The notes beneath the pieces were generated by a model, which was not told the DNA's origin, searched no databases, and saw only the letters and a list, made by a program, of their open reading frames with translations. The translations under genes and the position numbers were made by a program. Source: Neobacillus ginsengisoli (GTDB lineage: Bacteria; Bacillota; Bacilli; Bacillales_B; DSM-18226). Taken from it: a stretch of 64,000 bases of DNA. The stretch is taken from positions 186,001 through 250,000 of the forward strand of contig NZ_JAUSTW010000006.1 of the NCBI RefSeq assembly GCF_030813055.1, written 5' to 3'. This document shows, one piece after another, positions 1 to 64,000 of the stretch. The first letter of the stretch is position 1; each line of letters opens with the position of its first letter.

Positions 1-1454
1 GCTTCAGGTGAAATATGGCCGATAGAAATACCGCGGCTGGCACCGGAGAAGCGTCCATCAGTGATCAGCGCAACTTCTTTACCTAATCCACGACCCATAA
101 TAGCGGATGTTGGAGCAAGCATTTCCGGCATTCCCGGGCCGCCTTTTGGCCCTTCGTAACGGATGACAACTACATGCCCCGCCTTTACAGTACCATTGTT
201 AATATTTTCTTGTGCTTCCTCTTGGGATTCAAAAACAATTGCTTCCCCAAGGAAGGTTTTAATGGATGGATCAACGGCACCAACCTTGATAACAGCGCCA
301 TCCGGAGCAAGGTTTCCATATAGAATGGAAAGACCGCCAACAGGACTGTATGGATTTTCTTTTGGTCGGATGACCGTTTCATCAAGTATTTTTGCCTCTT
401 TAACATTTTCTGCTAAAGTTTTTCCTGTAATTGAAAGGCACTCTTTATGAAGCACGCCTTCAATCTGACATAGTTCGTTAAGGATTGCACTTACACCGCC
501 TGCACGATGAACATCTGACATCGAATAGTCGGATGCAGGCATAATTTTTGCCAGATACGGAACTTTTTCAGCAATTTTGTTGATATCCCGCAGATCGTAT
601 TCAATACCGGCTTCATGAGCGATAGCCAAGGTATGTAATACCGTATTTGTTGAGCCGCCCATGGCCATATCAAGGGCAAATGCATTATCAATTGCTTCTC
701 TTGTAATAATGTCGCGTGGGCGAATATCCTGTTTCACTAATTCGATTAAGTGTTTTGCGGCTTGGCGAATGAGCTCATGCCTTTCATCAGAAGTTGCGAC
801 GATTGTTCCGTTGCCGGGAACGGTCATTCCCAGTACTTCCATAAGACAGTTCATTGAGTTCGCTGTAAACATTCCCGAACATGAACCACATGTTGGGCAA
901 GCCTGAGTTTCAATCTCAAGCAGCTGCTCCTGACTCATTGATCCACTATGGTAAGCCCCTACACCCTCAAAAACAGAAGTGAGGGAGAGGTTTTTCCCTG
1001 ATGAAGAGACACCCGCTTCCATTGGACCACCTGAAACAAATACGGAAGGGACGTTGGTTCTGGCAGCTGCCATCAGCATTCCCGGCGTAATTTTGTCACA
1101 GTTTGGAATGTAGAAAACTCCGTCGAACCAATGGGCATTGATGACTGTTTCAGCACTATCGGCGATGATTTCACGGCTTGGAAGGGAATAGCGCATTCCG
1201 ATATGACCCATGGCAATTCCATCATCAACACCGATTGTATTAAATTCAAAAGGTATGCCGCCGGCTTCCCGGATGGCTTCTTTCACGATTTCACCGAAAT
1301 GATTAAGGTGTTTGTGTCCTGGGATAATGTCAATATATGAGTTACATACACCGATAAACGGCTTTTCTAAGTCACTCACCTTTACCCCTGTTGCGTATAA
1401 AAGACTGCGATGGGGAGCACGATCGATCCCTTTTTTAATCATATCGCTGCGCAT
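1..1454 (-). CDS. ilvD: Dihydroxy-acid dehydratase (partial, C-terminus outside window)
   Basis: Dehydrates 2,3-dihydroxy-isovalerate and 2,3-dihydroxy-3-methylvalerate to 2-oxo acids in valine, leucine and isoleucine synthesis; cytosolic Fe-S enzyme. About 484 codons are visible, read leftward from an ATG behind a good ribosome site (GGAGG-N6). The family is about 555 residues, so the C-terminal 70 or so lie beyond base 1. Translation starts MRSDMIKKG and carries the cluster motif [10 protein letters not shown], the [11 protein letters not shown] segment and [10 protein letters not shown], all hallmark IlvD/Edd sequences; the visible end includes [11 protein letters not shown]. It lies 11 bases downstream of ilvE on the same strand, so the two are probably one transcript. 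No frameshift was seen in the visible part. Confidence 0.96.
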
Positions 1455-1465
1455 TTTAGCGCCTC

Positions 1466-2377
1466 CTAACTGACGATTGCATGGTTTGTAGCGGAAGGGT
1501 AACAAGCTACCCCGTCTGTTGTAACGATTCGTCTAAATTCTTCTAACAATTCGTTTGTTACTTCACCGGGCACGCCATCTTTAATTTTGCGGCCATCTAC
1601 TTCAACAACGGCAATGACTTCTACTGCGGTTCCAGTTAAGAACACTTCATCCGCAACATAAACATCATGTCTGGTAAATGGAGATTCTTTGACCTCGAAT
1701 CCTTTTGCTTTCGCAACATCAAGGATGGCATTTCGGGTAATTCCTTCTAAAGCCCCTAAATAAACAGGAGGGGTATAAATAACTCCATTTTTTACAATGA
1801 AGATATTGTCAGCAGAACCTTCAGTAACATATCCTTGATCATTCAGCATTAATGCTTCCTGAACCCCGGCTTGGTTGGCTTCCAGTTTTACGAGGATATT
1901 ATTTAAATAATTAAGCGATTTAATCTGAGGGCTAAGGACATCAGGCCGATTCCTTCTGCTTGCAACCGAAGCAATCTTAATGCCCTGTTCATAAAACTCT
2001 TTAGGAAACATCGATAATTCCTCAGCGATAATAATCACATTTGGATTCGAGCAAGAGGAAGGATCTAATCCGAGATTTCCTTTACCACGGGATACAACGA
2101 CACGAATATAGGCGCTTTCTAGCTGATTTTTTTTGATGGTCTCAACGATCAATTGAGTCATTTCTTCGTGTGTATAAGGAATCTTTAGCATAATGGATTG
2201 TGCTGATTCATAAAGCCTTTTCAGGTGGGCATCGAGTCTGAAGACGTTACCGCTGTAAACGCGAATGCCTTCAAATACTCCATCACCATATAAAAAGCCA
2301 TGATCAAAAACTGATACTACAGCATCCTCTTTCTTGACGAACTCTCCGCCAAGGAATATCCATTGACTTCCCAACAT
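1466..2377 (-). CDS. ilvE: Branched-chain amino acid aminotransferase
   Basis: PLP-dependent class IV aminotransferase, the last step of Ile/Leu/Val synthesis and the first of their breakdown. The protein (303 residues) has the early motif [15 protein letters not shown], the PLP-lysine region [13 protein letters not shown] and the substrate-side segment EGSADNIF, in the order expected for the bacterial IlvE family of about 300 residues. An in-frame GTG six bases upstream would lie on the ribosome site; AAAGAGGAG with a 5-base gap points to the ATG at 2377. It is the first gene of an ilvE-ilvD unit. The upstream region holds a sigma-A promoter, a CodY-like box and a cre-like box, so amino-acid and carbon control are both likely. 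Confidence 0.95.
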
Positions 2378-2507
2378 AACCACTCCTCTTTAGTGATAAA
2401 CCGCTTTAAATGGGTAAAAATTGTTTGTAAAAGAATTGCCTTGCCTCATCCTGTTTAACAATGGATGAATAAAGGCGATGTTTAATTACAATGTTTTATT
2501 GTCAGTA

Positions 2508-2536
2508 ATCATACAACCAATCGAAAACATGGTCAA
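2508..2536 (-). promoter_or_regulatory. Sigma-A promoter of ilvE-ilvD
   Basis: Read on the minus strand: -35 TTGACC (2531-2536), a 17-base spacer and -10 TATGAT (2508-2513). Transcription would start near 2501, leaving a leader of about 124 bases, too short for a T-box. The A/T-rich gap 2378-2776 contains this promoter and the two boxes just upstream, and no gene. Confidence 0.6.
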
Positions 2537-2539
2537 TAT

Positions 2540-2554
2540 AAAAATCAGATAATT
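2540..2554 (-). promoter_or_regulatory. CodY-like box next to the ilvE -35
   Basis: The minus strand reads AATTATCTGATTTTT, 11 of 15 matches to the CodY consensus AATTTTCWGAAAATT. It abuts the -35, with its centre near -46. CodY control of branched-chain amino acid genes is well established in Bacillus; the match here is partial. Confidence 0.4.
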
Positions 2555-2572
2555 CAAAACAATCAAAAATTA

Positions 2573-2586
2573 TGGTAGCGTTTTCA
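2573..2586 (+). promoter_or_regulatory. cre-like site upstream of the ilvE promoter
   Basis: TGGTAGCGTTTTCA differs at one position from the relaxed cre consensus TGNAANCGNWNNCA. It is centred near -79 relative to the predicted ilvE start, an upstream placement that would fit activation by CcpA, as known for the B. subtilis ilv-leu operon. Confidence 0.35.
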
Positions 2587-2776
2587 TTCTTGTCATACTA
2601 AGGTTAAAGCGAAGAAAAAAAATTTTTATTTTTTCAAAAAAATATTTTTGAGGACAGCTTGAGGGGATAAAAAGAGGAAAAAGGGAGAAATAGTTTGATA
2701 GGAAAAAGTTGTCATAAAAGTTACTATTACTACGGACCCTTACCGTTTTTTTATTACTTTCTTTGCATATTTACTA

Positions 2777-3511
2777 CTATTTTAAATGGGCAAGATATTC
2801 ATATACTTCACGTAGATTTTTAAACCCCATTGTCAGTGCTTTTTGTAAATAGCAGCTCCAGATAGATGCTGTCATGACCGCATCTCCCAAAGCGTGGTGC
2901 CGGTCTTTGATTTCTATCCCGCATTCCTCGCAAATCTCTTCAAGCGGGAGCGATCTCTTAGTAGGGTTCGAAAGCCGAATTAAAAAGGATGTATCGATGA
3001 TTCGATGCTCAAATCTGGTACGCATGATATCCCAAGTCATCCTTTGCATAAAAGATTGCTCATGTTTGGCATGATGGGCAACAAGTATATCACTATGAAC
3101 ATACTTGAAAAATTGTATTAAAACTTCCTTAGCTTCAGGAGCCGTGCGCAATTGTTCCTCTTGAATATTGGTTAACGATGAAATAGCATCGGAAAGAGGG
3201 AGTTCGGAATGGATGAGGGAATAAAATGTGTCATCAATATGAACCTGATGCCCCGTCATTTTAATTGCTCCTATGGAGAGTACTTGATCTCCTTTTTCCG
3301 GATAGAAACCGGTGGTCTCTATATCAAATACGACTACTCTTAATTCGTTAAGAGGGGAATCTAAGACGTCCTTTTCTTTCATTTCCTTTTGCAGCTGCCT
3401 CATAAAAGAGATTTGCTGTAGATTGGATTGTCCTCCAACACCGGCATAAATATTGGAGCCGATTTTTCCATACATTTGTCGAAGAAATTGAATCATTTCA
3501 ATCATTCCCAT
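2777..3511 (-). CDS. DEDDh-family 3'-5' exonuclease (DnaQ-like)
   Basis: Likely a cytosolic 3'-5' exonuclease. The RNase-T/DnaQ fold begins around residue 60 with VVFDIETTGFYPEKGDQVLSIG, which carries the first Asp-Glu pair. The central Asp lies in the DILVAHHAKHEQSF region, and the last motif is HHALGDA, giving the His-x4-Asp end of the DEDDh set. The first 55 residues form an extra N-terminal segment of no known family. It starts one base after the DUF294-type gene ends, so the two are translationally coupled. The pairing of a DEDDh exonuclease with a GlnD-like nucleotidyltransferase is striking; substrates are unknown. Confidence 0.8.
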   Translation of the reverse strand: MGMIEMIQFLRQMYGKIGSNIYAGVGGQSNLQQISFMRQLQKEMKEKDVLDSPLNELRVVVFDIETTGFYPEKGDQVLSIGAIKMTGHQVHIDDTFYSLIHSELPLSDAISSLTNIQEEQLRTAPEAKEVLIQFFKYVHSDILVAHHAKHEQSFMQRMTWDIMRTRFEHRIIDTSFLIRLSNPTKRSLPLEEICEECGIEIKDRHHALGDAVMTASIWSCYLQKALTMGFKNLREVYEYLAHLK

Positions 3512-3512
3512 C

Positions 3513-4469
3513 TTAATGCCTCTTTACAATTTTCTTAATAACGTAATGATAAAGGGCAGCTCCATTTTTGATGATGTCTTTTATTTCTTTTTTTTGCTCT
3601 TTTGTTAAAAGGTCAATCTGCAAATAATGGCCTGATTCATAGTCTGTGTGGTTTCCAAATTTCAATCGGTAGTGTAATAGTTTAAGAAACATGGTTTTAT
3701 ATAATTCTTTGTCCTGAACATGTAGGTTATCGAGCCTGGAAAGGGTAGAGGTATCCATCAATTTCTCTTGAACGGCCAAAAGCCTAATCGCATTTACATA
3801 AGGGAAAAGAGCGATATCCTTAATGTTTAGTGAACCTGTATGGACCCCGTGTGTTTCCGTTAAAATTTGGCCCAACACGCCTATCCCCTTTTTAAGATGA
3901 AGTGTATTTTCGAGGAATCTGGGCAGAAGTTGTTTTTTGTGAACTGTTTGATAGATGGATGTTTTTAAATTCTCTACCAATCGCTGCTCCCCTGTAACAG
4001 CCCGTGCATCAATCAAAATTAACAAATGCCGAATCGATTCCCATGAGGACTCCTCGGTCCATTCCATAATCTGCTGTTCCCATTCGAATAATGATTTGCA
4101 CCATAGAGGATTACAGGACATTACACCGCCATCGCAGTATTTATAGCCGGCTTGATGCAAGCCATCAGAAATCTCTTTTCCTAATGCTAAAAAATAGACT
4201 TTTGCCACATCATTTTTGTCTTCATAGATGATTCCATGATCTTGATCACTCCAAACCGATTGTTCATAACGACCCGCACTGCCCATAACAAAAAATGAAA
4301 ATAGGGAAGGGGGTGGACCAAACGCGTCGGTCATTTGATAAAGCGCAGTGTTTAAAACTTGCAAAAGTATATCCTCATGAACTTGATTTAGTTTAAAGTG
4401 ATCGCCGGAGGCATCCTTCATTTGGGATTCTCTGTATTTCCTAATTTCTGAGAAGGTGCGGTATTCCAT
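3513..4469 (-). CDS. DUF294-type nucleotidyltransferase (GlnD-like)
   Basis: 318 residues. A nucleotidyltransferase core of the GlnD/DUF294 type is recognisable from GSAGRYEQSVWSDQDHGIIYED (about residues 64-85), which holds the G-S-x-G-R-x-E signature and the two metal-binding Asp residues. The C-terminal half is helical, as in the DUF294 C-terminal substrate-binding region. There are no CBS or ACT domains. GlnD relatives uridylylate PII proteins; whether this one does is unknown, and no glnK/PII gene is visible here. It is encoded between amt and the exonuclease gene on the same strand, behind AAAGGAGGG. A hairpin after amt probably limits read-through. Confidence 0.75.
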   Translation of the reverse strand: MEYRTFSEIRKYRESQMKDASGDHFKLNQVHEDILLQVLNTALYQMTDAFGPPPSLFSFFVMGSAGRYEQSVWSDQDHGIIYEDKNDVAKVYFLALGKEISDGLHQAGYKYCDGGVMSCNPLWCKSLFEWEQQIMEWTEESSWESIRHLLILIDARAVTGEQRLVENLKTSIYQTVHKKQLLPRFLENTLHLKKGIGVLGQILTETHGVHTGSLNIKDIALFPYVNAIRLLAVQEKLMDTSTLSRLDNLHVQDKELYKTMFLKLLHYRLKFGNHTDYESGHYLQIDLLTKEQKKEIKDIIKNGAALYHYVIKKIVKRH

Positions 4470-4499
4470 TCTTACCCTCCTTTCCGGAAAAATCCAAAG

Positions 4500-4544
4500 G
4501 GCGGTGCAATCCCCGATGTATATTTACAGGGATTGACCACCGCT
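4500..4544 (-). terminator. Hairpin after amt
   Basis: Arms GGGCGGTGCAATCCCC and GGGATTGACCACCGCT pair with few mismatches around a 14-base loop. On the minus strand it is followed by a T-containing tract (CTTTGGATTTTT). It probably terminates or attenuates amt transcription ahead of the downstream pair. Confidence 0.6.
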
Positions 4545-4561
4545 CATTAAAAGTATTGTTA

Positions 4562-5824
4562 TTAGGCTTTCAGTTTTTGTTCAACCTCTAATAATTCAGG
4601 GTAACCATAGCTGCCATGTTCACTCATATCAAGTCCAATGATTTCTTCTTCCTCAGTAACACGCAATCCATTCATGACAGCTTTCATTATCACTAAAATG
4701 ATATAAGATACAATAAATGCGAAAGCGGCACAAGTAAAGACTCCCATTGCCTGAACTCCTAACTGATGAAAACCGCCGCCATAAAATAAACCGGGTTTAC
4801 CGACAGTCGCTAATTCTTTCGTTGCGAAAAAGCCATTTGATAATGTCCCCCAAACCCCTGCAGTTCCGTGTACAGATAGAGCTGCAATTGGATCATCAAT
4901 TTTTCTGTTCTCAAAGAAACGAATACTATAAAATACAAGGATACCTGCGATAAAACCGATTACGACAGCAGCCCATGTATCTACAAAACCGCAGGATGCC
5001 GTAATTGCTACTAAGCCTGCTAATGCACCATTTAACATCATCGGTACGTCTGCTTTGCCCATGACCATCCAGGAAACAATCATAGCGGCAACGGTGCCGG
5101 CAGCTGCTCCCAGGTTGGTATTAAGGGCAACAAATCCAAAGAATGCTTTATCAGCGGATAATGTACTGCCGGCATTGAAGCCAAACCATCCGACCCATAA
5201 AAGCAACACGCTTAATGCTGTGAAGACTTGGTTATGGCCGGCGATATTATTAGCTGAACCATCCTTATTATATTTTCCAATCCGAGGTTTTAATATAATT
5301 GTTGCTGCAAGTGCTGCCATAGCTCCAGTTAAATGAACAACGGTTGAGCCGGCAAAATCCTGCTTTCCATGCGCTGCTAACCAGCCGCCTCCCCAAATCC
5401 AATGGGCGATAAAAGGATAGACAAATATTGAAAAAAGTACAGCAAACACGAGATATGCAGCTAATTTTGCCCGTTCGGCAAAGCCGCCGAATGCAATGGT
5501 TAAGGAAATACCCGCAAAGGCTAATTGAAATAAAAAGAAAACAGATCCAGATAGGGATAAACCTTTAATTTCATATCCTGAATAGAAAAAATTGGAAAAA
5601 CCTATAATTGCATTTCCTTTTCCAAAGGCTAAACCGTATCCGACTGCCCAAAACACGATGGAACCGATGCTAAAAGTAAGGATCGTTTTACCTGCGATAT
5701 GTCCTGCATTCTTCATTCGAGTCGAACCGGTTTCGAGTAGAATGAAACCTCCGATCATCAGAATAACGAGGACTGCTCCGACCATTACCCATAGACTGTT
5801 CAATAAAAATGTAGTATTCATCAT
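4562..5824 (-). CDS. amt: Ammonium transporter (Amt/NrgA family)
   Basis: Membrane channel for ammonium uptake under nitrogen limitation. 420 residues with the usual 11 hydrophobic spans. Family motifs include FAGSTVVHLTGAMAALAATI, GWFGFNAGS and DDPIAALSVHGTAGVWGTL. The start used is the ATG pair just after AAAGGAGG (5822-5824); a more upstream ATG at 5860 would begin inside a TnrA box and lacks a ribosome site. Many bacteria place glnK beside amt; here a GlnD-like gene and an exonuclease gene follow instead. Two exact TnrA/GlnR boxes precede the gene, one upstream of the likely promoter and one in the leader. Confidence 0.95.
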   Translation of the reverse strand: MMNTTFLLNSLWVMVGAVLVILMIGGFILLETGSTRMKNAGHIAGKTILTFSIGSIVFWAVGYGLAFGKGNAIIGFSNFFYSGYEIKGLSLSGSVFFLFQLAFAGISLTIAFGGFAERAKLAAYLVFAVLFSIFVYPFIAHWIWGGGWLAAHGKQDFAGSTVVHLTGAMAALAATIILKPRIGKYNKDGSANNIAGHNQVFTALSVLLLWVGWFGFNAGSTLSADKAFFGFVALNTNLGAAAGTVAAMIVSWMVMGKADVPMMLNGALAGLVAITASCGFVDTWAAVVIGFIAGILVFYSIRFFENRKIDDPIAALSVHGTAGVWGTLSNGFFATKELATVGKPGLFYGGGFHQLGVQAMGVFTCAAFAFIVSYIILVIMKAVMNGLRVTEEEEIIGLDMSEHGSYGYPELLEVEQKLKA

Positions 5825-5842
5825 TTTGCCTCCTTTAATGTA

Positions 5843-5859
5843 TGTTAATTTTTTTAACA
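5843..5859. promoter_or_regulatory. TnrA/GlnR box in the amt leader
   Basis: TGTTA-ATTTTTT-TAACA matches the consensus TGTNA-N7-TNACA exactly. It lies between the likely amt start site (about 5867) and the ribosome site, a position where a bound regulator would block elongation or initiation. Confidence 0.7.
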
Positions 5860-5873
5860 TTCTCTGTAGTTGT

Positions 5874-5880
5874 ATTTTTA
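5874..5880 (-). promoter_or_regulatory. Probable amt -10 region
   Basis: The minus strand reads TAAAAAT at 5880-5874. Transcription would begin near 5867, about 50 bases from the centre of the upstream TnrA box, the spacing typical of TnrA-activated promoters. No good -35 is present, as expected for an activator-dependent promoter. Confidence 0.45.
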
Positions 5881-5908
5881 CATGGATGTGAGATGGAATC
5901 CATATTCT

Positions 5909-5925
5909 TGTCAGAAAACCTCACA
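5909..5925. promoter_or_regulatory. Upstream TnrA box of amt
   Basis: TGTCA-GAAAACC-TCACA is an exact TGTNA-N7-TNACA match centred at 5917, roughly -50 from the inferred amt start. In B. subtilis TnrA activates nrgA from a site at about this distance. Confidence 0.75.
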
Positions 5926-5980
5926 TGGTTTCTGAGTCTGCTTTGTAATGATGGGGTTGAACAAAGAGTTAGCTCAACAG

Positions 5981-6012
5981 GAAAAGCCGCACTGCCAATT
6001 TGGTAGTGCGGC
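5981..6012 (-). terminator. Terminator of the small-protein operon
   Basis: GCCGCACTGCCA (5986-5997) and TGGTAGTGCGGC (6001-6012) form a perfect 12-bp stem with a 3-base loop. On the minus strand it is followed by TTTTC, ending the two-gene unit 6061-6373. Confidence 0.7.
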
Positions 6013-6060
6013 CTCATATGGGTGGCTGATTAATAAAGGTATTCATTTGAGATGAGGAGA

Positions 6061-6222
6061 TTATTTTTTTGGGGTACATTCTTTCTTAACGATACTCTTC
6101 AATTCACTTAAGGTAAAAGAGTGTAGTTCCTTGTCGGAAGTATGATATATTCCGGATGCTACCAGCTTATTGATATAAAACTGTTTTAGGCTTTCCATTC
6201 CTCTCCGTAATTGATTAGGCAT
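6061..6222 (-). CDS. FbpA-like small basic protein
   Basis: 53 residues, too short for many gene callers. ATG behind AAGGAGGGAG. The pattern LRRGMESLKQFYINKLVASGIY followed by LHSFTLSELK is that of the Fur-regulated basic protein FbpA family (Leu-Arg-x-x-x-Glu, Leu-Ile-x-Lys-Leu, then Leu-Thr-Leu-Ser-Glu-Leu). FbpA/B/C proteins are linked to the iron-sparing response in B. subtilis. Here no Fur box was seen; the operon instead carries a perfect TnrA box at -50, so nitrogen control is suggested. Family identity comes from recalled motif similarity only. Confidence 0.6.
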   Translation of the reverse strand: MPNQLRRGMESLKQFYINKLVASGIYHTSDKELHSFTLSELKSIVKKECTPKK

Positions 6223-6235
6223 TTATTCTCCCTCC

Positions 6236-6373
6236 TTAACTATTTTGGAGTTTGCGTAAAAGTTCGTGAGCTCTTGGGCCGAGGATGATCATTAGCTCTT
6301 CATACAATTCATCTCTTAATTTATCTAATTGCAGGATTGTTTCAGCTAATTTAACCGCGTTTGGTCTATTCAT
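6236..6373 (-). CDS. Small conserved-looking helical protein
   Basis: 45 residues. ATG with ribosome site GGAGAGGGAG. The sequence is charged and helical (AETILQLDKLRDELYEELM) and ends HELLRKLQNS. It is the first gene of a two-gene operon, 13 bases ahead of the FbpA-like gene, whose ribosome site overlaps its stop region. No function is known. A promoter and an exact TnrA box precede it. Confidence 0.6.
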   Translation of the reverse strand: MNRPNAVKLAETILQLDKLRDELYEELMIILGPRAHELLRKLQNS

Positions 6374-6405
6374 TTAATTTCTCCCTCTCCATCGTTTATA
6401 TGTAA

Positions 6406-6434
6406 AAGATAGCTGAGGATTTCGATTTTGTCAG
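6406..6434 (-). promoter_or_regulatory. Promoter of the small-protein operon
   Basis: Minus strand: -35 CTGACA (6429-6434), 17-base spacer, -10 TATCTT (6406-6411). Start near 6399. The TnrA box centre lies 50 bases upstream. Confidence 0.6.
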
Positions 6435-6440
6435 AGAGTT

Positions 6441-6457
6441 TGTTAGGGAAATTAACA
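6441..6457. promoter_or_regulatory. TnrA box of the small-protein operon
   Basis: TGTTA-GGGAAAT-TAACA is an exact TGTNA-N7-TNACA match, centred at -50 from the predicted start of the 6373/6222 operon, the preferred TnrA activation position. Confidence 0.7.
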
Positions 6458-6482
6458 AGATTTTTAATTAAAAGACTAACAA

Positions 6483-6524
6483 AAAGAGGTTGCCTCAAAA
6501 ATCACTTTTTGAGACAATCTCTTT
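6483..6524 (-). terminator. tnrA terminator
   Basis: AAAGAGGTTGCCTCAAAAA pairs with TTTTTGAGACAATCTCTTT with two mismatches; on the minus strand it is followed by TTTTTG. Ends the tnrA transcript just downstream of its stop codon. Confidence 0.75.
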
Positions 6525-6538
6525 AAATTAACATAAAC

Positions 6539-6868
6539 TTATTGCCGCTTCCGAAATCCAAATTGAGCATTGAGCTGTCCTTGGATCATTTTCCTGCGAA
6601 TGTCCTCTTGGTTTTGTTTCTTCTCCTCCCGGAGCATTTCTTTTCTGATTTCATGTGTCTGAAGGCCATCTTCGATTTTATTGGCGATATCCATCAATAA
6701 TTCAACATCTGCAAAGGAGTATTTACGGGAACCCCCAGGGGATCTTTCGGGGAAAATCAGTTTCCTTTCTTCGTAATAACGTATTTGTCTTTCGGATAGT
6801 CCGGTTAAATCCCTTACAATCCCAATCGTTATAACCTTCTTATCTTTATAAGACAAATCTTTACTCAT
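6539..6868 (-). CDS. tnrA: Global nitrogen regulator TnrA (MerR family)
   Basis: Activates and represses nitrogen genes when nitrogen is limiting; in B. subtilis its activity is blocked by feedback-inhibited glutamine synthetase binding its C-terminus. 109 residues, matching TnrA length (110). The N-terminus [55 protein letters not shown] winged helix contains the MerR signature [11 protein letters not shown]; the C-terminus [12 protein letters not shown] is the glutamine-synthetase-binding tail that separates TnrA from GlnR. ATG start after GGTGAGAG. It stands alone, with its own terminator. An exact TnrA box upstream implies positive autoregulation, as known in B. subtilis. Confidence 0.93.
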
Positions 6869-6901
6869 TTAATCTCTCACCACACTAACCTCGTTTACTG
6901 T

Positions 6902-6929
6902 AGTTTATTAAAAATTTTTAAAATTACAA
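6902..6929 (-). promoter_or_regulatory. Probable tnrA promoter
   Basis: Minus strand: TTGTAA (6924-6929), 16-base spacer, TAAACT (6902-6907). Start near 6895, which puts the TnrA box centre (6945) at about -50. Confidence 0.5.
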
Positions 6930-6936
6930 CATTTTA

Positions 6937-6953
6937 TGTTAGATTTTCTCACA
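6937..6953. promoter_or_regulatory. TnrA box upstream of tnrA
   Basis: TGTTA-GATTTTC-TCACA, an exact TGTNA-N7-TNACA match. Centred about -50 for tnrA and about 40 bases upstream of a possible rightward start beyond TATAAT at 6973. Confidence 0.75.
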
Positions 6954-6972
6954 TAAAAAATAATTTTGGAAA

Positions 6973-6978
6973 TATAAT
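6973..6978 (+). promoter_or_regulatory. Divergent -10 (TATAAT) opposite tnrA
   Basis: A perfect TATAAT without a -35 hexamer, just right of the TnrA box. It could fire rightward into the gap before glnH. No open reading frame longer than a few codons follows the nearby AAAGGGGGAA. Confidence 0.35.
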
Positions 6979-6984
6979 GCTTTG

Positions 6985-7079
6985 TTTTAAAGGGGGAATT
7001 TTAATTGAAATATTGGTAGTGAGTTTAGACTAGGTATTGAATAATATAAAAAAGCAACGTTAAAGAACGCTGCTTTTTT
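6985..7079 (+). ncRNA. Candidate TnrA-linked small RNA
   Basis: Roughly 95 bases between a TATAAT box and an intrinsic terminator, with no usable reading frame, transcribed divergently from tnrA beside the shared TnrA box. The terminator may instead belong to the dehydrogenase remnant on the other strand, so this call is speculative. Confidence 0.25.
7048..7079. terminator. Bidirectional terminator
   Basis: AAAAAAGCAACGTT and AACGCTGCTTTTTT form a near-perfect stem with a 4-base loop and A/T tracts on both sides, so it can work in both directions. Confidence 0.75.
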
Positions 7080-7088
7080 CGTAATTAA

Positions 7089-7226
7089 TTAATTAATATT
7101 CACTAACGTTCTGCCCCGTACCTCAGCTTTTAAAATAGAGGATAAATAAAAAGGCAATTGGTCTAATGTTACTTCTTTATTAATCGTTTCTAATAGAATA
7201 TTCACTGTAGCCGCCGTAGTGACAGA
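7089..7226 (-). pseudogene. C-terminal remnant of a quinone oxidoreductase/alcohol dehydrogenase
   Basis: The open segment has no start codon and an in-frame stop (7227-7229) at its beginning. It encodes about 45 residues ending EVTLDQLPFYLSSILKAEVR and GRTLVNIN. The pattern Leu-Asp-x-Leu-Pro, Ile-Leu-Lys, Gly-Arg-Thr-Leu-Val-x-Ile is the usual C-terminus of medium-chain zinc-type or quinone oxidoreductases. The rest of the gene is gone. It probably once used the terminator at 7048-7079. The remaining gap, 7230-7479, shows only A/T-rich sequence; no TnrA box was found ahead of the transporter. Confidence 0.5.
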
Positions 7227-7479
7227 TTAGATTACAAGGCATTTTTTTATTTCGAAAATAATATTGCTAAAAAACAGAATATTCAGTAGAATAATAAAGT
7301 GTTATACTAAAAGTTATTTTTTACTATATTTGGATTATTAATTTATTCTACTAAAGTAGTAAAACATTAAAGTTTAGTATTGAATAAATAAACATTCGAA
7401 TGTATAATCATAAATGTTACAAAAATAATAATTGTTTTCGAACATTGCTATTATAAAAAAATAATTGGAGGTCAAAAAA

Positions 7480-8292
7480 ATGAAGATGTTTAAAATTTTA
7501 TCAACAGTTTTCGTTTTTTCTTTACTTTTTATTCTGGCAGCATGCGGAACAAGTCAAACAAGCGGCAGCACAAAGAGTGATGCTAAGAAAACTCTTAGAG
7601 TTGTGACAGATGCCGCATATGCACCATTTGAATACCAGGATAAAGGCGAAGTAGTCGGTTTTGATATTGATTTTATCAAGGCTGTTGCAAAGGAAGCAGG
7701 CTACAATGTGAAGGTTGATAACGTTGGATGGGATCCTTTGTTTGTAGAAATTAAAGGCAAGACAGCAGATATCGGACTATCTGCTATCACAATTAACGAT
7801 GAACGAAAACAGACCTATGATTTCTCCACTCCATACTTTTTATCTAAAAACGAAATTCTAGTGCCAAAGAATAGTGATATTAAGAATGCACAGGATTTAA
7901 AAGGGAAGACCGTCGCAGTTCAAAACGGTACAACCGGTCAGGATGCAGTTGAGGCACTGCTAGGGAAAAACAGTGATAAACTTAAAAAATTTGAAAATAA
8001 TAACCTGGCAATTATGGAGCTAAAAAGCGGCGGAGCTAATGCTGTAGTTGCAGATAACACGGTAGTCGAGCAATATGTAAAAAATAATCCGCAGGACAAT
8101 TTAAAAGTTATTGAGGACGATACAGCCTTTAATAAAGAATTTTATGGTTTAATGTTTGCAAAAGGAAGTACGCTTAAAGCTGATTTTGATAAGGCCATTA
8201 CAAAAGTGCTGGATAACGGAACATATGCGAAGTTATACAAACAGTGGTTTAAAGTAGACCCTGATATAAAAATTCTAAAAGAACAGAAATAA
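7480..8292 (+). CDS. Amino-acid ABC transporter, substrate-binding lipoprotein
   Basis: Extracytoplasmic binding lipoprotein for a polar amino acid (glutamine/arginine/lysine group). 270 residues: signal peptide with lipobox LAAC, then the family-3 binding fold starting RVVTDAAYAPFEY, with the DFIKAVAKEAGY and FDFSTPYF-type (YDFSTPYF) segments typical of GlnH/ArtP relatives. ATG at 7480 lies 8 bases after GGAGG; the in-frame TTG upstream overlaps that ribosome site. It is followed by a terminator-like hairpin and then the permease and ATPase genes, so the binding protein is probably made in excess. Exact substrate cannot be told from sequence. Confidence 0.9.
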   Translation: MKMFKILSTVFVFSLLFILAACGTSQTSGSTKSDAKKTLRVVTDAAYAPFEYQDKGEVVGFDIDFIKAVAKEAGYNVKVDNVGWDPLFVEIKGKTADIGLSAITINDERKQTYDFSTPYFLSKNEILVPKNSDIKNAQDLKGKTVAVQNGTTGQDAVEALLGKNSDKLKKFENNNLAIMELKSGGANAVVADNTVVEQYVKNNPQDNLKVIEDDTAFNKEFYGLMFAKGSTLKADFDKAITKVLDNGTYAKLYKQWFKVDPDIKILKEQK

Positions 8293-8310
8293 TCGGGCAA
8301 ACATATTAAA

Positions 8311-8346
8311 TTGCGTAACTCTAAATTAGCAGTTACGCAATTTTTT
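8311..8346 (+). terminator. Attenuating terminator after the binding-protein gene
   Basis: TTGCGTAACT and AGTTACGCAA form a perfect 10-bp stem followed by T6. It lies inside the operon and would lower permease/ATPase expression relative to the binding protein. Confidence 0.8.
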
Positions 8347-8416
8347 GATTCTAGCAAGAAAAATACTGCCTTATGTTATTGCTATAAGCGATTACAGCCT
8401 TGGAAGGGGATTCTAG

Positions 8417-9073
8417 ATGGATTTTCGTTGGGATATTATAGCTGAATACTCTCCCTTTTTCTTAAAAGGGACTTTGCTGACAATTGGTCTATCCATTGCC
8501 AGTATTTTAATCGGAACAATACTTGGTTTATTAATTGGTTTAGGAAAAATGAGTAGTAAGAAACTCTTTTCCATGCCGTTTACTTGGTACATTGCTTTTT
8601 TCCGCGGGACACCATTTATGGTCCAAATTCTATTGATCCATTTTGCCGTTGTTCCGCTTTTTCTTGGTGAAACCAATGCAATTACGGCAGCGATTTTAAG
8701 TCTTTCATTAAATTCGGCAGCCTATATTGCAGAAATCTTCCGTGCCGGGATCCAATCAATCGACAAGGGTCAGATGGAAGCAGCCCGCTCATTAGGGATG
8801 ACACATGTACAAGCCATGAAATTTGTTATTCTGCCGCAAGCTTTTAAACGGATGATTCCTGCGCTGGGAAATGAGTTTATTGTCCTCATTAAAGATTCAT
8901 CCTTGGCAGCACTTATTGCGGCACCGGAGCTTATGTACTGGGGACGCGCGATGCAGGGACAGTATTACCGCGTTTGGGAGCCGTATCTTACGGCAGCTGC
9001 CATTTATCTAGTATTAACTCTTACCATGAGCTTCTTGTTAACTCGTCTTGAAAGAAGGTTGGCAACAGAATGA
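8417..9073 (+). CDS. Amino-acid ABC transporter permease
   Basis: His/Glu/Gln/Arg-type permease, 218 residues with about five membrane spans. The motif [31 protein letters not shown] EAA loop, which contacts the ATPase, is present, as is [13 protein letters not shown] near the N-terminus. ATG follows GGAAGGGGATT. Its stop overlaps the ATPase start by four bases (ATGA), so translation is coupled. Confidence 0.92.
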
Positions 9074-9792
9074 TACATGTGAAAAATTTGAAAAAGACAT
9101 TTGGACATAACGAGGTTCTAAAGGATATAAATGTTTCCGTTAAACCTCAAGAGGTAGTGGTAGTCATTGGACCATCCGGTTCAGGAAAATCGACGTTTCT
9201 CCGTTGTATTAATTTACTTGAAACGATTACAAACGGTCATATTTATATTGAGGGAATCGATCTTGCAGATAAAAAAACCGATATCAATAAAGTAAGGACC
9301 GAAGTAGGAATGGTCTTTCAGCAATTTAACCTATTTCCTCATAAAACGGTTATTGAAAATATTATGCTCGCCCCAATGAAGGTGCGAAATGTTCCTGCAG
9401 AAAAAGCAAAAGCAAAAGGATTAGAGCTTTTAAGAAAAGTTGGTTTAGAGGATAAAGAAAATGCTTATCCTGATTCGCTATCAGGGGGGCAAAAGCAGCG
9501 GGTGGCAATTGCCAGAGCGCTTGCGATGGAACCAAAAATCATGCTGTTCGATGAACCGACTTCAGCACTGGACCCTGAAATGGTTGGCGAAGTGCTCGAA
9601 GTTATGAAGCAATTGGCAAAAGAGGGCATGACGATGATTGTCGTTACGCATGAAATGGGCTTTGCCAAAGAAGTAGGCGATCGCGTGATCTTTATGGATG
9701 GCGGTGTAGTTGTCGAAGAAAACGTCCCAAGTGAATTATTTGATCATCCAAAGGAAGATAGAACAAAATTATTTTTAAGTAAGGTTTTATAA
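9070..9792 (+). CDS. Amino-acid ABC transporter ATP-binding protein
   Basis: GlnQ-type ATPase, 240 residues. Walker [11 protein letters not shown]-loop region [12 protein letters not shown], signature [15 protein letters not shown], Walker [14 protein letters not shown] and the switch His in [12 protein letters not shown] are all intact. Last gene of the three-gene transporter; overlaps the permease by four bases and is followed by a terminator at 9799-9833. Confidence 0.94.
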
Positions 9793-9798
9793 CTAGTT

Positions 9799-9833
9799 AA
9801 GGGGGAGGCTGTTACTGCTTCCCCTATTTTTTT
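9799..9833. terminator. Terminator between convergent genes
   Basis: AGGGGGAGGC pairs with GCTTCCCCT, followed by T7 on the plus strand. It ends the transporter operon and may also serve the leftward LysM gene. Confidence 0.7.
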
Positions 9834-10593
9834 AAAAGAGATGCGGAAACTGCTTGATAATTCCATTTGTAAAAGCATCGGCCATTTCTAACGCTTGCTT
9901 TTCAATTTCATCGTAGATGGCAACATCTGATGCGTAATCCTTTGTAATCATGTATACAGCTTCCGATTTGGTCAATCTTAAGTGGTGCTTCATCATCTCA
10001 TTGACTGCATCCTTTGGCCAGTTAGCAGGATTGATTTTATTTAGGAAGTCAGCAATTTCGGCTGCGTTTGCATACCAACGTTTTTCTTCCATGTCGGCTC
10101 CCTTACTGTCACCTGCTGCTGCTGCTTTAACGAGCTGAGCAGCAATCACGAGATGATCTTTAATCAAGGCGGCAAATTTAGCTCCAATTTGTTCCCCGTA
10201 ATACTTCTTGAAGGCAGCACCCATGTTAGTCGCATTTTGCAGGAGCCGTTTAATGACAAAGTCAACATCTGGTAATTTAAACGTAATACTAATAATTACC
10301 ATGCGCGTCCAGGCGATATGCTCTTCCCAAAGAACGCGCATGAAGCTATTTAAATCAAGTTCCGCCTTACTGACACATCCTGGTCCACACTTTGTATGGT
10401 GAGTGGAGTGTCCGGGATGATGTGGGGCAATAGGTTTATGCTGACGAGCAGCAGGAATGGAAATGATTTGGCCAACAAAAAGATTATAGGGGCCAATGCT
10501 TGGATTAGCAGCAACAATTTCCTCCACAGTAGTGTGATACATTTGAGCAAGTGTCAATAAATTATCACCGGGTTGGAGTATATAAGTAATCAT
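9832..10593 (-). CDS. LysM protein with C-terminal helical (DUF2935-like) domain
   Basis: 253 residues. An N-terminal LysM (residues 2-48, ITYILQPGDNLLTLAQ to GQIISIPA) binds peptidoglycan or a spore-coat surface; a His-rich linker follows, then a four-helix region from about 85 with WEEHIAWTRMVIISITFKLPD and KWRYA-like repeats rich in His/Glu, resembling DUF2935-type bundles. There is no signal peptide, so it acts inside the cell, perhaps in the mother cell during sporulation; that is inference. AAAGGAG is 14 bases from the ATG, unusually far, but no other start is in frame. Confidence 0.7.
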   Translation of the reverse strand: MITYILQPGDNLLTLAQMYHTTVEEIVAANPSIGPYNLFVGQIISIPAARQHKPIAPHHPGHSTHHTKCGPGCVSKAELDLNSFMRVLWEEHIAWTRMVIISITFKLPDVDFVIKRLLQNATNMGAAFKKYYGEQIGAKFAALIKDHLVIAAQLVKAAAAGDSKGADMEEKRWYANAAEIADFLNKINPANWPKDAVNEMMKHHLRLTKSEAVYMITKDYASDVAIYDEIEKQALEMADAFTNGIIKQFPHLF

Positions 10594-10674
10594 GCTTAAA
10601 AAATCGACTCCTTTACATCATTTCTATCAAAATATGATTAGGCTTCGACTTCGTTACATGTCCTAAAAAAGATA

Positions 10675-10716
10675 AAAAGAGATATCCTTAAGCTTGTTTT
10701 CTTAAGTCATCTCTTT
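10675..10716 (-). terminator. Terminator of the 10741-11262 gene
   Basis: AAAGAGATATCCTTAAG pairs with CTTAAGTCATCTCTTT; on the minus strand a T-rich tract (TTTTTATCTTTTTT) follows. Confidence 0.75.
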
Positions 10717-10740
10717 ATTAGCTCAATTGCGTACTGATAT

Positions 10741-11262
10741 TCAACAGCCCCTTCCATTTTCAAAATCAAATACTTCAACAATTTGGTCAGCTTTCATTCT
10801 ATTTTGGCAAAGCTTAAACAATTGGCTAATAAATGCTTCCACTTCAATAGAAGAGGAGGGGATCTTAATTTGTACAGTTGTCGTGCCAAACGTTTGTTTA
10901 AAATAGGCTTTCCGTTGATCGTTTTTCCCGTCCCGTTTTAAGGGATTGTACTTCCATACCAGATGGAAGATTCCATCAATTTCCTCAATTTGACGCATCT
11001 CCGCAATGGTTGTCGATTTATCATGGGCATAAATAACTAGGTAATAGTTTTCGTTCCGATGCCAATCAATAAATAAAAGATAGTAACCTATATCATGGTC
11101 AGGACGGGTGACTTCGTAGCCGGCCAGCGTTTTTTTTCCATTAGTCCATTGATGAAACTTAGGTAAGGTTCCGCCAACTGTTTTTAACTTATTAATTTCA
11201 AAAGAGGAACCGCTCCACTCTTCAAGATAATTACTTAAATAAATAGCTTGATCCTTTTCCAC
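10741..11262 (-). CDS. Hypothetical protein
   Basis: 173 residues, no family recognised. The likely start is GTG at 11262, eight bases after GGAG; an ATG further upstream has no ribosome site. Acidic/aromatic, no signal peptide or membrane span. Segments such as GYYLLFIDWHRNENYYLVIYAHD and VWKYNPLKRDGKNDQRKAYF suggest a globular beta-rich protein. It is a single-gene unit with its own terminator. Confidence 0.7.
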   Translation of the reverse strand: MEKDQAIYLSNYLEEWSGSSFEINKLKTVGGTLPKFHQWTNGKKTLAGYEVTRPDHDIGYYLLFIDWHRNENYYLVIYAHDKSTTIAEMRQIEEIDGIFHLVWKYNPLKRDGKNDQRKAYFKQTFGTTTVQIKIPSSSIEVEAFISQLFKLCQNRMKADQIVEVFDFENGRGC

Positions 11263-11423
11263 ATTCGATTCTCCTTTGGTCTTTGATATTATTATACGTT
11301 GAAAAAGGAAAGTAAGGGAATCTAGTACCAATTGAACTAATTTTTATTTTTTCCCATCTTTAATAATGTTATAATTTGTTTATTGATTATTCCGAAAAAT
11401 CTTTTATAGGGGGGCATGCAAAG

Positions 11424-11525
11424 TTGAACTTTTACAAAGAAGATTTGCAATTTCAAGCCTTATTAAAAGAATTATTAGATCCAACCTGTGCTAAAAGCGT
11501 CCGGCGACTAGTGTACTTCGATTAA
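11424..11525 (+). pseudogene. Short ORF truncated by repeat insertion
   Basis: 33 codons from a TTG behind AGGGGGG and a TATAAT (about 11369). The first 22 or so residues (NFYKEDLQFQALLKELLDP) look like a real N-terminus, but the last part is translated from a copy of the interspersed repeat, ending in TAA at 11525. The simplest reading is a gene whose 3' part was replaced by the repeat. Confidence 0.4.
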
Positions 11526-11550
11526 CGGGCGCTTCAGCTTTATTTCTTTT
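11489..11550 (+). repeat. Interspersed repeat, internally deleted copy D
   Basis: Only the two ends of the roughly 140-base repeat remain: GCGTCCGGCGACTAGTGTAC at the left and CGGGCGCTTCAGCTTT at the right, joined directly. It lies upstream of the dynamin gene in the same orientation as the full copy downstream of it. Confidence 0.7.
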
Positions 11551-11712
11551 GTCTTCAAATTGAAACACAACTGTCATCTATTTAAAAAAATCGTTTGTTA
11601 GAATTGTATAATTGGGACTAATAAATTGATCTTTGAACGAATAGTATGAGGAATAATTATGCCTCTTTTCCATATGAATGTCATAGAAGTGCTTGTTAAT
11701 GGAGGGAAAGTT

Positions 11713-14463
11713 ATGACGTTAGAGAAGCAACTAATACAAAAAACATATTATGAAATGTTCATAAATGAGCATGAAAACATTCATCCGATTCGTGTCCTTG
11801 GTGAAGCATCCCAAGAGGAACTTAAAAAAGATATGCCTGATTTATCGTTTATTCGTTTTGCTCAGGGGGAAGTGTATTTCCAAAACAAAGACTATGAAAC
11901 AGCTATTTTTAAATGGGAAAACATCACAAATGAGCTCGAGCCATGGGCAAAGAAAAATATTGCTGATGCCTACTATGAATCGGGGCTGTTATCCAATGCG
12001 GAGGATTTCTATCTGGCCATTGAAACAGATCAACTTACATTAAACACAGAAGTGAATTTGCAGTTATTTTCACTTTATATCGAGCGTGGTAAGTTAGATG
12101 CGGCAGTAGCTGTCATCAAAAGCACCATTGTTTCAAATCCTGATTATCCGAATGTCACGCAAATTGCCCGCTGCTTTTTTGAAGATCGGCAGGATTGGAG
12201 CAATGCGATTGAACTGGCAGTGAATGAAGCAAAGCGAACCGGTTCACTGGAATGGTTTGAGACTATCAATACGTATGTTGAAAAAGGTGTAACAAAAAAG
12301 CTACACCCAAACTATTTTTCCCAAGCATTAATAGAATTATTCAGCCTTGATAGACAATTGTTTGAACGGCTTTGTTGTTCACTTTGGAACAGTTATAAAC
12401 AGGAAGAGTCCTATTTTGCATGGTTAAGAGAAATCAATCATTTACTATTAAATCTCGATATTAGTAGGAATGATTATTGGCACGGTCTTTCAAGCCTTCA
12501 TAAAGAAACATATTTCGGCTTAATTGATGGAAGATTCTTTATTAAAAAATTACAGGATCTCATTCCCGACCTCTTAACGAATTGGGTGCGATTAACGGAC
12601 CCTGCTCAGACAGTTGTGGCATCTGCCGCTGCTTTATCCTGGAATGAACTTTTTCCGGCAAGCATTAGTATGTCCATTGTGAGTGAAGCTGAGGACCTAA
12701 TCAGTCACACAGAAACGGAAATGGATGAACTTGAAGAGTGCTTGAGTCTTTTTGAAGCAATCTTGAAATGGGCACAGGCTCATGACATGGGCGAAAATAA
12801 TCGCTTAAAATGGATTGTCCAACAATTAATCGATTTTGAAACACACCATCTTTTAATTACCGGGTTAAGCGGAAGCGGAAAGTCGACCTTTGTGAATGCA
12901 ATTCTGGGCGAAGAAGTACAGGATAGCCCAACATCATCTGTCATTATGTTTAAAGATTTTGAGGAATTAACTATTACTGAAATCACTGATTACGAAACTG
13001 TAACGCTCCCAGATTTTTCGCAATTTCAAGCGAGACTTGACCGACGGCGGAATGCGCTGGAATCAATATTCGAATTCAAACGGCCCAATCCATTTTTATA
13101 TGAAAACAGCCTGGCCCTTATTGATACGCCCGGGTTAAAGGGCAGTCAACAGGATCGATATGAGGTGCTGCAGCATCTACATACTGCAGATACGGTATTA
13201 TTTGTCCTTGATGCCAATGCTCCGTTTACTGACAAGGAACGAGCAGTTCTTTCACAAATACAAGAGCTGGCACCTGCTATTCCTGTCCATTTTCTTTTGA
13301 ATAAGATGGATACCATTGTCAATGAGCAGGAAGCGATTCAAATTTTTGATGAAACGAAAGCGGTCATAAACGGATATATGCCCGATGCCAAGGTGTTTGC
13401 TTTTTCTTCTCAGTACGAAAGCAGTCAGCAGCTAAGCGATTTTAAAGCGTTTGTTCAATCAATTAAAAACACTCGTAATTTAGAGGATAAACGTTTAGCA
13501 AAGTTATTATTCTTTATCCGTACAACCATAACGAACCTTTTACAAAAAAGGATTAGTGTCGAAAATCAACTGATCGAATCAGTACGTTGGAACGAAGAGT
13601 TGGTAATGAAGCTAACCGGTGCCCTAAACCAAGTGAATGATGCAAAGTCGCAAAAAACAACTGCCATCACAAAGTCGTATCGTGCAATAAGAGAAGCGAT
13701 TCAAAATGAGATTTCTGAAACTGTGCCGAAGATGTTGCAGGAGTGTTCGGAGCTTATTACCGAAGACAGCAATTTTAGTAAAATTCATATTGAATTGAAT
13801 GAAGAGATGAACAGAAAAATACAAGATTACTTGGAGAATTCGGTGTTGCCGAAATACTTCACTTCACTTCAGGGGTGGATCGTGAATTCCAAAGAAGAGT
13901 TCGAACAAAGCCGGCTATTTTTGGATGAGATGGCTGAAGGCTTTAACACCTTGTACGGGGAAGAGAGAATCAAGCTTGAATGTGACTTTAAAGTGCTGGG
14001 AGACTGGCGACGTGATACCGACCGGATGACAAACGGATTCCAGCTTGAAAATGTAAATATATTGCTGCGCAATACCCCATCACAATTTTTATTAAAAAGT
14101 GCGGGAAAACTATTTGGGGCTATACAAAACAAAGCGATGCTTTTTAATAAGTACAAATCATTTGTAAAAAATGAAGATTATTCTGAAGTAACCGCACTGG
14201 TTACCGAACGTTTCTTCAGGCAATTTGAACTGTTTGAAAAATCATTGGAACGGGATATTACCTTGTTTTTTAAATTTCCATTAGCTCTATTAAATCAAAC
14301 GGCTGAGGGAGCACGTTCAGAAATTCGTACGAATAAAGAAATGCTCGATAAAATGAATACCAATCCTGAAATTTTCCGTGATCCGTTGACGCTGTTTGAA
14401 GTAAGACTGCGTCAGTTTGAATGGATGACTGTAGCAGGAAAAGGGATGCAGACGATTTATTAA
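11713..14463 (+). CDS. TPR-dynamin family GTPase
   Basis: 916 residues. The N-terminal ~370 residues are helical and TPR-like (ENIHPIRVLGEAS, AIFKWENITNELEPWAKKNIADAYYESG). The GTPase domain starts near 385 with G1 [17 protein letters not shown]3 LIDTPGLKGS and G4 LLNKMDTI. The C-terminal 350 residues form a long helical stalk as in bacterial dynamin-like proteins. B. subtilis DynA has two GTPase units; here there is one, with an added TPR-like region. Such proteins remodel membranes or act in stress/phage tolerance; the role here is unknown. ATG at 11713 follows GGAGGG; an upstream in-frame ATG lacks a ribosome site. Flanked by repeat copies. Confidence 0.85.
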   Translation: MTLEKQLIQKTYYEMFINEHENIHPIRVLGEASQEELKKDMPDLSFIRFAQGEVYFQNKDYETAIFKWENITNELEPWAKKNIADAYYESGLLSNAEDFYLAIETDQLTLNTEVNLQLFSLYIERGKLDAAVAVIKSTIVSNPDYPNVTQIARCFFEDRQDWSNAIELAVNEAKRTGSLEWFETINTYVEKGVTKKLHPNYFSQALIELFSLDRQLFERLCCSLWNSYKQEESYFAWLREINHLLLNLDISRNDYWHGLSSLHKETYFGLIDGRFFIKKLQDLIPDLLTNWVRLTDPAQTVVASAAALSWNELFPASISMSIVSEAEDLISHTETEMDELEECLSLFEAILKWAQAHDMGENNRLKWIVQQLIDFETHHLLITGLSGSGKSTFVNAILGEEVQDSPTSSVIMFKDFEELTITEITDYETVTLPDFSQFQARLDRRRNALESIFEFKRPNPFLYENSLALIDTPGLKGSQQDRYEVLQHLHTADTVLFVLDANAPFTDKERAVLSQIQELAPAIPVHFLLNKMDTIVNEQEAIQIFDETKAVINGYMPDAKVFAFSSQYESSQQLSDFKAFVQSIKNTRNLEDKRLAKLLFFIRTTITNLLQKRISVENQLIESVRWNEELVMKLTGALNQVNDAKSQKTTAITKSYRAIREAIQNEISETVPKMLQECSELITEDSNFSKIHIELNEEMNRKIQDYLENSVLPKYFTSLQGWIVNSKEEFEQSRLFLDEMAEGFNTLYGEERIKLECDFKVLGDWRRDTDRMTNGFQLENVNILLRNTPSQFLLKSAGKLFGAIQNKAMLFNKYKSFVKNEDYSEVTALVTERFFRQFELFEKSLERDITLFFKFPLALLNQTAEGARSEIRTNKEMLDKMNTNPEIFRDPLTLFEVRLRQFEWMTVAGKGMQTIY

Positions 14464-14507
14464 ATACTTTAAAAGGAAGATGCTTACGCATCTTCCTTTT
14501 AAAGTAT
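14464..14507. terminator. Perfect 20-bp hairpin after the dynamin gene
   Basis: ATACTTTAAAAGGAAGATGC and its exact complement flank TTAC. The stop codon abuts the hairpin. Probable bidirectional terminator. Confidence 0.7.
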
Positions 14508-14533
14508 AAGAAAGAAATTTTTGACTTCGAGAA

Positions 14534-14683
14534 TTGTCTAGCACAAGGAGCCCAGCGGCTAGTGTACTTTGCTCTTCTCCCTACGATAAGTCAACATCGA
14601 ATCGACTTCAGCTCCGTGTTTCCTTTATCTCAGTCGAAGCGCTCCAGTCCTGTCGTGCGCTAAATGGGTGCTTGCGCTTTTCT
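14534..14683 (+). repeat. Interspersed repeat, copy A
   Basis: About 150 bases, from TTGTCTAGCACAAGG to GCGCTTTTCT. Shares CTAGTGTACTT, TACGATAAGTCA, CCAGTCCTGTCGTGCGCTAA and the end GCTT..GCTTTT with copies B and C. Confidence 0.85.
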
Positions 14684-14685
14684 TA

Positions 14686-15648
14686 TTAATACCCCTTTGA
14701 AAAATCAACCCGATTAATTGAAGGTTTTCCACTGGAAATATAATCCTTTAAGTTAGGGATTAAGATTGTTTCAATAACTCTCTTATCATAATGTTCTGTT
14801 GAGCCTGATGTGTGTGGTGTAACGATAACATTTTCCATTTCCCATAAAGGACTTTCTTTCGTTAAAGGTTCGGTTTCAAATACGTCAAGCCCCGCACCGG
14901 CAATTGTACCCTCTTTTAAAGCATTAACGAGGTCAGCTTCAACTACAATTTCCCCACGACCTATATTAATAAAAAAGGCAGATGACTTCATGTGTTGAAA
15001 TTGTTCCGCGCCAAATAAATGATAGGTCTGCTGCGTAAGGGGCAATGTTATGACGACATAATCACATCTTGGAAGAAGAACGGGTAATTGGTTAGTGGTG
15101 TACATTTCATCAACACATTCTTCCGGTTTCCCGGAATGGCGGACTCCGATTACCTTCATCCCAAATGCTTTTGCAATTTTAGCCGTTTCTTTTCCTATTG
15201 CTCCAACACCAATAATTCCAACCGTCTTTTCATGTATTTCCAATCCCATGTTGGCATGATCCCAGACCATCGATAATTGGTTTCTTACATATGTATGGAT
15301 TTTTCTCGTTAATCCAAGCATTAAAGCAAAGATGGTCTCTGAGATGGGATAGGCATGAACGCCATTTGCGCTGGTCAGGGCAATGTTTCTTAAAGCCAGT
15401 TCTTTAAGTGGTAAGGAATCTACCCCTGCACTCCAGGTTTGCAGCCACTTAAGTTTTGAATGTGGTGAGAGACAATCTTTTTCTAACCCTTTTTTCCAAC
15501 CGGCAATGATTTCAGCATCGCGGATATGATCTTGCCAGATAGCTTTTTCTTTTCCAACCACTAGTTCCCAATCAGGGAGGATTTCCTTTATTTGCTTGTA
15601 GTAGTGTTGTTCCAGCTTATTGGTAATAACCATTTTTCTTTTAGACAT
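14686..15648 (-). CDS. D-2-hydroxyacid dehydrogenase family protein
   Basis: NAD(P)-dependent oxidoreductase of the D-isomer-specific 2-hydroxyacid family, 320 residues, cytosolic. Rossmann motif GVGAIGKETAK, catalytic Arg in NIGRGEIV, Glu in DVFETEPL and His in VTPHTSGSTEHY are all present. Start at the ATG 5 bases after GGAGG (15648); an earlier ATG sits within the ribosome site. It is a single gene. The substrate cannot be told: hydroxypyruvate/glyoxylate and D-lactate-like acids are all possible. Confidence 0.88.
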   Translation of the reverse strand: MSKRKMVITNKLEQHYYKQIKEILPDWELVVGKEKAIWQDHIRDAEIIAGWKKGLEKDCLSPHSKLKWLQTWSAGVDSLPLKELALRNIALTSANGVHAYPISETIFALMLGLTRKIHTYVRNQLSMVWDHANMGLEIHEKTVGIIGVGAIGKETAKIAKAFGMKVIGVRHSGKPEECVDEMYTTNQLPVLLPRCDYVVITLPLTQQTYHLFGAEQFQHMKSSAFFINIGRGEIVVEADLVNALKEGTIAGAGLDVFETEPLTKESPLWEMENVIVTPHTSGSTEHYDKRVIETILIPNLKDYISSGKPSINRVDFSKGY

Positions 15649-15817
15649 ATGATCCTCCATTCCGAAAATAGTGTTACATTAATTTCGTTTACCTAAAATA
15701 ATGATAACGGATTTTATTAGGAATGATAACCATTTTTTCCCCCTCAGGTAAGGTTGGATAATATTGCTGATATAAAGTTTACAAGTTATGAATGCTTACG
15801 AGGAACCAAAATAAAAA

Positions 15818-15849
15818 ATCAGGCCTACTTTTCGATAGTAGAGCCTGAT
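15818..15849 (-). terminator. Orphan minus-strand terminator
   Basis: ATCAGGCCTACT pairs with AGTAGAGCCTGAT, followed on the minus strand by T6. No gene lies immediately upstream on that strand, so it may be a leftover of a lost gene. The rest of the gap 15649-16065 holds only the -10 and cre-like box listed. Confidence 0.5.
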
Positions 15850-15907
15850 CCATTAAAATGTTAATGAAATAATAATCAAAATATTCAAAAAAATAAATAT
15901 TCTTTGC

Positions 15908-15913
15908 TATAAT
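15908..15913 (+). promoter_or_regulatory. Probable -10 of the acyl-CoA operon
   Basis: TATAAT without a clear -35, giving a leader of about 145 bases before the acyl-CoA dehydrogenase gene. Confidence 0.4.
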
Positions 15914-16029
15914 AAATATATATGAAAAAGTGGAAGGGAGAATAGTGAGCAACGGGAATTTGTAGATAAATTAAAAAACGTAAATAACCCCCAAATTTGT
16001 AAATACCTCTTAAAGTGAGCGCTTAAAAA

Positions 16030-16043
16030 TGGAAACGCCTTCA
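16030..16043 (+). promoter_or_regulatory. cre-like box ahead of the acyl-CoA operon
   Basis: TGGAAACGCCTTCA has one mismatch to TGNAANCGNWNNCA. It lies in the leader just before the ribosome site, where CcpA would act as a roadblock. Catabolite repression is known for comparable Bacillus genes (mmgABC). Confidence 0.4.
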
Positions 16044-16065
16044 CAATGTCGGAGGAGGTTATAAG

Positions 16066-17211
16066 ATGAAACATCCTTATTTAACTGAAGACCATGAAAT
16101 TTTTCGCAAGTCTTTCAGAAAGTTTTTGGAAAAAGAAGCATATCCCTTTTATGGACAGTGGGAAGAGGACAGAATGATTCCCCGCTCCCTTTGGACGAAG
16201 ATGGGAGAGTGGGGCTTTCTCTGTCCTGATTTAGAGGAGAAATATGGCGGCAGTGAAGTCGATTGGGGTTTTTCTGTGGTTATTAATGAAGAACTGGAAC
16301 GAGTAGGTTCAGGTCTAGTTGGAATTGGGCTGCACAATGATATTGTCGTTCCCTACATCACATCATTCGGTTCCGATGAACAAAAACAGCGCTGGCTCCC
16401 GCGATGTGTAACAGGAGAGCTGATAACATCCATTGCCATGACAGAACCGGGTGCAGGTTCTGATCTAGCCAATATCAAAACAACTGCCAGGCTTGACGGT
16501 GACCATTATATTGTTAATGGACAAAAGACATTTATCACAAATGGAATTCAATCCGACCTCATTGTTGTTGCCGTTAAAACGGACCTTCATGCATTACCGA
16601 AGCATAAAGGAGTCAGCCTGCTGGTAGTAGAAAGAGGTACTCCGGGCTTTTCCAGGGGTAGAAAGTTAAACAAAGTTGGCCTGCATTGTCAGGATACAGC
16701 TGAATTGATATTTGAAGACTGTCGCGTCCCGAAGGAAAACTTACTCGGGGAGGAAGGCAAAGGATTTCTTTATTTAATGGAGAAACTCCAACAGGAACGC
16801 CTTGTTGTCGCGATAGCGGCGCAAACGGCTGCGGAAGTGATGCTCAAGATGACGATTGATTATGTAAAGAGCCGCGAAGTGTTTGGAAAACCCATCAGCG
16901 AGTTTCAAAATACCCAATTCAAAATTGCCGAGATGGCTTCAGACATAGAAATGGGAAGAGCCTTTTTAGACTGCTTGATCGCCGAACATATCGATGGCCG
17001 AAATGTCGTCACTAAAGTGTCGATGGCCAAATGGAAGCTGACGGAAAATGCCAAAAAGATTGCCGCTGAATGCATGCAGCTCCATGGAGGATATGGCTAC
17101 ATGGAAGAATACGAGATATCAAGAAGATATCGGGATATTCCGGTGGCAAGCATTTATGCAGGCACGAATGAAATCATGAAAACGATTATTGCGAAAAACC
17201 TAGGATTATAG
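16066..17211 (+). CDS. Acyl-CoA dehydrogenase
   Basis: FAD enzyme making the trans-2-enoyl-CoA in beta-oxidation-type pathways; passes electrons to ETF. 381 residues, the usual length. The FAD/substrate motif MTEPGAGSDLANIKTTA and the end segment GGYGYMEEYEISRRYRD are clear. Near the C-terminus IYAGTNEIM lacks the Glu of short/medium-chain enzymes; the Glu in KLQQERLVVA takes the long-chain/isovaleryl-type position, so it belongs to that subgroup. ATG after GGAGGAGG. First gene of a four-gene catabolic operon. Confidence 0.93.
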   Translation: MKHPYLTEDHEIFRKSFRKFLEKEAYPFYGQWEEDRMIPRSLWTKMGEWGFLCPDLEEKYGGSEVDWGFSVVINEELERVGSGLVGIGLHNDIVVPYITSFGSDEQKQRWLPRCVTGELITSIAMTEPGAGSDLANIKTTARLDGDHYIVNGQKTFITNGIQSDLIVVAVKTDLHALPKHKGVSLLVVERGTPGFSRGRKLNKVGLHCQDTAELIFEDCRVPKENLLGEEGKGFLYLMEKLQQERLVVAIAAQTAAEVMLKMTIDYVKSREVFGKPISEFQNTQFKIAEMASDIEMGRAFLDCLIAEHIDGRNVVTKVSMAKWKLTENAKKIAAECMQLHGGYGYMEEYEISRRYRDIPVASIYAGTNEIMKTIIAKNLGL

Positions 17212-17227
17212 AATTCCTGAGAGGAAG

Positions 17228-18388
17228 ATGAAGATGCGTGAAGTGGTAATTGTAGAGGGTGTTCGTACACCTGTAGGAAAAAGAAACGGCGTTTTAAAGG
17301 ATATCCGGCCGGATGATTTGGCTGCTTTATTATTGAAGGAACTCGTCATTCGAGCCGGTATTGACCCTGCCATCGTGGAAGATGTCATATTGGGGTGTGT
17401 TACCCAGGCCGGTGAACAAGCAGGGGATATCGCTAGGGTTGCCGCTTTAATTGCCGGATTCCCAATTGAAGTTCCGGGAACTACGATTGATCGCCAATGC
17501 GGTTCAAGTCAGCAGGCAGTACACTTTGCCGCCCAAGCGATTTTAGCAGGTGATATGGATGTAGTGATTGCCGGCGGGGTCGAGAGCATGTCCCGTGTGC
17601 CAATGGGATTAAACTATGGGACTGCAGAACCGTTTAGCCCTAAGCTAAAAGAGAAATATGAAATGATCCATCAAGGCTTGTCTGCCGAACGAATTGCTGC
17701 AAAATATGGTTTTACCCGCAAGGAGCTTGATCAATTTTCACTTGAAAGCCATCAAAAGGCCTTAAAGGCACAGGCAGAAGGCTATTTTTCAAGAGAAATT
17801 TTCCCGCTTGAAGTAACGCTCCCGGATGGGACAACAGCTGTAATCAAGGATGATTCCGGTCCGAGACAGGGTACATCACAGGAGGCTTTGGCAGGGCTCC
17901 GCACTTCATTCGCAGAAGATGGGGTGATTCATGCAGGGAATTCCAGTCAGATCAGCGATGGCGCTGCAGCGGTATTGCTGATGTCCCGCGAGAAGGCAGA
18001 GGAGCTCGGGCTTAAGCCTCGTTTCCGTGTCCATACCCGTGCGGTGGTCGGTTCTGATCCAACCTTAATGCTAACAGGGCCGATCCCTGCGACACAAAAA
18101 GCCTTAGAAAAAGCGGGCCTTGCCATTGACGACATCGATGTATTTGAGGTCAATGAAGCCTTTGCTCCTGTCCCGCTAGCATGGCTGAAAGAAACAGGTG
18201 CTGATCCGGCAAAACTTAACCCGAATGGCGGAGCTATAGCCCTAGGCCATCCATTAGGCGGAAGCGGTGCCCGTTTAATGGTAACTATGATGCACGAACT
18301 CGAGCGTACGGGCGGCCGTTTCGGATTGCAGACAATGTGTGAAGGTCACGGCATGGCCAATGCTACGATTATCGAGCGGTTGAATTAA
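17228..18388 (+). CDS. Thiolase (acetyl-CoA C-acyltransferase)
   Basis: Cleaves 3-oxoacyl-CoA with CoA. 386 residues with the acyl-accepting Cys in DRQCGSSQQAVHFAAQ (about residue 91), the VNEAFAPVPLAW segment, the His in NGGAIALGHPLGGSGAR and the second Cys in CEGHGMANA, all at expected positions for class II thiolases. The start is ATG at 17228 or two codons later at 17234; both follow GAGAGGAAG. 16 bases after the dehydrogenase gene, hence the same operon. A hairpin at 18396-18421 follows. Confidence 0.93.
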   Translation: MKMREVVIVEGVRTPVGKRNGVLKDIRPDDLAALLLKELVIRAGIDPAIVEDVILGCVTQAGEQAGDIARVAALIAGFPIEVPGTTIDRQCGSSQQAVHFAAQAILAGDMDVVIAGGVESMSRVPMGLNYGTAEPFSPKLKEKYEMIHQGLSAERIAAKYGFTRKELDQFSLESHQKALKAQAEGYFSREIFPLEVTLPDGTTAVIKDDSGPRQGTSQEALAGLRTSFAEDGVIHAGNSSQISDGAAAVLLMSREKAEELGLKPRFRVHTRAVVGSDPTLMLTGPIPATQKALEKAGLAIDDIDVFEVNEAFAPVPLAWLKETGADPAKLNPNGGAIALGHPLGGSGARLMVTMMHELERTGGRFGLQTMCEGHGMANATIIERLN

Positions 18389-18395
18389 ATAAAGG

Positions 18396-18421
18396 GGCAA
18401 CCGGTTAAATAACCGATTGCC
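18396..18421 (+). other. Intra-operon hairpin
   Basis: GGCAACCGGTTA and TAACCGATTGCC form a stem with one mismatch and a two-base loop, with no T-tract. More likely an mRNA-processing or stabilising structure than a terminator. Confidence 0.5.
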
Positions 18422-18448
18422 TGCATACACACTTAAGGGGGAAATTGG

Positions 18449-20023
18449 ATGGGTATGACGATTGGGAAAATTTTTGATTTAACGGTGAAAAGATTTCCGA
18501 ACAAGGAAGCCATTTATGATATGAGAAAAAATATCCGCCTAACTTATAAGGAATGGAGTGAACAGGTTAATCAACTTGCCCATGTACTCTTAAAAGAAGG
18601 AGTAAAAAAGGGCGACCGTGTTTCAACGTTTCTTTTCAATACCGAGGAATTAGCAACTGCTTTTTTTGCCTGTGCTAAAATTGGTGCTGTTTTTAATCCG
18701 ATTAATTTCCGCTTAACCGCTGAAGAGGTTGCCTATATCTTATCTGATGCATCTCCCAAGATTGTTCTTTTTGAAAAAGTATTAGAACCTGTTATTTCCG
18801 CAATTGAAAATCGCTTCGAGAAAATCTCCTTCTGGTATATAGATGAAAAAACCCCTGATTATGCTGTCAGCTACAACGAGAGACTTGTTTCCGGAACTAA
18901 AGAGAATATTCAGGTAGAGGTCGATGAAAATGATTTGTATGCGATTATGTATACGAGTGGGACAACCGGGAGGCCAAAAGGAGTTCTCCACAAACATCGA
19001 AATATTGTCGAGCAAAGCTTAATTGTCATCGGTGCGACAAAGCTGGAGGATACTGACGTTGGCCTAGTAACCGCTCCAATGTTTCATTGTGCGGAGCTCC
19101 ATTGTAATATCCTTCCGCGAGTGCATGCCGGCTGTAAAAATGTCATCCTCCACCAATTTAATCCTAAGAATGTCCTGCAATTGATTGAACAAGAAAAGAT
19201 TACGAAATTTTTCGCGGCACCAACCATGTGGAATATGCTCCTGCAAGAGGATTTGAGCCTTTATAACCTTTCAAGTTTGAAGCTTGGTTTGTATGGCGCT
19301 GCTCCGATGGCCCCATCGCTTGTTCATGCATGCCATGATCGCCTTGGTATTTCTTTAGTGCAAGCGTACGGAATGACCGAAATGGGACCGGCAATTACCT
19401 TCTTGTCAGAGGCTGATCAGCTTACAAAAGCGGGTTCTGCAGGCCGGGCCTGTTTAAATCATGATATCCGGATTGTCCGCACAAGGGAGGATGGTCCATC
19501 TGATCCGGATGATGTTGTACCTAAGGGAGAAACAGGTGAAATCATTGTTCAGGGACCGTGTATGATGACCGGCTATTTTGGTCTTGATGAAGCAACTGAA
19601 AAAGCGATGTATAAAGGTTGGTATCACACCGGTGACATTGGTTATTTGGATGAAGATGGCTATCTTTGGGTGAATGACCGTGTCGATGACATGATTATCA
19701 GCGGCGGAGAAAATATTTACCCAAGGGAAGTGGAGGATGTCCTGCACGCCCATAAGGGAGTCCTGGATGTGGCCATTGTTGGGCAGCCAGATGATCGCTG
19801 GGGAGAAACCGTTACGGCCTTTGTAGTAAAAAAAGATCCGAGTGTGACCGAACAAGAACTTGATGAGTTTTGTAAAAATAGTGATAATCTTGCTAATTAT
19901 AAACGGCCGCGAAAGTATGTTTTTTGTGATGCCCTTCCTCGGAATGCCAGCGGGAAAATCCAAAAATTTATTCTTAGAAAACAGCTGGAAGAGATTTTTA
20001 CTAAAAGGTCAACCAATTCATAG
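18449..20023 (+). CDS. Acyl-CoA synthetase (AMP-binding, FadD-like)
   Basis: Activates a carboxylic acid to acyl-CoA with ATP. 524 residues. P-loop MYTSGTTGRPKGV, A5 motif AYGMTEMGP, GWYHTGDIGYLDEDGYL, the hinge DRVDDMIISGGENIYPREVE and the catalytic Lys region NASGKIQK are present and complete. ATG 8 bases after AAGGGGG. The operon partners suggest a medium/long-chain or branched acid rather than acetate; substrate is unknown. Confidence 0.92.
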   Translation: MGMTIGKIFDLTVKRFPNKEAIYDMRKNIRLTYKEWSEQVNQLAHVLLKEGVKKGDRVSTFLFNTEELATAFFACAKIGAVFNPINFRLTAEEVAYILSDASPKIVLFEKVLEPVISAIENRFEKISFWYIDEKTPDYAVSYNERLVSGTKENIQVEVDENDLYAIMYTSGTTGRPKGVLHKHRNIVEQSLIVIGATKLEDTDVGLVTAPMFHCAELHCNILPRVHAGCKNVILHQFNPKNVLQLIEQEKITKFFAAPTMWNMLLQEDLSLYNLSSLKLGLYGAAPMAPSLVHACHDRLGISLVQAYGMTEMGPAITFLSEADQLTKAGSAGRACLNHDIRIVRTREDGPSDPDDVVPKGETGEIIVQGPCMMTGYFGLDEATEKAMYKGWYHTGDIGYLDEDGYLWVNDRVDDMIISGGENIYPREVEDVLHAHKGVLDVAIVGQPDDRWGETVTAFVVKKDPSVTEQELDEFCKNSDNLANYKRPRKYVFCDALPRNASGKIQKFILRKQLEEIFTKRSTNS

Positions 20024-20038
20024 GAAAGGATTTAACAT

Positions 20039-21133
20039 ATGCTAAAAGGAATTAAAGTCATCGATTTTACCAACTATCTACCAGGTCCCTTCGCTACGTT
20101 ACGCTTAGCAGAATTAGGCGCTGAAATTATCAAAATTGAGCCGCCGGAAGGCGACCCTGCCCGTAGTACAGGAATTAAAAAGGAAGGAACAGGCCTCGTT
20201 TTTCTGGCGAACAATCGTCTGAAGAAAAGTCTCACGCTCAATTTGAAGGAAGAAGAAGGTCGTCAAATTGCTTTGAAATTAATTTCTAACGCTGATGTCA
20301 TTTTAGAAAGCTTTCGCCCAGGTGTTATGGGAAAATTAGGTCTCGGCTATAATGATGTAAAAAAAATAAAGCCTGATATCGTTTATTGCTCGATTTCAGG
20401 ATATGGACAACAAGGGCTGCTAAGTGTACTTGGCAGCCATGATATCAATTACATGGCATTAAGCGGAGTGCTGTCTCAGCTAAAGGATAAACATGGAAAA
20501 CCGGTACATCCAAGCATAACCTTTGCAGATTTTATCGGAGGAATGGCGGCGAATGAACGGATTTTGGCGGGGGTAGTGTCGAGATTTTTAACCGGTCAAG
20601 GAAGTTATCATTCTATTTCGATCACGGACCAAATGGTGTCATTAATGGGGAACCATGTCATGGTTGAAAAGGAAACGGGTGAAGCTCAAGGTGTCTCTGT
20701 TTTAACCGGGAGTATTATTTCATATGGGTTATATGAAACAAAAGATGGGAGATATATGAGCCTGGGGGCACTGGAGCCGAAATTTTGGCAAAATTTTTGT
20801 ACGGCGCACGGGCGTGAAGATTGGATCGAGGCTCATTTTTCAAAATCGGCTGATTCAAATCCCGTATTTCGGGAACTAACAGCTCTTTTTAAAAGAAAAA
20901 CCTTTTACGAGTGGATTGAATTTGCGCAAATGGTAGATTGCTGTTTGGCTCCGATGCTCGAAGCAGGGGAACTGATTGATAACCCTTATTTTAAAGAGAA
21001 GGAGCTGGTGTTTGTTTCTTCATGGGGAGACTATCAAGTTAAAATGCACAGTGATATCAAGGATTTATATTTTACTCCTCCACCCAAAAAAGGCGAGCAT
21101 AATGACGAAATTTTGAATGAGATTTACAGATAA
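20039..21133 (+). CDS. CaiB/BaiF family CoA-transferase
   Basis: Family III CoA-transferase, 364 residues. Start DFTNYLPGPFATLRLAELGAEIIKIEPPEGDPAR is the hallmark N-terminus; HPSITFADFIGGM carries the conserved active-site Asp. It moves CoA between carboxylic acids. ATG after AGGAAAGG, 15 bases behind the synthetase gene. Having both a ligase and a CoA-transferase in one operon suggests either alternative activation of one substrate or CoA recycling. Confidence 0.92.
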   Translation: MLKGIKVIDFTNYLPGPFATLRLAELGAEIIKIEPPEGDPARSTGIKKEGTGLVFLANNRLKKSLTLNLKEEEGRQIALKLISNADVILESFRPGVMGKLGLGYNDVKKIKPDIVYCSISGYGQQGLLSVLGSHDINYMALSGVLSQLKDKHGKPVHPSITFADFIGGMAANERILAGVVSRFLTGQGSYHSISITDQMVSLMGNHVMVEKETGEAQGVSVLTGSIISYGLYETKDGRYMSLGALEPKFWQNFCTAHGREDWIEAHFSKSADSNPVFRELTALFKRKTFYEWIEFAQMVDCCLAPMLEAGELIDNPYFKEKELVFVSSWGDYQVKMHSDIKDLYFTPPPKKGEHNDEILNEIYR

Positions 21134-21142
21134 TATTGAATT

Positions 21143-21175
21143 AAGGCTGTCGAAAATACCACGACTGCCTTTTTT
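21143..21175 (+). terminator. Terminator of the acyl-CoA operon
   Basis: AAGGCTGTCG pairs with CGACTGCCTT, followed by T6. Confidence 0.8.
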
Positions 21176-21222
21176 ATCCAAAAATTTTTCAATAGCTAAC
21201 TGAGAGAGTAAACAATGTGATG

Positions 21223-21270
21223 AATCAAAAGGATAGAGAAATTGGGAAAAGTTTCCTCTGTCCTTTGATT
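21223..21270 (-). terminator. Terminator of the deacetylase gene
   Basis: AATCAAAAGGATAGAGAAA and TTTCCTCTGTCCTTTGATT form a long stem with two mismatches, just downstream of the leftward gene. The T-tract is poor. Confidence 0.5.
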
Positions 21271-21294
21271 AGTTGAAAAAAACAAATCTGTATA

Positions 21295-22167
21295 TTACTG
21301 AAGTGGGTAGTCCGATAATTTTACAAACCTGAAACCCTGTTTTTTTAGTTCAGGTATGGCTAATTTTATTCCTTCAGCAGTTTCTCCTTCAGGATGGTTC
21401 ATATGGAAAATAGCTATTGAACCAGGTTTGGCAGCTAAAAGAGCATCTCTAACTTGATTGCGATTGTATGTTGCACCGGCGTCACCAAGAATGTTGTAAT
21501 TCACGGGTTGCTCGCCAATTTCATGGACAATTTTTGCACCAACTTCATCATAATAAGCAGTCCCGGACCGGAAGAAACGAGGAGGAGCACCAAGTAGCTT
21601 CTCCATTTTTCGGTGATTGCCTAGTACTTCATCAACGATTTGTCCAACATTCTCTGTCCCTTTGATTCCCCAAGCCGATTTTCCGTTTATCGAAAGGGGT
21701 TTATGAAGGGTTCCGTGATTTTCTAATTCAAAAAGTTGTATCTTAGATAAAGCCATAAAGGTCCAATAATTGGCATCAATCCACCTGCTATTAATAAAAA
21801 GTGTAGCGGGAATTTGCTGCTGCCGCAAATAATAAATTAATTCAGAATCATAGCGGCTGCCGTTTGTTCCCCCACAAGCATCGAAAGTAAGGGCAATGAC
21901 TTTATCAGACGTATTTAATCTCGTCCTTACCCCTGTAACATTTTCTCCCCACTCTTTAGGGACTTGGTATTTTTGTATTAAATATTGTTTTAGTTGTTCA
22001 TCTGTTGTTGCAGGAGTATCGGGGTTGCTGGTTAATAACAGTTTATAGTTATTGGGCTGAGGTGAAGAAGTTTGCGCAAGTCCTTTCTGATTCTCAGTTA
22101 TATGGTGATTACAACTAGTTAAAAGAGAAACACAACATATAAAGCTGCAGAATTTGAGCCCTTTCAT
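21295..22167 (-). CDS. Polysaccharide deacetylase family lipoprotein
   Basis: 290 residues. Signal peptide ending in a lipobox-like LLTSC, so probably membrane-anchored outside the cell. A NodB-type deacetylase fold starts at VIALTFDACGG (about residue 90); the classic TFDDG is changed to TFDAC, seen in one branch of the family. ENHGTLHKP supplies the zinc-binding His pair, and FRSGTAYYDE and IAIFHMNHPEG match the later motifs. Likely acts on peptidoglycan or a secreted polysaccharide. ATG follows a weak GGGGTC site. Confidence 0.8.
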   Translation of the reverse strand: MKGLKFCSFICCVSLLTSCNHHITENQKGLAQTSSPQPNNYKLLLTSNPDTPATTDEQLKQYLIQKYQVPKEWGENVTGVRTRLNTSDKVIALTFDACGGTNGSRYDSELIYYLRQQQIPATLFINSRWIDANYWTFMALSKIQLFELENHGTLHKPLSINGKSAWGIKGTENVGQIVDEVLGNHRKMEKLLGAPPRFFRSGTAYYDEVGAKIVHEIGEQPVNYNILGDAGATYNRNQVRDALLAAKPGSIAIFHMNHPEGETAEGIKLAIPELKKQGFRFVKLSDYPLQ

Positions 22168-22485
22168 GTTGACCCCGCCTTTTTCTCTTTAGTATGAGGT
22201 TGGTTACCTTCTTTATAACTGGTAGAATCGGGCAATTTTTGCTGTAACAATGAGATAAAAATATAAAGCACCTTCAACTACCAATTTGGACAGTCAACAA
22301 CAAAGAATCTTAAGGAAAACATTTCACCGGGCACCACATCCCATAACCCTTGTTCGCCTTAATAATTCGCTATTCACCAAATTCACCCATCCATTTAACT
22401 TTCCATTCAGTTATAATAATAGAATATCTGCTATTTATTTTTAAACTTAAAACATAACCAATTCAAAGTGAAAGGAGAGACAAGC

Positions 22486-24615
22486 TTGTTTGAAAAAGCA
22501 CTGCCATTATTAGAATCCTATTTCGGGTACAGGTCCTTCCGCACCGGTCAAGAGCATGCAATCCGTGCTGTTTTAGACGGAGAAAATACCATTTGCGTCA
22601 TGCCAACAGGCGGAGGTAAATCGATCTGCTATCAAATCCCCGCTTTGGTCCTGCCAGGTACAACGATCGTCATTTCTCCACTTATATCCTTGATGAAGGA
22701 TCAGGTTGATACACTTCTTCAGGTGGGAATTCCAGCAACATTTATTAATAGCTCGTTAAGTTTTAGAGAAGCGAATCAGCGAATGCAAGATGCATTACAA
22801 GGAAAGTACAAGCTGTTATACATTGCGCCCGAAAGATTAGAATCAAGTGATTTCATTGAAGATTTAAAAAACATGGAAATCCCATTAGTTGCAGTAGATG
22901 AAGCCCATTGTATTTCACAGTGGGGCCATGACTTCCGCCCAAGCTACCGCCATATTCAGCAAATGGTTCACAGCCTTCCGCAAAAGCCTATTGTATTGGC
23001 ACTTACTGCAACAGCAACACCCAGGGTCCGGGAAGATATCTGTAGCCTGCTAAAAATTGATGAAGAAAATACGATTATTACAGGATTCGAAAGGGTAAAT
23101 TTATCATTTTCCGTGATTAAAGGACAGGACAGAATTAAGTATTTAGTAGACTATATTAAAAAGAATGAAAAAGAAGCAGGTATTATTTATGCGGCAACAA
23201 GGAAGAACGTGGATCAGCTCTTTGAAAGGCTACGGAAAGAAAACGTCAATGTTGCCCGCTACCATGCAGGGATGGGAGACGATGAGCGAGCCGGGGAGCA
23301 GGAGCGATTTTTACAGGATAAAGCATCGGTAATGGTCGCCACTTCCGCCTTTGGAATGGGAATTGATAAGTCCAATATCCGCTATGTACTTCACTTTCAG
23401 CTTCCAAAAAACATGGAGAGTTATTATCAAGAGGCGGGACGTGCGGGACGGGACGGCCTTGAGAGTGAATGTGTGCTTCTTCATTCCTCACAGGATGTGC
23501 AAATTCAACGCTTTTTAATCGACCAATCAAGTGAAAGAAACCGGATTCATGCTGAGTTAGAAAAATTGCAGCAAATGGTAGATTATTGTCATACGGAAAA
23601 CTGCCTGCAGGAATTTATTTTAAACTACTTTGGGGAAACGGAAACGGAGCCATGTGGAAGATGCTCAAATTGCACAGACGACCGGACAAGCATTGATGTC
23701 ACAAAAGAAGCCCAAATGGTGATGTCCTGTGTGATTCGGATGGGGCAGAGATTTGGAAAGACACTCACGGCCCAGGTGTTAACCGGTTCGAAAAATAAAA
23801 AAGTAACCGAGTTGGGTTTTGATAAACTCACCACATATGGAATTATGAAGGACCAAGGGGCAAAAGAAGTTAGTGATTTTATTGAATTCTTAATATCCCA
23901 GGAGCTAATTGCAATTGAGCAAGGAACGTATCCTACACTCTATGTTTCTCCAAAAGGAAAAGACATCCTTCTTGGAAAACATCAGGTCCGCAGGAGAGAA
24001 TCAGCTAAGGTTAAGCAAGTCTCGAATGCTGACCCATTGTTTGAAGAACTTAGAGAGGTAAGAAAAAAGATTGCCGAAACGGAAAAAGTGCCGCCGTTTA
24101 TGATTTTTTCCGATGCCAGCTTAAAGGATATGTGTGTCAAGGCACCGCAAACGAGCGAACAGTTATTACAGGTTAGTGGTGTCGGTGAGCACAAGCTTCA
24201 AAAATACGGGCTGGAATTTATTCAGGCCATCCGTGCATATTGCGAAGCCAACACAGACTATAAGAGCGAGATAGCAGCAGAAGAAAAAGCGCCAAAAAAA
24301 CCGGCAAAAAAAGCAGCGGGGGATTCCCATATAGAGACACTTAACTTGCATAAAAATAATTACTCCATAAAAGAAATTGCCGAAAAAAGGGATCTGGCCA
24401 TTAGCACCGTTGAAAACCACTTAATTCAATGTGCACAGCATGGGCTGGACGTTGATTTTTTAACGCTTATTCCGGCTGAATATCTTCTACTAATCAGGAA
24501 AGCGGTCGAAGAAGCAGGCCGAGATCGCTTAAAACCAATTAAAGAACTGCTTCCTGAGGAAGTTAGCTATTTTATGATTAAAGCATATCTATATTTTATA
24601 AGTAAGAAAAAATAG
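22486..24615 (+). CDS. recQ: ATP-dependent DNA helicase RecQ
   Basis: 3'-5' DNA helicase in recombination and fork repair. 709 residues. Walker A MPTGGGKSICYQ, motif II VDEAHCISQWGHDFRPSY, motif VI QEAGRAGRDGLESEC, then the RecQ zinc cysteines (CHTENC, CGRCSNC), an HRDC domain near 530-600 and an extra C-terminal helix-turn-helix (SIKEIAEKRDLAISTVENHLIQ). That tail makes it longer than B. subtilis RecQ. The start is TTG at 22486, six bases after AAAGGAGAGA; the in-frame GTG upstream overlaps the site. The 318-base gap before it (22168-22485) shows a TATAAT near 22420 and nothing else. Confidence 0.93.
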   Translation: MFEKALPLLESYFGYRSFRTGQEHAIRAVLDGENTICVMPTGGGKSICYQIPALVLPGTTIVISPLISLMKDQVDTLLQVGIPATFINSSLSFREANQRMQDALQGKYKLLYIAPERLESSDFIEDLKNMEIPLVAVDEAHCISQWGHDFRPSYRHIQQMVHSLPQKPIVLALTATATPRVREDICSLLKIDEENTIITGFERVNLSFSVIKGQDRIKYLVDYIKKNEKEAGIIYAATRKNVDQLFERLRKENVNVARYHAGMGDDERAGEQERFLQDKASVMVATSAFGMGIDKSNIRYVLHFQLPKNMESYYQEAGRAGRDGLESECVLLHSSQDVQIQRFLIDQSSERNRIHAELEKLQQMVDYCHTENCLQEFILNYFGETETEPCGRCSNCTDDRTSIDVTKEAQMVMSCVIRMGQRFGKTLTAQVLTGSKNKKVTELGFDKLTTYGIMKDQGAKEVSDFIEFLISQELIAIEQGTYPTLYVSPKGKDILLGKHQVRRRESAKVKQVSNADPLFEELREVRKKIAETEKVPPFMIFSDASLKDMCVKAPQTSEQLLQVSGVGEHKLQKYGLEFIQAIRAYCEANTDYKSEIAAEEKAPKKPAKKAAGDSHIETLNLHKNNYSIKEIAEKRDLAISTVENHLIQCAQHGLDVDFLTLIPAEYLLLIRKAVEEAGRDRLKPIKELLPEEVSYFMIKAYLYFISKKK

Positions 24616-24680
24616 AATTGTCGATATCATATCAGATTATGTTGATATTTCCCGGGAATTTGTCGATATCTGTTAAATAG

Positions 24681-24711
24681 AAAACAAGGCTTAAAGTCCG
24701 GCCTTGTTTTT
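24681..24711. terminator. Terminator after recQ
   Basis: AAAACAAGGC and GCCTTGTTTT form a perfect 10-bp stem with T/A tracts on both sides; bidirectional. Confidence 0.85.
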
Positions 24712-24821
24712 CATATTAATTTGAAAACTACACCTTCCTTAACGCTAATTTTTCCAATTTTCTTAAAGGCTGCATTTCCATATTGTTTTAACCACCATTC
24801 GAAGTTACGTTTAATGTTTTC
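24711..24821 (-). pseudogene. Unidentified gene remnant
   Basis: 37 open codons bounded by stops and without a start: KRNFEWWLKQYGNAAFKKIG and KISVKEGVVFKLI have the composition of a real protein C-terminus. The shared terminator at 24681-24711 would have served it. The family is not recognised. The rest of 24616-25034 is A/T-rich with no clear feature. Confidence 0.3.
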
Positions 24822-25034
24822 TTATTTTATACAAAAAGTGTTAAATATGTATTGCTAGGGAAAACTCGCCATTTTGCAAAAGAATTTTGCTTGTTACGTT
24901 ACAAAAAAACCGAATCATATTAGCATTTTAATGGACATAAGCTTTTGTAAACAATAGTGAGTAAAATTAGCTAAAATATCCATAAATCAGCTATAATAAA
25001 AAGGTTTTTTAAAACTGATTTTAAGGAGTTCAAC

Positions 25035-26153
25035 ATGTCAACATTGAGAAAAATTACCCCAATGCATGATCCTTGGGAAGCCTATTTAGATATCGAACAA
25101 TATGGGAAGCAGCAGCTCACCAATATTGAATTCACCACGACTACCCTATGTAATATGCGGTGCGAGCATTGTGCAGTAGGATATACGCTCCAAACAAAGG
25201 ATCCCGAGCCACTGCCGCTTAATCTATTGTTAAATAGGTTAGAGGAGATATCGATGTTACGATCTCTTAGTATTACAGGGGGAGAACCGATGCTATCACT
25301 GTCCTCTGTAAAAAACTATGTGCTGCCAATCTTAAAATATGCACATGAACGAGGAGTCCGAACTCAGATTAACTCCAATTTGACGCTTGATTTAGCACGT
25401 TATGAATTAATCATCCCTTATTTAGATGTCCTACATATCTCTCATAATTGGGGAACCGTCGATGATTTCGTCGAGGGTGGGTTTGCAAGGATGGAAAAAA
25501 TGCCGGAATACAGTCAGCGGGAAAAATATTTTACGAGAATAATAGAAAACAGCCGTGAACTTGTTAAATCCGGTGTGATGGTATCAGCTGAAACAATGTT
25601 AAACAAGCGTACATTACCGCATTTGGAAAAAATCCATCGCCAAATCGTTGATGAAATGCTTTGCCAAAGGCATGAAGTCCACCCTATGTACCCCAGTGAT
25701 TTTGCTAGCAATCTTGAAACATTGTCTCTTAATGAAATAAGAGAATCCATTCATCATTTGCTTGATATTCGGGATGAAAATGTTTGGATGCTCTTCGGTA
25801 CGCTGCCTTTCTATGCCTGCAGCGGTATGCAGGAAGATTTAGATCTTTTGAAACGCCTGTATGGTAGTAAAAATGTTACGGTCCGCAATGACCCTGATGG
25901 CCGTTCCCGTTTGAACGTAAACATTTTTTCAGGTGAGATTATTGTCACGGATTTTGGCGATACCCCGCCGCTTGGAAATATCCAAACGACGAATTTGCAA
26001 GATGCCTATCAAACATGGCAATCTTCAGCTATTGCCGGAGAGTTAAATTGTCATTGCCCTGCAGTATCTTGTCTGGGGCCAAACATCTTAGTTAAGAATA
26101 GCTATTACAAAGATTATGACTTTACAAAACTCTCTTCCAATATTAAAAAATAG
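25035..26153 (+). CDS. yfkAB: Radical SAM/CxCxxxxC protein YfkAB
   Basis: 372 residues. Radical-SAM cluster motif CNMRCEHC (residues about 38-45; form CxxxCxxC) and SITGGEPML in the TIM-barrel core. The C-terminus carries CHCPAVSC, the CxCxxxxC motif that defines the YfkAB family, probably binding a second cluster. The reaction is unknown even in B. subtilis. ATG behind AAGGAG. It is a single-gene unit ended by a terminator at 26155-26187. Confidence 0.9.
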   Translation: MSTLRKITPMHDPWEAYLDIEQYGKQQLTNIEFTTTTLCNMRCEHCAVGYTLQTKDPEPLPLNLLLNRLEEISMLRSLSITGGEPMLSLSSVKNYVLPILKYAHERGVRTQINSNLTLDLARYELIIPYLDVLHISHNWGTVDDFVEGGFARMEKMPEYSQREKYFTRIIENSRELVKSGVMVSAETMLNKRTLPHLEKIHRQIVDEMLCQRHEVHPMYPSDFASNLETLSLNEIRESIHHLLDIRDENVWMLFGTLPFYACSGMQEDLDLLKRLYGSKNVTVRNDPDGRSRLNVNIFSGEIIVTDFGDTPPLGNIQTTNLQDAYQTWQSSAIAGELNCHCPAVSCLGPNILVKNSYYKDYDFTKLSSNIKK

Positions 26154-26154
26154 C

Positions 26155-26187
26155 AAAAAGACTCAATTAATTTTGGGTCTTTTTTTA
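26155..26187 (+). terminator. yfkAB terminator
   Basis: AAAAAGAC and GTCTTTTTTT with a loop of about 15 bases, followed by T's. Confidence 0.7.
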
Positions 26188-26394
26188 TATCGTATGCTTT
26201 GCAGACTCTTGGATTTTATCCTAATTAATTGTAAAAGATATGAAAAAGGGAAAATTAAGATAAAAAAAATAACCCCCCATGCTTTTAGCGCATTAGTGGA
26301 TATAAAAAACATCTTTAAGAAGTTATCAATCAGAAAAATAATTGTAAGCAGCTAATGGAATAATATAGAAGGAATTAAAAAATGGAGGGAAATA

Positions 26395-26625
26395 ATGGAA
26401 CACTATGAAGCCTTTTTGAAAAGCAAGAACTGGAGCGATAATGATCTGGATGCCAGATTCATAAATGTAAACCATCCTTATTCGATCTTGATTTCCGGAG
26501 ATGAAGGGGAAATTACCCTAAGGGGTAATACAGGCTTTGATAACGGCCAAAATGGGGAAGAAATTTTTAGCTTTACCTCGTTGAAAGAACTCCAAGAGTG
26601 GTTTGAAAATAATATTGGCGAGTAA
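26395..26625 (+). CDS. Hypothetical protein
   Basis: 76 residues, acidic, soluble, no family recognised. ATG behind ATGGAGGG and a terminator immediately after the stop. Segments HPYSILISGDEGEITLRGN and SLKELQEWFENNIGE suggest a small alpha/beta fold. Confidence 0.65.
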   Translation: MEHYEAFLKSKNWSDNDLDARFINVNHPYSILISGDEGEITLRGNTGFDNGQNGEEIFSFTSLKELQEWFENNIGE

Positions 26626-26632
26626 TTAAATT

Positions 26633-26662
26633 GAAGCGTGAAAGATGTCTTTCATGCTTTTT
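26633..26662 (+). terminator. Terminator
   Basis: AAGCGTGAAAGA and TCTTTCATGCTT pair around two bases, followed by T5. The following stretch to 26979 holds no gene I can support; a CTG-started reading frame after AAAAGGAGAATGA (about 26736) is only 16 codons long. Confidence 0.8.
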
Positions 26663-26979
26663 ATCTGGGTAAAAAATAATTTGTAAATTTATCCAATATT
26701 AAAATTAAATGAACAAAAAGGAGAATGAATCTCTGTTTAACAGGTATCATCTTTTTGGAAAGAAGAAAGAAAACGGCTGTTAAATTAGTGAAAACTACTG
26801 CTGCAGAGTAAATTAATATTAATATGCCTTAGTTGGGCCATCCTTAATGGTTTATATTAGCAGAAAATAAGCCCGAACTTAAGGTGCGGTCATTTCCTGT
26901 TTTTATTATTGACGATTGATTCATTCCTTTGTTTTGATTTAAACTAAGAGACAACATAGATAAACGTGGAGAGATATAG

Positions 26980-27747
26980 ATGAAAAATCAAGCATCACAA
27001 ACGTACGAAATAATGGAAGTGTGTTTACTCGCGGGGAAAATCATGCTGCAAAGCGGAGGCGAGACGTATCGGGTCGAAGATACAATGATGCGGATTGCGG
27101 CTTCTTTTGGCATTGAAAACACCCATAGCTATGTTACACCGACTGGTATCATCTTTTCCGCAGAGGGGTCAGAGGAAACCAAAACCAAGCTTATTCGAAT
27201 TTCCGAACGATCGACAGATTTGAAAAAAGTAGCAATGGTCAATAGTATTTCGAGGAGAATCAGCAGCGGTGAAGTCACCCTTTTGGAAGCGCTGGGTCTT
27301 TTAAATGAAATCGATTCCTTAGATATGACATTTCCCTTCATGGTTCAGGTTGCTGCCGCTTCAAGTGCCAGCGGTTGTTTCATGATTATGTTAAATGGCG
27401 GATGGAATGATTTCATTCCGGCGATGATTTCCGGTGGATTAGGCTACCTAAGCTTTGTATACGTTCATCGCTTTGTGCCAATAAAATTCTTTTCTGAGTT
27501 CTTGGCCTCATTCTTAATCGGTTTGTTATCTTTATTATTAGTAAAAATAGGAATAGGTCATCAGTTAGATAAAATTATTATTGGCTCAGTAATGACTTTG
27601 GTTCCGGGACTGCTGATTACGAATGCGGTAAGGGATTTGATGGCCGGGCATTTGGTGTCAGGATTATCAAAGGGCGCCGAAGCGTTCCTGACAGCCTTCG
27701 CCATCGGCTCGGGTATTGCCATCGTATTAGCGTTTTTGAAAGTATAA
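26980..27747 (+). CDS. ThrE-type threonine/serine exporter, first subunit
   Basis: DUF1212/YjjP-type half of a ThrE family amino-acid exporter. 255 residues: soluble N-terminal domain (ETYRVEDTMMRIAASFG, the family signature) and about five membrane spans. ATG start. The partner gene follows after 12 bases. Bacillus exporters of this type are uncharacterised; the substrate is inferred from family name. Confidence 0.85.
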   Translation: MKNQASQTYEIMEVCLLAGKIMLQSGGETYRVEDTMMRIAASFGIENTHSYVTPTGIIFSAEGSEETKTKLIRISERSTDLKKVAMVNSISRRISSGEVTLLEALGLLNEIDSLDMTFPFMVQVAAASSASGCFMIMLNGGWNDFIPAMISGGLGYLSFVYVHRFVPIKFFSEFLASFLIGLLSLLLVKIGIGHQLDKIIIGSVMTLVPGLLITNAVRDLMAGHLVSGLSKGAEAFLTAFAIGSGIAIVLAFLKV

Positions 27748-27759
27748 GGGGGCAGCAGT

Positions 27760-28206
27760 TTGACCATTTTAGGACAATTAATAACCGGCTTTATTGCGAC
27801 AGGTGCCTTTGGGATTATTTTTAATGCACCGAAAGAAACGTTAGTGAAGTGTGGCCTCATTGGGATGGGAGGCTGGTTGATCTATTATGTAACAGAAGAT
27901 TATTCCGGTGATTCTGTTATCGCAACACTGGGTGCCAGTCTGTTTGTGGCAATTATTAGCCAATTATTAGCGAAATTTTATAAAACACCTGTGATTATAT
28001 TTAGCGTCGCTGGGGTTATTCCATTAGTACCCGGAGGATTAGCTTTTGATGCGATGAAGAACTTTGTCGAGAATGATTACAATTCAGCATTAGGCTCAGC
28101 AGCTAAAGTATTGATGATTTCCGGGTCGATTGCCTTTGGCCTTGTCTTTTCTGAAGTAATCAACCAGGTAATTCGAAAAATTAATTCCGAAAAAGTAAGA
28201 AATTGA
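27760..28206 (+). CDS. ThrE-type exporter, second subunit (DUF3815/YjjB)
   Basis: 148 residues, four to five membrane spans, with the characteristic FGIIFNAPKETLVKCGLIGM start and IPLVPGGLAFDAMKN segment. TTG start, 7-10 bases after AAGGGGGCAG. With the preceding gene it forms the two-part version of ThrE. Confidence 0.85.
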   Translation: MTILGQLITGFIATGAFGIIFNAPKETLVKCGLIGMGGWLIYYVTEDYSGDSVIATLGASLFVAIISQLLAKFYKTPVIIFSVAGVIPLVPGGLAFDAMKNFVENDYNSALGSAAKVLMISGSIAFGLVFSEVINQVIRKINSEKVRN

Positions 28207-28240
28207 ACCTTTTAGTGAGCAATCACCGGAAGGTTTTTTT
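28206..28240 (+). terminator. Terminator of the exporter operon
   Basis: AACCTT and AAGGTT around an 18-base loop (with further TAGTGA..TCACC pairing), then T7. Confidence 0.65.
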
Positions 28241-28373
28241 CTTAAGAAAAAGTTAAGGAACCTAATTTACAATAGGATTGGAATTTAATAGGGTTTATGG
28301 TTATTATTGTTTTTGATATAGTAATAGAGTAATACTATTGGTAAATTCATAAAAGAAATGAGTCTAATAGCTT

Positions 28374-29231
28374 ATGAGAAAAATTATTTTTATAGTGTTT
28401 ATAATATTGATATCATTTTTTAGTGCCCAAAGTGTGAACGTAAATGATATTTTTGCGGCCGTTACTAAACAGTTACAGCCTGATAAAACATCGGAAGTAG
28501 CTGGAGCTTTAAAAAGGAATGAATTTTCACCGACTGCAAAGGAAGCGTCTAAGGACCTACCAACGACAAAAGAAGTGAATCAGCAAGGAGCAGTGCCAAA
28601 GGAAATTCCGAAAAAAGTTACCGTGGCACCTGCAGAACCCGTGCTGCCGAATAGTATCATCCTGGATGTTCCACTCCTTTTGCAGTTAGATAAACCCCAA
28701 TTATATAATGGGTGTGAGGTAACCAGCTTAGCGATGATTTTGAATTACCATGGTGTAAACGTGACGAAAAATACATTAGCTCAAAAAATAAATAGAGTTC
28801 CATTAACCTATAGCAACGGACAGAAGGGAAATCCCAATATCGGGTTCGTTGGAGATATGGAGGACGGACCGGGCTTAGGCGTTTATAATGGCCCGATTTT
28901 TAACCTTGCCCAATCCTATGTTGGGGATAAAGCTGTTAATTTAACGAACAGACAGTTTGACGAAGTATTAAAAATGGTAGGTCAGGGGCTTCCGGTTTGG
29001 GTAATCACAACAACCCAGTTTGCGCCGGTTTCTGTTTTTCAAAAGTGGAACACTCCTCAAGGGATGATGGAGATTACGTTTAGTGAACATAGTGTCGTTA
29101 TAACAGGATACGATCAAAATTATATTTATATTAACGATCCATATGGCTTTAAAAACGAGAAAGTAAATCGAATTAATTTTATTAAAGCCTGGGAACAAAT
29201 GGGCAAACAAGCGATTGTGATCGAAAAATAA
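28374..29231 (+). CDS. C39-like secreted peptidase
   Basis: 285 residues. N-terminal hydrophobic signal/anchor (residues 4-25), a Lys/Pro-rich linker to about 95, then a C39-like papain fold: catalytic Cys in QLYNGCEVTSLAMILNYHG, His in FSEHSVVITGYD and Asp in YINDPYGFK. Homologues such as YvpB are extracellular and of unknown substrate. The ribosome site is weak (ATGAG, 15 bases upstream). Two terminators follow. Confidence 0.82.
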   Translation: MRKIIFIVFIILISFFSAQSVNVNDIFAAVTKQLQPDKTSEVAGALKRNEFSPTAKEASKDLPTTKEVNQQGAVPKEIPKKVTVAPAEPVLPNSIILDVPLLLQLDKPQLYNGCEVTSLAMILNYHGVNVTKNTLAQKINRVPLTYSNGQKGNPNIGFVGDMEDGPGLGVYNGPIFNLAQSYVGDKAVNLTNRQFDEVLKMVGQGLPVWVITTTQFAPVSVFQKWNTPQGMMEITFSEHSVVITGYDQNYIYINDPYGFKNEKVNRINFIKAWEQMGKQAIVIEK

Positions 29232-29237
29232 AGAATG

Positions 29238-29274
29238 AGGCTGACTAGTTGAACAGGGGTCAGCTTTATTTTTT
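29238..29274 (+). terminator. Terminator of the C39 gene
   Basis: GGCTGAC and GTCAGC(TT) flank a 14-base loop and are followed by ATTTTTT. Confidence 0.7.
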
Positions 29275-29289
29275 ATTAGTAGAATGGGC

Positions 29290-29323
29290 AAAGGCAGAGG
29301 ACCGTCGGCCCTCTGCCTTTTTT
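29290..29323 (+). terminator. Second strong terminator
   Basis: AAAGGCAGAGGACCG and CGGCCCTCTGCCTTTTTT. Why two lie in tandem is unclear. From here to 29658 the sequence has no gene I can support. Confidence 0.8.
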
Positions 29324-29658
29324 GCTTTTGATCCCTTTTGGATCTATATCGTAACTTGTGAATGGTTGTTTTATATCAGCCATTGCAAAGTAAAAATTAA
29401 TTTATTGTAATTGTTTTAGAAAACAAATATGCCGCGGTTATTTTTCCACCTGATGGTTTTATACCTAAACGATGTAAGCCCTACCTCTCTTACATCCTTA
29501 CGACTCCGAAGCCGATCCAGTGTGAATAAGTTTTTTCTTTTAAACATAAGCGAAAATGCCAGAAAAATTCTTACATTGCGTTATTTATCTATTACAAGTT
29601 ACTGAAATCTAAAGCACAATAACTAATAGTACACCTATTGTATAGAAATGTCAAATTG

Positions 29659-31059
29659 CTATCCTTTCCGAGCGGAAAATTGCCGTTTTTTCGCTATCGC
29701 AAAGTAGCAGATGAAAATTACTCCAATCAACCCAAGGCTAATGAACACGCCCATTCTTTGGGTAGCTTGAAACAATCCGCCGGAGACACCCAATAGAATG
29801 AAGGCAATTCCTAAAAAGGAGGTGAAAGGAGCACCAGGCATTTTAAAATGTTCATTATTTTGGGTTCCTTTTCGCAATTTAATTTGTGATGAAAGAATCG
29901 TGGTCCAATTTAAAATCATCATTACACCGGCAGCGGTCGTTATATATTCATATATTTTACCTGGCAGAATAAACGATAAGGTAAGGGAAGCAGCTAGAGC
30001 GAGACCTGTTAAAAATAAAGACTTAAAAGCGGTTCCCCGCATGCTCTTCTTTGCAATCGTTTTAGGGGCATCCCCGTCCTCAGCCAATGATACCATGATG
30101 TTGGTGACAGAAAATAAAGCCCCGACCATTGTAGAAAAGGCTGCGCTAATAACAATCATGTTGAAAATAGTTCCGATAAAGGGAATATGAAAAATGGTTA
30201 ACGCCGTAACAAATGGACTTTCTGATTCGTTAATAGTCGACCATGACACCATATACAGAACAAAGAAAATAGACAGAATGTACAAGGAAACAAGAGCAAT
30301 CAACATGCCGATTCCTGCCTTCGGAACTTCGTTTCTATTTTTTAATTCAGAGGAGGCAATGCCAATAATCTCAATCCCTCCAAAGGAAAAAAATACAAAG
30401 ATTAAAGCGGACCACATTCCTTTTATACCAGTTGGCATAAAGTGTTGAAAATCGCCAAAGCCTCTTAATGAAACCGCTTGGGGAGAAATAAAATGAACTA
30501 ATAATAACAGGCCGAAAAATATAAAAATAACAAGTGTCGCTAATTTGATCATGGCAAAGGTTGATTCAATCTTGCCGAAATTTTTCACACCGAGAAGATT
30601 GATACCAAATGCAAGAACAGCGTAGGCAACGGTGAAAATCCACAGCGGGATATGGGGAAACCAGTAACGGGTAAAGGTTCCAAGGGCTACTGCCTCACTA
30701 GACATAATAAAAACGCCTGATAACCAATACATCCATCCCGATACAAAGCCCATCGAATTCCCGAATGCATTTTTTGCATAAGCACGAAAGGAGCCAGGCT
30801 GAGGGTCTCTGACCGTCATTTCTGCAAGGGCACTAAAGACAAAAAAGGCTGTGAGTCCGCCAACTAAGTAATTAAGTAAAATAGCGGGGCCTGCTGTTTT
30901 GATTGATAATCCTGTCCCTAGGAAAAAGCCTGCTCCGATGATTGAACCAATTCCAATCAGTGAAAGCTGCCACCAGGCAAGCCCTGAGGTTTCCCCTTTC
31001 TCAAGATTATCAGCCTTTTTATGGAGGACAGCTTGCTCAATTGTATGGTCATTGTTCAT
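29659..31059 (-). CDS. Amino-acid permease (APC superfamily, AAT group)
   Basis: 466 residues, 12 membrane spans. The N-terminal GSIIGAGFFLGTGLSIKTAGPA region is the substrate-binding TM1 of the AAT group, and EMTVRDPQPGSFRAYA matches the TM3 region. ATG at 31059 follows AAAGGAG; a GTG/ATG upstream would put residues on the ribosome site. A leader of several hundred bases with two terminator-like hairpins precedes it. The substrate cannot be told. Confidence 0.9.
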   Translation of the reverse strand: MNNDHTIEQAVLHKKADNLEKGETSGLAWWQLSLIGIGSIIGAGFFLGTGLSIKTAGPAILLNYLVGGLTAFFVFSALAEMTVRDPQPGSFRAYAKNAFGNSMGFVSGWMYWLSGVFIMSSEAVALGTFTRYWFPHIPLWIFTVAYAVLAFGINLLGVKNFGKIESTFAMIKLATLVIFIFFGLLLLVHFISPQAVSLRGFGDFQHFMPTGIKGMWSALIFVFFSFGGIEIIGIASSELKNRNEVPKAGIGMLIALVSLYILSIFFVLYMVSWSTINESESPFVTALTIFHIPFIGTIFNMIVISAAFSTMVGALFSVTNIMVSLAEDGDAPKTIAKKSMRGTAFKSLFLTGLALAASLTLSFILPGKIYEYITTAAGVMMILNWTTILSSQIKLRKGTQNNEHFKMPGAPFTSFLGIAFILLGVSGGLFQATQRMGVFISLGLIGVIFICYFAIAKKRQFSARKG

Positions 31060-31141
31060 TTCATACTCTCCTTTCAATTCTTAAAACAAATACATTTTAT
31101 TTATTCCCCCATTTGTGTGTAAAAAACATAGGAAAATAGAA

Positions 31142-31171
31142 AAGAGGGCCTTTTAACCGGGGAGCCCTCTT
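31142..31171 (-). terminator. Hairpin in the permease leader
   Basis: AAGAGGGC and GCCCTCTT are perfect arms; on the minus strand T-rich sequence (TTTTCTATTTTCC) follows. It lies upstream of the permease gene and could attenuate it. Confidence 0.5.
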
Positions 31172-31186
31172 AGTATTGTCAATACT
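31172..31186. promoter_or_regulatory. 15-base palindrome beside the leader hairpin
   Basis: AGTATTG-T-CAATACT is a perfect palindrome touching the hairpin. It contains TTGACA on the minus strand, so it might be a -35/operator, but no matching -10 was found. Confidence 0.35.
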
Positions 31187-31226
31187 ATTAATAGGATTAG
31201 TTATCAAAAAATCAAGTAAAATAGAC

Positions 31227-31264
31227 AAAAAAGGCGGATTCGCAGGATTAGGTGACAAGCCTTT
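31227..31264 (-). other. Second terminator-like hairpin in the permease leader
   Basis: AAAAGGC..GCCTTT arms with a 23-base loop; minus strand ends in GCCTTTTTTGTC. Together with 31142-31171 it fills the divergent gap between the two permease genes (31060-31527), which otherwise contains the direct repeat GGGATTAATT (twice, near 31380-31405). Confidence 0.35.
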
Positions 31265-31527
31265 ATCTGTTGGATTCGTTTTTTATTTCGAATATCGAAT
31301 TTATTTTATCAGAATAATGAAAAAGCATATAAATATTATCCTGAATGAGAATGTCCTTAAGTGGAAAGCTTAAGTAAATGGGATTAATTGTTTTGGGATT
31401 AATTTGAAATAATTTTATTTTTCGAAAAATATTGCTTTTTTTAAAAATAAAATATATTATACCAATATACAAATTTACGAAATATTTTTTCAGAACATTT
31501 CGACATTATACCAGGGAGGTATATACC

Positions 31528-32943
31528 GTGAGTTTATTTAGAAAAAAGTCCATTGCGGATCTTATAAAAGAAGTTGGACAAAAAGATGTAACTTTAAAGA
31601 AAGAATTAGGGGCGTTTGATTTATCGATGCTCGGAATAGGAGCAATTATTGGAACGGGGATTTTCGTTCTAACGGGAGTAGCGGCAGCTGAACATGCAGG
31701 ACCTGCACTTATTTTATCCTTTATTTTATCCGGTTTAGCCTGTGTGTTTGCAGCCCTGTGTTACGCTGAATTTGCATCAACTGTTCCTGTATCAGGAAGT
31801 GCTTATACGTATAGCTATGCAACATTCGGAGAAATCATTGCCTGGATATTGGGCTGGGATTTAATTCTGGAATACGGGCTGGCTTCATCAGCTGTTGCCA
31901 GCGGTTGGTCAGGTTACTTCCAAGGATTACTTGCAGGCTTTGGCATTCATTTTCCCAAAGCCATAACCAGTGCTTTTGACCCTGCACATGGAACTTTTAT
32001 CGATGTACCTGCAATTGCAATTGTTCTATTGATTACTTTCCTATTAACACAAGGTGTAAAAAAATCAGCTCGTTTTAATTCGATTATCGTTATTATAAAG
32101 CTTGCAGTTGTTTTATTGTTTATCGCTGTTGGGGCATGGTATGTAAAGCCTGCCAACTGGACTCCGTTTATGCCATTTGGATTCTCTGGTGTCGCAACTG
32201 GGGCCGCTACAGTTTTCTTTGCTTACATTGGTTTTGATGCAGTATCCACTGCAGCGGAAGAAGTAAAGAATCCGCAAAAGAATATGCCGATAGGGATTAT
32301 TGCATCACTTCTTGTTTGCACAATCTTATATATCATTGTTTCCGGAATTTTAACAGGTATTGTTCCTTATCAACAGCTTAATGTGAAAAATCCTGTTGCA
32401 TTCGCACTTAATTTTATTCATCAGGATTGGGCTGCCGGTTTCATCTCACTAGGTGCCATTGCCGGTATCACAACGGTATTACTGGTAATGATTTATGGGC
32501 AAACTCGTTTATTTTATGCGATCAGCCGTGATGGATTGTTGCCAAAGGTATTTTCAAAAGTTGATAAGAAGAAGCAAACACCGGTGTTTAATTCATGGAT
32601 TACCTGTATACTTGTATCCATCTTTGCAGGATTAGTACCGTTAAACAAGCTTGCAGAACTTACAAACATTGGGACATTATTCGCCTTCATGACTGTTGCT
32701 GTTGGAATTTTGTATCTTCGTAAAAACAAGCAAGCACCAACAACCGGCTTCCGTGTACCATTTGTACCATGGATTCCAATCCTTGCATTCGTATTCTGTG
32801 GCTATTTAGTCCTTCAGTTACCATCCACAACATGGATTGCTTTCTTCGTTTGGCTTGTAATCGGATTGGTTGTTTACTTCGGGTATGGACGCAAACACTC
32901 AACCTTGAATAACCCGCCAAATCAAATGAAAAAAGTGATGTAA
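31528..32943 (+). CDS. yfnA: Amino-acid permease, YfnA type (cationic amino acid transporter group)
   Basis: 471 residues, 12 or more spans. KKELGAFDLSMLGIGAIIGTGIFVLTGVAAAEHAGPALILS-type N-terminus is near identical to what I recall of B. subtilis YfnA and the Geobacillus ApcT structure model. GTG at 31528 lies 8 bases after GGGAGG; upstream in-frame ATGs lack a site and would add an implausible hydrophobic leader. Single gene with a terminator at 32963. Confidence 0.88.
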   Translation: MSLFRKKSIADLIKEVGQKDVTLKKELGAFDLSMLGIGAIIGTGIFVLTGVAAAEHAGPALILSFILSGLACVFAALCYAEFASTVPVSGSAYTYSYATFGEIIAWILGWDLILEYGLASSAVASGWSGYFQGLLAGFGIHFPKAITSAFDPAHGTFIDVPAIAIVLLITFLLTQGVKKSARFNSIIVIIKLAVVLLFIAVGAWYVKPANWTPFMPFGFSGVATGAATVFFAYIGFDAVSTAAEEVKNPQKNMPIGIIASLLVCTILYIIVSGILTGIVPYQQLNVKNPVAFALNFIHQDWAAGFISLGAIAGITTVLLVMIYGQTRLFYAISRDGLLPKVFSKVDKKKQTPVFNSWITCILVSIFAGLVPLNKLAELTNIGTLFAFMTVAVGILYLRKNKQAPTTGFRVPFVPWIPILAFVFCGYLVLQLPSTTWIAFFVWLVIGLVVYFGYGRKHSTLNNPPNQMKKVM

Positions 32944-32962
32944 GTATTAACATAATATATAC

Positions 32963-32999
32963 AAAAGGAGCTTGCTGTAGCAAGCTCCTTTTGTTTTAT
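32963..32999 (+). terminator. yfnA terminator
   Basis: AAAAGGAGCTTGC and GCAAGCTCCTTTT form a perfect 13-bp stem with a 4-base loop, then GTTTT. Confidence 0.9.
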
Positions 33000-33136
33000 T
33001 GTATAATGGCGAAATATGTCGAAAAGCAGGGTTTTTTTCATAAGAGAAGCCAATTTTCTTTTAAAAGATGATAAAATGGTAGGAGGATTTATATGTACAA
33101 TTTTCCTAAACAAATCTGATTGAGGGAGCAACATAT

Positions 33137-34384
33137 ATGATAGAAAGTATCAAGAATCCCAAGCTCATCTATGAAGAAAAGAAGGCGATTGTTCTTTTTT
33201 TATGGTTGTTTAATTTAATGTTTTATTCTTTTGATATTTTCTATAACTATATTAGGCCTAGACTACATCCTCAAGAAAGCAATTTCGACACTAAGGATGG
33301 TTTAGGGGTATGGTTATATGTCCTTGTTCTAGGGATGCTGCCGTTTGCTATTTATTTTATTAAAAAGGATAATCCTTACATTGTAAAGTTTATCTACATC
33401 ATTGGCTACATATGTATTGATATTACTGATACTCTTATTACATATTTGGGAACAACGAAATCTTATGCTTCGGGAAATATTGTTGAGGTTTTATTTATTC
33501 TTTTTTCCCCTATGTTTGTCAATAAAAAATATTTTTGGACAGTCTCAGTAGGGATGATAGGGAAGGAATTCTTATTAGGGTTAATTTTAAAAGATTTAAA
33601 CGTATTAATACCAGCAATTATCTATTTAATTTTAACTGTAATTGCCTATGTGTTATTAATACGGTTTGATTCTTATATTAATTCCTTACAAACTGTCTTC
33701 GAAGAGCTGAGAAAAAAAGAGAAGCTAGCTGTTGTTGGCCAAATGGCAGCTGCCATTGGTCATGAAATTCGTAATCCGCTTTCATCATTAAAGGGGTTCA
33801 CACAGTTGCAACAGGAACGATATCCTAATACTAACGATTTCTATCCAATCATGATCCAGGAAATTGATCGAATCAATTCAATTGTGAACGATTTGATGTA
33901 CCTTGGTAAACCAAAGGCAATTGAACTTGAAAAAGCAAGCATTGAAGAAATTATTGCTTATACTTTATCGATTACTCAACAACAAGCTGAAATGCTGGGG
34001 GTTACTGTTGAAACGATTATAGAAGGACCCCTATCTCAAATTGATTGTGATGACAAACAGCTAAAGCAAGTGTTTATAAACTTATTAAAAAATGCCATTG
34101 AAGCAATGCCTGAAGGCGGAAAAATAAAAATCCGTGTCAAAGTTTCAAAGGAACACAAAATGCTAATCTCTATTGAGGATGAAGGTTGCGGTATTGCAGA
34201 AGAAAATATTCTTAACATAGGGGAACCATTCTATACCACGAAAAAAGATGGAACAGGCCTCGGTTTAATGGTAACGAATCAAATTATTAAGGACCATAAA
34301 GGGAAGTTTAGTATTCAAAGCAGACTCGAGAAAGGAACTAAAGTGGAAGTAGAATTACCAATAAATCAAAAATTGTCAAAATGA
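33137..34384 (+). CDS. Membrane sensor histidine kinase
   Basis: 415 residues. N-terminal membrane domain of about six spans (residues 18-180), then a HisKA domain with phospho-His 209 in AAIGHEIRNPLSSLKGF, and a HATPase with N box KQVFINLLKNAIEAMPEGG, G1 EDEGCGIAEE and KKDGTGLGLMV. No PAS or HAMP domain and no partner response regulator gene nearby, as in orphan sporulation kinases. Its membrane domain is homologous to that of the next gene (G-N-x-V-E, L-x-S-P-x-F-V-x-K pattern). ATG after GAGGGAGC. The ligand is unknown; the nearby peptide is a candidate. Confidence 0.88.
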   Translation: MIESIKNPKLIYEEKKAIVLFLWLFNLMFYSFDIFYNYIRPRLHPQESNFDTKDGLGVWLYVLVLGMLPFAIYFIKKDNPYIVKFIYIIGYICIDITDTLITYLGTTKSYASGNIVEVLFILFSPMFVNKKYFWTVSVGMIGKEFLLGLILKDLNVLIPAIIYLILTVIAYVLLIRFDSYINSLQTVFEELRKKEKLAVVGQMAAAIGHEIRNPLSSLKGFTQLQQERYPNTNDFYPIMIQEIDRINSIVNDLMYLGKPKAIELEKASIEEIIAYTLSITQQQAEMLGVTVETIIEGPLSQIDCDDKQLKQVFINLLKNAIEAMPEGGKIKIRVKVSKEHKMLISIEDEGCGIAEENILNIGEPFYTTKKDGTGLGLMVTNQIIKDHKGKFSIQSRLEKGTKVEVELPINQKLSK

Positions 34385-34639
34385 TAGATTCAACAAATTA
34401 TATTATAATTTTCAAAAAAAACAAAAAATTATTCCTTGATACAAAAAATAGTTCTATAATTATACATAAATCAATCTAGTTTTATATTTTTCTACTAATA
34501 TAAATGAATTATAATGTAGGAAAGTGTCATAAATACACTTATTGTGGTAATTATGGAAAGTAATGTCTTGTTATAACAATCAAATCGTTTTTTCGAGAAC
34601 AGATAATAAATGTTTGTATTTCTATTGTGAGGTAGGCAC

Positions 34640-35830
34640 ATGAAAGAACAAGTAATAGATCCAAATGTAAGAAATGAAGAAACCAGGACGCTAAAATGGT
34701 TTTTAGTTTTATTTTATATTATATCCATTTCATTTGACATAATTTATAAATTCATCTCAAGTTATATTCCGCAACTAAATGACAATACACCGGATAAATT
34801 GATTTATTGGATATATCTATTCATGTTTGCCTTATTACCGGTGGCCCACTATTTTACTAAAAAACAAAAATCATATGTAATTAAGTATATCTATTTTATA
34901 AGTTATACCTCCTTAACATTTTTAAATGATGCAGTTACATTTATTGGAAAACCTGATTTGTATAGGGGTGGAAATGCAGTAGAAATCTTTTGGATTTTGT
35001 TGTCACCGATATTTGTTAGCAAACCTTTTGTTATCGTTGTTTCTCTTGGAATAATTTTAAAATATATTATTGTTGGACTAATCATTAAATCCCCTGTCGT
35101 TTTTTTAGGTATTGTATTGGTATCTACTTTATCAGTTTTTTCATTTATTTTGTTATCCCGATTCCAATCATATGTAAATGCAATAAAAACTTCCTATGAT
35201 CAACAGCTAACAGGTATTGTAAAGGGAGTTATTGCAACTCTTGAGCTTAAGGATCCGTATACAAGAGGCCATAGCGAACGAGTTGCAAGTTATGCTCTAG
35301 AACTAGCAAAAATTAGCGGAAAGTTTACTGATGAAGAGTTGAAAGCTTTTAATTTTGCTTGTTTACTCCATGATATAGGAAAGATACATATTCCGGACCA
35401 AATTTTGATGAAGCCGTCACGTCTCACAAATGAAGAATATGAAATCATTAAGTCACACACAACAGTGGGTGCAGAGGCAGTCTCGAAAGTAGCAGGATTT
35501 AGTAATAGCATTGAGGTTATTCGATCTCACCATGAACGTTGGGATGGAAAAGGATACCCCGACCAATTGAAGGGGAAGGAAATTCCGTATCTTTCTCGGG
35601 TTGCAGCAATTGCAGATGCCTTTGATGCGATGACGTCCAATAGATCCTATAGAGCAGCTTTATCTGTTGAAGAAGCATATAAGCGGATCTTGGAGGGAAA
35701 AGGAACCCAGTTTGATCCTGAATTAGTTAGTTTATTTCAAAAGGCATATCCGCTATGGGAAAAAATCCATGATTTGTCCTTTAAAAATGATGCAAATGCA
35801 AAATTAAACATTAGTTTAGCAGTTAACTGA
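34640..35830 (+). CDS. Membrane-anchored HD-GYP domain protein
   Basis: 396 residues. Six-span membrane domain (residues 18-180) related to that of the upstream kinase, then an HD-GYP hydrolase: HxxR region RGHSERVASYALELAKIS, His244-Asp245 in LLHDIGKIHIPD, HERWDGKGYPDQLKG with the GYP triad at 305-307, and IADAFDAMTSNRSYR. All expected metal ligands seem present, so c-di-GMP phosphodiesterase activity is plausible. ATG behind GTGAGG. It is followed after 19 bases by the small Cys/Trp peptide gene. Confidence 0.9.
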   Translation: MKEQVIDPNVRNEETRTLKWFLVLFYIISISFDIIYKFISSYIPQLNDNTPDKLIYWIYLFMFALLPVAHYFTKKQKSYVIKYIYFISYTSLTFLNDAVTFIGKPDLYRGGNAVEIFWILLSPIFVSKPFVIVVSLGIILKYIIVGLIIKSPVVFLGIVLVSTLSVFSFILLSRFQSYVNAIKTSYDQQLTGIVKGVIATLELKDPYTRGHSERVASYALELAKISGKFTDEELKAFNFACLLHDIGKIHIPDQILMKPSRLTNEEYEIIKSHTTVGAEAVSKVAGFSNSIEVIRSHHERWDGKGYPDQLKGKEIPYLSRVAAIADAFDAMTSNRSYRAALSVEEAYKRILEGKGTQFDPELVSLFQKAYPLWEKIHDLSFKNDANAKLNISLAVN

Positions 35831-35849
35831 TTTTAAGGAGGTGATAGCC

Positions 35850-35915
35850 TTGAAAATCCGTAAATTAAAAAAAGTTAAAGCAACTGGTCTATGCTGGGTA
35901 TGTTGGTTTATGTAA
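35850..35915 (+). CDS. Cys/Trp-rich 21-residue peptide, candidate RiPP or signal precursor
   Basis: Start TTG lies 8 bases after TAAGGAGGTGAT, a ten-plus-base match to the 16S 3' end and the strongest ribosome site in the window. The peptide has a Lys/Arg-rich N-terminal half (KIRKLKKVKATG) and a hydrophobic core LCWVCWFM. A terminator follows at once, and 75 bases after the stop begins a PqqD-M50 metalloprotease. This matches the architecture of a short precursor with a leader and a modified/cleaved core. It could be a signal for the two membrane proteins upstream. The product is not recognised; a non-coding leader is the main alternative. Confidence 0.6.
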   Translation: MKIRKLKKVKATGLCWVCWFM

Positions 35916-35916
35916 C

Positions 35917-35957
35917 AAAAAGAAGGGTGCTAGCAAATAACTTAGCATCCTTCTTTA
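35917..35957 (+). terminator. Terminator after the peptide gene
   Basis: AAAGAAGGGTGCTA and TAGCATCCTTCTTT form a near-perfect stem, followed by ATTT. It would make the peptide message far more abundant than the downstream protease. Confidence 0.8.
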
Positions 35958-35989
35958 TTTATAGATTACTAGTTAGGAACGGTGTTTAA

Positions 35990-37180
35990 ATGAAGATAAC
36001 ACTGAGTTCACAGCTTTTGTTGGTTCCAATCGAAATTCGAAAAGATAAACGGCATTATATCGTAGAAGATTTAACCTCAGGTGAATTTTACGAGATGCCG
36101 GAGGTTTGTATAAAAGCTATCCACTTGATTCAACATGGTGAGGTACTTGGAGAAGTTGAAAGACAGCTTAGAGAAAAATTCCCAGAGGAAGAGGTTGACC
36201 TCATTGATTTTGCGGAACAGCTTTTTGAGTTAAACCTTATAACGGAGATTGATAGTATTAAGGTGGAATTTAAGCAAAAGAAAAAAGAAAGCCTAGGCTT
36301 TTTGTGGATTTCGCCAAGGATTGGGAAATTCTTTTTTAATAAAACAGCTTTTATTGTTTATTTATTATTATTTATGATAAATGTCGGTCTCCTCATCTAC
36401 CATCCGGCCTTATTTCCACACTATAAGGATTTATTTATATTTCATTTAATGGTGTTAAATATACCTTCTTGGTTGTTGTTAACGAGTGTTTTGGTGTTAA
36501 TTCACGAATTGGGACATGTGCTTGCAATGAGAGCTAAACATCTCCCAACCAAATTAGAGGTTGGTCACCGTTTATTTCTTGTGGTGCTGGAAACCGATAT
36601 GTCAGCTGTATGGAAACTGCCCTCAAAGGACCGGAACGTTTTATATTTAGCAGGTTTATGTTTTGATACGATGGTTCTTTTTCTGGCTTTAATCAGTCAA
36701 TTAATCTTCTTCAAAGGATCGGAGATTTTCCTGAGCATTATGCATGTGGTTGTCTTGGATACGTTTATTCGCATGGTGTATCAATGCTGTGTTTATATGA
36801 AAACCGATCTATATTTTGTTTTTGAAAATGTTTCGGGCTGCTATAATTTGATGGAAAATGCAAGGCAAATAATTAGAAAATGGCTTCCGATTCAACAAAC
36901 TTCTTCAAAAGGAGAGGTTATATTTGCAGGTGAAAGAAAACCGGTTTACTTTTATTCCATTTTCTATTTTGTTGGTGTAGTTTTGACGATTACGCTTTAT
37001 GTGCTATTTTATATCCCTCAATTATGGTTTGCTTGGAAAAACGTTTTTCCCGGATTCGAACAAGCTCCTACATCCTTAGCTTTTTGGGATGCATCTCTTT
37101 TCTCCTTGCAACTTTTGCTTGGTTTTATGCTGCTGTTATTTTCTTGGCGGAAAAAATATCTTAAGTCTTTTCTAAATTGA
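35990..37180 (+). CDS. PqqD-like/M50 membrane metalloprotease (RiPP-type)
   Basis: 396 residues. Residues 20-90 (HYIVEDLTSGEFYEMPEV to LFELNLITEI) resemble the PqqD/RiPP-recognition fold. The rest is a membrane domain with HELGH at 172-176 (zinc ligands and catalytic Glu) in a transmembrane helix, and a later TDLYFVFENVSGCYNL segment that would carry the third (Asp) ligand as in TDGY-type peptide-associated zinc metalloproteases. About six spans. Such fusions occur in RiPP gene clusters, where they recognise and cut a precursor. No radical SAM or transporter gene lies next to it. ATG; ribosome site weak. Confidence 0.8.
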   Translation: MKITLSSQLLLVPIEIRKDKRHYIVEDLTSGEFYEMPEVCIKAIHLIQHGEVLGEVERQLREKFPEEEVDLIDFAEQLFELNLITEIDSIKVEFKQKKKESLGFLWISPRIGKFFFNKTAFIVYLLLFMINVGLLIYHPALFPHYKDLFIFHLMVLNIPSWLLLTSVLVLIHELGHVLAMRAKHLPTKLEVGHRLFLVVLETDMSAVWKLPSKDRNVLYLAGLCFDTMVLFLALISQLIFFKGSEIFLSIMHVVVLDTFIRMVYQCCVYMKTDLYFVFENVSGCYNLMENARQIIRKWLPIQQTSSKGEVIFAGERKPVYFYSIFYFVGVVLTITLYVLFYIPQLWFAWKNVFPGFEQAPTSLAFWDASLFSLQLLLGFMLLLFSWRKKYLKSFLN

Positions 37181-37183
37181 GTA

Positions 37184-37317
37184 TTGTCTAGCTCCAGCGC
37201 CTAGTGTACTTCACACTCCTCCTTACGATAAGTCAGCATCGAATCGCCAAAAACGCGATTCGTGTTTCGGGATGCTCCAGTCCTGTCGTGCGCTAAACAG
37301 GCGCTTCCGCTTTTCTA
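37184..37317 (+). repeat. Interspersed repeat, copy B
   Basis: From TTGTCTAGCTCCAGCGCCTA to GGCGCTTCCGCTTTTCT. Ends are imperfect inverted repeats (AGCTCCAGCGCCT / AGGCGCTTCCGCT) and the middle has CGAATCGCC..GCGATTCG arms. Upstream of the nitrate-reductase-like operon. Confidence 0.85.
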
Positions 37318-37394
37318 GTTTGTGACAGAACTATGTCTAAATTGCAATTTATAAGGGTTTTTTTCCCCGATGATAGGGGAGTTCCCTGATATTT

Positions 37395-37451
37395 ATAACA
37401 CTAACGATTTTCTTACAATAAAGGTAAGAAAATCGTTAGTGTTATTTTTTT
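37395..37451 (+). terminator. Perfect 22-bp hairpin with T-tract just before the reductase operon
   Basis: ATAACACTAACGATTTTCTTAC and its exact complement (37424-37445) flank a 7-base loop and are followed by T7, ending 14 bases before the first gene's ATG. Either it insulates from upstream transcription, or it attenuates the operon. The loop region contains TACAAT (37414-37419), a possible -10. Confidence 0.85.
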
Positions 37452-37465
37452 GAGGAGGAGCTTGA

Positions 37466-38548
37466 ATGGAGTCAACAATTTCAACGACTAAAAAAGAAGG
37501 ACGCTCGATCAGTGATGCCTTTGCATCCCATTTTGCTAAATCAGTGTTCCTAACAATTGCCGGAATTGCCGTTTTAGTTTTTATTGGAACAAGAATGTTT
37601 ACCCATATTGACTTGAATCTTTACGGATATATGGTTGGAACCATCGTGTTTATCGGAGGATTTTTCTACCGGTTTATTGCATGGGGGGAAAGGCCGCCAA
37701 CCAAAATTATTATTAAAAAAGGCCTAAAGCTGCTATTTAGAAAAAGTACTGCTAAAACTGCTGTTAGCCATTTAGCGATTTACGATTTCATTCGGAATCG
37801 GGGAGTTTATCGCTGGGTTCAGCATATCCTAATCGGCTGGGGCTGTGTTCTTGCCTGCCTAGTAACGTTTCCACTTGTATTTAGCTGGATGTATTTTACG
37901 ATGGAAAACAATGGCTATTACACTATCGTGCTTTTTGGAATGAATGTGCTGAAGGTACCTGCAGAAGGAATCATTGCATTCTTCTCCTATAACGCACTAA
38001 ATATTGCAGCGGTAATGGTAATTTCAGGTGTTTGTATGGCATTGTACCGCCGGTTAAGAAATATGCAAGCAAGAGCGGAACAAAAGTTTATGTATGATTT
38101 CCTTCCTCTTTACTTATTGTTATTTATTTCGATTACCGGACTTTTATTAACGTTCCAAAACATTGTACTGCACGGCTGGATGCAGCCGCAAATGTCGCTG
38201 ATCCACCAATTTTCCGTAATTGTTACTTTAATCTATTTACCATTTGGCAAGCTTGCCCATATCCCATTCCGTCCTATGAGTGTCTTTGCAAGAAACTACC
38301 GTGAACATTATGGAGAACAACATATGAAAGAATGTAAAGTGTGCGGAGATAAATTTGTTTCAGTTGAACAATCAAACGATGTTATTCAAGTATTGGGAGT
38401 CAATGATATCGAATTTAATATGCAAGATGGTTTTAATCTCGCTGAATTGTGCCTGCCATGCCGCAGAAAATACCGAATTTCAAGATTTTCAGGATTCGCA
38501 ACCCACCAAGTAAAGGTCAAGGAGGCAAACCAGAATGCAAAGGGATAA
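37466..38548 (+). CDS. Membrane subunit of the nitrate-reductase-like complex (cytochrome b-like)
   Basis: 360 residues, about six spans, with His residues in membrane segments (VQHILIGWG, IHQFSVIV, ILHGWMQPQM-like VLHGWMQPQM) that could ligate haem; a NarI-like quinol-oxidising role is likely. The soluble C-terminus has CKVCGDKF and CLPCRRK, a four-Cys zinc or Fe site. ATG after GAGGAGG. Overlaps the molybdoenzyme gene by 14 bases. Family not firmly named. Confidence 0.7.
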   Translation: MESTISTTKKEGRSISDAFASHFAKSVFLTIAGIAVLVFIGTRMFTHIDLNLYGYMVGTIVFIGGFFYRFIAWGERPPTKIIIKKGLKLLFRKSTAKTAVSHLAIYDFIRNRGVYRWVQHILIGWGCVLACLVTFPLVFSWMYFTMENNGYYTIVLFGMNVLKVPAEGIIAFFSYNALNIAAVMVISGVCMALYRRLRNMQARAEQKFMYDFLPLYLLLFISITGLLLTFQNIVLHGWMQPQMSLIHQFSVIVTLIYLPFGKLAHIPFRPMSVFARNYREHYGEQHMKECKVCGDKFVSVEQSNDVIQVLGVNDIEFNMQDGFNLAELCLPCRRKYRISRFSGFATHQVKVKEANQNAKG

Positions 38549-40703
38549 GTTTTTTAAAGAAATAGAAAATGTACGCCACCCAAATGAAACGCTCGTTAAA
38601 ACTCACTGTGCTTACTGCGGCATGCAATGTGGGATGAATTTACGAGTAAATACAAAAACAAATAAAATTATCGGGGTCGAACCTCGTTATGACTGGCCCG
38701 TAAACGTCGGCAAAATGTGTCCTAAAGGGGTTACCGCCTATCAACAAACCAACCATGACGATCGTATTTTAAAACCGTTGATCCGTGATGATGCTTCTTT
38801 AAAAGGAACAAAAGAAGGCTTCCGTGAAGCAAAATGGGATGAAGCATACAGACTAATCGCATCGAAATTTGCAGAGCTACAAACTAAATACGGAAAAGAT
38901 ACATTATCTGTTTTCAGTGGTGTATCAATGACAAATGAAAAATGTTATTTAACTGGAAAGTTTGCTAGGGTTGCTATGCAAACACGTTATATCGACTATA
39001 ACGGTCGATTCTGTATGTCGAGTGCAGCGGGTGGCTTCCTTCGCTCTTTTGGTGTTGACCGTGGATCAACTCTTCCTTGGACAGATATTCATGAAACAGA
39101 TTGTATGTTTATTGCAGGAAGTAACACAGCAGAATGCCATCCAACTTCGATGTTCCGCGTTTGGGCGGTACAGGAAAGAGGGGGTTACTTGATTGTAGCT
39201 GACCCTCGTGAAACGCCAATCGCAAGAAGAGCAGATGTGCACTTAGATTTAAGACCGGGTACAGATCTGGCACTAGCGAACGGAATTTTAAATCTATTAA
39301 TACAAAACGGCTATGCTGATGAAGATTTCGTTAACAACCATACAAATGGATTTGAAGAAACAAAAGAATTGGTGAAAGAATTCACGCCGGAATATACAAG
39401 CCAGCTTACAGGGGTTGCTCCTGAGAAGATCATCAGAGCAGCAGAGATTTACGGAAAAGCACCGAATGCCATCGTCATGTTTGCCCGTGGTATTGAACAG
39501 CAGCATAAAGGGGTCGACAATGTTTCTGCATATACTAATATGGCTCTTGTTACCGGTAAAATCGGTCGGCCAAAAGCTGGGGTAGCAACCTTTACAGGTC
39601 AAGGAAACGGTCAAGGCGGCCGTGAGCATGGACAAAAATCTGATTTACTTCCAGGTTATCGTAAACTCACAAACCCTAAACATGTTGAGGAAGTATGTAA
39701 AGTATGGGGGATTACCCCAGAAGAAATGCCGCAGCCGGGTGTTTCTGCATACGAGATGTTCGAACTGATGGAAGAGAAAACTATTCGAGGTCTTTACTTA
39801 CTATGTTCAAACCCAGCTGTTTCCGCTCCAAATCAAAACTTTGTCCGCAAAGCATTAAAAGGCCTAGACTTTATGGTTTGTTCAGACTTCTACTTGTCTG
39901 AATCAGCGGAGTTTGCCGATGTCATTCTACCATCCGTAACTTGGTCTGAAGATGAAGGAACGGTAACAAACCTAGAAGGCCGTATTATTAAAATTAATAA
40001 AGCACAGGAGCCGCTGGGTGAATCAAAACCTGACTGGCAAATTCAAGCAGAACTAGCTGAATACCTTGGAAGGGGAAAATATTTCTCTCATTTAAAAACG
40101 GCAAAAGATGTAGCGGATGAGTTCCGATTAGCTTCTAAAGGCGGTTATGCTGACTATTACGGTGCAACTTGGGATAAAATCGACAAACAAGATGGCGTCT
40201 TCTGGCCTTGTAAGGATGAAAAGGATCCTGGAACACCACATATGTTTTTAGATAAAAAGTTTTATCATCCAGATGGAAAGGCGAAAATTTGTGCACTTCC
40301 ATACCGCCCGCCTGCTGAAGAGCCGAATGAAGAATATCCTTTACGCTTAACAACAGGACGCGTTGTTTTCCACTACCTATCAGGAAACCAAACGAGAAGA
40401 ATACAATTCTTACGTGATATGTGTCCAGAACCATATGTAGAAGTACATCCAGAAACAGCTGCAAACTATAACATTGAGCATGAAGAGTATGTCCGCCTTT
40501 TTACTCGAAGAGGCGAAGCAGAATATAAAGTGAAGATTACTGAAGCTATCCGAAAAGATACGGTTTTTGTTCCGTACCATTTTGGACATGAAAAATCTAT
40601 TAATCTCTTAACGATTCCTGCGCTTGATCCAATATCACGGATGCCGGAATTCAAAGCATGTGCAGCACAGATTGAAAAACTAAAAAAAGGGGCGGTGCAG
40701 TAA
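38535..40703 (+). CDS. Molybdopterin oxidoreductase, Nas/Nap-type nitrate reductase catalytic subunit
   Basis: 722 residues, probable nitrate reductase. N-terminal [4Fe-4S] cysteines 25, 28, 32 and 62 (HCAYCGMQC, GKMCPKG). Cys160 in NGRFCMSSAAGGFLRSFG is the molybdenum ligand position of NapA/NasA enzymes. GQGNGQGGREHGQKSDLLPG is typical of assimilatory NasA-type reductases. No Tat signal, so cytoplasmic. B. subtilis NasC pairs with a flavoprotein; here membrane and Fe-S partners are encoded instead, suggesting quinol-driven reduction. ATG behind AAGGAGG. The substrate is inferred, not proven. Confidence 0.85.
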   Translation: MQRDKFFKEIENVRHPNETLVKTHCAYCGMQCGMNLRVNTKTNKIIGVEPRYDWPVNVGKMCPKGVTAYQQTNHDDRILKPLIRDDASLKGTKEGFREAKWDEAYRLIASKFAELQTKYGKDTLSVFSGVSMTNEKCYLTGKFARVAMQTRYIDYNGRFCMSSAAGGFLRSFGVDRGSTLPWTDIHETDCMFIAGSNTAECHPTSMFRVWAVQERGGYLIVADPRETPIARRADVHLDLRPGTDLALANGILNLLIQNGYADEDFVNNHTNGFEETKELVKEFTPEYTSQLTGVAPEKIIRAAEIYGKAPNAIVMFARGIEQQHKGVDNVSAYTNMALVTGKIGRPKAGVATFTGQGNGQGGREHGQKSDLLPGYRKLTNPKHVEEVCKVWGITPEEMPQPGVSAYEMFELMEEKTIRGLYLLCSNPAVSAPNQNFVRKALKGLDFMVCSDFYLSESAEFADVILPSVTWSEDEGTVTNLEGRIIKINKAQEPLGESKPDWQIQAELAEYLGRGKYFSHLKTAKDVADEFRLASKGGYADYYGATWDKIDKQDGVFWPCKDEKDPGTPHMFLDKKFYHPDGKAKICALPYRPPAEEPNEEYPLRLTTGRVVFHYLSGNQTRRIQFLRDMCPEPYVEVHPETAANYNIEHEEYVRLFTRRGEAEYKVKITEAIRKDTVFVPYHFGHEKSINLLTIPALDPISRMPEFKACAAQIEKLKKGAVQ

Positions 40704-41264
40704 ATGAAAAAAAGACTATATTTAGAACTTGAAAACTGTATTGGGTGCCGCTCTTGCTTGGCAGCCTGTACGCAATGCGGCGGACATGATCAGCGGAACC
40801 GGAACTATGTTTACGATGTCAACCCGCTTGTTAACCGTCAAACGATGCCGCTTATGTGTCTTCATTGTGTAAATCCGGCATGTGCAAGAAGCTGTCCGGC
40901 TCAGGCAATACAAATCCATGAGACAGGCGCGGTTCTTTCCGCCCTTGTTGAAAAATGTATTGGCTGCCAAAACTGTACGATTGCCTGCCCGTATGGTATT
41001 CCGAAATTTGATACCGAGCAAAATCTAATGTATAAATGTGATCTTTGCATTGATCGCACTAAGGACGGAATACCGCCAATGTGTGCGAGTGTATGTCCTT
41101 CCAACACACTGCAATGGTTGACTGATGAGGAAATTGAAGCAAAACAAAAGCAATTTAATCTTGATAATGGTAAATGGGTGACAAGCATGCCTTATTTAGA
41201 GGGCGAAACAAATGTAAAAGTGAATCTTCCCGGTATCTTACAGGGCGTTACGAAATTGTTTTAG
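40704..41264 (+). CDS. Four-cluster ferredoxin subunit (NrfC/NarH-like)
   Basis: 186 residues with four cysteine groups for four [4Fe-4S] clusters: CIGCRSCLAAC, CLHCVNPACARSC, CIGCQNCTIAC and CDLCIDRT..CASVC. It should carry electrons from the membrane subunit to the molybdoenzyme. No Tat signal. Starts directly after the catalytic gene stop (GTAAATG context). Confidence 0.9.
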   Translation: MKKRLYLELENCIGCRSCLAACTQCGGHDQRNRNYVYDVNPLVNRQTMPLMCLHCVNPACARSCPAQAIQIHETGAVLSALVEKCIGCQNCTIACPYGIPKFDTEQNLMYKCDLCIDRTKDGIPPMCASVCPSNTLQWLTDEEIEAKQKQFNLDNGKWVTSMPYLEGETNVKVNLPGILQGVTKLF

Positions 41265-41275
41265 GAGGGATTAAC

Positions 41276-41800
41276 TTGACAGATAAAAATAATAAAATCC
41301 CGTTTGATGAAGATAACTATACTCATAATATTAACCGTAATAACGAAAGAAAGCTTGACCGCCGCGGTTTCATGAAAACATTGGTCGGTGCAGCAGGCGT
41401 GTTTGCGATCTCTTCGCTTCCATGGGGAGCGTTGGCGGCTAAAGAACTTGCCGGACTTGGAAATAAAGAATACCCGAAAAAGAAAATTACAGATGTTAAG
41501 TCAGTCGCAGTTGGTGATGCTGTTGATTTCGCTTTTCCGGGAGAACATGACAGTGCCATCTTGATTCGACTTTCAGAAAATAAGTATGTTGCCTATCAAA
41601 ATGCTTGTACACATCTGCGTTGCCCTGTATTTTGGAAAAAAGATGAGGGTGAAATGATCTGCCCTTGCCATCACGGGAAATTTGACGTAAAAACAGGAGA
41701 GCCAATTGCCGGGCCGCCCAGACGTCCGCTTCCTGAAATTCATGTGAAAGTAGAAAACGGTGCTGTCTATGCCGTGGGGGTGAAACGTTATGAAGCGTAG
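41276..41800 (+). CDS. Tat-exported Rieske [2Fe-2S] protein
   Basis: 174 residues. Twin-arginine motif DRRGFMK then a hydrophobic segment, so membrane-anchored outside the cytoplasm. Rieske cluster ligands in CTHLRCPVFW and CPCHHGKFD. Similar to QcrA. TTG start directly behind TAGGAGGGATTAAC. A Rieske protein with a nitrate reductase core is unusual and points to quinol oxidation on the outer side. Overlaps the next gene by 11 bases. Confidence 0.9.
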   Translation: MTDKNNKIPFDEDNYTHNINRNNERKLDRRGFMKTLVGAAGVFAISSLPWGALAAKELAGLGNKEYPKKKITDVKSVAVGDAVDFAFPGEHDSAILIRLSENKYVAYQNACTHLRCPVFWKKDEGEMICPCHHGKFDVKTGEPIAGPPRRPLPEIHVKVENGAVYAVGVKRYEA

Positions 41801-41981
41801 TTACCTAAGTGTCGCACTCCTTCTCGTCGTATTAATGTTAAATATTATTTTTACTCAATACATGGTCCATCAATATTTTTATGAACATTATTCAACCACA
41901 TTAATTGCAGCAATCATTAACGTAATTTTATTTCCTGTTGCTTTCTTCATCTATAAAAAAGGTGTGAATGTGAATGACTAG
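41790..41981 (+). CDS. Small two-span membrane protein
   Basis: 63 residues, nearly all hydrophobic: spans at about 7-27 and 36-55, short polar tail KKGVNVND. Overlaps both neighbours. Probably an accessory subunit of the complex; family unknown. Confidence 0.75.
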   Translation: MKRSYLSVALLLVVLMLNIIFTQYMVHQYFYEHYSTTLIAAIINVILFPVAFFIYKKGVNVND

Positions 41982-42285
41982 TGAGACCTATCTTGATTTT
42001 TGTTTCGTACGGCCGGAATCAGGCGGTTTTTCTACCGAAGTTGATGAGTTACTAAAAAGCACCTTTGCAAAGAAAAGGTTGAATTGGTTTCTGGAAGAAA
42101 AGTCGATGGATGGTGCTGAAATGGTAATTGCCGAGATAAAAGGAATGAGTGAATGGGCAACGGAAGAAGATGCAATTCAGTTCCTTGAGGAGCATGCAGG
42201 TGAGAAGTTTTGGGAGTATCTACAAGCATATAAGATGTTCATCTATCCTGTTCTGAGAGGATGTAATAGCTGTGGAACCCATTAA
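41974..42285 (+). CDS. Hypothetical protein of the reductase operon
   Basis: 103 residues, soluble, acidic, ending RGCNSCGTH with a CxxC near the C-terminus. Contains an acidic helical region (WATEEDAIQFLEEHAGEKFW). Could be an assembly chaperone such as NapD/NarJ in role, but no similarity was recognised. Overlaps neighbours by 8 and 14 bases. Confidence 0.75.
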   Translation: MTSETYLDFCFVRPESGGFSTEVDELLKSTFAKKRLNWFLEEKSMDGAEMVIAEIKGMSEWATEEDAIQFLEEHAGEKFWEYLQAYKMFIYPVLRGCNSCGTH

Positions 42286-42553
42286 AATAGAAAACCTTAT
42301 GCATTTTGTCGGTGTCCCCGTTGAAATTGCAATTCAAGATAAACAAGGCGGAGATCAAGCCCCTACTGTAAAAAAAACAGTAAAAAAGGTTCAGCATTGC
42401 CCTGATGATACACATATCCGTTTTTATTTTGATGATTTTTATTTTCTCGCCGTACCGCTGACAAGCAGAGTCCAACAATCGGAAACTGAATGGACGGCAA
42501 TTGACTCTGACAGTGGACTACAATATACGATAAAAAAGGTTCAGGACTTTTAA
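42272..42553 (+). CDS. Hypothetical protein of the reductase operon
   Basis: 93 residues, GTG start, overlap of 14 bases with the previous gene. Beta-rich and soluble (IRFYFDDFYFLAVPL). Family unknown. Last gene before repeat copy C. Confidence 0.7.
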   Translation: MEPIKIENLMHFVGVPVEIAIQDKQGGDQAPTVKKTVKKVQHCPDDTHIRFYFDDFYFLAVPLTSRVQQSETEWTAIDSDSGLQYTIKKVQDF

Positions 42554-42609
42554 TTAAGTACCTGGCTTTTTTTAAATATCAGAAAGTAAAGATTTTTGAA
42601 CGAAGGTAA

Positions 42610-42761
42610 CTGTCTAGCTCAAGCGCCCAGCGCCTAGTGTACTTCGCTCTTCTCCCTACGATAAGTCAACACAAAAAAGCCAAAAACGCGATTCGTGTTG
42701 ACTTTATCTCAGTCGAAGCGCTTCAGTCCTGTCATGCGCTAAACGGGTGCTTCCGCTTTAA
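42610..42761 (+). repeat. Interspersed repeat, copy C
   Basis: TGTCTAGCTCAAGCGCCCAG to GGTGCTTCCGCTTT. Internal arms GTCAACAC..GTGTTGAC form a strong hairpin. It ends one base before the AAAGGAGG ribosome site of the kinase gene. Confidence 0.85.
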
Positions 42762-42775
42762 AAGGAGGTGTGCAA

Positions 42776-43474
42776 ATGGAGCTATTACCGTCAAAGGAAC
42801 AAATCAGTTCCTATATTATCCATTCACAGGAAGAGGAGATAAAGCGTATTGCCATTGAACTTCATGAAGGAGTCGGACAAAACCTTTATAGTATTTTAAC
42901 AGGCTTACAGTTTATTGAATCAGGCGTCAATCAGCCGAATATAGTAAATTATGTTCGTGAAATGTCACAGTTAATAGAAAAGACGATTCAAGAAATCAGG
43001 CTGCTTTCTGTCGAACTGCATCCTCCTACCTTAACAACTCTGGGTTTACTTCCCGCTATGAAAAGCTATATTAAGTTATATACTTCTACATTTGGTATTC
43101 TTGTTGATTTGGAATCCACAGGAACTGAAAAACCCTTACCTGATCGAAATAGTATCGCATTATTTCGGGTTTGTCAGGAAGCCCTTGCTAATATTGCAAA
43201 ATATGCGGATACATCTCATGTGAAGATGAACTTTATGTGGAAGCCGGACGAATTAACAATAGCTATTCATGACTTTGGTAAAGGATTCCAACAGGAGAAC
43301 ATGGAAAAAAACCAACATTCATCAGGACTAGCGGCGATGAAGGAAAGGATGCTTCTAACTGGCGGACAATGTGTGATTTCCTCTAAAATAGGAGAGGGTA
43401 CATCTATTGAAATATCTCTTCCATTAATAATGGATCAAAGGAGAGAATGTAGTGATAAAAATTCTGCTAGTTGA
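42776..43474 (+). CDS. Sensor-less histidine kinase (HisKA_3, NreB-like)
   Basis: 232 residues: HisKA_3 dimer/phospho-His (ELHEGVGQNLYS, HEGVGQ type) and HATPase with CQEALANIAKYA and DFGKGF. There is no N-terminal sensor beyond 30 residues, so it must rely on another protein, perhaps the GAF protein. ATG at 42776, four bases after GGAGGTG; a GTG two codons earlier overlaps it. It overlaps the regulator gene by 23 bases. Confidence 0.88.
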   Translation: MELLPSKEQISSYIIHSQEEEIKRIAIELHEGVGQNLYSILTGLQFIESGVNQPNIVNYVREMSQLIEKTIQEIRLLSVELHPPTLTTLGLLPAMKSYIKLYTSTFGILVDLESTGTEKPLPDRNSIALFRVCQEALANIAKYADTSHVKMNFMWKPDELTIAIHDFGKGFQQENMEKNQHSSGLAAMKERMLLTGGQCVISSKIGEGTSIEISLPLIMDQRRECSDKNSAS

Positions 43475-44105
43475 TGATCATGCTGTGGTAAGAATGGGTC
43501 TAACCATGCTATTGAATAAAAATCCTGAAATGGAAGTAATTGGAGAAGCTTCTGAAGGGAACGAAGGAATCAAAAAAGCCTTAAAGCTGAAACCTGATGT
43601 GGTTGTGATGGATTTAAGCATGCCCCACGGAAAAGACGGATTATCTGCTACAACTGAATTAAAAAAGCACATGCCAAATGTTCACATCCTGATTCTGACG
43701 ATGCACGATGATGAAGAATACCTTTTTCGAGCCATTCAGGCCGGTGCTTCAGGCTGTATTTTAAAAAGCGCCCCTCATGATGAATTAATGTCAGCAATTG
43801 AAGCCGTTTCTCTCGGTGATGCGTATCTGCATCCTTCGGCAACAAAACGATTAATGGAGGAATATCTGGGCAGCATGAAACAAGATAGCTCCAATACCTA
43901 CAATCTTTTGTCCGATCGTGAAAAAGAGGTCCTAACACTTATTGCTAAAGGGTACGCAAACAAAGAAATTGCCGAGCAGCTTGTGATTAGCGTCAAAACA
44001 GTAGAAACACATAAAGGAAAACTTATGGAAAAACTGCAAATGAAAACCCGGCCGGAGCTGGTGGAATATGCCGTGAAAAAGGGGTTATTAGGTTATGGTA
44101 TTTAA
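43452..44105 (+). CDS. Response regulator, NarL/LuxR type (NreC-like)
   Basis: 217 residues. Receiver with DD pair at 8-9, phospho-Asp54 and Lys near 104; LuxR helix-turn-helix LSDREKEVLTLIAKGYANKEIAEQL with VSVKTVETH-type (VISVKTVETHKGKL) recognition helix. GTG start inside the kinase gene. Likely controls the nitrate reductase operon; no binding site could be assigned. Confidence 0.92.
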   Translation: MIKILLVDDHAVVRMGLTMLLNKNPEMEVIGEASEGNEGIKKALKLKPDVVVMDLSMPHGKDGLSATTELKKHMPNVHILILTMHDDEEYLFRAIQAGASGCILKSAPHDELMSAIEAVSLGDAYLHPSATKRLMEEYLGSMKQDSSNTYNLLSDREKEVLTLIAKGYANKEIAEQLVISVKTVETHKGKLMEKLQMKTRPELVEYAVKKGLLGYGI

Positions 44106-44120
44106 GGAGAATCACAAAGG

Positions 44121-44573
44121 ATGACGGAAATAAAGGGATTGCATGCGGTAATTGAGTTGTGTAACCAATTATTGGATAATGTCGGCTGTGAATTTGTCGG
44201 GCTTGCCCTTCAAAATGAAGTGGGTCCTGATGTTCGTTGGCATTATGCTTCGGGCAATTTAAATGATAAGTATGAACGAATAACCGTTCGTTTCGGTAAA
44301 GGAATCGCCGGAAAAGTTATTTCAAGCGGCAGTGCAATGATAATTTCTGATTTTCCTAATAAAATTAACGGGAAAGTGACAGATTATCCGATCATGCTCG
44401 CTGAAAAACTTGTTTCCTCTTACGCGGTCCCTTTGTTTTTTAATTTTGTTCCCAAAGGGGTATTGCTTATTGGCAATAGAGAAAAGTATGATTTTTCAGA
44501 AGAGGAACAGGAAAGCGTAAAGGAAGCTGCCCATTCCTTAGAAGATGTATTAAAAGGACATATCACACTATAA
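44121..44573 (+). CDS. GAF domain protein (NreA-like nitrate sensor)
   Basis: 150 residues, a single GAF domain. In staphylococci NreA binds nitrate and silences the NreB kinase. Features such as GLALQNEVGPDVRWHYASGN, FGKGIAGKVISSG and SSYAVPLFFNFVPKGVLLIGN match that family in my reading. ATG behind AAGGAGAATC. It lies between regulator and second kinase, which favours an Nre role. Confidence 0.8.
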   Translation: MTEIKGLHAVIELCNQLLDNVGCEFVGLALQNEVGPDVRWHYASGNLNDKYERITVRFGKGIAGKVISSGSAMIISDFPNKINGKVTDYPIMLAEKLVSSYAVPLFFNFVPKGVLLIGNREKYDFSEEEQESVKEAAHSLEDVLKGHITL

Positions 44574-44586
44574 TGGAGGCCATGCG

Positions 44587-45651
44587 GTGGATAGGGAAAT
44601 GAAAAAACCTTTGAACAAGCTCTCCAACCTTGAAAATGAATTAAATAAATCCCTTCAGGAATTGATGGATATTAAGTTTGCACTAGATGAATCATCTATT
44701 GTTGCCATCACCGATTCCCGAGGGATTATTACATATGTAAATGATCAGTTTTGTCACATATCTAAATTTTTAAAAGAAGAACTTTTGGGCCAAGACCACA
44801 GAATCGTCAATTCCGGATACCACTCAAAGGAGTTTTTTGTTGATATGTGGAGAACGATTGGCTTCGGAAAGGTTTGGAAGGGCGAAATCTGCAACAGAGC
44901 CAAAGACGGGACAGTTTATTGGGTAGACACAACCATTGTTCCTTTTTTAAATGATAAAGGTAAACCATATCAGTATATGGCAATTCGTTATGAAATTTCG
45001 GAGAGAAAGCGTGTAGAACGGGAATTGCAAAAAATGATGTCAACGATTATCGATGTCCAAGAGGATGAACGCAAGCGGCTCTCGCGAAATTTACATGATG
45101 GCATTGGCCAAAATCTCTATAGTCATTTGATTACCATTAATCGATTGATTTCAGAAATCGACCATCCGCTTCTTCAGCAAATGCAAACGGAAGCAACCGA
45201 ATTAATTGAAGAAATAAGGGAAATCTCTTGGGAGCTTCGCCCATCCGTTTTGGATGATCTCGGCTTGGTACCTGCCATCCGTTCGTTTCTCAGTCGCTAT
45301 TCAGATCATTACAATATCGATGTTTATTTTGAATGTATGCTGAATCAGCGGTTAAGAATCAGTATCGAACTGACGATTTATCGAATTATCCAAGAGGCGC
45401 TAACCAATATACGTAAATATGCTGAGGTATCGGAAGCGACTGTGACGCTAAGAGAAATGGATGATATCGTCAGGGTGATGATTGAAGATAAGGGGATTGG
45501 CTTTGATAAGATGAAACAATCACGTGGTGTAGGTCTTTTCAGCATGGAGGAACGGACTCGGGCTGTTGGCGGGGAGCTTTCGATATTTTCTTCACCGGGT
45601 AAGGGGACGAAAATTATTTTAGAAGTGCCTATTTCATTCTCTATAATTTAA
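44587..45651 (+). CDS. PAS-containing histidine kinase (HisKA_3)
   Basis: 354 residues. Short coil, PAS domain (about 45-145, ending YQYMAIRYEISERKR), HisKA_3 with RNLHDGIGQNLYSHL, and HATPase with QEALTNIRKYAEVSEA and GIGFDK. Staphylococcal NreB binds an O2-sensing cluster with four PAS Cys; this PAS shows only two Cys, so that cluster is not evident. GTG start after TGGAGGCC; an ATG four codons on is possible. Last gene before a strong terminator. Confidence 0.9.
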   Translation: MDREMKKPLNKLSNLENELNKSLQELMDIKFALDESSIVAITDSRGIITYVNDQFCHISKFLKEELLGQDHRIVNSGYHSKEFFVDMWRTIGFGKVWKGEICNRAKDGTVYWVDTTIVPFLNDKGKPYQYMAIRYEISERKRVERELQKMMSTIIDVQEDERKRLSRNLHDGIGQNLYSHLITINRLISEIDHPLLQQMQTEATELIEEIREISWELRPSVLDDLGLVPAIRSFLSRYSDHYNIDVYFECMLNQRLRISIELTIYRIIQEALTNIRKYAEVSEATVTLREMDDIVRVMIEDKGIGFDKMKQSRGVGLFSMEERTRAVGGELSIFSSPGKGTKIILEVPISFSII

Positions 45652-45693
45652 AAAGAGGCTGACCCGATTGTGTGCGGGGGCAGCCTCTTTTTT
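45650..45693. terminator. Terminator between nre-like genes and glnS
   Basis: AAAAAGAGGCTG..CAGCCTCTTTTTT with inner CCC/GGG pairing. A/T tracts on both sides let it serve the convergent glnS too. Confidence 0.85.
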
Positions 45694-47349
45694 CTATATC
45701 TTAAAGGAACTTTTTAATGAAACAATGCGGTTAAAAACAAGCTTATCTACTGTTGTATGTTTTGGATCAACGTTAAAATAGCCATGTCTAAAGAATTGGA
45801 ATTTGTCTTGCGGTCTGCTTTCTTTCATGTTTGGCTCAACAAATCCTTGTAATACTTCCAGTGATTGCGGGTTTACATGGTCTAAGAAAGTTTTACCTTC
45901 GTCATTTTCCTCTCCGGTCTTATCCAAAATCAGCGGTTCATAAAGGCGGAATTCTGCCGGGACCGCATGTGCAGCTTCCACCCAGTGAATGGTTCCTTTC
46001 ACTTTGCGGCCTGTAAAGCCGGTACCGCTTTTCGTTTCCGGATCATAGGTACAATGAAGCTCTACAACCTCACCCTTCGCATCCTTGATTATTTCTTCAC
46101 ATTTAATGAAATAAGCATGCTTTAAACGAACTTCATTGCCTGGGAACAGCCGGAAATATTTATTAGGCGGATTTTCCATAAAATCGTCCTGCTCGATATA
46201 AATCTCACGTGAAAATGGAATTTTCCGCATCCCCATGTCGGGATTTTCCGGATTGATTTCCGCATCAAGTAATTCAATTTGACCCTCCGGATAATTGGTA
46301 ATAACAACTTTTAACGGTTTTATGATACCCATTGTCCTTGGCACTTTTAATTTTAAATCTTCACGGACAAAATGTTCAAGCATTTGCGAATCTACCGCAC
46401 CTGAGCCTTTGGATACGCCTGTTTCACGGACGAAATCACGAATAGACTCAGGGGTAAAACCTTTTCTTCTCATACCGGAAATAGTCGGCATTCGTGGGTC
46501 ATCCCAGCCATCGACAAATCCCTCATCCACTAACTGCTTCAATTTCCGTTTACTCATGACTGTATTGGTTACATTTAAACGGCCAAATTCAATTTGTTGC
46601 GGGGTGCTTTCCATTTCACATTGTTCAACGACCCAATTATATAATGGACGCTGATCCTCAAATTCGATTGTACAAATGGAATGTGTTACCCCTTCAATCG
46701 CGTCTTCAAGCGGATGAGCAAAAGCATACATCGGATAAATGCACCATTTATCGCCCGTATTATGGTGCGTTGCATGAGCGATACGATAAATGACCGGGTC
46801 ACGCAAATTAATATTTGGTGATTTCATATCGATTTTCGCTCGAAGCACCTTTTGACCATTGTCGTACACACCACCACGCATTTTCTCAAACAATTCAAGA
46901 TTTTCTTCAATTGAGCGGTCACGATATGGACTATCTTTCCCCGGTTCTGTTAATGTTCCACGGTATTCGCGAATTTCATCCGCGGACAGGTCATCAACGT
47001 AAGCTAGCCCTTTTTTAATTAAAAGAACGGCTCTCTTAAACATTTCTTCAAAATAATTCGAAGCAAAAAATAAGTCATCCCATTCGAAGCCAAGCCATTT
47101 TACATCTTCTTTAATCGAGTTAACGTATTCGATATCTTCCTTTAATGGATTGGTGTCATCGAAGCGTAAATGGGTCTTTCCATTAAAATCATCAGCCAAG
47201 CCAAAATTGATAATGATGGATTTTGCATGTCCAATATGTAAATATCCGTTTGGCTCTGGTGGGAAACGTGTAACGATGGTCTCATGCTTTCCAGATTCTA
47301 AGTCTTTTATCATAATATCTTTAATAAAATTAGACGTTTGATTTTCCAC
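45694..47349 (-). CDS. glnS: Glutaminyl-tRNA synthetase
   Basis: Charges tRNA-Gln with glutamine. 551 residues. [16 protein letters not shown] contains the HIGH motif and [11 protein letters not shown] the KMSKS-like loop; the anticodon-binding beta barrels follow. Most Bacillus species lack GlnRS and use GluRS plus the GatCAB amidotransferase, so this is an extra or substitute route probably gained by transfer. GTG at 47349, after AAAGAGG; a TTG three codons upstream is possible. Single gene. Confidence 0.93.
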
Positions 47350-47563
47350 CCTTTTCAACCTCTTTCATTGTATCTACTACTTATTCATAACATAAATATT
47401 GATATTTTTCCATTCTTCCCAACAATTCATGAACAAAACAGGTTAATAAAGAGTTTTTTTACAATATTAGGTTAGTTACAGCAGATTTTTCGCGTATTTA
47501 AATTGGAAAGTAACCCATAAAAAGGCTACAATATTGAAAGTACAAATAGAAAGGGGAAGTTAG

Positions 47564-48550
47564 ATGATTAAGTTTGGTACAGTTGGAACAGGATGGATTA
47601 CCGAATCCTTTATTGAAGCAGCAAGACTTAGTAAACAATTACAGCTAGTGGGAGTCTATTCCCGAACTGCGGATAAAGCGAAAGAACTAGCCAATACATA
47701 TAACGCTCCATATTATTTTACCGATCTTGAAGAAATGGCAAAAAGCGAAGAGATACAGGCTGTTTATATTGCTTCACCAAATTCCTTACATTTTCAACAA
47801 GCCATTACTTTTTTAAAAAATAATAAGCATGTTATCTGTGAAAAACCGATTTTTTCAAATCCGGGTGAATTAGAAGAGGCTTACCGGACTGCGGAGGAGA
47901 ATGGTGTTTATTTATTCGAAGCGATCCGCAATATTCATACCCCTAATTTCCAGATATTAAAAGAAAACCTCTATAAGGCAGGGAAGCTAAGAAGCACCAT
48001 TTTGCCCTATGTTCAATATTCCTCACGTTATGATTTATTCTTGCAGGGGGAAGAGCCTAATATTTTCTCAGCCGCCTACTCCGGAGGAGCTCTGGTTGAC
48101 TTAGGTGTCTATCCGCTTTATTTAGCAGTAGGATTGTTCGGTGAACCGAAAAAAGTTACCTATTTTCCTGTTATATTGCGCAGCGGCGTTGATGGCGGCG
48201 GTACGCTTGTGTTAGAGTATGATGGATTTGTCAGCACGATTCTTTGTTCAAAGATTTCTCATTCTATAATTCCTTGTGAAATTCACGGGGAAAAGGGTAG
48301 CTTCGTCCTCGAAGATGCCGCACCGATTTCTGAGATTCAATTCGTTGACAGTCATACTAAAGAGAGTGAGATATTGAGTGTAGAACAGGAAGAGCAAAAC
48401 ATGGTCTATGAATGTATTAATATTGCCGGAATTATTGAAACGGATAATGTTAACGAATATGAAAAATTAAAAAATTGGAGTAAGATTGTCCTGAGGATTA
48501 CTGAAGAAGTTAGGAAACAAAATAACATTGTATTTGCAGTAGAAAAATAA
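47564..48550 (+). CDS. Gfo/Idh/MocA family oxidoreductase
   Basis: 328 residues. Rossmann GTVGTGWITESF at the N-terminus and the catalytic Lys in CEKPIFSNP; GGALVDLGVYPLYLAVGLFG in the C-terminal domain. NAD(P)-dependent sugar or polyol dehydrogenase; substrate unknown. ATG after AAAGGGGAAG, terminator directly after. Confidence 0.9.
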   Translation: MIKFGTVGTGWITESFIEAARLSKQLQLVGVYSRTADKAKELANTYNAPYYFTDLEEMAKSEEIQAVYIASPNSLHFQQAITFLKNNKHVICEKPIFSNPGELEEAYRTAEENGVYLFEAIRNIHTPNFQILKENLYKAGKLRSTILPYVQYSSRYDLFLQGEEPNIFSAAYSGGALVDLGVYPLYLAVGLFGEPKKVTYFPVILRSGVDGGGTLVLEYDGFVSTILCSKISHSIIPCEIHGEKGSFVLEDAAPISEIQFVDSHTKESEILSVEQEEQNMVYECINIAGIIETDNVNEYEKLKNWSKIVLRITEEVRKQNNIVFAVEK

Positions 48551-48552
48551 AG

Positions 48553-48577
48553 AAAAGCCAGGGAAACCTGGCTTTTT
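48553..48577 (+). terminator. Terminator
   Basis: AAAAGCCAGG and CCTGGCTTTTT around GAAA; a textbook terminator. Confidence 0.9.
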
Positions 48578-48673
48578 GCTTTATGATACCTTCTTGCTGG
48601 TATTACAATAATAAAAAATTATTTGTTAATTTTGCGTTGCTATTGTGACATCTTTATGAAAACAATCCACTAA

Positions 48674-48687
48674 ATGATATAAATCAC
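48674..48687 (+). promoter_or_regulatory. FNR-like box ahead of the NapH-like gene
   Basis: ATGAT-ATAA-ATCAC matches TTGAT-N4-ATCAA except at the outermost bases. Its centre (48680.5) is 41.5 bases before the start predicted from TATAGT (48710-48715). Confidence 0.5.
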
Positions 48688-48709
48688 ACACCCTAATTTA
48701 CCCATTCTC

Positions 48710-48715
48710 TATAGT
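48710..48715 (+). promoter_or_regulatory. -10 of the NapH-like gene
   Basis: TATAGT; start near 48722. No -35, consistent with a class II FNR-activated promoter. Confidence 0.5.
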
Positions 48716-48742
48716 TAAAGTAACGAGAAAGGAGGGAATGTG

Positions 48743-49762
48743 ATGAAATCAAAGAACTGGTATGTTAAACGGCTGAAGCGAAAGCCCGTTCAAATATCGA
48801 GACATGTCGTTCAGGCAGTGTTTCTCTTGTTTTTACTATATGTAGGTCTGCGTTTTTACCAATTTTATATGCATTTTGAAACCTTGGGTCACAAACCTTA
48901 TGTACCTCGGCCATCTGCCGTTGAAGGTTTTTTACCGATCAGTGCCCTTGTAGCCTTGAAGGTATGGTTAACGAGTGGGGAATTTGATAAAATACATCCG
49001 GCAGGCCTGGTGCTATTCACTTTTTTTGTTGGTTCGGGGATTTTATTTCGCAAATCATTTTGCAGCTGGTTTTGTCCCGTCGGAACGGTAAGTGAATGGA
49101 CAGGGCTGCTCGGGAAAAAGCTGTTTAAAAGGAATTTTGAGATTCCCCAGTGGCTTGTTTGGGTATTAACGCCGTTAAAATATTTACTGCTTTTATTCTT
49201 CTTAAAAATGATTGTTTTTGATATGCCGACCTTTGTTGCTAAAGGTTTCTTAACAGACCCTTATAATGAAATTTCCGATGTGAAAATGCTTCTCTTTTTC
49301 TTAAACATCGGTGGTTTTACCTTAAAATTTATCATTGTCATGTTCGCTCTATCCTTATTTTTCAAAAACTTTTGGTGCCGTTTCCTTTGCCCGTATGGAG
49401 CGATAATCGGGCTTGGTTCAATTTTTAGAATTACAAAGGTGTGCAGGAATGAAGATACCTGTATAAATTGTGAAATGTGTACAAAGGTTTGCCCTCAAAG
49501 AATAAAAGTACATAAGAAACAAGTCGTTGCAACGCTGGATTGTACAGCCTGCATGCAATGCGTTGAAGCATGTCGAATTAAAGATACATTGAATATGACC
49601 GTTGCCAATAAAAAGGTCAACAAATGGTTTGTTCCTATTGCTTTCCTTGTTCTGTTTATTTTAGTAGTCGGTTTTGCTAAAATTACCGGTCACTGGAACA
49701 CAATTCTTTCCTATGAAGATTGGAAGCAATTAATTCCGGACACTAATAATATCGGACATTAG
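48743..49762 (+). CDS. NapH/CcoG-like membrane ferredoxin
   Basis: 339 residues, about five spans. Membrane motifs SFCSWFCPVGTVSEW and FWCRFLCPYGAIIG, then two ferredoxin clusters CINCEMCTKVC and CTACMQCVEAC. NapH proteins pass electrons from quinol to a nitrate reductase. Together with the reductase operon 1 kb-scale upstream (ends 42.6 kb) this suggests a shared function. ATG 6 bases after AAAGGAGGG. Ahead is an FNR-like box. Confidence 0.88.
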   Translation: MKSKNWYVKRLKRKPVQISRHVVQAVFLLFLLYVGLRFYQFYMHFETLGHKPYVPRPSAVEGFLPISALVALKVWLTSGEFDKIHPAGLVLFTFFVGSGILFRKSFCSWFCPVGTVSEWTGLLGKKLFKRNFEIPQWLVWVLTPLKYLLLLFFLKMIVFDMPTFVAKGFLTDPYNEISDVKMLLFFLNIGGFTLKFIIVMFALSLFFKNFWCRFLCPYGAIIGLGSIFRITKVCRNEDTCINCEMCTKVCPQRIKVHKKQVVATLDCTACMQCVEACRIKDTLNMTVANKKVNKWFVPIAFLVLFILVVGFAKITGHWNTILSYEDWKQLIPDTNNIGH

Positions 49763-49884
49763 GCTGTTAATTTTTCCTAAAAGATAAGAAAAGCACATAA
49801 TTTCTTTTGCATGGAAGCCCGTCACATAGGCACGTTAGCCGTTCTTCCCCATATAAATAGATTAAAAACTAAAATGGGGGAGTT

Positions 49885-52248
49885 ATGATGTTTGGGAAAG
49901 AAAGAAATTGGAATTTACCATTCCTCCCATATGGTGAAGAATTGCTGTATACAGACTCCCATCCAAAAAGGCCTCATCTTCAATATGCGGATATAGATGG
50001 TGATGGTAAGCAAGAATTATTTGGGATCTACCGTTCCAACCAAGAACTGTACCTATTCACCCTAAAAGAACATTTCGGACACTTTCGATTAATCTCTGTA
50101 GTTAAAGGTACCGGTTATCAAGTCAGTTATTTGGGAACAGCTCACATCACAAGCCAAAAAAAATTTAATATTGTTGTAGGTTGGAAAATTGGAGGTATTT
50201 GGTCAAAATTGTCGATTTTTGAGTGGGCAAATTCAGGATTGAAAGAGAAACAATTAAACGGTGAGTATACGTTTAGCAAAATAGAAATAGCTGACATGCC
50301 CGGCCTTCATGGTAGAGACGGCAAAGCAGAAATTGCTTTATGGATTCATGATACAGGAGAAGCTTACAAGGTTGAAATTTACCGCTGGGAAAAAGATAAA
50401 CTTGTACCAGCACATGATGTAGAGCCGTACTATTTCAAAAAAGTAGTTGAGTACTATAAACAGAAAATCAAAGAACACCCGGAATATTTATTCTATTATC
50501 CATATTTAAAGGATGCCGAAAACAAAGCCGCCCGTCTGTTTGAGGAAAGGGCTGTTTATCTATTTCCGGCATCTATTAAAGAAATTGGCGGAAACAAATG
50601 GGGATATATTGATACAAAGGGTAAATTTATTCTTCCTCTATCATACGAACATGCCGGGGATTTTCAGGATAATGGGTTAGCGATTGTCCGGCTCATGGAC
50701 CGTGTTGGAATTATTGATTCAAAGGGTTATTTTATTGTGAAACCCAAATACGATACTATCAATCCGTTTTCCGAAGGCCGGGCCAGCGTTATTGATTCCC
50801 AAGGCTTTAAAGTGATTGATGAGAGCGGCAAAGAAATAACCTCGAAGGCATACTCTTATATCGGAGATTATAAAGAGGGAAGAGCCATTTTCGCAGATAC
50901 AGACGCAAATGGTCAGTATTTGTATGGCTACCTAACTAGACGGGGAAAAGAAGTGCTCCCGCTTTCCTATGAATCTGCAAGTGATTTTAACGAAGGAAAA
51001 GCAATCGTAAAAATGAAAAATAACAGCTATGCCCTAATTGATCTTACCGGAAAAGTAGTGAATTCTTATTCTTACCCTACTGTCCAAAATTATGGTGAAG
51101 GACTGCTGACTTTTCAAAAGTCAAAGGATGGGAAATTTGGATATATGGATGAACAGGGTAACAGTGTCATTGAACCACAGTTTTCCGGCGCACAGCCGTT
51201 TATCGGGGGTTTGGCGATTGTGAACGTGTCGGATGATTATAAGAACCATTATGGGGTAATTGATCGGAACGGGCATTTTATTATTAAGGCTAACTATAAT
51301 AGCCTTTCAAATCTTGGTGAAGGGCGGTTTGCTATCGGGAAAGCCCTTGACCCTGAAAAGCCTTATCTAGGCTCCAAATACGCTGTTACCGATTCTAAAG
51401 GCCATATTCTCACGGGATTTATTTATAATGATTTAACGCAATACAAGGATGGCCTTGCCTCAGCATATGATGACCAAAAGACTTTCTTTATTGATAAGAG
51501 CGGCAAACGCATGGAACATCTCCCTAATGTAAGCGGAAGGGGTACCCTGGGTTTTGAGCAAACGCTAATCAAAGGAGAAATTGATTTTAGGCTTCTCTAT
51601 TTTGATAAAAATAGTAACCTAATTTGGAAACAAAGCACGATCATTCCGCTCAATAATCAATATTCGGTTATCGAGCACAAATACAAACCGAATAAGGATT
51701 ATTTAGTCTATTATCCGCAAGTTAAAGGCATGGAACATTCAGGTACAGTTAATCAAATATTAATGAACCTATCTGCTGTCAAAGAAATTCCCGCACATAC
51801 TCAACTCGAAGCGAACTATATGGGTGATTTTGACGTAACCTTTTATAAAAAAAATCTCCTCGTTATTGAAATAACCGGTTACAATTATCCATTTGGAGCA
51901 GCTCATGGAATGCCTGTTAGAAAATATGCACATATTGACCTTAAAACAGGTGCGGTGTATCAATTGAAAGATTTATTTAAACCCGGCAGCCCATATGTAA
52001 AAGTCATAAGTGAAATCATTGGTGAACAAATTAAAAGTAATGAGAAGTATTCATACGTCTTCCCGGATACGTACAAAGGAATTCAGGCAGAACAGCTATT
52101 TTTTATCAGTGACGATGCAGTAAATCTATATTTTTCGCCCTATGAAATCGCACCGTATGCTGCGGGTTTTCCGACGTTTTTTATTCCGATTGATGAACTG
52201 AAGGGAATTATTAATCAAAATAGTGATTTTTGGAAATCCTTTCATTAA
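49885..52248 (+). CDS. WG-repeat protein with DUF3298 C-terminus
   Basis: 787 residues. N-terminal beta-rich part (FG-GAP-like ADIDGDGKQELFGIYRS), a linker, then about eight WG-type repeats from 225 to 545 (each x-G-x-I-D-x-x-G, with F/L-x-P-x-Y and G-L/A-I/V-V units), and a C-terminal DUF3298-like domain (DVTFYKKNLLVIEITGYNYPFGAAHG). There is no signal peptide, although many WG proteins are exported. Function unknown. ATG-ATG start after GGGGGAG. Confidence 0.8.
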   Translation: MMFGKERNWNLPFLPYGEELLYTDSHPKRPHLQYADIDGDGKQELFGIYRSNQELYLFTLKEHFGHFRLISVVKGTGYQVSYLGTAHITSQKKFNIVVGWKIGGIWSKLSIFEWANSGLKEKQLNGEYTFSKIEIADMPGLHGRDGKAEIALWIHDTGEAYKVEIYRWEKDKLVPAHDVEPYYFKKVVEYYKQKIKEHPEYLFYYPYLKDAENKAARLFEERAVYLFPASIKEIGGNKWGYIDTKGKFILPLSYEHAGDFQDNGLAIVRLMDRVGIIDSKGYFIVKPKYDTINPFSEGRASVIDSQGFKVIDESGKEITSKAYSYIGDYKEGRAIFADTDANGQYLYGYLTRRGKEVLPLSYESASDFNEGKAIVKMKNNSYALIDLTGKVVNSYSYPTVQNYGEGLLTFQKSKDGKFGYMDEQGNSVIEPQFSGAQPFIGGLAIVNVSDDYKNHYGVIDRNGHFIIKANYNSLSNLGEGRFAIGKALDPEKPYLGSKYAVTDSKGHILTGFIYNDLTQYKDGLASAYDDQKTFFIDKSGKRMEHLPNVSGRGTLGFEQTLIKGEIDFRLLYFDKNSNLIWKQSTIIPLNNQYSVIEHKYKPNKDYLVYYPQVKGMEHSGTVNQILMNLSAVKEIPAHTQLEANYMGDFDVTFYKKNLLVIEITGYNYPFGAAHGMPVRKYAHIDLKTGAVYQLKDLFKPGSPYVKVISEIIGEQIKSNEKYSYVFPDTYKGIQAEQLFFISDDAVNLYFSPYEIAPYAAGFPTFFIPIDELKGIINQNSDFWKSFH

Positions 52249-52251
52249 ACT

Positions 52252-52274
52252 AAGGCAGGTAATCCTGCCTTTTT
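52252..52274 (+). terminator. Terminator of the WG-repeat gene
   Basis: AAGGCAGG and CCTGCCTTTTT around TAAT. Confidence 0.9.
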
Positions 52275-52288
52275 AAATTCGGTTTGAT

Positions 52289-52302
52289 TGACAACGCTTT
52301 CA
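52289..52302 (+). promoter_or_regulatory. cre-like site ahead of kynB
   Basis: TGACAACGCTTTCA has a single mismatch to the cre consensus TGWAANCGNTNWCA. Placed about 55 bases before the start codon. Confidence 0.5.
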
Positions 52303-52353
52303 TGTGGAGGTATTTTTAAAATAGACTGAATATTCATTGGAAGAGGGGAAGAA

Positions 52354-52980
52354 ATGAAAATATATGATATTTCAAGGGAGCTTCAAAATGGGATGCCGGT
52401 TTGGCCGGGGGATACTTCTTTCCAATATGAAGTCTCGTGGTCCAAAGAGGAGAGCGGGTCTGTTAATGTTGGCAGACTTGAATTGAGTACCCACACAGGA
52501 ACACATGTCGATGCACCTTTTCATTTTGATGACCATGGAAAAAGAATTATTGAGCTGGATCTTAATTTATATATTGGCCCGGCACGTGTTATTGATATGA
52601 CTAATAAAGAAAGCATCGGCGCTGCGGATTTAAAAGAAATTCATCTTGATGGGGTTGAAAGAGTGCTATTTCGGACTCTTGCATGGGTAAATCCATCTGA
52701 ATTCCCTGAAAAAATTCCTCATCTAGAGCCCGATCTGGGGCAATATTTAGCTGAAAAAGGTATACGTCTCATTGGAGTAGATGTTCCGTCAGTGGATCCG
52801 ATTGATAGCAAGGAACTAGCCGCACATCACAGCTTGAATGAAAACGGAATTCATATTTTGGAATCTGTTTTCTTAGATGAAGTTGAACCGGGTGATTATG
52901 AATTAATTGCCTTACCGCTTCCATTAGTCGCCGGTGATGGAAGTCCAGTTCGTGCAATACTGCGCTCGCTCCACCAATAA
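52354..52980 (+). CDS. kynB: Arylformamidase (kynurenine formamidase, cyclase family)
   Basis: 208 residues, the KynB length. HTGTHVDAPFHF is the zinc-binding motif; start MKIYDISRELQNGMPVWPGD matches KynB, which hydrolyses N-formylkynurenine in tryptophan breakdown. No kynA or kynU gene lies beside it, so other cyclase-family substrates are possible. ATG after GAGGGGAAG; terminator at 52997. Confidence 0.82.
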   Translation: MKIYDISRELQNGMPVWPGDTSFQYEVSWSKEESGSVNVGRLELSTHTGTHVDAPFHFDDHGKRIIELDLNLYIGPARVIDMTNKESIGAADLKEIHLDGVERVLFRTLAWVNPSEFPEKIPHLEPDLGQYLAEKGIRLIGVDVPSVDPIDSKELAAHHSLNENGIHILESVFLDEVEPGDYELIALPLPLVAGDGSPVRAILRSLHQ

Positions 52981-52996
52981 CAATAGATTGCAAATT

Positions 52997-53026
52997 AAAA
53001 AAGCAGCATCCGCGCTGCTTTTTTTT
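52997..53026 (+). terminator. kynB terminator
   Basis: AAAAAAGCAGC and GCTGCTTTTTTT around six bases; may also serve the convergent small gene. Confidence 0.9.
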
Positions 53027-53037
53027 ATCAAGAGACA

Positions 53038-53382
53038 CTAGATATGTCTCCATCGGTAAATTAACCAGTAGCATCCTAGACCGATTATCATGACAATAAC
53101 AGCTCCCGGGACAACATACGCCTTTACTGAAGGCACCTCTTTAGTGCTAAGTGTTGCGGGATCCTTCGTTCCATGTTCGTTTTTCGCAGCTGCGGTTTTT
53201 TTAGCTGTTATGATAATAGGGGTAGATAATTTAGTGGTAAAAGAGAGCTTATGTTCCTTATGTGGTTGTTTTATTATTTCTCCTCTATTGGGAGTAGAAG
53301 TTCCTAAGTTAGAATAGGCAAATACGTTCGTTCCTAATAGGAAAAACAACAGCGAAGCGATAAAGGAGATTTTTTTAAACAT
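53038..53382 (-). CDS. Small secreted or membrane-anchored protein
   Basis: 114 residues: N-terminal signal peptide (IASLLFFLLGTNVFA), a basic Thr/Lys-rich middle and a C-terminal membrane span (VVPGAVIVMIIGLGCYWLIY) followed by RWRHI. A single-pass surface protein of unknown function. ATG at 53382, nine bases after GGAG. Confidence 0.7.
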   Translation of the reverse strand: MFKKISFIASLLFFLLGTNVFAYSNLGTSTPNRGEIIKQPHKEHKLSFTTKLSTPIIITAKKTAAAKNEHGTKDPATLSTKEVPSVKAYVVPGAVIVMIIGLGCYWLIYRWRHI

Positions 53383-53496
53383 CTTATTCAACTCCGATAT
53401 ATTGTTATCTTGTTGTTTAATTCTATCATCAATATTCGTCAGTTATATCGATTGGAGGGCAATGTTCACAAACCTTTCGAAAATAGAATTGTTTAC

Positions 53497-53510
53497 TTGA
53501 TATAAATCAA
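53497..53510 (+). promoter_or_regulatory. FNR box upstream of the DUF2249 gene
   Basis: TTGAT-ATAA-ATCAA, an exact FNR consensus. Centre at 53503.5; TAATCT (53533-53538) would give a start at about 53545, i.e. -41.5. Confidence 0.7.
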
Positions 53511-53532
53511 TTTAATATGAATTAAATCATGT

Positions 53533-53538
53533 TAATCT
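53533..53538 (+). promoter_or_regulatory. -10 of the DUF2249 gene
   Basis: TAATCT; placed for class II activation by the FNR box above. Confidence 0.45.
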
Positions 53539-53574
53539 TAGTCATAATCCAATTACAAGAGGAGTGCGAATAAG

Positions 53575-53829
53575 ATGAACAGCTTTCAAATTATAGGAAA
53601 ACGGGCAGTAATGGATATTCGGGAGAGAATTGCGAAAGGTGAACATCCCCGTAGAGAAATATTAAACTTTATCAATGCAGCACCTGTTGGAACGATTTTT
53701 GAAATTCATTTACCGCACCGCGGGGAACCGTTAATTGCCAACCTGCAATCGTTAGGAATGAACGTTATTGTCAATGAAATCGAACCTATGCATTTCAGGC
53801 TTATGGCAGTAAAACTTAATGAACTTTAA
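53575..53829 (+). CDS. DUF2249-like small protein
   Basis: 84 residues. The C-terminal half (GTIFEIHLPHRGEPLIANLQ) follows the DUF2249 pattern found near nitrate/nitrite and haem genes; the N-terminus DIRERIAKGEHPRREILNFI is a helical stretch. Function unknown. ATG after GAGGAG. It converges with, and overlaps by 4 bases, the FNR gene. Its promoter has an exact FNR box, so it is probably induced without oxygen. Confidence 0.75.
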   Translation: MNSFQIIGKRAVMDIRERIAKGEHPRREILNFINAAPVGTIFEIHLPHRGEPLIANLQSLGMNVIVNEIEPMHFRLMAVKLNEL

Positions 53830-54566
53830 TTGATTTCAGCCAATTGCTTAAGTTGGTCTAACTCCAGAATCTTTATTTGCCTCCGTCCATCAAAACGAAT
53901 TAGCTTCTGTGATATAAATATCAAAAGCTTCCTACTCACTGATTCTGGAGTTGTTCCAATAAAGCTTGCTAAGTCCTTCTTCGATATTGGTAAGGTGAAC
54001 GTCCCGTTTTGTGCCTTCATTTTTTCGTGGAAGAGAATAAGAGCCCTTGCCAATCGCTGTTCCACTTCCAATAAGCTCAAAAATCCGACTGACTCATCTG
54101 CCTCATATAACCGATCGCTAAGTGCTATTAAAAATCGAAAGGACAAACCCGAATTAGCTTCCATTGTCTTAAGAAAATCTTTTTTATCGATTGAGCAAAT
54201 AACCGTCTGTCCTACAACTTCGGCATGTACATAGTGGTTTTCGTCTCGTAATAATGAAAATAGCCCGAAAAATTCTCCTGGAAACAATAAACGAACAATT
54301 TGCGCTTTCCCTTCTGCCGATAGCTTTGTTAATTTGATCAGCCCCTCATTTACAACAAATAAGCCTTCAGAACGCTCGCCTTCTTGAAAAATAAACTCTC
54401 CTTTTTGAAATCTTCGTCTCTTTGTAACCTTCTGTAAAACCTGAAGATCGTCTTCGCTCATTCCGTTAAAAACAGGAACAGTTGCAATGCATGAAGCTTC
54501 ATGTGAGCAACCCTTTTCACAGCGCATGCCGATTTCACTCCTTTTTCGATATCCTAATGCTTTCAT
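53826..54566 (-). CDS. FNR-type oxygen-sensing regulator (Crp/Fnr family)
   Basis: 246 residues: cyclic-nucleotide-binding-like fold and a Crp helix-turn-helix. N-terminal Cys16, 20 and 26 (CEKGCSHEASC) plus Cys124 (TVICSID) mirror E. coli FNR Cys20, 23, 29 and 122, the ligands of its O2-labile [4Fe-4S] cluster. B. subtilis Fnr instead uses C-terminal cysteines, so this is a distinct subtype. Recognition helix TPESVSRKL (Glu, Ser, Arg) fits TTGAT-type boxes, two of which lie nearby. ATG after AAAGGAGATAAA; -10 TATAAC at 54580-54585. Confidence 0.88.
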   Translation of the reverse strand: MKALGYRKRSEIGMRCEKGCSHEASCIATVPVFNGMSEDDLQVLQKVTKRRRFQKGEFIFQEGERSEGLFVVNEGLIKLTKLSAEGKAQIVRLLFPGEFFGLFSLLRDENHYVHAEVVGQTVICSIDKKDFLKTMEANSGLSFRFLIALSDRLYEADESVGFLSLLEVEQRLARALILFHEKMKAQNGTFTLPISKKDLASFIGTTPESVSRKLLIFISQKLIRFDGRRQIKILELDQLKQLAEIN

Positions 54567-54619
54567 TTTATCTCCTTTCGTTATACTTTGATGTGATTTG
54601 CATCAAATCACAGTTTTTC

Positions 54620-54633
54620 TTGATATAGATCAA
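54620..54633. promoter_or_regulatory. FNR box between the FNR gene and the flavodoxin fragment
   Basis: TTGAT-ATAG-ATCAA, an exact consensus. For the rightward unit it lies at -42; for the FNR gene it is about 54 bases from the start, possible autoregulation. Confidence 0.7.
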
Positions 54634-54637
54634 TGTT

Positions 54638-54656
54638 ATTGAGATTGACTCTCAAT
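54638..54656. promoter_or_regulatory. Fur-like inverted repeat
   Basis: ATTGAGA-TTGAC-TCTCAAT; its inner 15 bases match the Fur 7-1-7 pattern TGATAAT-N-ATTATCA at most positions. It lies between the FNR box and the -10, so it could repress. Fur control of flavodoxins is known elsewhere. Confidence 0.4.
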
Positions 54657-54662
54657 TAAAAT
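54657..54662 (+). promoter_or_regulatory. -10 of the flavodoxin/HMA unit
   Basis: TAAAAT; start near 54669, 42 bases from the FNR box centre. Confidence 0.45.
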
Positions 54663-54689
54663 GAAAGAAAAACAAGAGGTGGTTTTAAC

Positions 54690-54797
54690 ATGAATGCTAC
54701 TTGTTTAATTGTGTTTGCAAGCATGAGTGGAAATACCGAAGAAATGGCCAACTTGATTGGTATTTGTAAAAAGGATGAGAGGTGTTTGATAAAATGA
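54690..54797 (+). pseudogene. Flavodoxin N-terminal fragment
   Basis: 35 codons. CLIVFASMSGNTEEMANLIG is the flavodoxin phosphate-binding loop, but the frame ends after LIK, where the remaining about 110 residues are missing. ATG follows AAGAGGTGG. The stop overlaps the HMA start. An internal deletion joining flavodoxin to the next gene is the simplest explanation. It still has a ribosome site and a regulated promoter. Confidence 0.6.
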
Positions 54798-55003
54798 GTA
54801 TTTTTCAATTGGAATTAAATGATGTTGCTTGTACAGGCTGTATTGGGAAAATAAAAAGAGGCATCAAAAAATATCATGGAGTAGAAAAAGTGAAGATATT
54901 AGCAGGAAGCGGTAAAATCGAAGTGAATTTTAATGAAAATATCATCCAATCCGAGGAAATAAAACGTCATATTCATAAATTAGCCTTTCGAATGTTTGAC
55001 TAA
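54794..55003 (+). CDS. Heavy-metal-associated (HMA) domain protein
   Basis: 69 residues from ATG at 54794 (a GTG at 54782 is also possible). VACTGCIGKIKRGI holds the metal-binding CxxC of HMA domains, followed by GVEKVKILAGSGKIEVNF. Small copper-chaperone-like protein; metal not determined. It is coupled to the flavodoxin fragment. Terminator follows at 55009. Confidence 0.8.
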   Translation: MSIFQLELNDVACTGCIGKIKRGIKKYHGVEKVKILAGSGKIEVNFNENIIQSEEIKRHIHKLAFRMFD

Positions 55004-55008
55004 AAAAC

Positions 55009-55034
55009 TGCTCTCATTTGAGGGCAATTTTTTT
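55009..55034 (+). terminator. Terminator
   Basis: TGCTCTCA and TGAGGGCA around two bases, then T7. The stretch from here to 55371 holds no gene I can support. Confidence 0.8.
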
Positions 55035-55371
55035 CGAGAAAATATACTCAATAATGAACTTATTGTTCTTTATTTTATGCAGTTATAAATCTATAATTGA
55101 AATAACCGCTTTTAATTCATACGAAGCAATAAATGTGATTCTGTAGGAAGATTGGCTACTTAGATTCGAACTCTCTTAGTCTCTACATGTGTTCTTTACT
55201 TTTCTGTCCTTGTCTATCACATGGTCTGGATTTTTCTCTATTTGAATTCCTCGGTTTAAATATCGCTGGACACGTAAAGTTGAATCAGTTAGTATCAGTA
55301 GGAATGTAATGGATTTAAACGATCTTTATTACTAATAATAAGAAGAAATGAGATAGATAAAGGAGCCATAT

Positions 55372-56517
55372 ATGTTTAACAATTTAAAGCCTTTTTTGCA
55401 GGAAGCATGGCAAAAGTCAGGATTTCAAACGGCAACGGCAATCCAAAGTGTTGCTATTCCAACTATAATAGAAGGAAAAGATGTCATTGCTGAATCACCG
55501 ACAGGTACCGGAAAGACACTGGCCTATTTAATACCGCTTTTAAATAAAATTGACCCTGATTTACAGTCCTTACAAGCTGTTGTTCTTGCTTCTTCACAAG
55601 AATTAGTGATGCAAGTCTTTCAGGAATTTCAAAAATGGTCTGAGGGAAGCGGAATCCGTGGCACTTCCATCATCGGCGGAGCAAACTTGAAAAGACAGCT
55701 TGAAAAGCTAAAAAAGCGTCCGCATGTTATTTTTGCAACTCCCGGCCGCTTACTTGAATTAATCAAACAGAAAAAAGTGAAAATGCATGAGGTAAAAATG
55801 GTCGTTCTGGATGAAGGAGATCAGCTATTAATTCCCGAGCATCTTAGCACTGTTCAACATATAGTTAAATCCACCATGTCCGACCGACAAGTGGTCTTAT
55901 TCTCGGCAACAATGAAAGCAGGGACAGAGAAATTAGCGAAGGAAATGACAAAAAATCCTGAGGTCCTGCGAATTGCAAAAGATGAAGTGGCATCTTCAGG
56001 AGAAGTAGAGCATATTTATTTTCTTTGTGAACAAAGGGATAAAATCAAACTCCTTGAAAAAATTGTCCGTTTAGAAGATAGTAAATCACTGGCGTTTATT
56101 AATGACATTGGCGAGATTCAAGTATTTAAAGAAAAATTACATTTCAAAGAACTTTCAACAGGAATTTTACATAGTGATATGAAGAAATTAGAACGCCAGG
56201 CAGCACTAAAGGCCTTTCGTGATGGCAAAATGAAAATGCTCATCGCAACCGATGTCGCAGCTAGAGGACTGGATATTCAAGGAGTGACCCACGTCGTCCA
56301 AATCGATTTTCCAAAGGATATTACGCAATACGTTCACAGAGCGGGCAGAACAGGAAGAATGGGAGCAAACGGCATTGTGATTTCGCTTGTCACTGAACGG
56401 GAAGAAAGAGAATTGAAGCGCTTTTGCCGAGAGTTAAATCTCCCGCTTCATAAAAGAGTTTTTTATAAAGGTCAAATTGCTGAAGAAGATCAAAGAGAAC
56501 AGAAAATGCGTCGTTAA
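55372..56517 (+). CDS. yfmL: DEAD-box family RNA helicase (YfmL-like)
   Basis: 381 residues, close to B. subtilis YfmL (about 376), a ribosome-assembly helicase. Walker A SPTGTGKTLAYL, motif Ia-type HVIFATPGRLLEL, motif III FSATMKAG, motif VI HRAGRTGRMG. Motif II reads VLDEGDQLL: DEGD instead of DEAD, an Ala-to-Gly change. The minimal core has no C-terminal RNA-binding domain. ATG after AAAGGAGCC. Confidence 0.85.
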   Translation: MFNNLKPFLQEAWQKSGFQTATAIQSVAIPTIIEGKDVIAESPTGTGKTLAYLIPLLNKIDPDLQSLQAVVLASSQELVMQVFQEFQKWSEGSGIRGTSIIGGANLKRQLEKLKKRPHVIFATPGRLLELIKQKKVKMHEVKMVVLDEGDQLLIPEHLSTVQHIVKSTMSDRQVVLFSATMKAGTEKLAKEMTKNPEVLRIAKDEVASSGEVEHIYFLCEQRDKIKLLEKIVRLEDSKSLAFINDIGEIQVFKEKLHFKELSTGILHSDMKKLERQAALKAFRDGKMKMLIATDVAARGLDIQGVTHVVQIDFPKDITQYVHRAGRTGRMGANGIVISLVTEREERELKRFCRELNLPLHKRVFYKGQIAEEDQREQKMRR

Positions 56518-56606
56518 AAAAGTGCCGTTGGCATCTTTGAGAAGGAATAAGTTCGTTCGTTAAAAACCATACTATCTATGAATTTCTTGAAAAGGAGATG
56601 GAAGTT

Positions 56607-56741
56607 GTGGGAAGAACGAAACTAGGCAATGCGAATGCCCAGCGTAATAACAATCGTAAAAAAGCCATGAAAACAAGTTCGGAATTAGTTGAATTCTCTA
56701 CAGGTGAGGATTTAAAACGAAATCGTCCGAATGGTAAATAA
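56607..56741 (+). CDS. Small basic protein
   Basis: 44 residues, rich in Asn, Lys and Arg (GRTKLGNANAQRNNNRKKAM) ending KRNRPNGK. GTG behind AAAGGAGATGG. Size and composition recall small acid-soluble spore proteins or YfhD-like proteins, but no match was recognised. A terminator follows. Confidence 0.55.
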   Translation: MGRTKLGNANAQRNNNRKKAMKTSSELVEFSTGEDLKRNRPNGK

Positions 56742-56747
56742 ACAAGT

Positions 56748-56779
56748 AACGCCTCCTTAGGATAGGAGGCGTTTTTTTG
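56748..56779 (+). terminator. Terminator
   Basis: AACGCCTCC and GGAGGCGTTTTTTT around 8 bases. Confidence 0.9.
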
Positions 56780-56853
56780 TGATTTTCAGTGAATTTGTAG
56801 ATAAAATCGAACTTTTGTAAATATCCTGCTAATCTCCCCGAATTTCCGAAAAC

Positions 56854-58386
56854 TCACTCATTCAGCACTTTTTTCAGCGATTTTAAAGCAGGTCCTTCAA
56901 CAATATCCCCTGAATAAGAAAATCGAGAGCCGTGGCATGGGCAATCCCAAGTCTTTTCAGCATGATTCCATTCGCATTCACAGCCAAGATGAGTGCAGGT
57001 GGTATCAACAATGTAAAGTTTGCCGTTTTCGTCCTTATAGGCTCCTGCCCGTTTACCGTTATGCATAACAACAGAGCCTTCACCTGCCTGCAAATCTCCC
57101 GGGTCTTTCGGAACAAACTCCAATTTCCCTTTTAAGAGATGTTTCGCTACATCTGCGTTCGTCGTGACCACTGTTCGCAAATCCGGGTCAGCATCAAAAC
57201 GAGATGGAGAATATAGCTCTTTATAAGGAGTGTCCCGTTCCAATATATAGTCTGATACGAGATGTCCCGCGGCTATCCCGGTTGTCATTCCCCATTTTTT
57301 ATAACCGGTTGCAACTAAAACACGCTCTTTTCTTTGCGTAATTGGACCGATATAAGGAACTTTATCAAGTGATACTAAATCCTGTGCAGACCATCGATAG
57401 GTGTATTCAGATAGATCAAATACTTCCTGAGCAAATTCCTCTAGTGCATAATAATGCTTAAGTGTATCCATACCCTGACCGGTTTTGTGATTTTCCCCTC
57501 CAAGGATTAGTAATCTACCGTCATTAAACGGAGTGTAACGAATCGAGCGAGTAGGATTATCGGCACTGATATACATTCCGCCCGGATACTCTTTTTCCAA
57601 TTTTATTCCGATCGCATAAGACCGCTCAGCATACATCCTCGCAAAATACAGTCCCGGCTTATCATAAAAAGGAAAATGAGAAGCAATGATGACGTGATTG
57701 CAGGTAACTATAGGGCCTTCCTTTGTTACGACCTTCGGATGATTGGTTTCTTCTTCTTCAAGGTCTATTGCGGTGGTATTTTCATAAACCTGACAGCCTG
57801 CATTCACTGCTTCATCCAGGAGCCCTTTCAAAAATTTTAGCGGATGGAATTGAGCTTGATTTGCCATCATAAGAGCTGCTTTAATTTGAATATTAAACGG
57901 AATAGTATCTTTTAATCTGCCATCAATCCCTAACGTCTGATATGCCGACGATTCGGTTTCAATATTCCTTGCGTATTCATCAGTTGTAGCGTAAATATAA
58001 GCATCCTGATTGCTAAAATCACAATCGATTCCTTTTTCCTTCACCATGTTTTGGATAAAGGAAATGGCATTAGTCTGCGATTCGTAATATAGCTTGGCTT
58101 TCTCTTCACCAAAATGATTGATCAATTCATCGTAAAGTAAACCGTGCTGTGCAGTAACTTTAGCTGTGGTATGCCCCGTTGTCCCGTTTAAAACACCGCC
58201 GGCCTCTATAATAGCAACCTTAACCCCCGCTTTTGAAAGTAAATAGGCAGCCGTAATACCTGTAATTCCCGCACCGACGATTGCGACATCTACCGAAAGA
58301 TCTTCGGTTAATTTTTTGAAAACGGGCAGTTCTATTTCACGCCAATAAGTTTTTGGGAACTTATGGACATTCTCTGATGAACTCAT
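56854..58386 (-). CDS. yhfW: FAD-dependent oxidoreductase with C-terminal Rieske domain
   Basis: 510 residues, matching B. subtilis YhfW length. N-terminal DAO fold with dinucleotide motif VAIVGAGITGITAAYLLSKAG; GYKKWGMTTGIAAGHL near the substrate site; C-terminal Rieske [2Fe-2S] ligands CTHLGCEC and CPCHGSRF. The combination defines this family, whose substrate is unknown. ATG at 58386, 6 bases after GGAGG; an upstream ATG exists without a site. Confidence 0.88.
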   Translation of the reverse strand: MSSSENVHKFPKTYWREIELPVFKKLTEDLSVDVAIVGAGITGITAAYLLSKAGVKVAIIEAGGVLNGTTGHTTAKVTAQHGLLYDELINHFGEEKAKLYYESQTNAISFIQNMVKEKGIDCDFSNQDAYIYATTDEYARNIETESSAYQTLGIDGRLKDTIPFNIQIKAALMMANQAQFHPLKFLKGLLDEAVNAGCQVYENTTAIDLEEEETNHPKVVTKEGPIVTCNHVIIASHFPFYDKPGLYFARMYAERSYAIGIKLEKEYPGGMYISADNPTRSIRYTPFNDGRLLILGGENHKTGQGMDTLKHYYALEEFAQEVFDLSEYTYRWSAQDLVSLDKVPYIGPITQRKERVLVATGYKKWGMTTGIAAGHLVSDYILERDTPYKELYSPSRFDADPDLRTVVTTNADVAKHLLKGKLEFVPKDPGDLQAGEGSVVMHNGKRAGAYKDENGKLYIVDTTCTHLGCECEWNHAEKTWDCPCHGSRFSYSGDIVEGPALKSLKKVLNE

Positions 58387-58610
58387 TTGTATACCTCCAA
58401 AATTCAAAATGGAATTCATGTTTAATTTTTCCTAAAGTAAAAAAATAATGTCTGTCTGGAAATATTTTTAATTTGTCTGGAAAATGCTTCGAACATCAGG
58501 TGGAGAAAACAATGAAGGATTTGCATACACTCAGTTGGTATGCTGCACGGATTAAACCGCATTTGCCAAAGGAAGTTTCATTAAAAAAGAAAATAATAAA
58601 TTTGATAAAA

Positions 58611-58640
58611 AAAAGAACTCTGAGATCCAGAGTTCTTCTT
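58611..58640. terminator. Terminator-like hairpin
   Basis: AGAACTCTG and CAGAGTTCTT around five bases, A-tract left and T-tract right. It lies before the 58657 gene. Confidence 0.7.
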
Positions 58641-58656
58641 TACTTTAGAAGGTTGA

Positions 58657-58983
58657 ATGTTGTCCAATCCATGGTTGCCCGAATATGATTTAAATTCTAA
58701 GCAAGCAGGGCATGTAATCGCTGCCCAATTTTTACGAAGGCTTCATCAGTATCCAATCCAACAAGCAAAAAATTTGGGTGTACCACATGATCAATTGAAT
58801 CGGTTAAATATCGAAATTAGGAAAAATAAGCTTGAGGAAAATGTCAAATTAGCCATTAAAGACGGTTTACTTTTAAATAAAGAGAGGACAATAGATTATC
58901 TAACAAAATTACATATTGTCGAGGAAGGTCCTGAGCGTGTTGCTGCAAAACACAACTTATATTTGGCTTTATCTGACGAATGA
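58657..58983 (+). CDS. Hypothetical protein
   Basis: 108 residues, helical, soluble. ATG at 58657, or TTG one codon on, after AGAAGG. Segments SKQAGHVIAAQFLRRLHQYP and KLEENVKLAIKDGLLLNKER suggest a helical bundle. No family recognised. It is immediately preceded by a terminator, so its promoter must lie in the 16-base gap or across the hairpin; this makes the gene call less certain. Confidence 0.5.
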   Translation: MLSNPWLPEYDLNSKQAGHVIAAQFLRRLHQYPIQQAKNLGVPHDQLNRLNIEIRKNKLEENVKLAIKDGLLLNKERTIDYLTKLHIVEEGPERVAAKHNLYLALSDE

Positions 58984-58988
58984 GATAG

Positions 58989-59135
58989 TTATTCCTCGCT
59001 ATCGTTTTTTACTGGATCAACTCGAGTGGAATCTTCTGTATTAAGACCGCTTCTTACAAAATGAATCCATGTTCCACATATAATTCCAAGGCAAATGACA
59101 AAACCAATGGCTGTGGTCCACCAGATAGCCGCCAT
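58989..59135 (-). CDS. Small membrane protein
   Basis: 48 residues with one span (TTAIGFVICLGIICGTWIHF) and an acidic tail ending DPVKNDSEE. ATG at 59135 five bases after GGGGGGA. Unknown function. Confidence 0.65.
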   Translation of the reverse strand: MAAIWWTTAIGFVICLGIICGTWIHFVRSGLNTEDSTRVDPVKNDSEE

Positions 59136-59211
59136 TTCAATCCCCCCTTTTCTATAGAATATATGCCAAGGGGGGATTAATTTTTCCAACGAATCACAGT
59201 AAAAACAAGTT

Positions 59212-59586
59212 TTAGTCCTTTTTCTTCAACTCTGCGTAATAATCTACCTTTTTTATATTGACCCCTACAAATGTTTCGATAATCGACTGTCCGCCGGCAA
59301 TTGAGAAAATTAAAATAAATACGAACGTTACCCTCGGGAAAAGTAAGTAGGCAGTGCCAAGCAGCATCGCGCTCCAAACCCCTGCACACCAATAACATTT
59401 CAATAAATAACCAAACATTGAGGTTGGTACTTCCTTGGATTCTGTTCCATTTTCCGTTTCTACCTTTACTTTTTTTACAAACGGTCTTCGAATAAATTCG
59501 GTAATTTTATCAAAAACAATTAAATGAGTTAAACGATAGCTTGCTAAAATGAGCATGACATAGGTCATCCAAGAAATTTCTTTCAC
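59212..59586 (-). CDS. DUF1360 membrane protein
   Basis: 124 residues with three to four spans. ASYRLTHLIVFDKITEFIRRPF and CYWCAGVW are the DUF1360 hallmarks; family members are sporulation-linked in Bacillus. Function unknown. ATG after AGGAAATAAGG. Confidence 0.8.
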   Translation of the reverse strand: MKEISWMTYVMLILASYRLTHLIVFDKITEFIRRPFVKKVKVETENGTESKEVPTSMFGYLLKCYWCAGVWSAMLLGTAYLLFPRVTFVFILIFSIAGGQSIIETFVGVNIKKVDYYAELKKKD

Positions 59587-59726
59587 CTTATTTCCTCCAA
59601 TTGGGTAGCACGTATCTTTATCTAGTCTTTCGGAAATTCATAACCGTTAAGCAATGAATTATTTTTTTAGTTCCTTGTATATTTTGAGCCTGAAATCAAA
59701 ATTCTATATTCGGAGGAGGCGAAAAA

Positions 59727-60341
59727 ATGAAAAAATCATTTTGGTTTGGTTTCATGTTTTTACTATCTCTTATCTGTATTCCAAATGTTTCTTTTGCCCA
59801 GCAAATTTACACGGTACAGCAGGGAGATTCTTTATGGAAAATAGCAGTCAGATTTCAGGTGGGAATTTCGGAAATTATTGCTGCAAACCCGCAATTTAAG
59901 AATCCCAATTTAATTTACCCCGGTGAAAAAGTAAACATCCCCAATTTAGCTGCCACTAAAAGCATTGAAGCTCAAGTGGTTCAATTAACCAATCAACAAC
60001 GTGCGAAATATGGATTAAAACCGTTATTACAGGATTGGGAGCTATCAAGAGTGGCAAGGTATAAAGCAATGGATATGCGGGACAAAAATTACTTTTCCCA
60101 TACAAGCCCAACCTATGGTAATCCTTTTACGATGATGAAGAATTTTGGTATTACTTATCGCTCAGCCGCTGAAAACATCGCTGCCGGTCAAATAACACCT
60201 CAGGAAGTTGTCCAAGCTTGGATGAATAGCCAAGGACATCGGGCCAATATTTTAAGTACCCAGTCCACTTATATTGGTGTTGGTTACGCAAAAGGCGGTT
60301 CGCAAAGATATTATTGGGTTCAGCAGTTTATATCGAAATAA
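59727..60341 (+). CDS. Secreted LysM-CAP domain protein
   Basis: 204 residues: signal peptide ending VSFAQ, LysM 27-70 (YTVQQGDSLWKIAVRF), and a CAP/SCP domain (LTNQQRAKYGLKPLLQDWEL, YFSHTSPTYG, AAENIAAGQ, WMNSQGHRANIL) like YkwD/SafA-linked proteins. Probably spore coat or cell wall. ATG after GGAGGAGG, terminator at 60349. Confidence 0.88.
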   Translation: MKKSFWFGFMFLLSLICIPNVSFAQQIYTVQQGDSLWKIAVRFQVGISEIIAANPQFKNPNLIYPGEKVNIPNLAATKSIEAQVVQLTNQQRAKYGLKPLLQDWELSRVARYKAMDMRDKNYFSHTSPTYGNPFTMMKNFGITYRSAAENIAAGQITPQEVVQAWMNSQGHRANILSTQSTYIGVGYAKGGSQRYYWVQQFISK

Positions 60342-60348
60342 GGTTAAT

Positions 60349-60379
60349 GGTCAGCTCTTTCATTGGGGCTGACCCTTTC
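60349..60379 (+). terminator. Terminator
   Basis: GGTCAGC and GGCTGACC around an 11-base loop, then CTTTCT. Confidence 0.7.
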
Positions 60380-60479
60380 TACGTCTCGGGACCTATGTAA
60401 AAATCAAGCTCTGGCGCAATTATGAGAAATAAAGAAAAAAGGTAAGATGTAATCAAGATAACGAAAGGAGGAAAACGAA

Positions 60480-60827
60480 ATGAAGAAATTTGGTTTACTT
60501 TTAGCAGGTGGAATTGCAGCCGTTGTTTTACTTTCTACAATTGGTCCGATGGTGGGGTTAGTTGTCAGCCTGGTGCTGCTGTACTTCATTTTCAAACAGT
60601 TTTTAAAAGCTGAGACAACAAAAGGGAAAATCGGCTTAGGTGTTATCGGCTTCATTGTCCTAATGGCTTCTATCCATAATGCGCCGGCTATTATTGGAGT
60701 TGCTGCAGCGTATGTTCTCTATCTTGTATATAAAAAATGGAATAAAAACAAACACACAACTGTAAAAAAAGAATCAGATCCCTTTGCAAACTTTGAAAAG
60801 CAATGGAATGATTTAAAACATTATTAA
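60480..60827 (+). CDS. LiaI-like small membrane protein
   Basis: 115 residues with three to four hydrophobic spans and a charged C-terminus. First gene of a lia-type operon in which a PspA-like protein follows; in B. subtilis LiaI anchors LiaH at the membrane. Assignment rests on position and topology. ATG after AAAGGAGG. Confidence 0.7.
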   Translation: MKKFGLLLAGGIAAVVLLSTIGPMVGLVVSLVLLYFIFKQFLKAETTKGKIGLGVIGFIVLMASIHNAPAIIGVAAAYVLYLVYKKWNKNKHTTVKKESDPFANFEKQWNDLKHY

Positions 60828-60847
60828 TCTTAAAGGAGAGAATGAAA

Positions 60848-61495
60848 ATGACAAACTTATTTACGAGAATCAAAAATACCATTACTGCTGATTTACATGA
60901 AGCTCTTGATCAAAAAGAAAGACAAAACCCGATTGGGTTGCTTAATCAGTATCTGCGCCAAAGTGAGCAGGAAACTGAAAAGGTTAGAAAGCTATTGGAG
61001 CGTCAATATACGCTAAAGGATGAATTTACAAGAGAACAGCTTCATGCTGCGGAGCTAGCTAATAAACGGAAACGTCAGGCTGAAATTGCATCTCAAGCTG
61101 GGGAAATCGAACTTTATCAGTTTGCTGCAGTAGAGCACCAGCAATATGAAGAACGTGCAGAGCGGATCAGCGTCTCATTAGAGCAAATAAAAGTTCAGCT
61201 TGAAGAATTAGAAAGAAAATACGCAGAAATGAAGCACAAACTAAAAGATATGCATATTCGCAGGATGGAATTAATGGGTCGTGAAAATGTGGCACGTGTC
61301 AACCATCGCATGAACCAAGTGTTAGATGCTAATCATTACTCCGGTAAAGCAATCTCAAGCTTTAAAGAAATTGAAAACTATCTTGACCGCCTGGAGCAAC
61401 AAGTGAACAGTTCTTTTTACCGCAGCACCATCGATGCCAGAATTGCTCAATTAGAAAAAGAACCGAAATTTGAGGAAAGCAAGTCCATTTCGTAA
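60848..61495 (+). CDS. liaH: LiaH/PspA-type phage-shock protein
   Basis: 215 residues, almost all coiled coil, starting FTRIKNTITADLHEALDQKE as in PspA/IM30 proteins. Protects the membrane during envelope stress. ATG at 60848 chosen over 60842 for better distance to AAAGGAG. A terminator-like hairpin follows. Confidence 0.85.
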   Translation: MTNLFTRIKNTITADLHEALDQKERQNPIGLLNQYLRQSEQETEKVRKLLERQYTLKDEFTREQLHAAELANKRKRQAEIASQAGEIELYQFAAVEHQQYEERAERISVSLEQIKVQLEELERKYAEMKHKLKDMHIRRMELMGRENVARVNHRMNQVLDANHYSGKAISSFKEIENYLDRLEQQVNSSFYRSTIDARIAQLEKEPKFEESKSIS

Positions 61496-61512
61496 CCAAA
61501 ACATGGTATTCT

Positions 61513-61540
61513 AAAAGGCGTAGGAGTTTCTGCGCCTTTT
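61513..61540 (+). terminator. Hairpin between liaH and liaF
   Basis: AAAAGGCG and CGCCTTTT around 12 bases. It allows strong liaIH and weak liaFSR expression, as in B. subtilis. Confidence 0.75.
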
Positions 61541-61641
61541 GGCCATCTATACATTCGTTGCAGAAGGTAGAACGTGAAGCTTTTATAAATAAAGAACTTA
61601 GAATCTTTTCGTACATAATTTAAAAAGGGAGGGGTGAGCCG

Positions 61642-62376
61642 ATGTTTAAAAATGCAAAAGATGATTATTTAAATTGGTTGGTTATTTTTGGAGCTACCAT
61701 TCTTGTCCTAGAGATTTTATTTTTCAACAGAGGGCTTATTTTCTCCCTTTTTATTTCGTTAGGAATGGTTTATTTAGGCCGGAGAAAAGCCGGAAGTAAG
61801 AGGGGAAAATTGCTTTTATTTGGCGGCGTTGTTTTCTTTGTGCTTAGTATCTTAAATATGATGACGTTCAAGTTTTTATTATTAGCGATTCTTTTGCACT
61901 TTTTTATTCAGTTTGTTCAGTCGAAGCGAAACCCAAAGAAATTTACTGTCGATATACGAAAATCAGAGCAAGAAAAACAAGAAGAAACAATTATCAGAGA
62001 AAAGCCGCTCTTTGAAAATATTTTATTTGGTCAGCAAAAAACACCACTAGGAGTTTATGAATGGAATGATGTGAATATTCAGGCCGGAATTGGCGATACC
62101 ATTATCGACCTTAGCTACACGATGCTCCCAAAAGGAGAAACCGTTATTTTCATCCGAAATTTAATCGGAAATATTCAAATTCTTGTTCCCTATGAAATTG
62201 AAGTAAGTGTTCATCATTCTTGTGTTGCCGGTTCAGCGACTGTCTTTAATAATCACCAATCAAAAATTTTTAATCAGGTTTATCATTTAATAACACCTGA
62301 GTACGATCAAGCAGAGCAAAAGGTAAAAATCTTTACTTCGCTCGTTGTCGGGAATTTAGAGGTGAGCAGGATATGA
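61642..62376 (+). CDS. liaF: LiaF-like inhibitor of the LiaS kinase
   Basis: 244 residues: three to four N-terminal spans, a linker, and a C-terminal beta-rich toastrack domain (VNIQAGIGDTIIDLSYTMLP, KGETVIFIRNLIGNIQILVPYEIEVSV) typical of LiaF/DUF2154. ATG after GGGAGGGG. Overlaps liaS by 4 bases. Confidence 0.88.
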   Translation: MFKNAKDDYLNWLVIFGATILVLEILFFNRGLIFSLFISLGMVYLGRRKAGSKRGKLLLFGGVVFFVLSILNMMTFKFLLLAILLHFFIQFVQSKRNPKKFTVDIRKSEQEKQEETIIREKPLFENILFGQQKTPLGVYEWNDVNIQAGIGDTIIDLSYTMLPKGETVIFIRNLIGNIQILVPYEIEVSVHHSCVAGSATVFNNHQSKIFNQVYHLITPEYDQAEQKVKIFTSLVVGNLEVSRI

Positions 62377-63422
62377 GTACAACCGGACGCCAAATTGTTT
62401 GGAGTGTTGGCTTCTCCTTCCTTATTGCCATTATAGTCGGTGGAATATTTATCTACGTGTTTCCGATTACGGAATGGTCAGAGCTATGGGACAGGCATTT
62501 TATGGATATCCCATTCGTCATTTTTATTCCCGCATTTAGCATTGCCGTCGGAGTCCTGCTTGGGGCTTTTTCCGGCCTTTTTTGGAGAAGACAATTTCTT
62601 TCAGTCGATCATGCCCTTCATCAATTGGAGGAAGGCAGACAGGCTGAATTTAAAGGGCGGCCACCGCTCAGTGAAATGCAAACAATTGCCGAACGCATTG
62701 ATAAAATAGGGAAACAAATGGCGGAGCAAGCAAAGCTTTCACAACGGCTGGCTACGGAAAAGGTAGAAGACCAGGAAACCAGAATTCAAGAGATTATTTC
62801 ACAGGAACGGAACAGACTTGCACGGGAACTGCATGATTCTGTCAGCCAGCAATTATTTGCGGCATCTATGATGATGTCGGCCATCAATGAAGCCAAACAG
62901 CATACAGAAGCAACTCCTGAAGCCAAACAGCTGAAATTGGTGGAAGAGATGATTCATCAATCACAATTGGAAATGCGCGCATTGCTGCTTCACTTACGTC
63001 CGGTGGCTCTAAAGAATAAATCACTTCGAGAAGGAATTGAAGAGCTATTAATCGAATTAACTCAAAAGGTAACAATGGATATTAATTGGAAGCTTGAAAC
63101 CTTCTCACTTGATAAAGGGGTGGAAGACCATCTTTTTCGAATCCTGCAGGAATCTGTTTCTAACACTCTTCGGCATGCAAAAGCCAGCAAGCTTGAAGTT
63201 CTGTTAATCAAGAGAGAGGATCTTGTGATCTTAAGAATTGTCGATGATGGAATCGGATTTGAAGTAGAGGAGACGAAAGCCGGATCGTACGGGATGCAAA
63301 ATATGCATGAGCGTGCACTTGAAGTGGGCGGTACGTTAAAGGTAATTAGTATTAAAAATAAAGGCACAAGGCTGGAAGTAAAGGTTCCAGTGATGATGAA
63401 TGGGGACGGTGCAAATGATTAG
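62373..63422 (+). CDS. liaS: LiaS sensor histidine kinase
   Basis: 349 residues: two N-terminal spans with little extracellular part (intramembrane-sensing type), a HAMP-like linker, HisKA_3 with [19 protein letters not shown] and a HATPase with [11 protein letters not shown] and GIGFEVEE. Responds to cell-wall-active agents. Overlaps liaF and liaR genes. Confidence 0.9.
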
Positions 63423-64000
63423 GGTAGTATTTGTTGATGACCATGAAATGGTAAGAATAGGTGTTTCCTCTTATTTATCAGCACAACCTGACATTGAAGT
63501 CGTCGGTGAAGCCGCTGATGGGAAAAAGGGCGTTGAGCTCGCACTTGAACTAAGACCCGATATAATTTTAATGGACTTGGTTATGAAGGAAATGGACGGA
63601 ATCGAAGCAACAAGGCAAATAATTAACCAATGGCCCGAAGCTAAGGTTATTATTGTAACGAGCTTTTTGGACGATGAAAAAGTATATCCTGCTCTTGAAG
63701 CAGGGGCTGTCAGTTATATGTTGAAAACATCAAAGGCAAGTGAAATCGCTAATGCCGTTCGTGCTACATATCATGGACAATCCGTTCTTGAGCCGGAAGT
63801 AACCGGAAAAATGATGGTAAAAATGCGCCAAAAAAATCAGCATCTGCCCCATGAGGAACTTACCGGCAGAGAGTTAGAAATATTATTACTTATGGCAGAA
63901 GGCAAAACCAATCAGGATATCGCCGATGAATTATTTATTGCTCTAAAAACGGTGAAAACCCATGTGAGCAATATTTTAAGCAAGCTGCGTGTTCAGGACC
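63415..64000 (+). CDS. liaR: LiaR response regulator (partial, C-terminus outside window)
   Basis: 195 of about 210 residues. Receiver with DD at 8-9 and phospho-Asp54 ([11 protein letters not shown]), and a LuxR helix-turn-helix [28 protein letters not shown] 8 bases inside liaS. The right window edge cuts it. Confidence 0.92.

Follow-up and report, generated by a model that had tools for sequence, protein, structure and literature searches.

A reading frame of 21 codons in Neobacillus ginsengisoli encodes a peptide with a basic start and an end rich in cysteine and tryptophan. It lies between the genes for two membrane sensor proteins upstream and that for a predicted intramembrane protease downstream. 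This locus raises the question of whether the short frame is a gene and, if so, which of its neighbours the product serves. We analysed the window, that is, a whole stretch of 64,000 nucleotides, and its positions of interest are as follows.

33137..34384, + strand: histidine kinase with a MASE12 domain (Pfam), 415 aa; a frequent neighbour, unsupported as receptor of the peptide
34640..35830, + strand: MASE12-HD-GYP protein, 396 aa, with a helical membrane domain and a predicted c-di-GMP phosphodiesterase domain; the proposed receptor
35835..35845, + strand: near-perfect Shine-Dalgarno sequence of the peptide gene, AAGGAGGTGAT
35850..35915, + strand: peptide gene, 21 codons, TTG start at 35850 and stop at 35913-35915; product MKIRKLKKVKATGLCWVCWFM
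35919..35956, + strand: intrinsic-terminator-like hairpin between the peptide and protease genes, with a 15-bp stem and a T-rich tract
35990..37180, + strand: fusion of an RRE (PqqD-like) domain with a site-2 protease (S2P), 396 aa, assigned by HExxH and structure comparison
35990-36259, + strand: RRE part of the fusion, residues 1-90
36455-37030, + strand: S2P part of the fusion, residues 156-347
36503-36517, + strand: HELGH motif of the fusion

By its sequence, the product divides into a leader, MKIRKLKKVK, and a core, ATGLCWVCWFM. An alternative in-frame GTG at 35841 would give a product of 24 aa, but this codon sits within the Shine-Dalgarno sequence. The stem of the hairpin pairs 35919-35933 with 35942-35956 (-20.2 kcal/mol). 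Thus the peptide frame with its basic leader, the near-perfect Shine-Dalgarno sequence and the terminator-like hairpin of the original prediction are all present in the window. Further downstream (37466-41797) lie genes for a molybdopterin oxidoreductase, a 4Fe-4S protein, a Rieske protein and a membrane protein with a weak nitrate-reductase-gamma match; the molybdopterin oxidoreductase was present in 29 of 41 neighbourhoods.

The peptide was found upstream of all 140 close protease homologues examined, including one locus whose protease is broken (L159). The first set consisted of 40 loci from a contig scan for the protease, 67 from the family of Neobacillus novalis (G003) and the window; a fixed pattern found the peptide in 107 of these 108, and L125 was read by eye. 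All 28 further close homologues, from a sample of 397 genomes of the order, had the peptide as well (26 by pattern, L213 and L215 by eye), as did four more loci (L234, L235, L236 and L296). Of the 193 genomes in the family sample, 105 contained a close protease (108 matches minus two distant ones and one remnant). A degenerate form of the peptide pattern, allowing ≤3 mismatches, matched 83 of the 193 genomes, compared with 1/193 for the reversed pattern. A protease was present in 82 of these 83, and in the other one (G156) the contig stops 161 bp past the match. When a 400-nt stretch was shuffled, CW[WVIL]C appeared in its three frames in 13 of 20,000 shuffles.

Among the 140 peptides, 132 were distinct, with 32 different leaders (residues 1-10) and 121 different tails. 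Every peptide had exactly two cysteines, and the motif took the form CWWC in 130, CWIC in 6, CWVC in 3 and CWLC in 1; a W or F immediately followed CWxC in 28/140, so the CWVCW of the window is a minority form. The original prediction staked a RiPP-like family on conservation of the peptide beside protease homologues and expected a recurrent CWxCW. The recurrence was borne out at 140 of 140 loci, but the motif was not, because the conserved core is CWxC instead of C-W-V-C-W-F. A conserved leader joined to a variable core, as expected of an RRE-dependent RiPP, was seen throughout the 140 loci, and in 120 protease pairs of 70-80% identity the leaders were 90% and the tails 28% identical.

The basic leader is near-invariant as protein and variable as DNA. 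Codons 2-10 occurred in 123 DNA versions and only 26 protein versions across 133 of 136 peptides (the regular expression missed L125, L213 and L215), and the entropies at codon positions 1, 2 and 3 were 0.37, 0.15 and 1.23 bits. The peptide is therefore under selection as a protein, and this constraint at the codon level, together with the pattern and shuffle controls, led us to reject a chance reading frame. The surrounding signals also recurred: a Shine-Dalgarno-like stretch preceded the start in 131/133 loci, a terminator-like hairpin followed the peptide in 104/133 (vs 11 of 396 control stretches within the HD-GYP gene), and the protease started ≤100 nt after the peptide stop in 125/133. 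At one locus (L009) the gap is 1922 nt with an ORF of 429 aa inside, and the peptide is intact.

The window protease scored 16.7 bits with the Pfam M50 model, under the cut-off of 27.2, so the assignment as RRE plus S2P rests on the HExxH motif and structure comparison. These comparisons revealed an RRE/PqqD-like domain and an S2P membrane fold with HExxH and the distal Asp motif, which upholds the earlier proposal of a PqqD-like fold fused to an intramembrane HELGH protease; by fold and motif rather than profile score, the protein is predicted to be a divergent M50 member. The protease profile had no sequence match in the PDB, and neither the peptide nor the protease had a match in NCBIfam. 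Across 41 neighbourhoods, the peptide had no conserved neighbour for modification, export or immunity.

The most constant upstream neighbour was the HD-GYP protein, a full-length homologue of which, with MASE12, was encoded upstream in 135 of 136 loci. The window protein matched the Pfam models MASE12 (98.7 bits) and HD_5 (126.3 bits), and its AF2 model (pLDDT 86.9) matched the HD-GYP structures 4r8z, 4mcw and 9rbz in Foldseek (best E 2.7e-11). HD[IVL]GK was found in 134/135 of the HD-GYP proteins and GYP in 135/135, both motifs lying in the expected fold, and the protein is predicted to be a c-di-GMP phosphodiesterase. In L012 (4673-5869), QD replaces the catalytic HD with GYP intact, possibly giving an inactive enzyme. 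The distance from the HD-GYP stop to the peptide start was -1 nt in the median (range -23 to 69, n=132). Among the 397 genomes of the N. novalis order, a close protease was found in 43 and HD-GYP matches over the MASE12 and catalytic parts in the same 43; 42 were full length and the 43rd was at a contig edge. Pfam confirmed MASE12 in the window HD-GYP and in five other HD-GYPs of the module; it did not find MASE12 in two second-tier HD-GYPs outside the module (36% identity; in G295 and at a second place in G225). MASE12 occurred in 142/193 family genomes compared with 0/14 control genomes. At another locus (L295 of G244, 4626-7138), two tandem MASE12-HD-GYP genes precede one peptide and one protease.

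A full-length homologue of the histidine kinase was found in 99/136 loci; some of the other 37 are cut by contig or fetch ends and some carry a broken gene. Eight sampled genomes encode a single MASE12 protein and lack a close protease; in all eight the kinase was alone, with neither an adjoining HD-GYP nor a CWxC peptide. As the kinase is full length in only part of the loci, stands alone elsewhere and has a sensor domain that does not robustly track the peptide, it is unsupported as a receptor. At two loci (L209, 1607-2287; L217, 1597-2241) a gene for a GGDEF protein precedes the HD-GYP gene, and genes for predicted synthesis and breakdown of c-di-GMP adjoin there.

To quantify how the peptide varies with its neighbours, we compared distances across 134 of 136 loci (L147 has no full-length HD-GYP and L159 a broken protease; 97 loci have the kinase, and the three protease-less loci described below were left out). 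The distance of the peptide core correlated with that of the HD-GYP MASE12 domain when the HD-GYP catalytic part and the membrane part of the protease were controlled for (partial r 0.31, 134 loci). In permutation tests within clusters, MASE12 gave partial r of 0.30-0.49 with p at the floor of 1/401 in 6/6, although p-values at floors and kinship that is only partly modelled call for a cautious reading. The same partial tests reached p<0.05 in 2/6 for the RRE, 1/6 for residues 211-390 of the protease and 0/6 for the HD-GYP linker. The MASE12 domain of the kinase reached it in 1/3 although it diverges as much (mean distance 0.56, compared with 0.57 for that of the HD-GYP), and the HD-GYP catalytic part retained a small partial correlation (0.07-0.13). 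Residue-level association is uncorrected for kinship and is not counted as proof.

Peptide types were compared as well. Among loci whose protease was at least 60% identical to that of the window, the 16 with a short aromatic tail (≤4 residues, W or F at any place) had a mean identity of 65.7% in the HD-GYP MASE12 domain, compared with 40.5% for the 26 others; the corresponding values were 84.8 vs 74.4% for the HD-GYP catalytic part, 66.6 vs 63.9% for the protease and 55.4 vs 53.3% for the kinase MASE12 domain. On trees of 97 loci, the TT/non-TT type changed 4 times along the HD-GYP MASE12 domain and 2 times along its catalytic part, compared with 10 and 14 times for the protease, 13 for the kinase MASE12 domain and 7 for the kinase catalytic part. 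The aromatic type, defined for the trees and the residue association by W or F within the first two tail residues, changed 6 and 5 times along the two HD-GYP parts, compared with 11 and 13 for the protease, 12 for the kinase MASE12 domain and 10 for the kinase catalytic part. Peptide type thus follows the HD-GYP and not the protease or the kinase, with gene linkage possibly contributing, and the tree and distance results together make the peptide and the HD-GYP one evolutionary unit. The original prediction had both upstream sensors perceive the product; the tie to the HD-GYP is strong and that to the histidine kinase is unsupported.

Three genomes carry the peptide in which the protease was not found. 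In two of them (G118, L255; G078, L256) the kinase, the HD-GYP and the peptide are kept at the chromosomal site of the window, with the same downstream operon; one of two kinase copies in G118 is split into two frames. The third (G416, L292) has an HD-GYP fragment at the contig start followed by the peptide. The assemblies of G078 and G416 are fragmented, and the 3.8 and 4.1 kb beyond the peptide hold no protease. All three peptides, MNILKLKKLITACWWCAWLGV (G118), MKLIRFLMLIVSCWWCLWWQP (G078) and MKALIAIACWWCFFF (G416), keep CWWC and the Shine-Dalgarno sequence, and the following hairpin passes our rule in two, the longer-loop hairpin of G416 failing it. The basic leader, present in 140/140 protease-bearing loci, is lost or degraded in 3/3 protease-less ones, only partially in G118: the net charge before CWWC is 3, 2 and 1, compared with 5 or 6 in 131/136, and the N-termini are more hydrophobic in two of the three. 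These natural losses suggest that the leader is there for the protease and that the CWxC core has another partner, for which the HD-GYP is the simplest candidate. In a different genome (G076, L254, around 3551-4803), one deletion fuses the kinase to the end of the protease, and the HD-GYP and the peptide are both gone.

We consider it probable, with room for doubt, that the peptide is guided by its leader, matured by the protease and acts as the cognate ligand of the MASE12-HD-GYP encoded just upstream. The RRE domain would bind the basic leader (MKIRKLKKxK), the fusion would bring the CWxC core, which is hydrophobic, to its HExGH site within the membrane, and the protease would trim the peptide there. 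The released core may then act on the MASE12 membrane domain and in this way set the c-di-GMP phosphodiesterase activity of the HD-GYP. Leader binding, cleavage, MASE12 binding, secretion, any chemical modification and the c-di-GMP output with its sign are steps that we infer; the computed support lies in the conservation of the peptide, the constraint on its codons, the domain predictions, the joint inheritance of the peptide and the HD-GYP, and the loss or decay of the leader without the protease. More tentatively, and somewhat less likely than not, the trimmed peptide could be a dedicated pheromone that binds the MASE12-HD-GYP in the membrane and reports neighbours directly as a change in c-di-GMP, with species-specific pherotypes set around and after CWxC.

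The ligand reading shares its course, up to the ligand-binding step, with another that casts the peptide as a membrane microprotein, a never-secreted subunit through which the HD-GYP is regulated in the same cell, the protease only trimming the peptide or turning it over. The HD-GYP and peptide genes abut or overlap, the core is hydrophobic, no exporter is conserved, and the peptide persists where the protease is gone, its N-terminus being more hydrophobic in two of these three genomes, all of which would suit such a subunit. However, the hypervariable tails, 28% identical where the proteases are 74% identical, look more like a diversifying signal, and this reading does not readily account for a dedicated RRE-protease; we regard a subunit as rather unlikely.

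The joint inheritance might also come merely from the genes abutting or overlapping, with the true partner of the peptide elsewhere. Both the catalytic and the MASE12 parts of the HD-GYP follow the peptide type, as linkage would have it, and the median gap points the same way. But MASE12 still correlates after controlling for the catalytic part, although the latter lies closer to the peptide gene, and the HD-GYP and the peptide stay together where the protease is gone. Linkage and functional matching are not fully separable here; the partial tests favour MASE12, and we find linkage as the whole explanation improbable.

An antimicrobial RiPP like the epipeptide of B. subtilis, with the sensors merely regulating production or immunity, would fit the fusion of an RRE with an M50-type protease, a pairing that suits RiPP maturation; EpeP and TglG are M50 proteases described from such pathways (PMC10885120). 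The peptide of the window is absent beside distant relatives of the protease (25-30% identity), and these adjoin ThiF enzymes and short precursors whose leaders are similar. We gathered 16 such bacilli loci (12 of 17 order genomes with only a distant relative, and four other places). The upstream genes checked by Pfam were two ThiF and one arginase, most other loci have an upstream ORF of similar size and place, and three plasmid records have ThiF annotated nearby, directly upstream in one. Precursors of 20-26 residues, starting with MKI or MKKI and carrying a leader of the KK/RK-EK type or similar, occurred in 13/16 by a pattern written after such precursors had first been seen; they were absent from the three plasmid loci and from 11 class-level loci, which had shorter flanks. 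In L222-L229, L232, L233 and L160-L162 several of them beside ThiF genes, they are short and often in tandem upstream, as in MKIEVKKTEKLKPTFIPYGG and MKIVAKKVEKVKATMDAELCPGLGSC. Their leaders resemble that of the window, and they look like a separate RiPP family. Two records with unexpected names, L027 (titled Chryseobacterium, 51% protease identity) and L006 (Paenibacillus, 67%), hold a Bacillaceae-type locus and are likely misnamed. Against an antimicrobial role for the window peptide, none of a modifying enzyme, an exporter or an immunity gene is conserved alongside, and co-inheritance with one phosphodiesterase would be unexpected for a bacteriocin; we hold this role to be very doubtful. 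Finally, a short ORF with Trp and Cys codons immediately before a terminator-like hairpin recalls an attenuation leader peptide for the protease gene, which we reject as scarcely credible because the leader is conserved as protein with third positions free and the ORF and its Shine-Dalgarno sequence persist in the three protease-less genomes (the hairpin, by rule, in two), while peptide type follows the HD-GYP.

The preferred reading, a matured peptide ligand of the MASE12-HD-GYP, would give soil bacilli a genetically simple route from a peptide to c-di-GMP and the MASE12 domain a ligand, and peptide-receptor matching could then be tested through natural variants. A further gain would be an RRE-protease fusion whose substrate is minimal. 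To our knowledge, most c-di-GMP enzymes have no known stimulus. In the literature searched there was no description of such a peptide/MASE12-HD-GYP system; searches on MASE12 and on MKIRKL/TTCWWC/KIRKLKK gave nothing related, and for CWWC none was relevant among the matches listed. The locus looks like an undescribed peptide-signal system, possibly one that reports directly to c-di-GMP.

How does it compare with known systems? The pheromone receptors of the Eep/RseP systems are cytoplasmic regulators. In these systems of enterococci and streptococci, a site-2 protease matures short peptide pheromones, and PMC10202637 describes a general RseP that acts on lipoprotein signal peptides or small peptides. 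The system proposed here likewise pairs a site-2 protease with a short peptide signal in Gram-positives; unlike Eep/RseP, it encodes a dedicated RRE-S2P fusion next to its peptide, with a membrane HD-GYP as the linked partner. In B. subtilis, a radical SAM enzyme modifies the antimicrobial EpeX. The M50 protease of that pathway, EpeP, is thought to cleave and export the ribosomal peptide (PMC10885120), and the pearlin proteases TglG/TmoG are described there as membrane M50 enzymes that work on ribosomal scaffold peptides and cut a modified amino acid off the peptide C-terminus. The window shares with EpeP an intramembrane M50-type protease and a ribosomal peptide, but no modifying enzyme is conserved there and the partner is an HD-GYP; the likeness to TglG/TmoG is one of description. 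In the ThiF-type RiPPs microcin C, pantocin, GRC and enterofaecin, short precursors are recognised by an RRE (PMC12250964), which recalls the distant relatives of the protease, with their ThiF genes and precursors of 20-26 aa, whereas the window module is without a ThiF gene.

A quorum signal that directly controls a c-di-GMP phosphodiesterase is described for RpfR-BDSF (PMC8846402). That system uses a fatty-acid signal and a PAS domain in Proteobacteria, whereas a peptide and a MASE12-HD-GYP in bacilli would take these parts here. In Agr and ComX-ComP, a peptide, a dedicated membrane processing enzyme and a polytopic membrane receptor are co-encoded, and variable peptide ends go with matching receptors, which are histidine kinases. 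In the locus described here, unlike in Agr and ComX-ComP, it is an HD-GYP enzyme that the peptide tracks.
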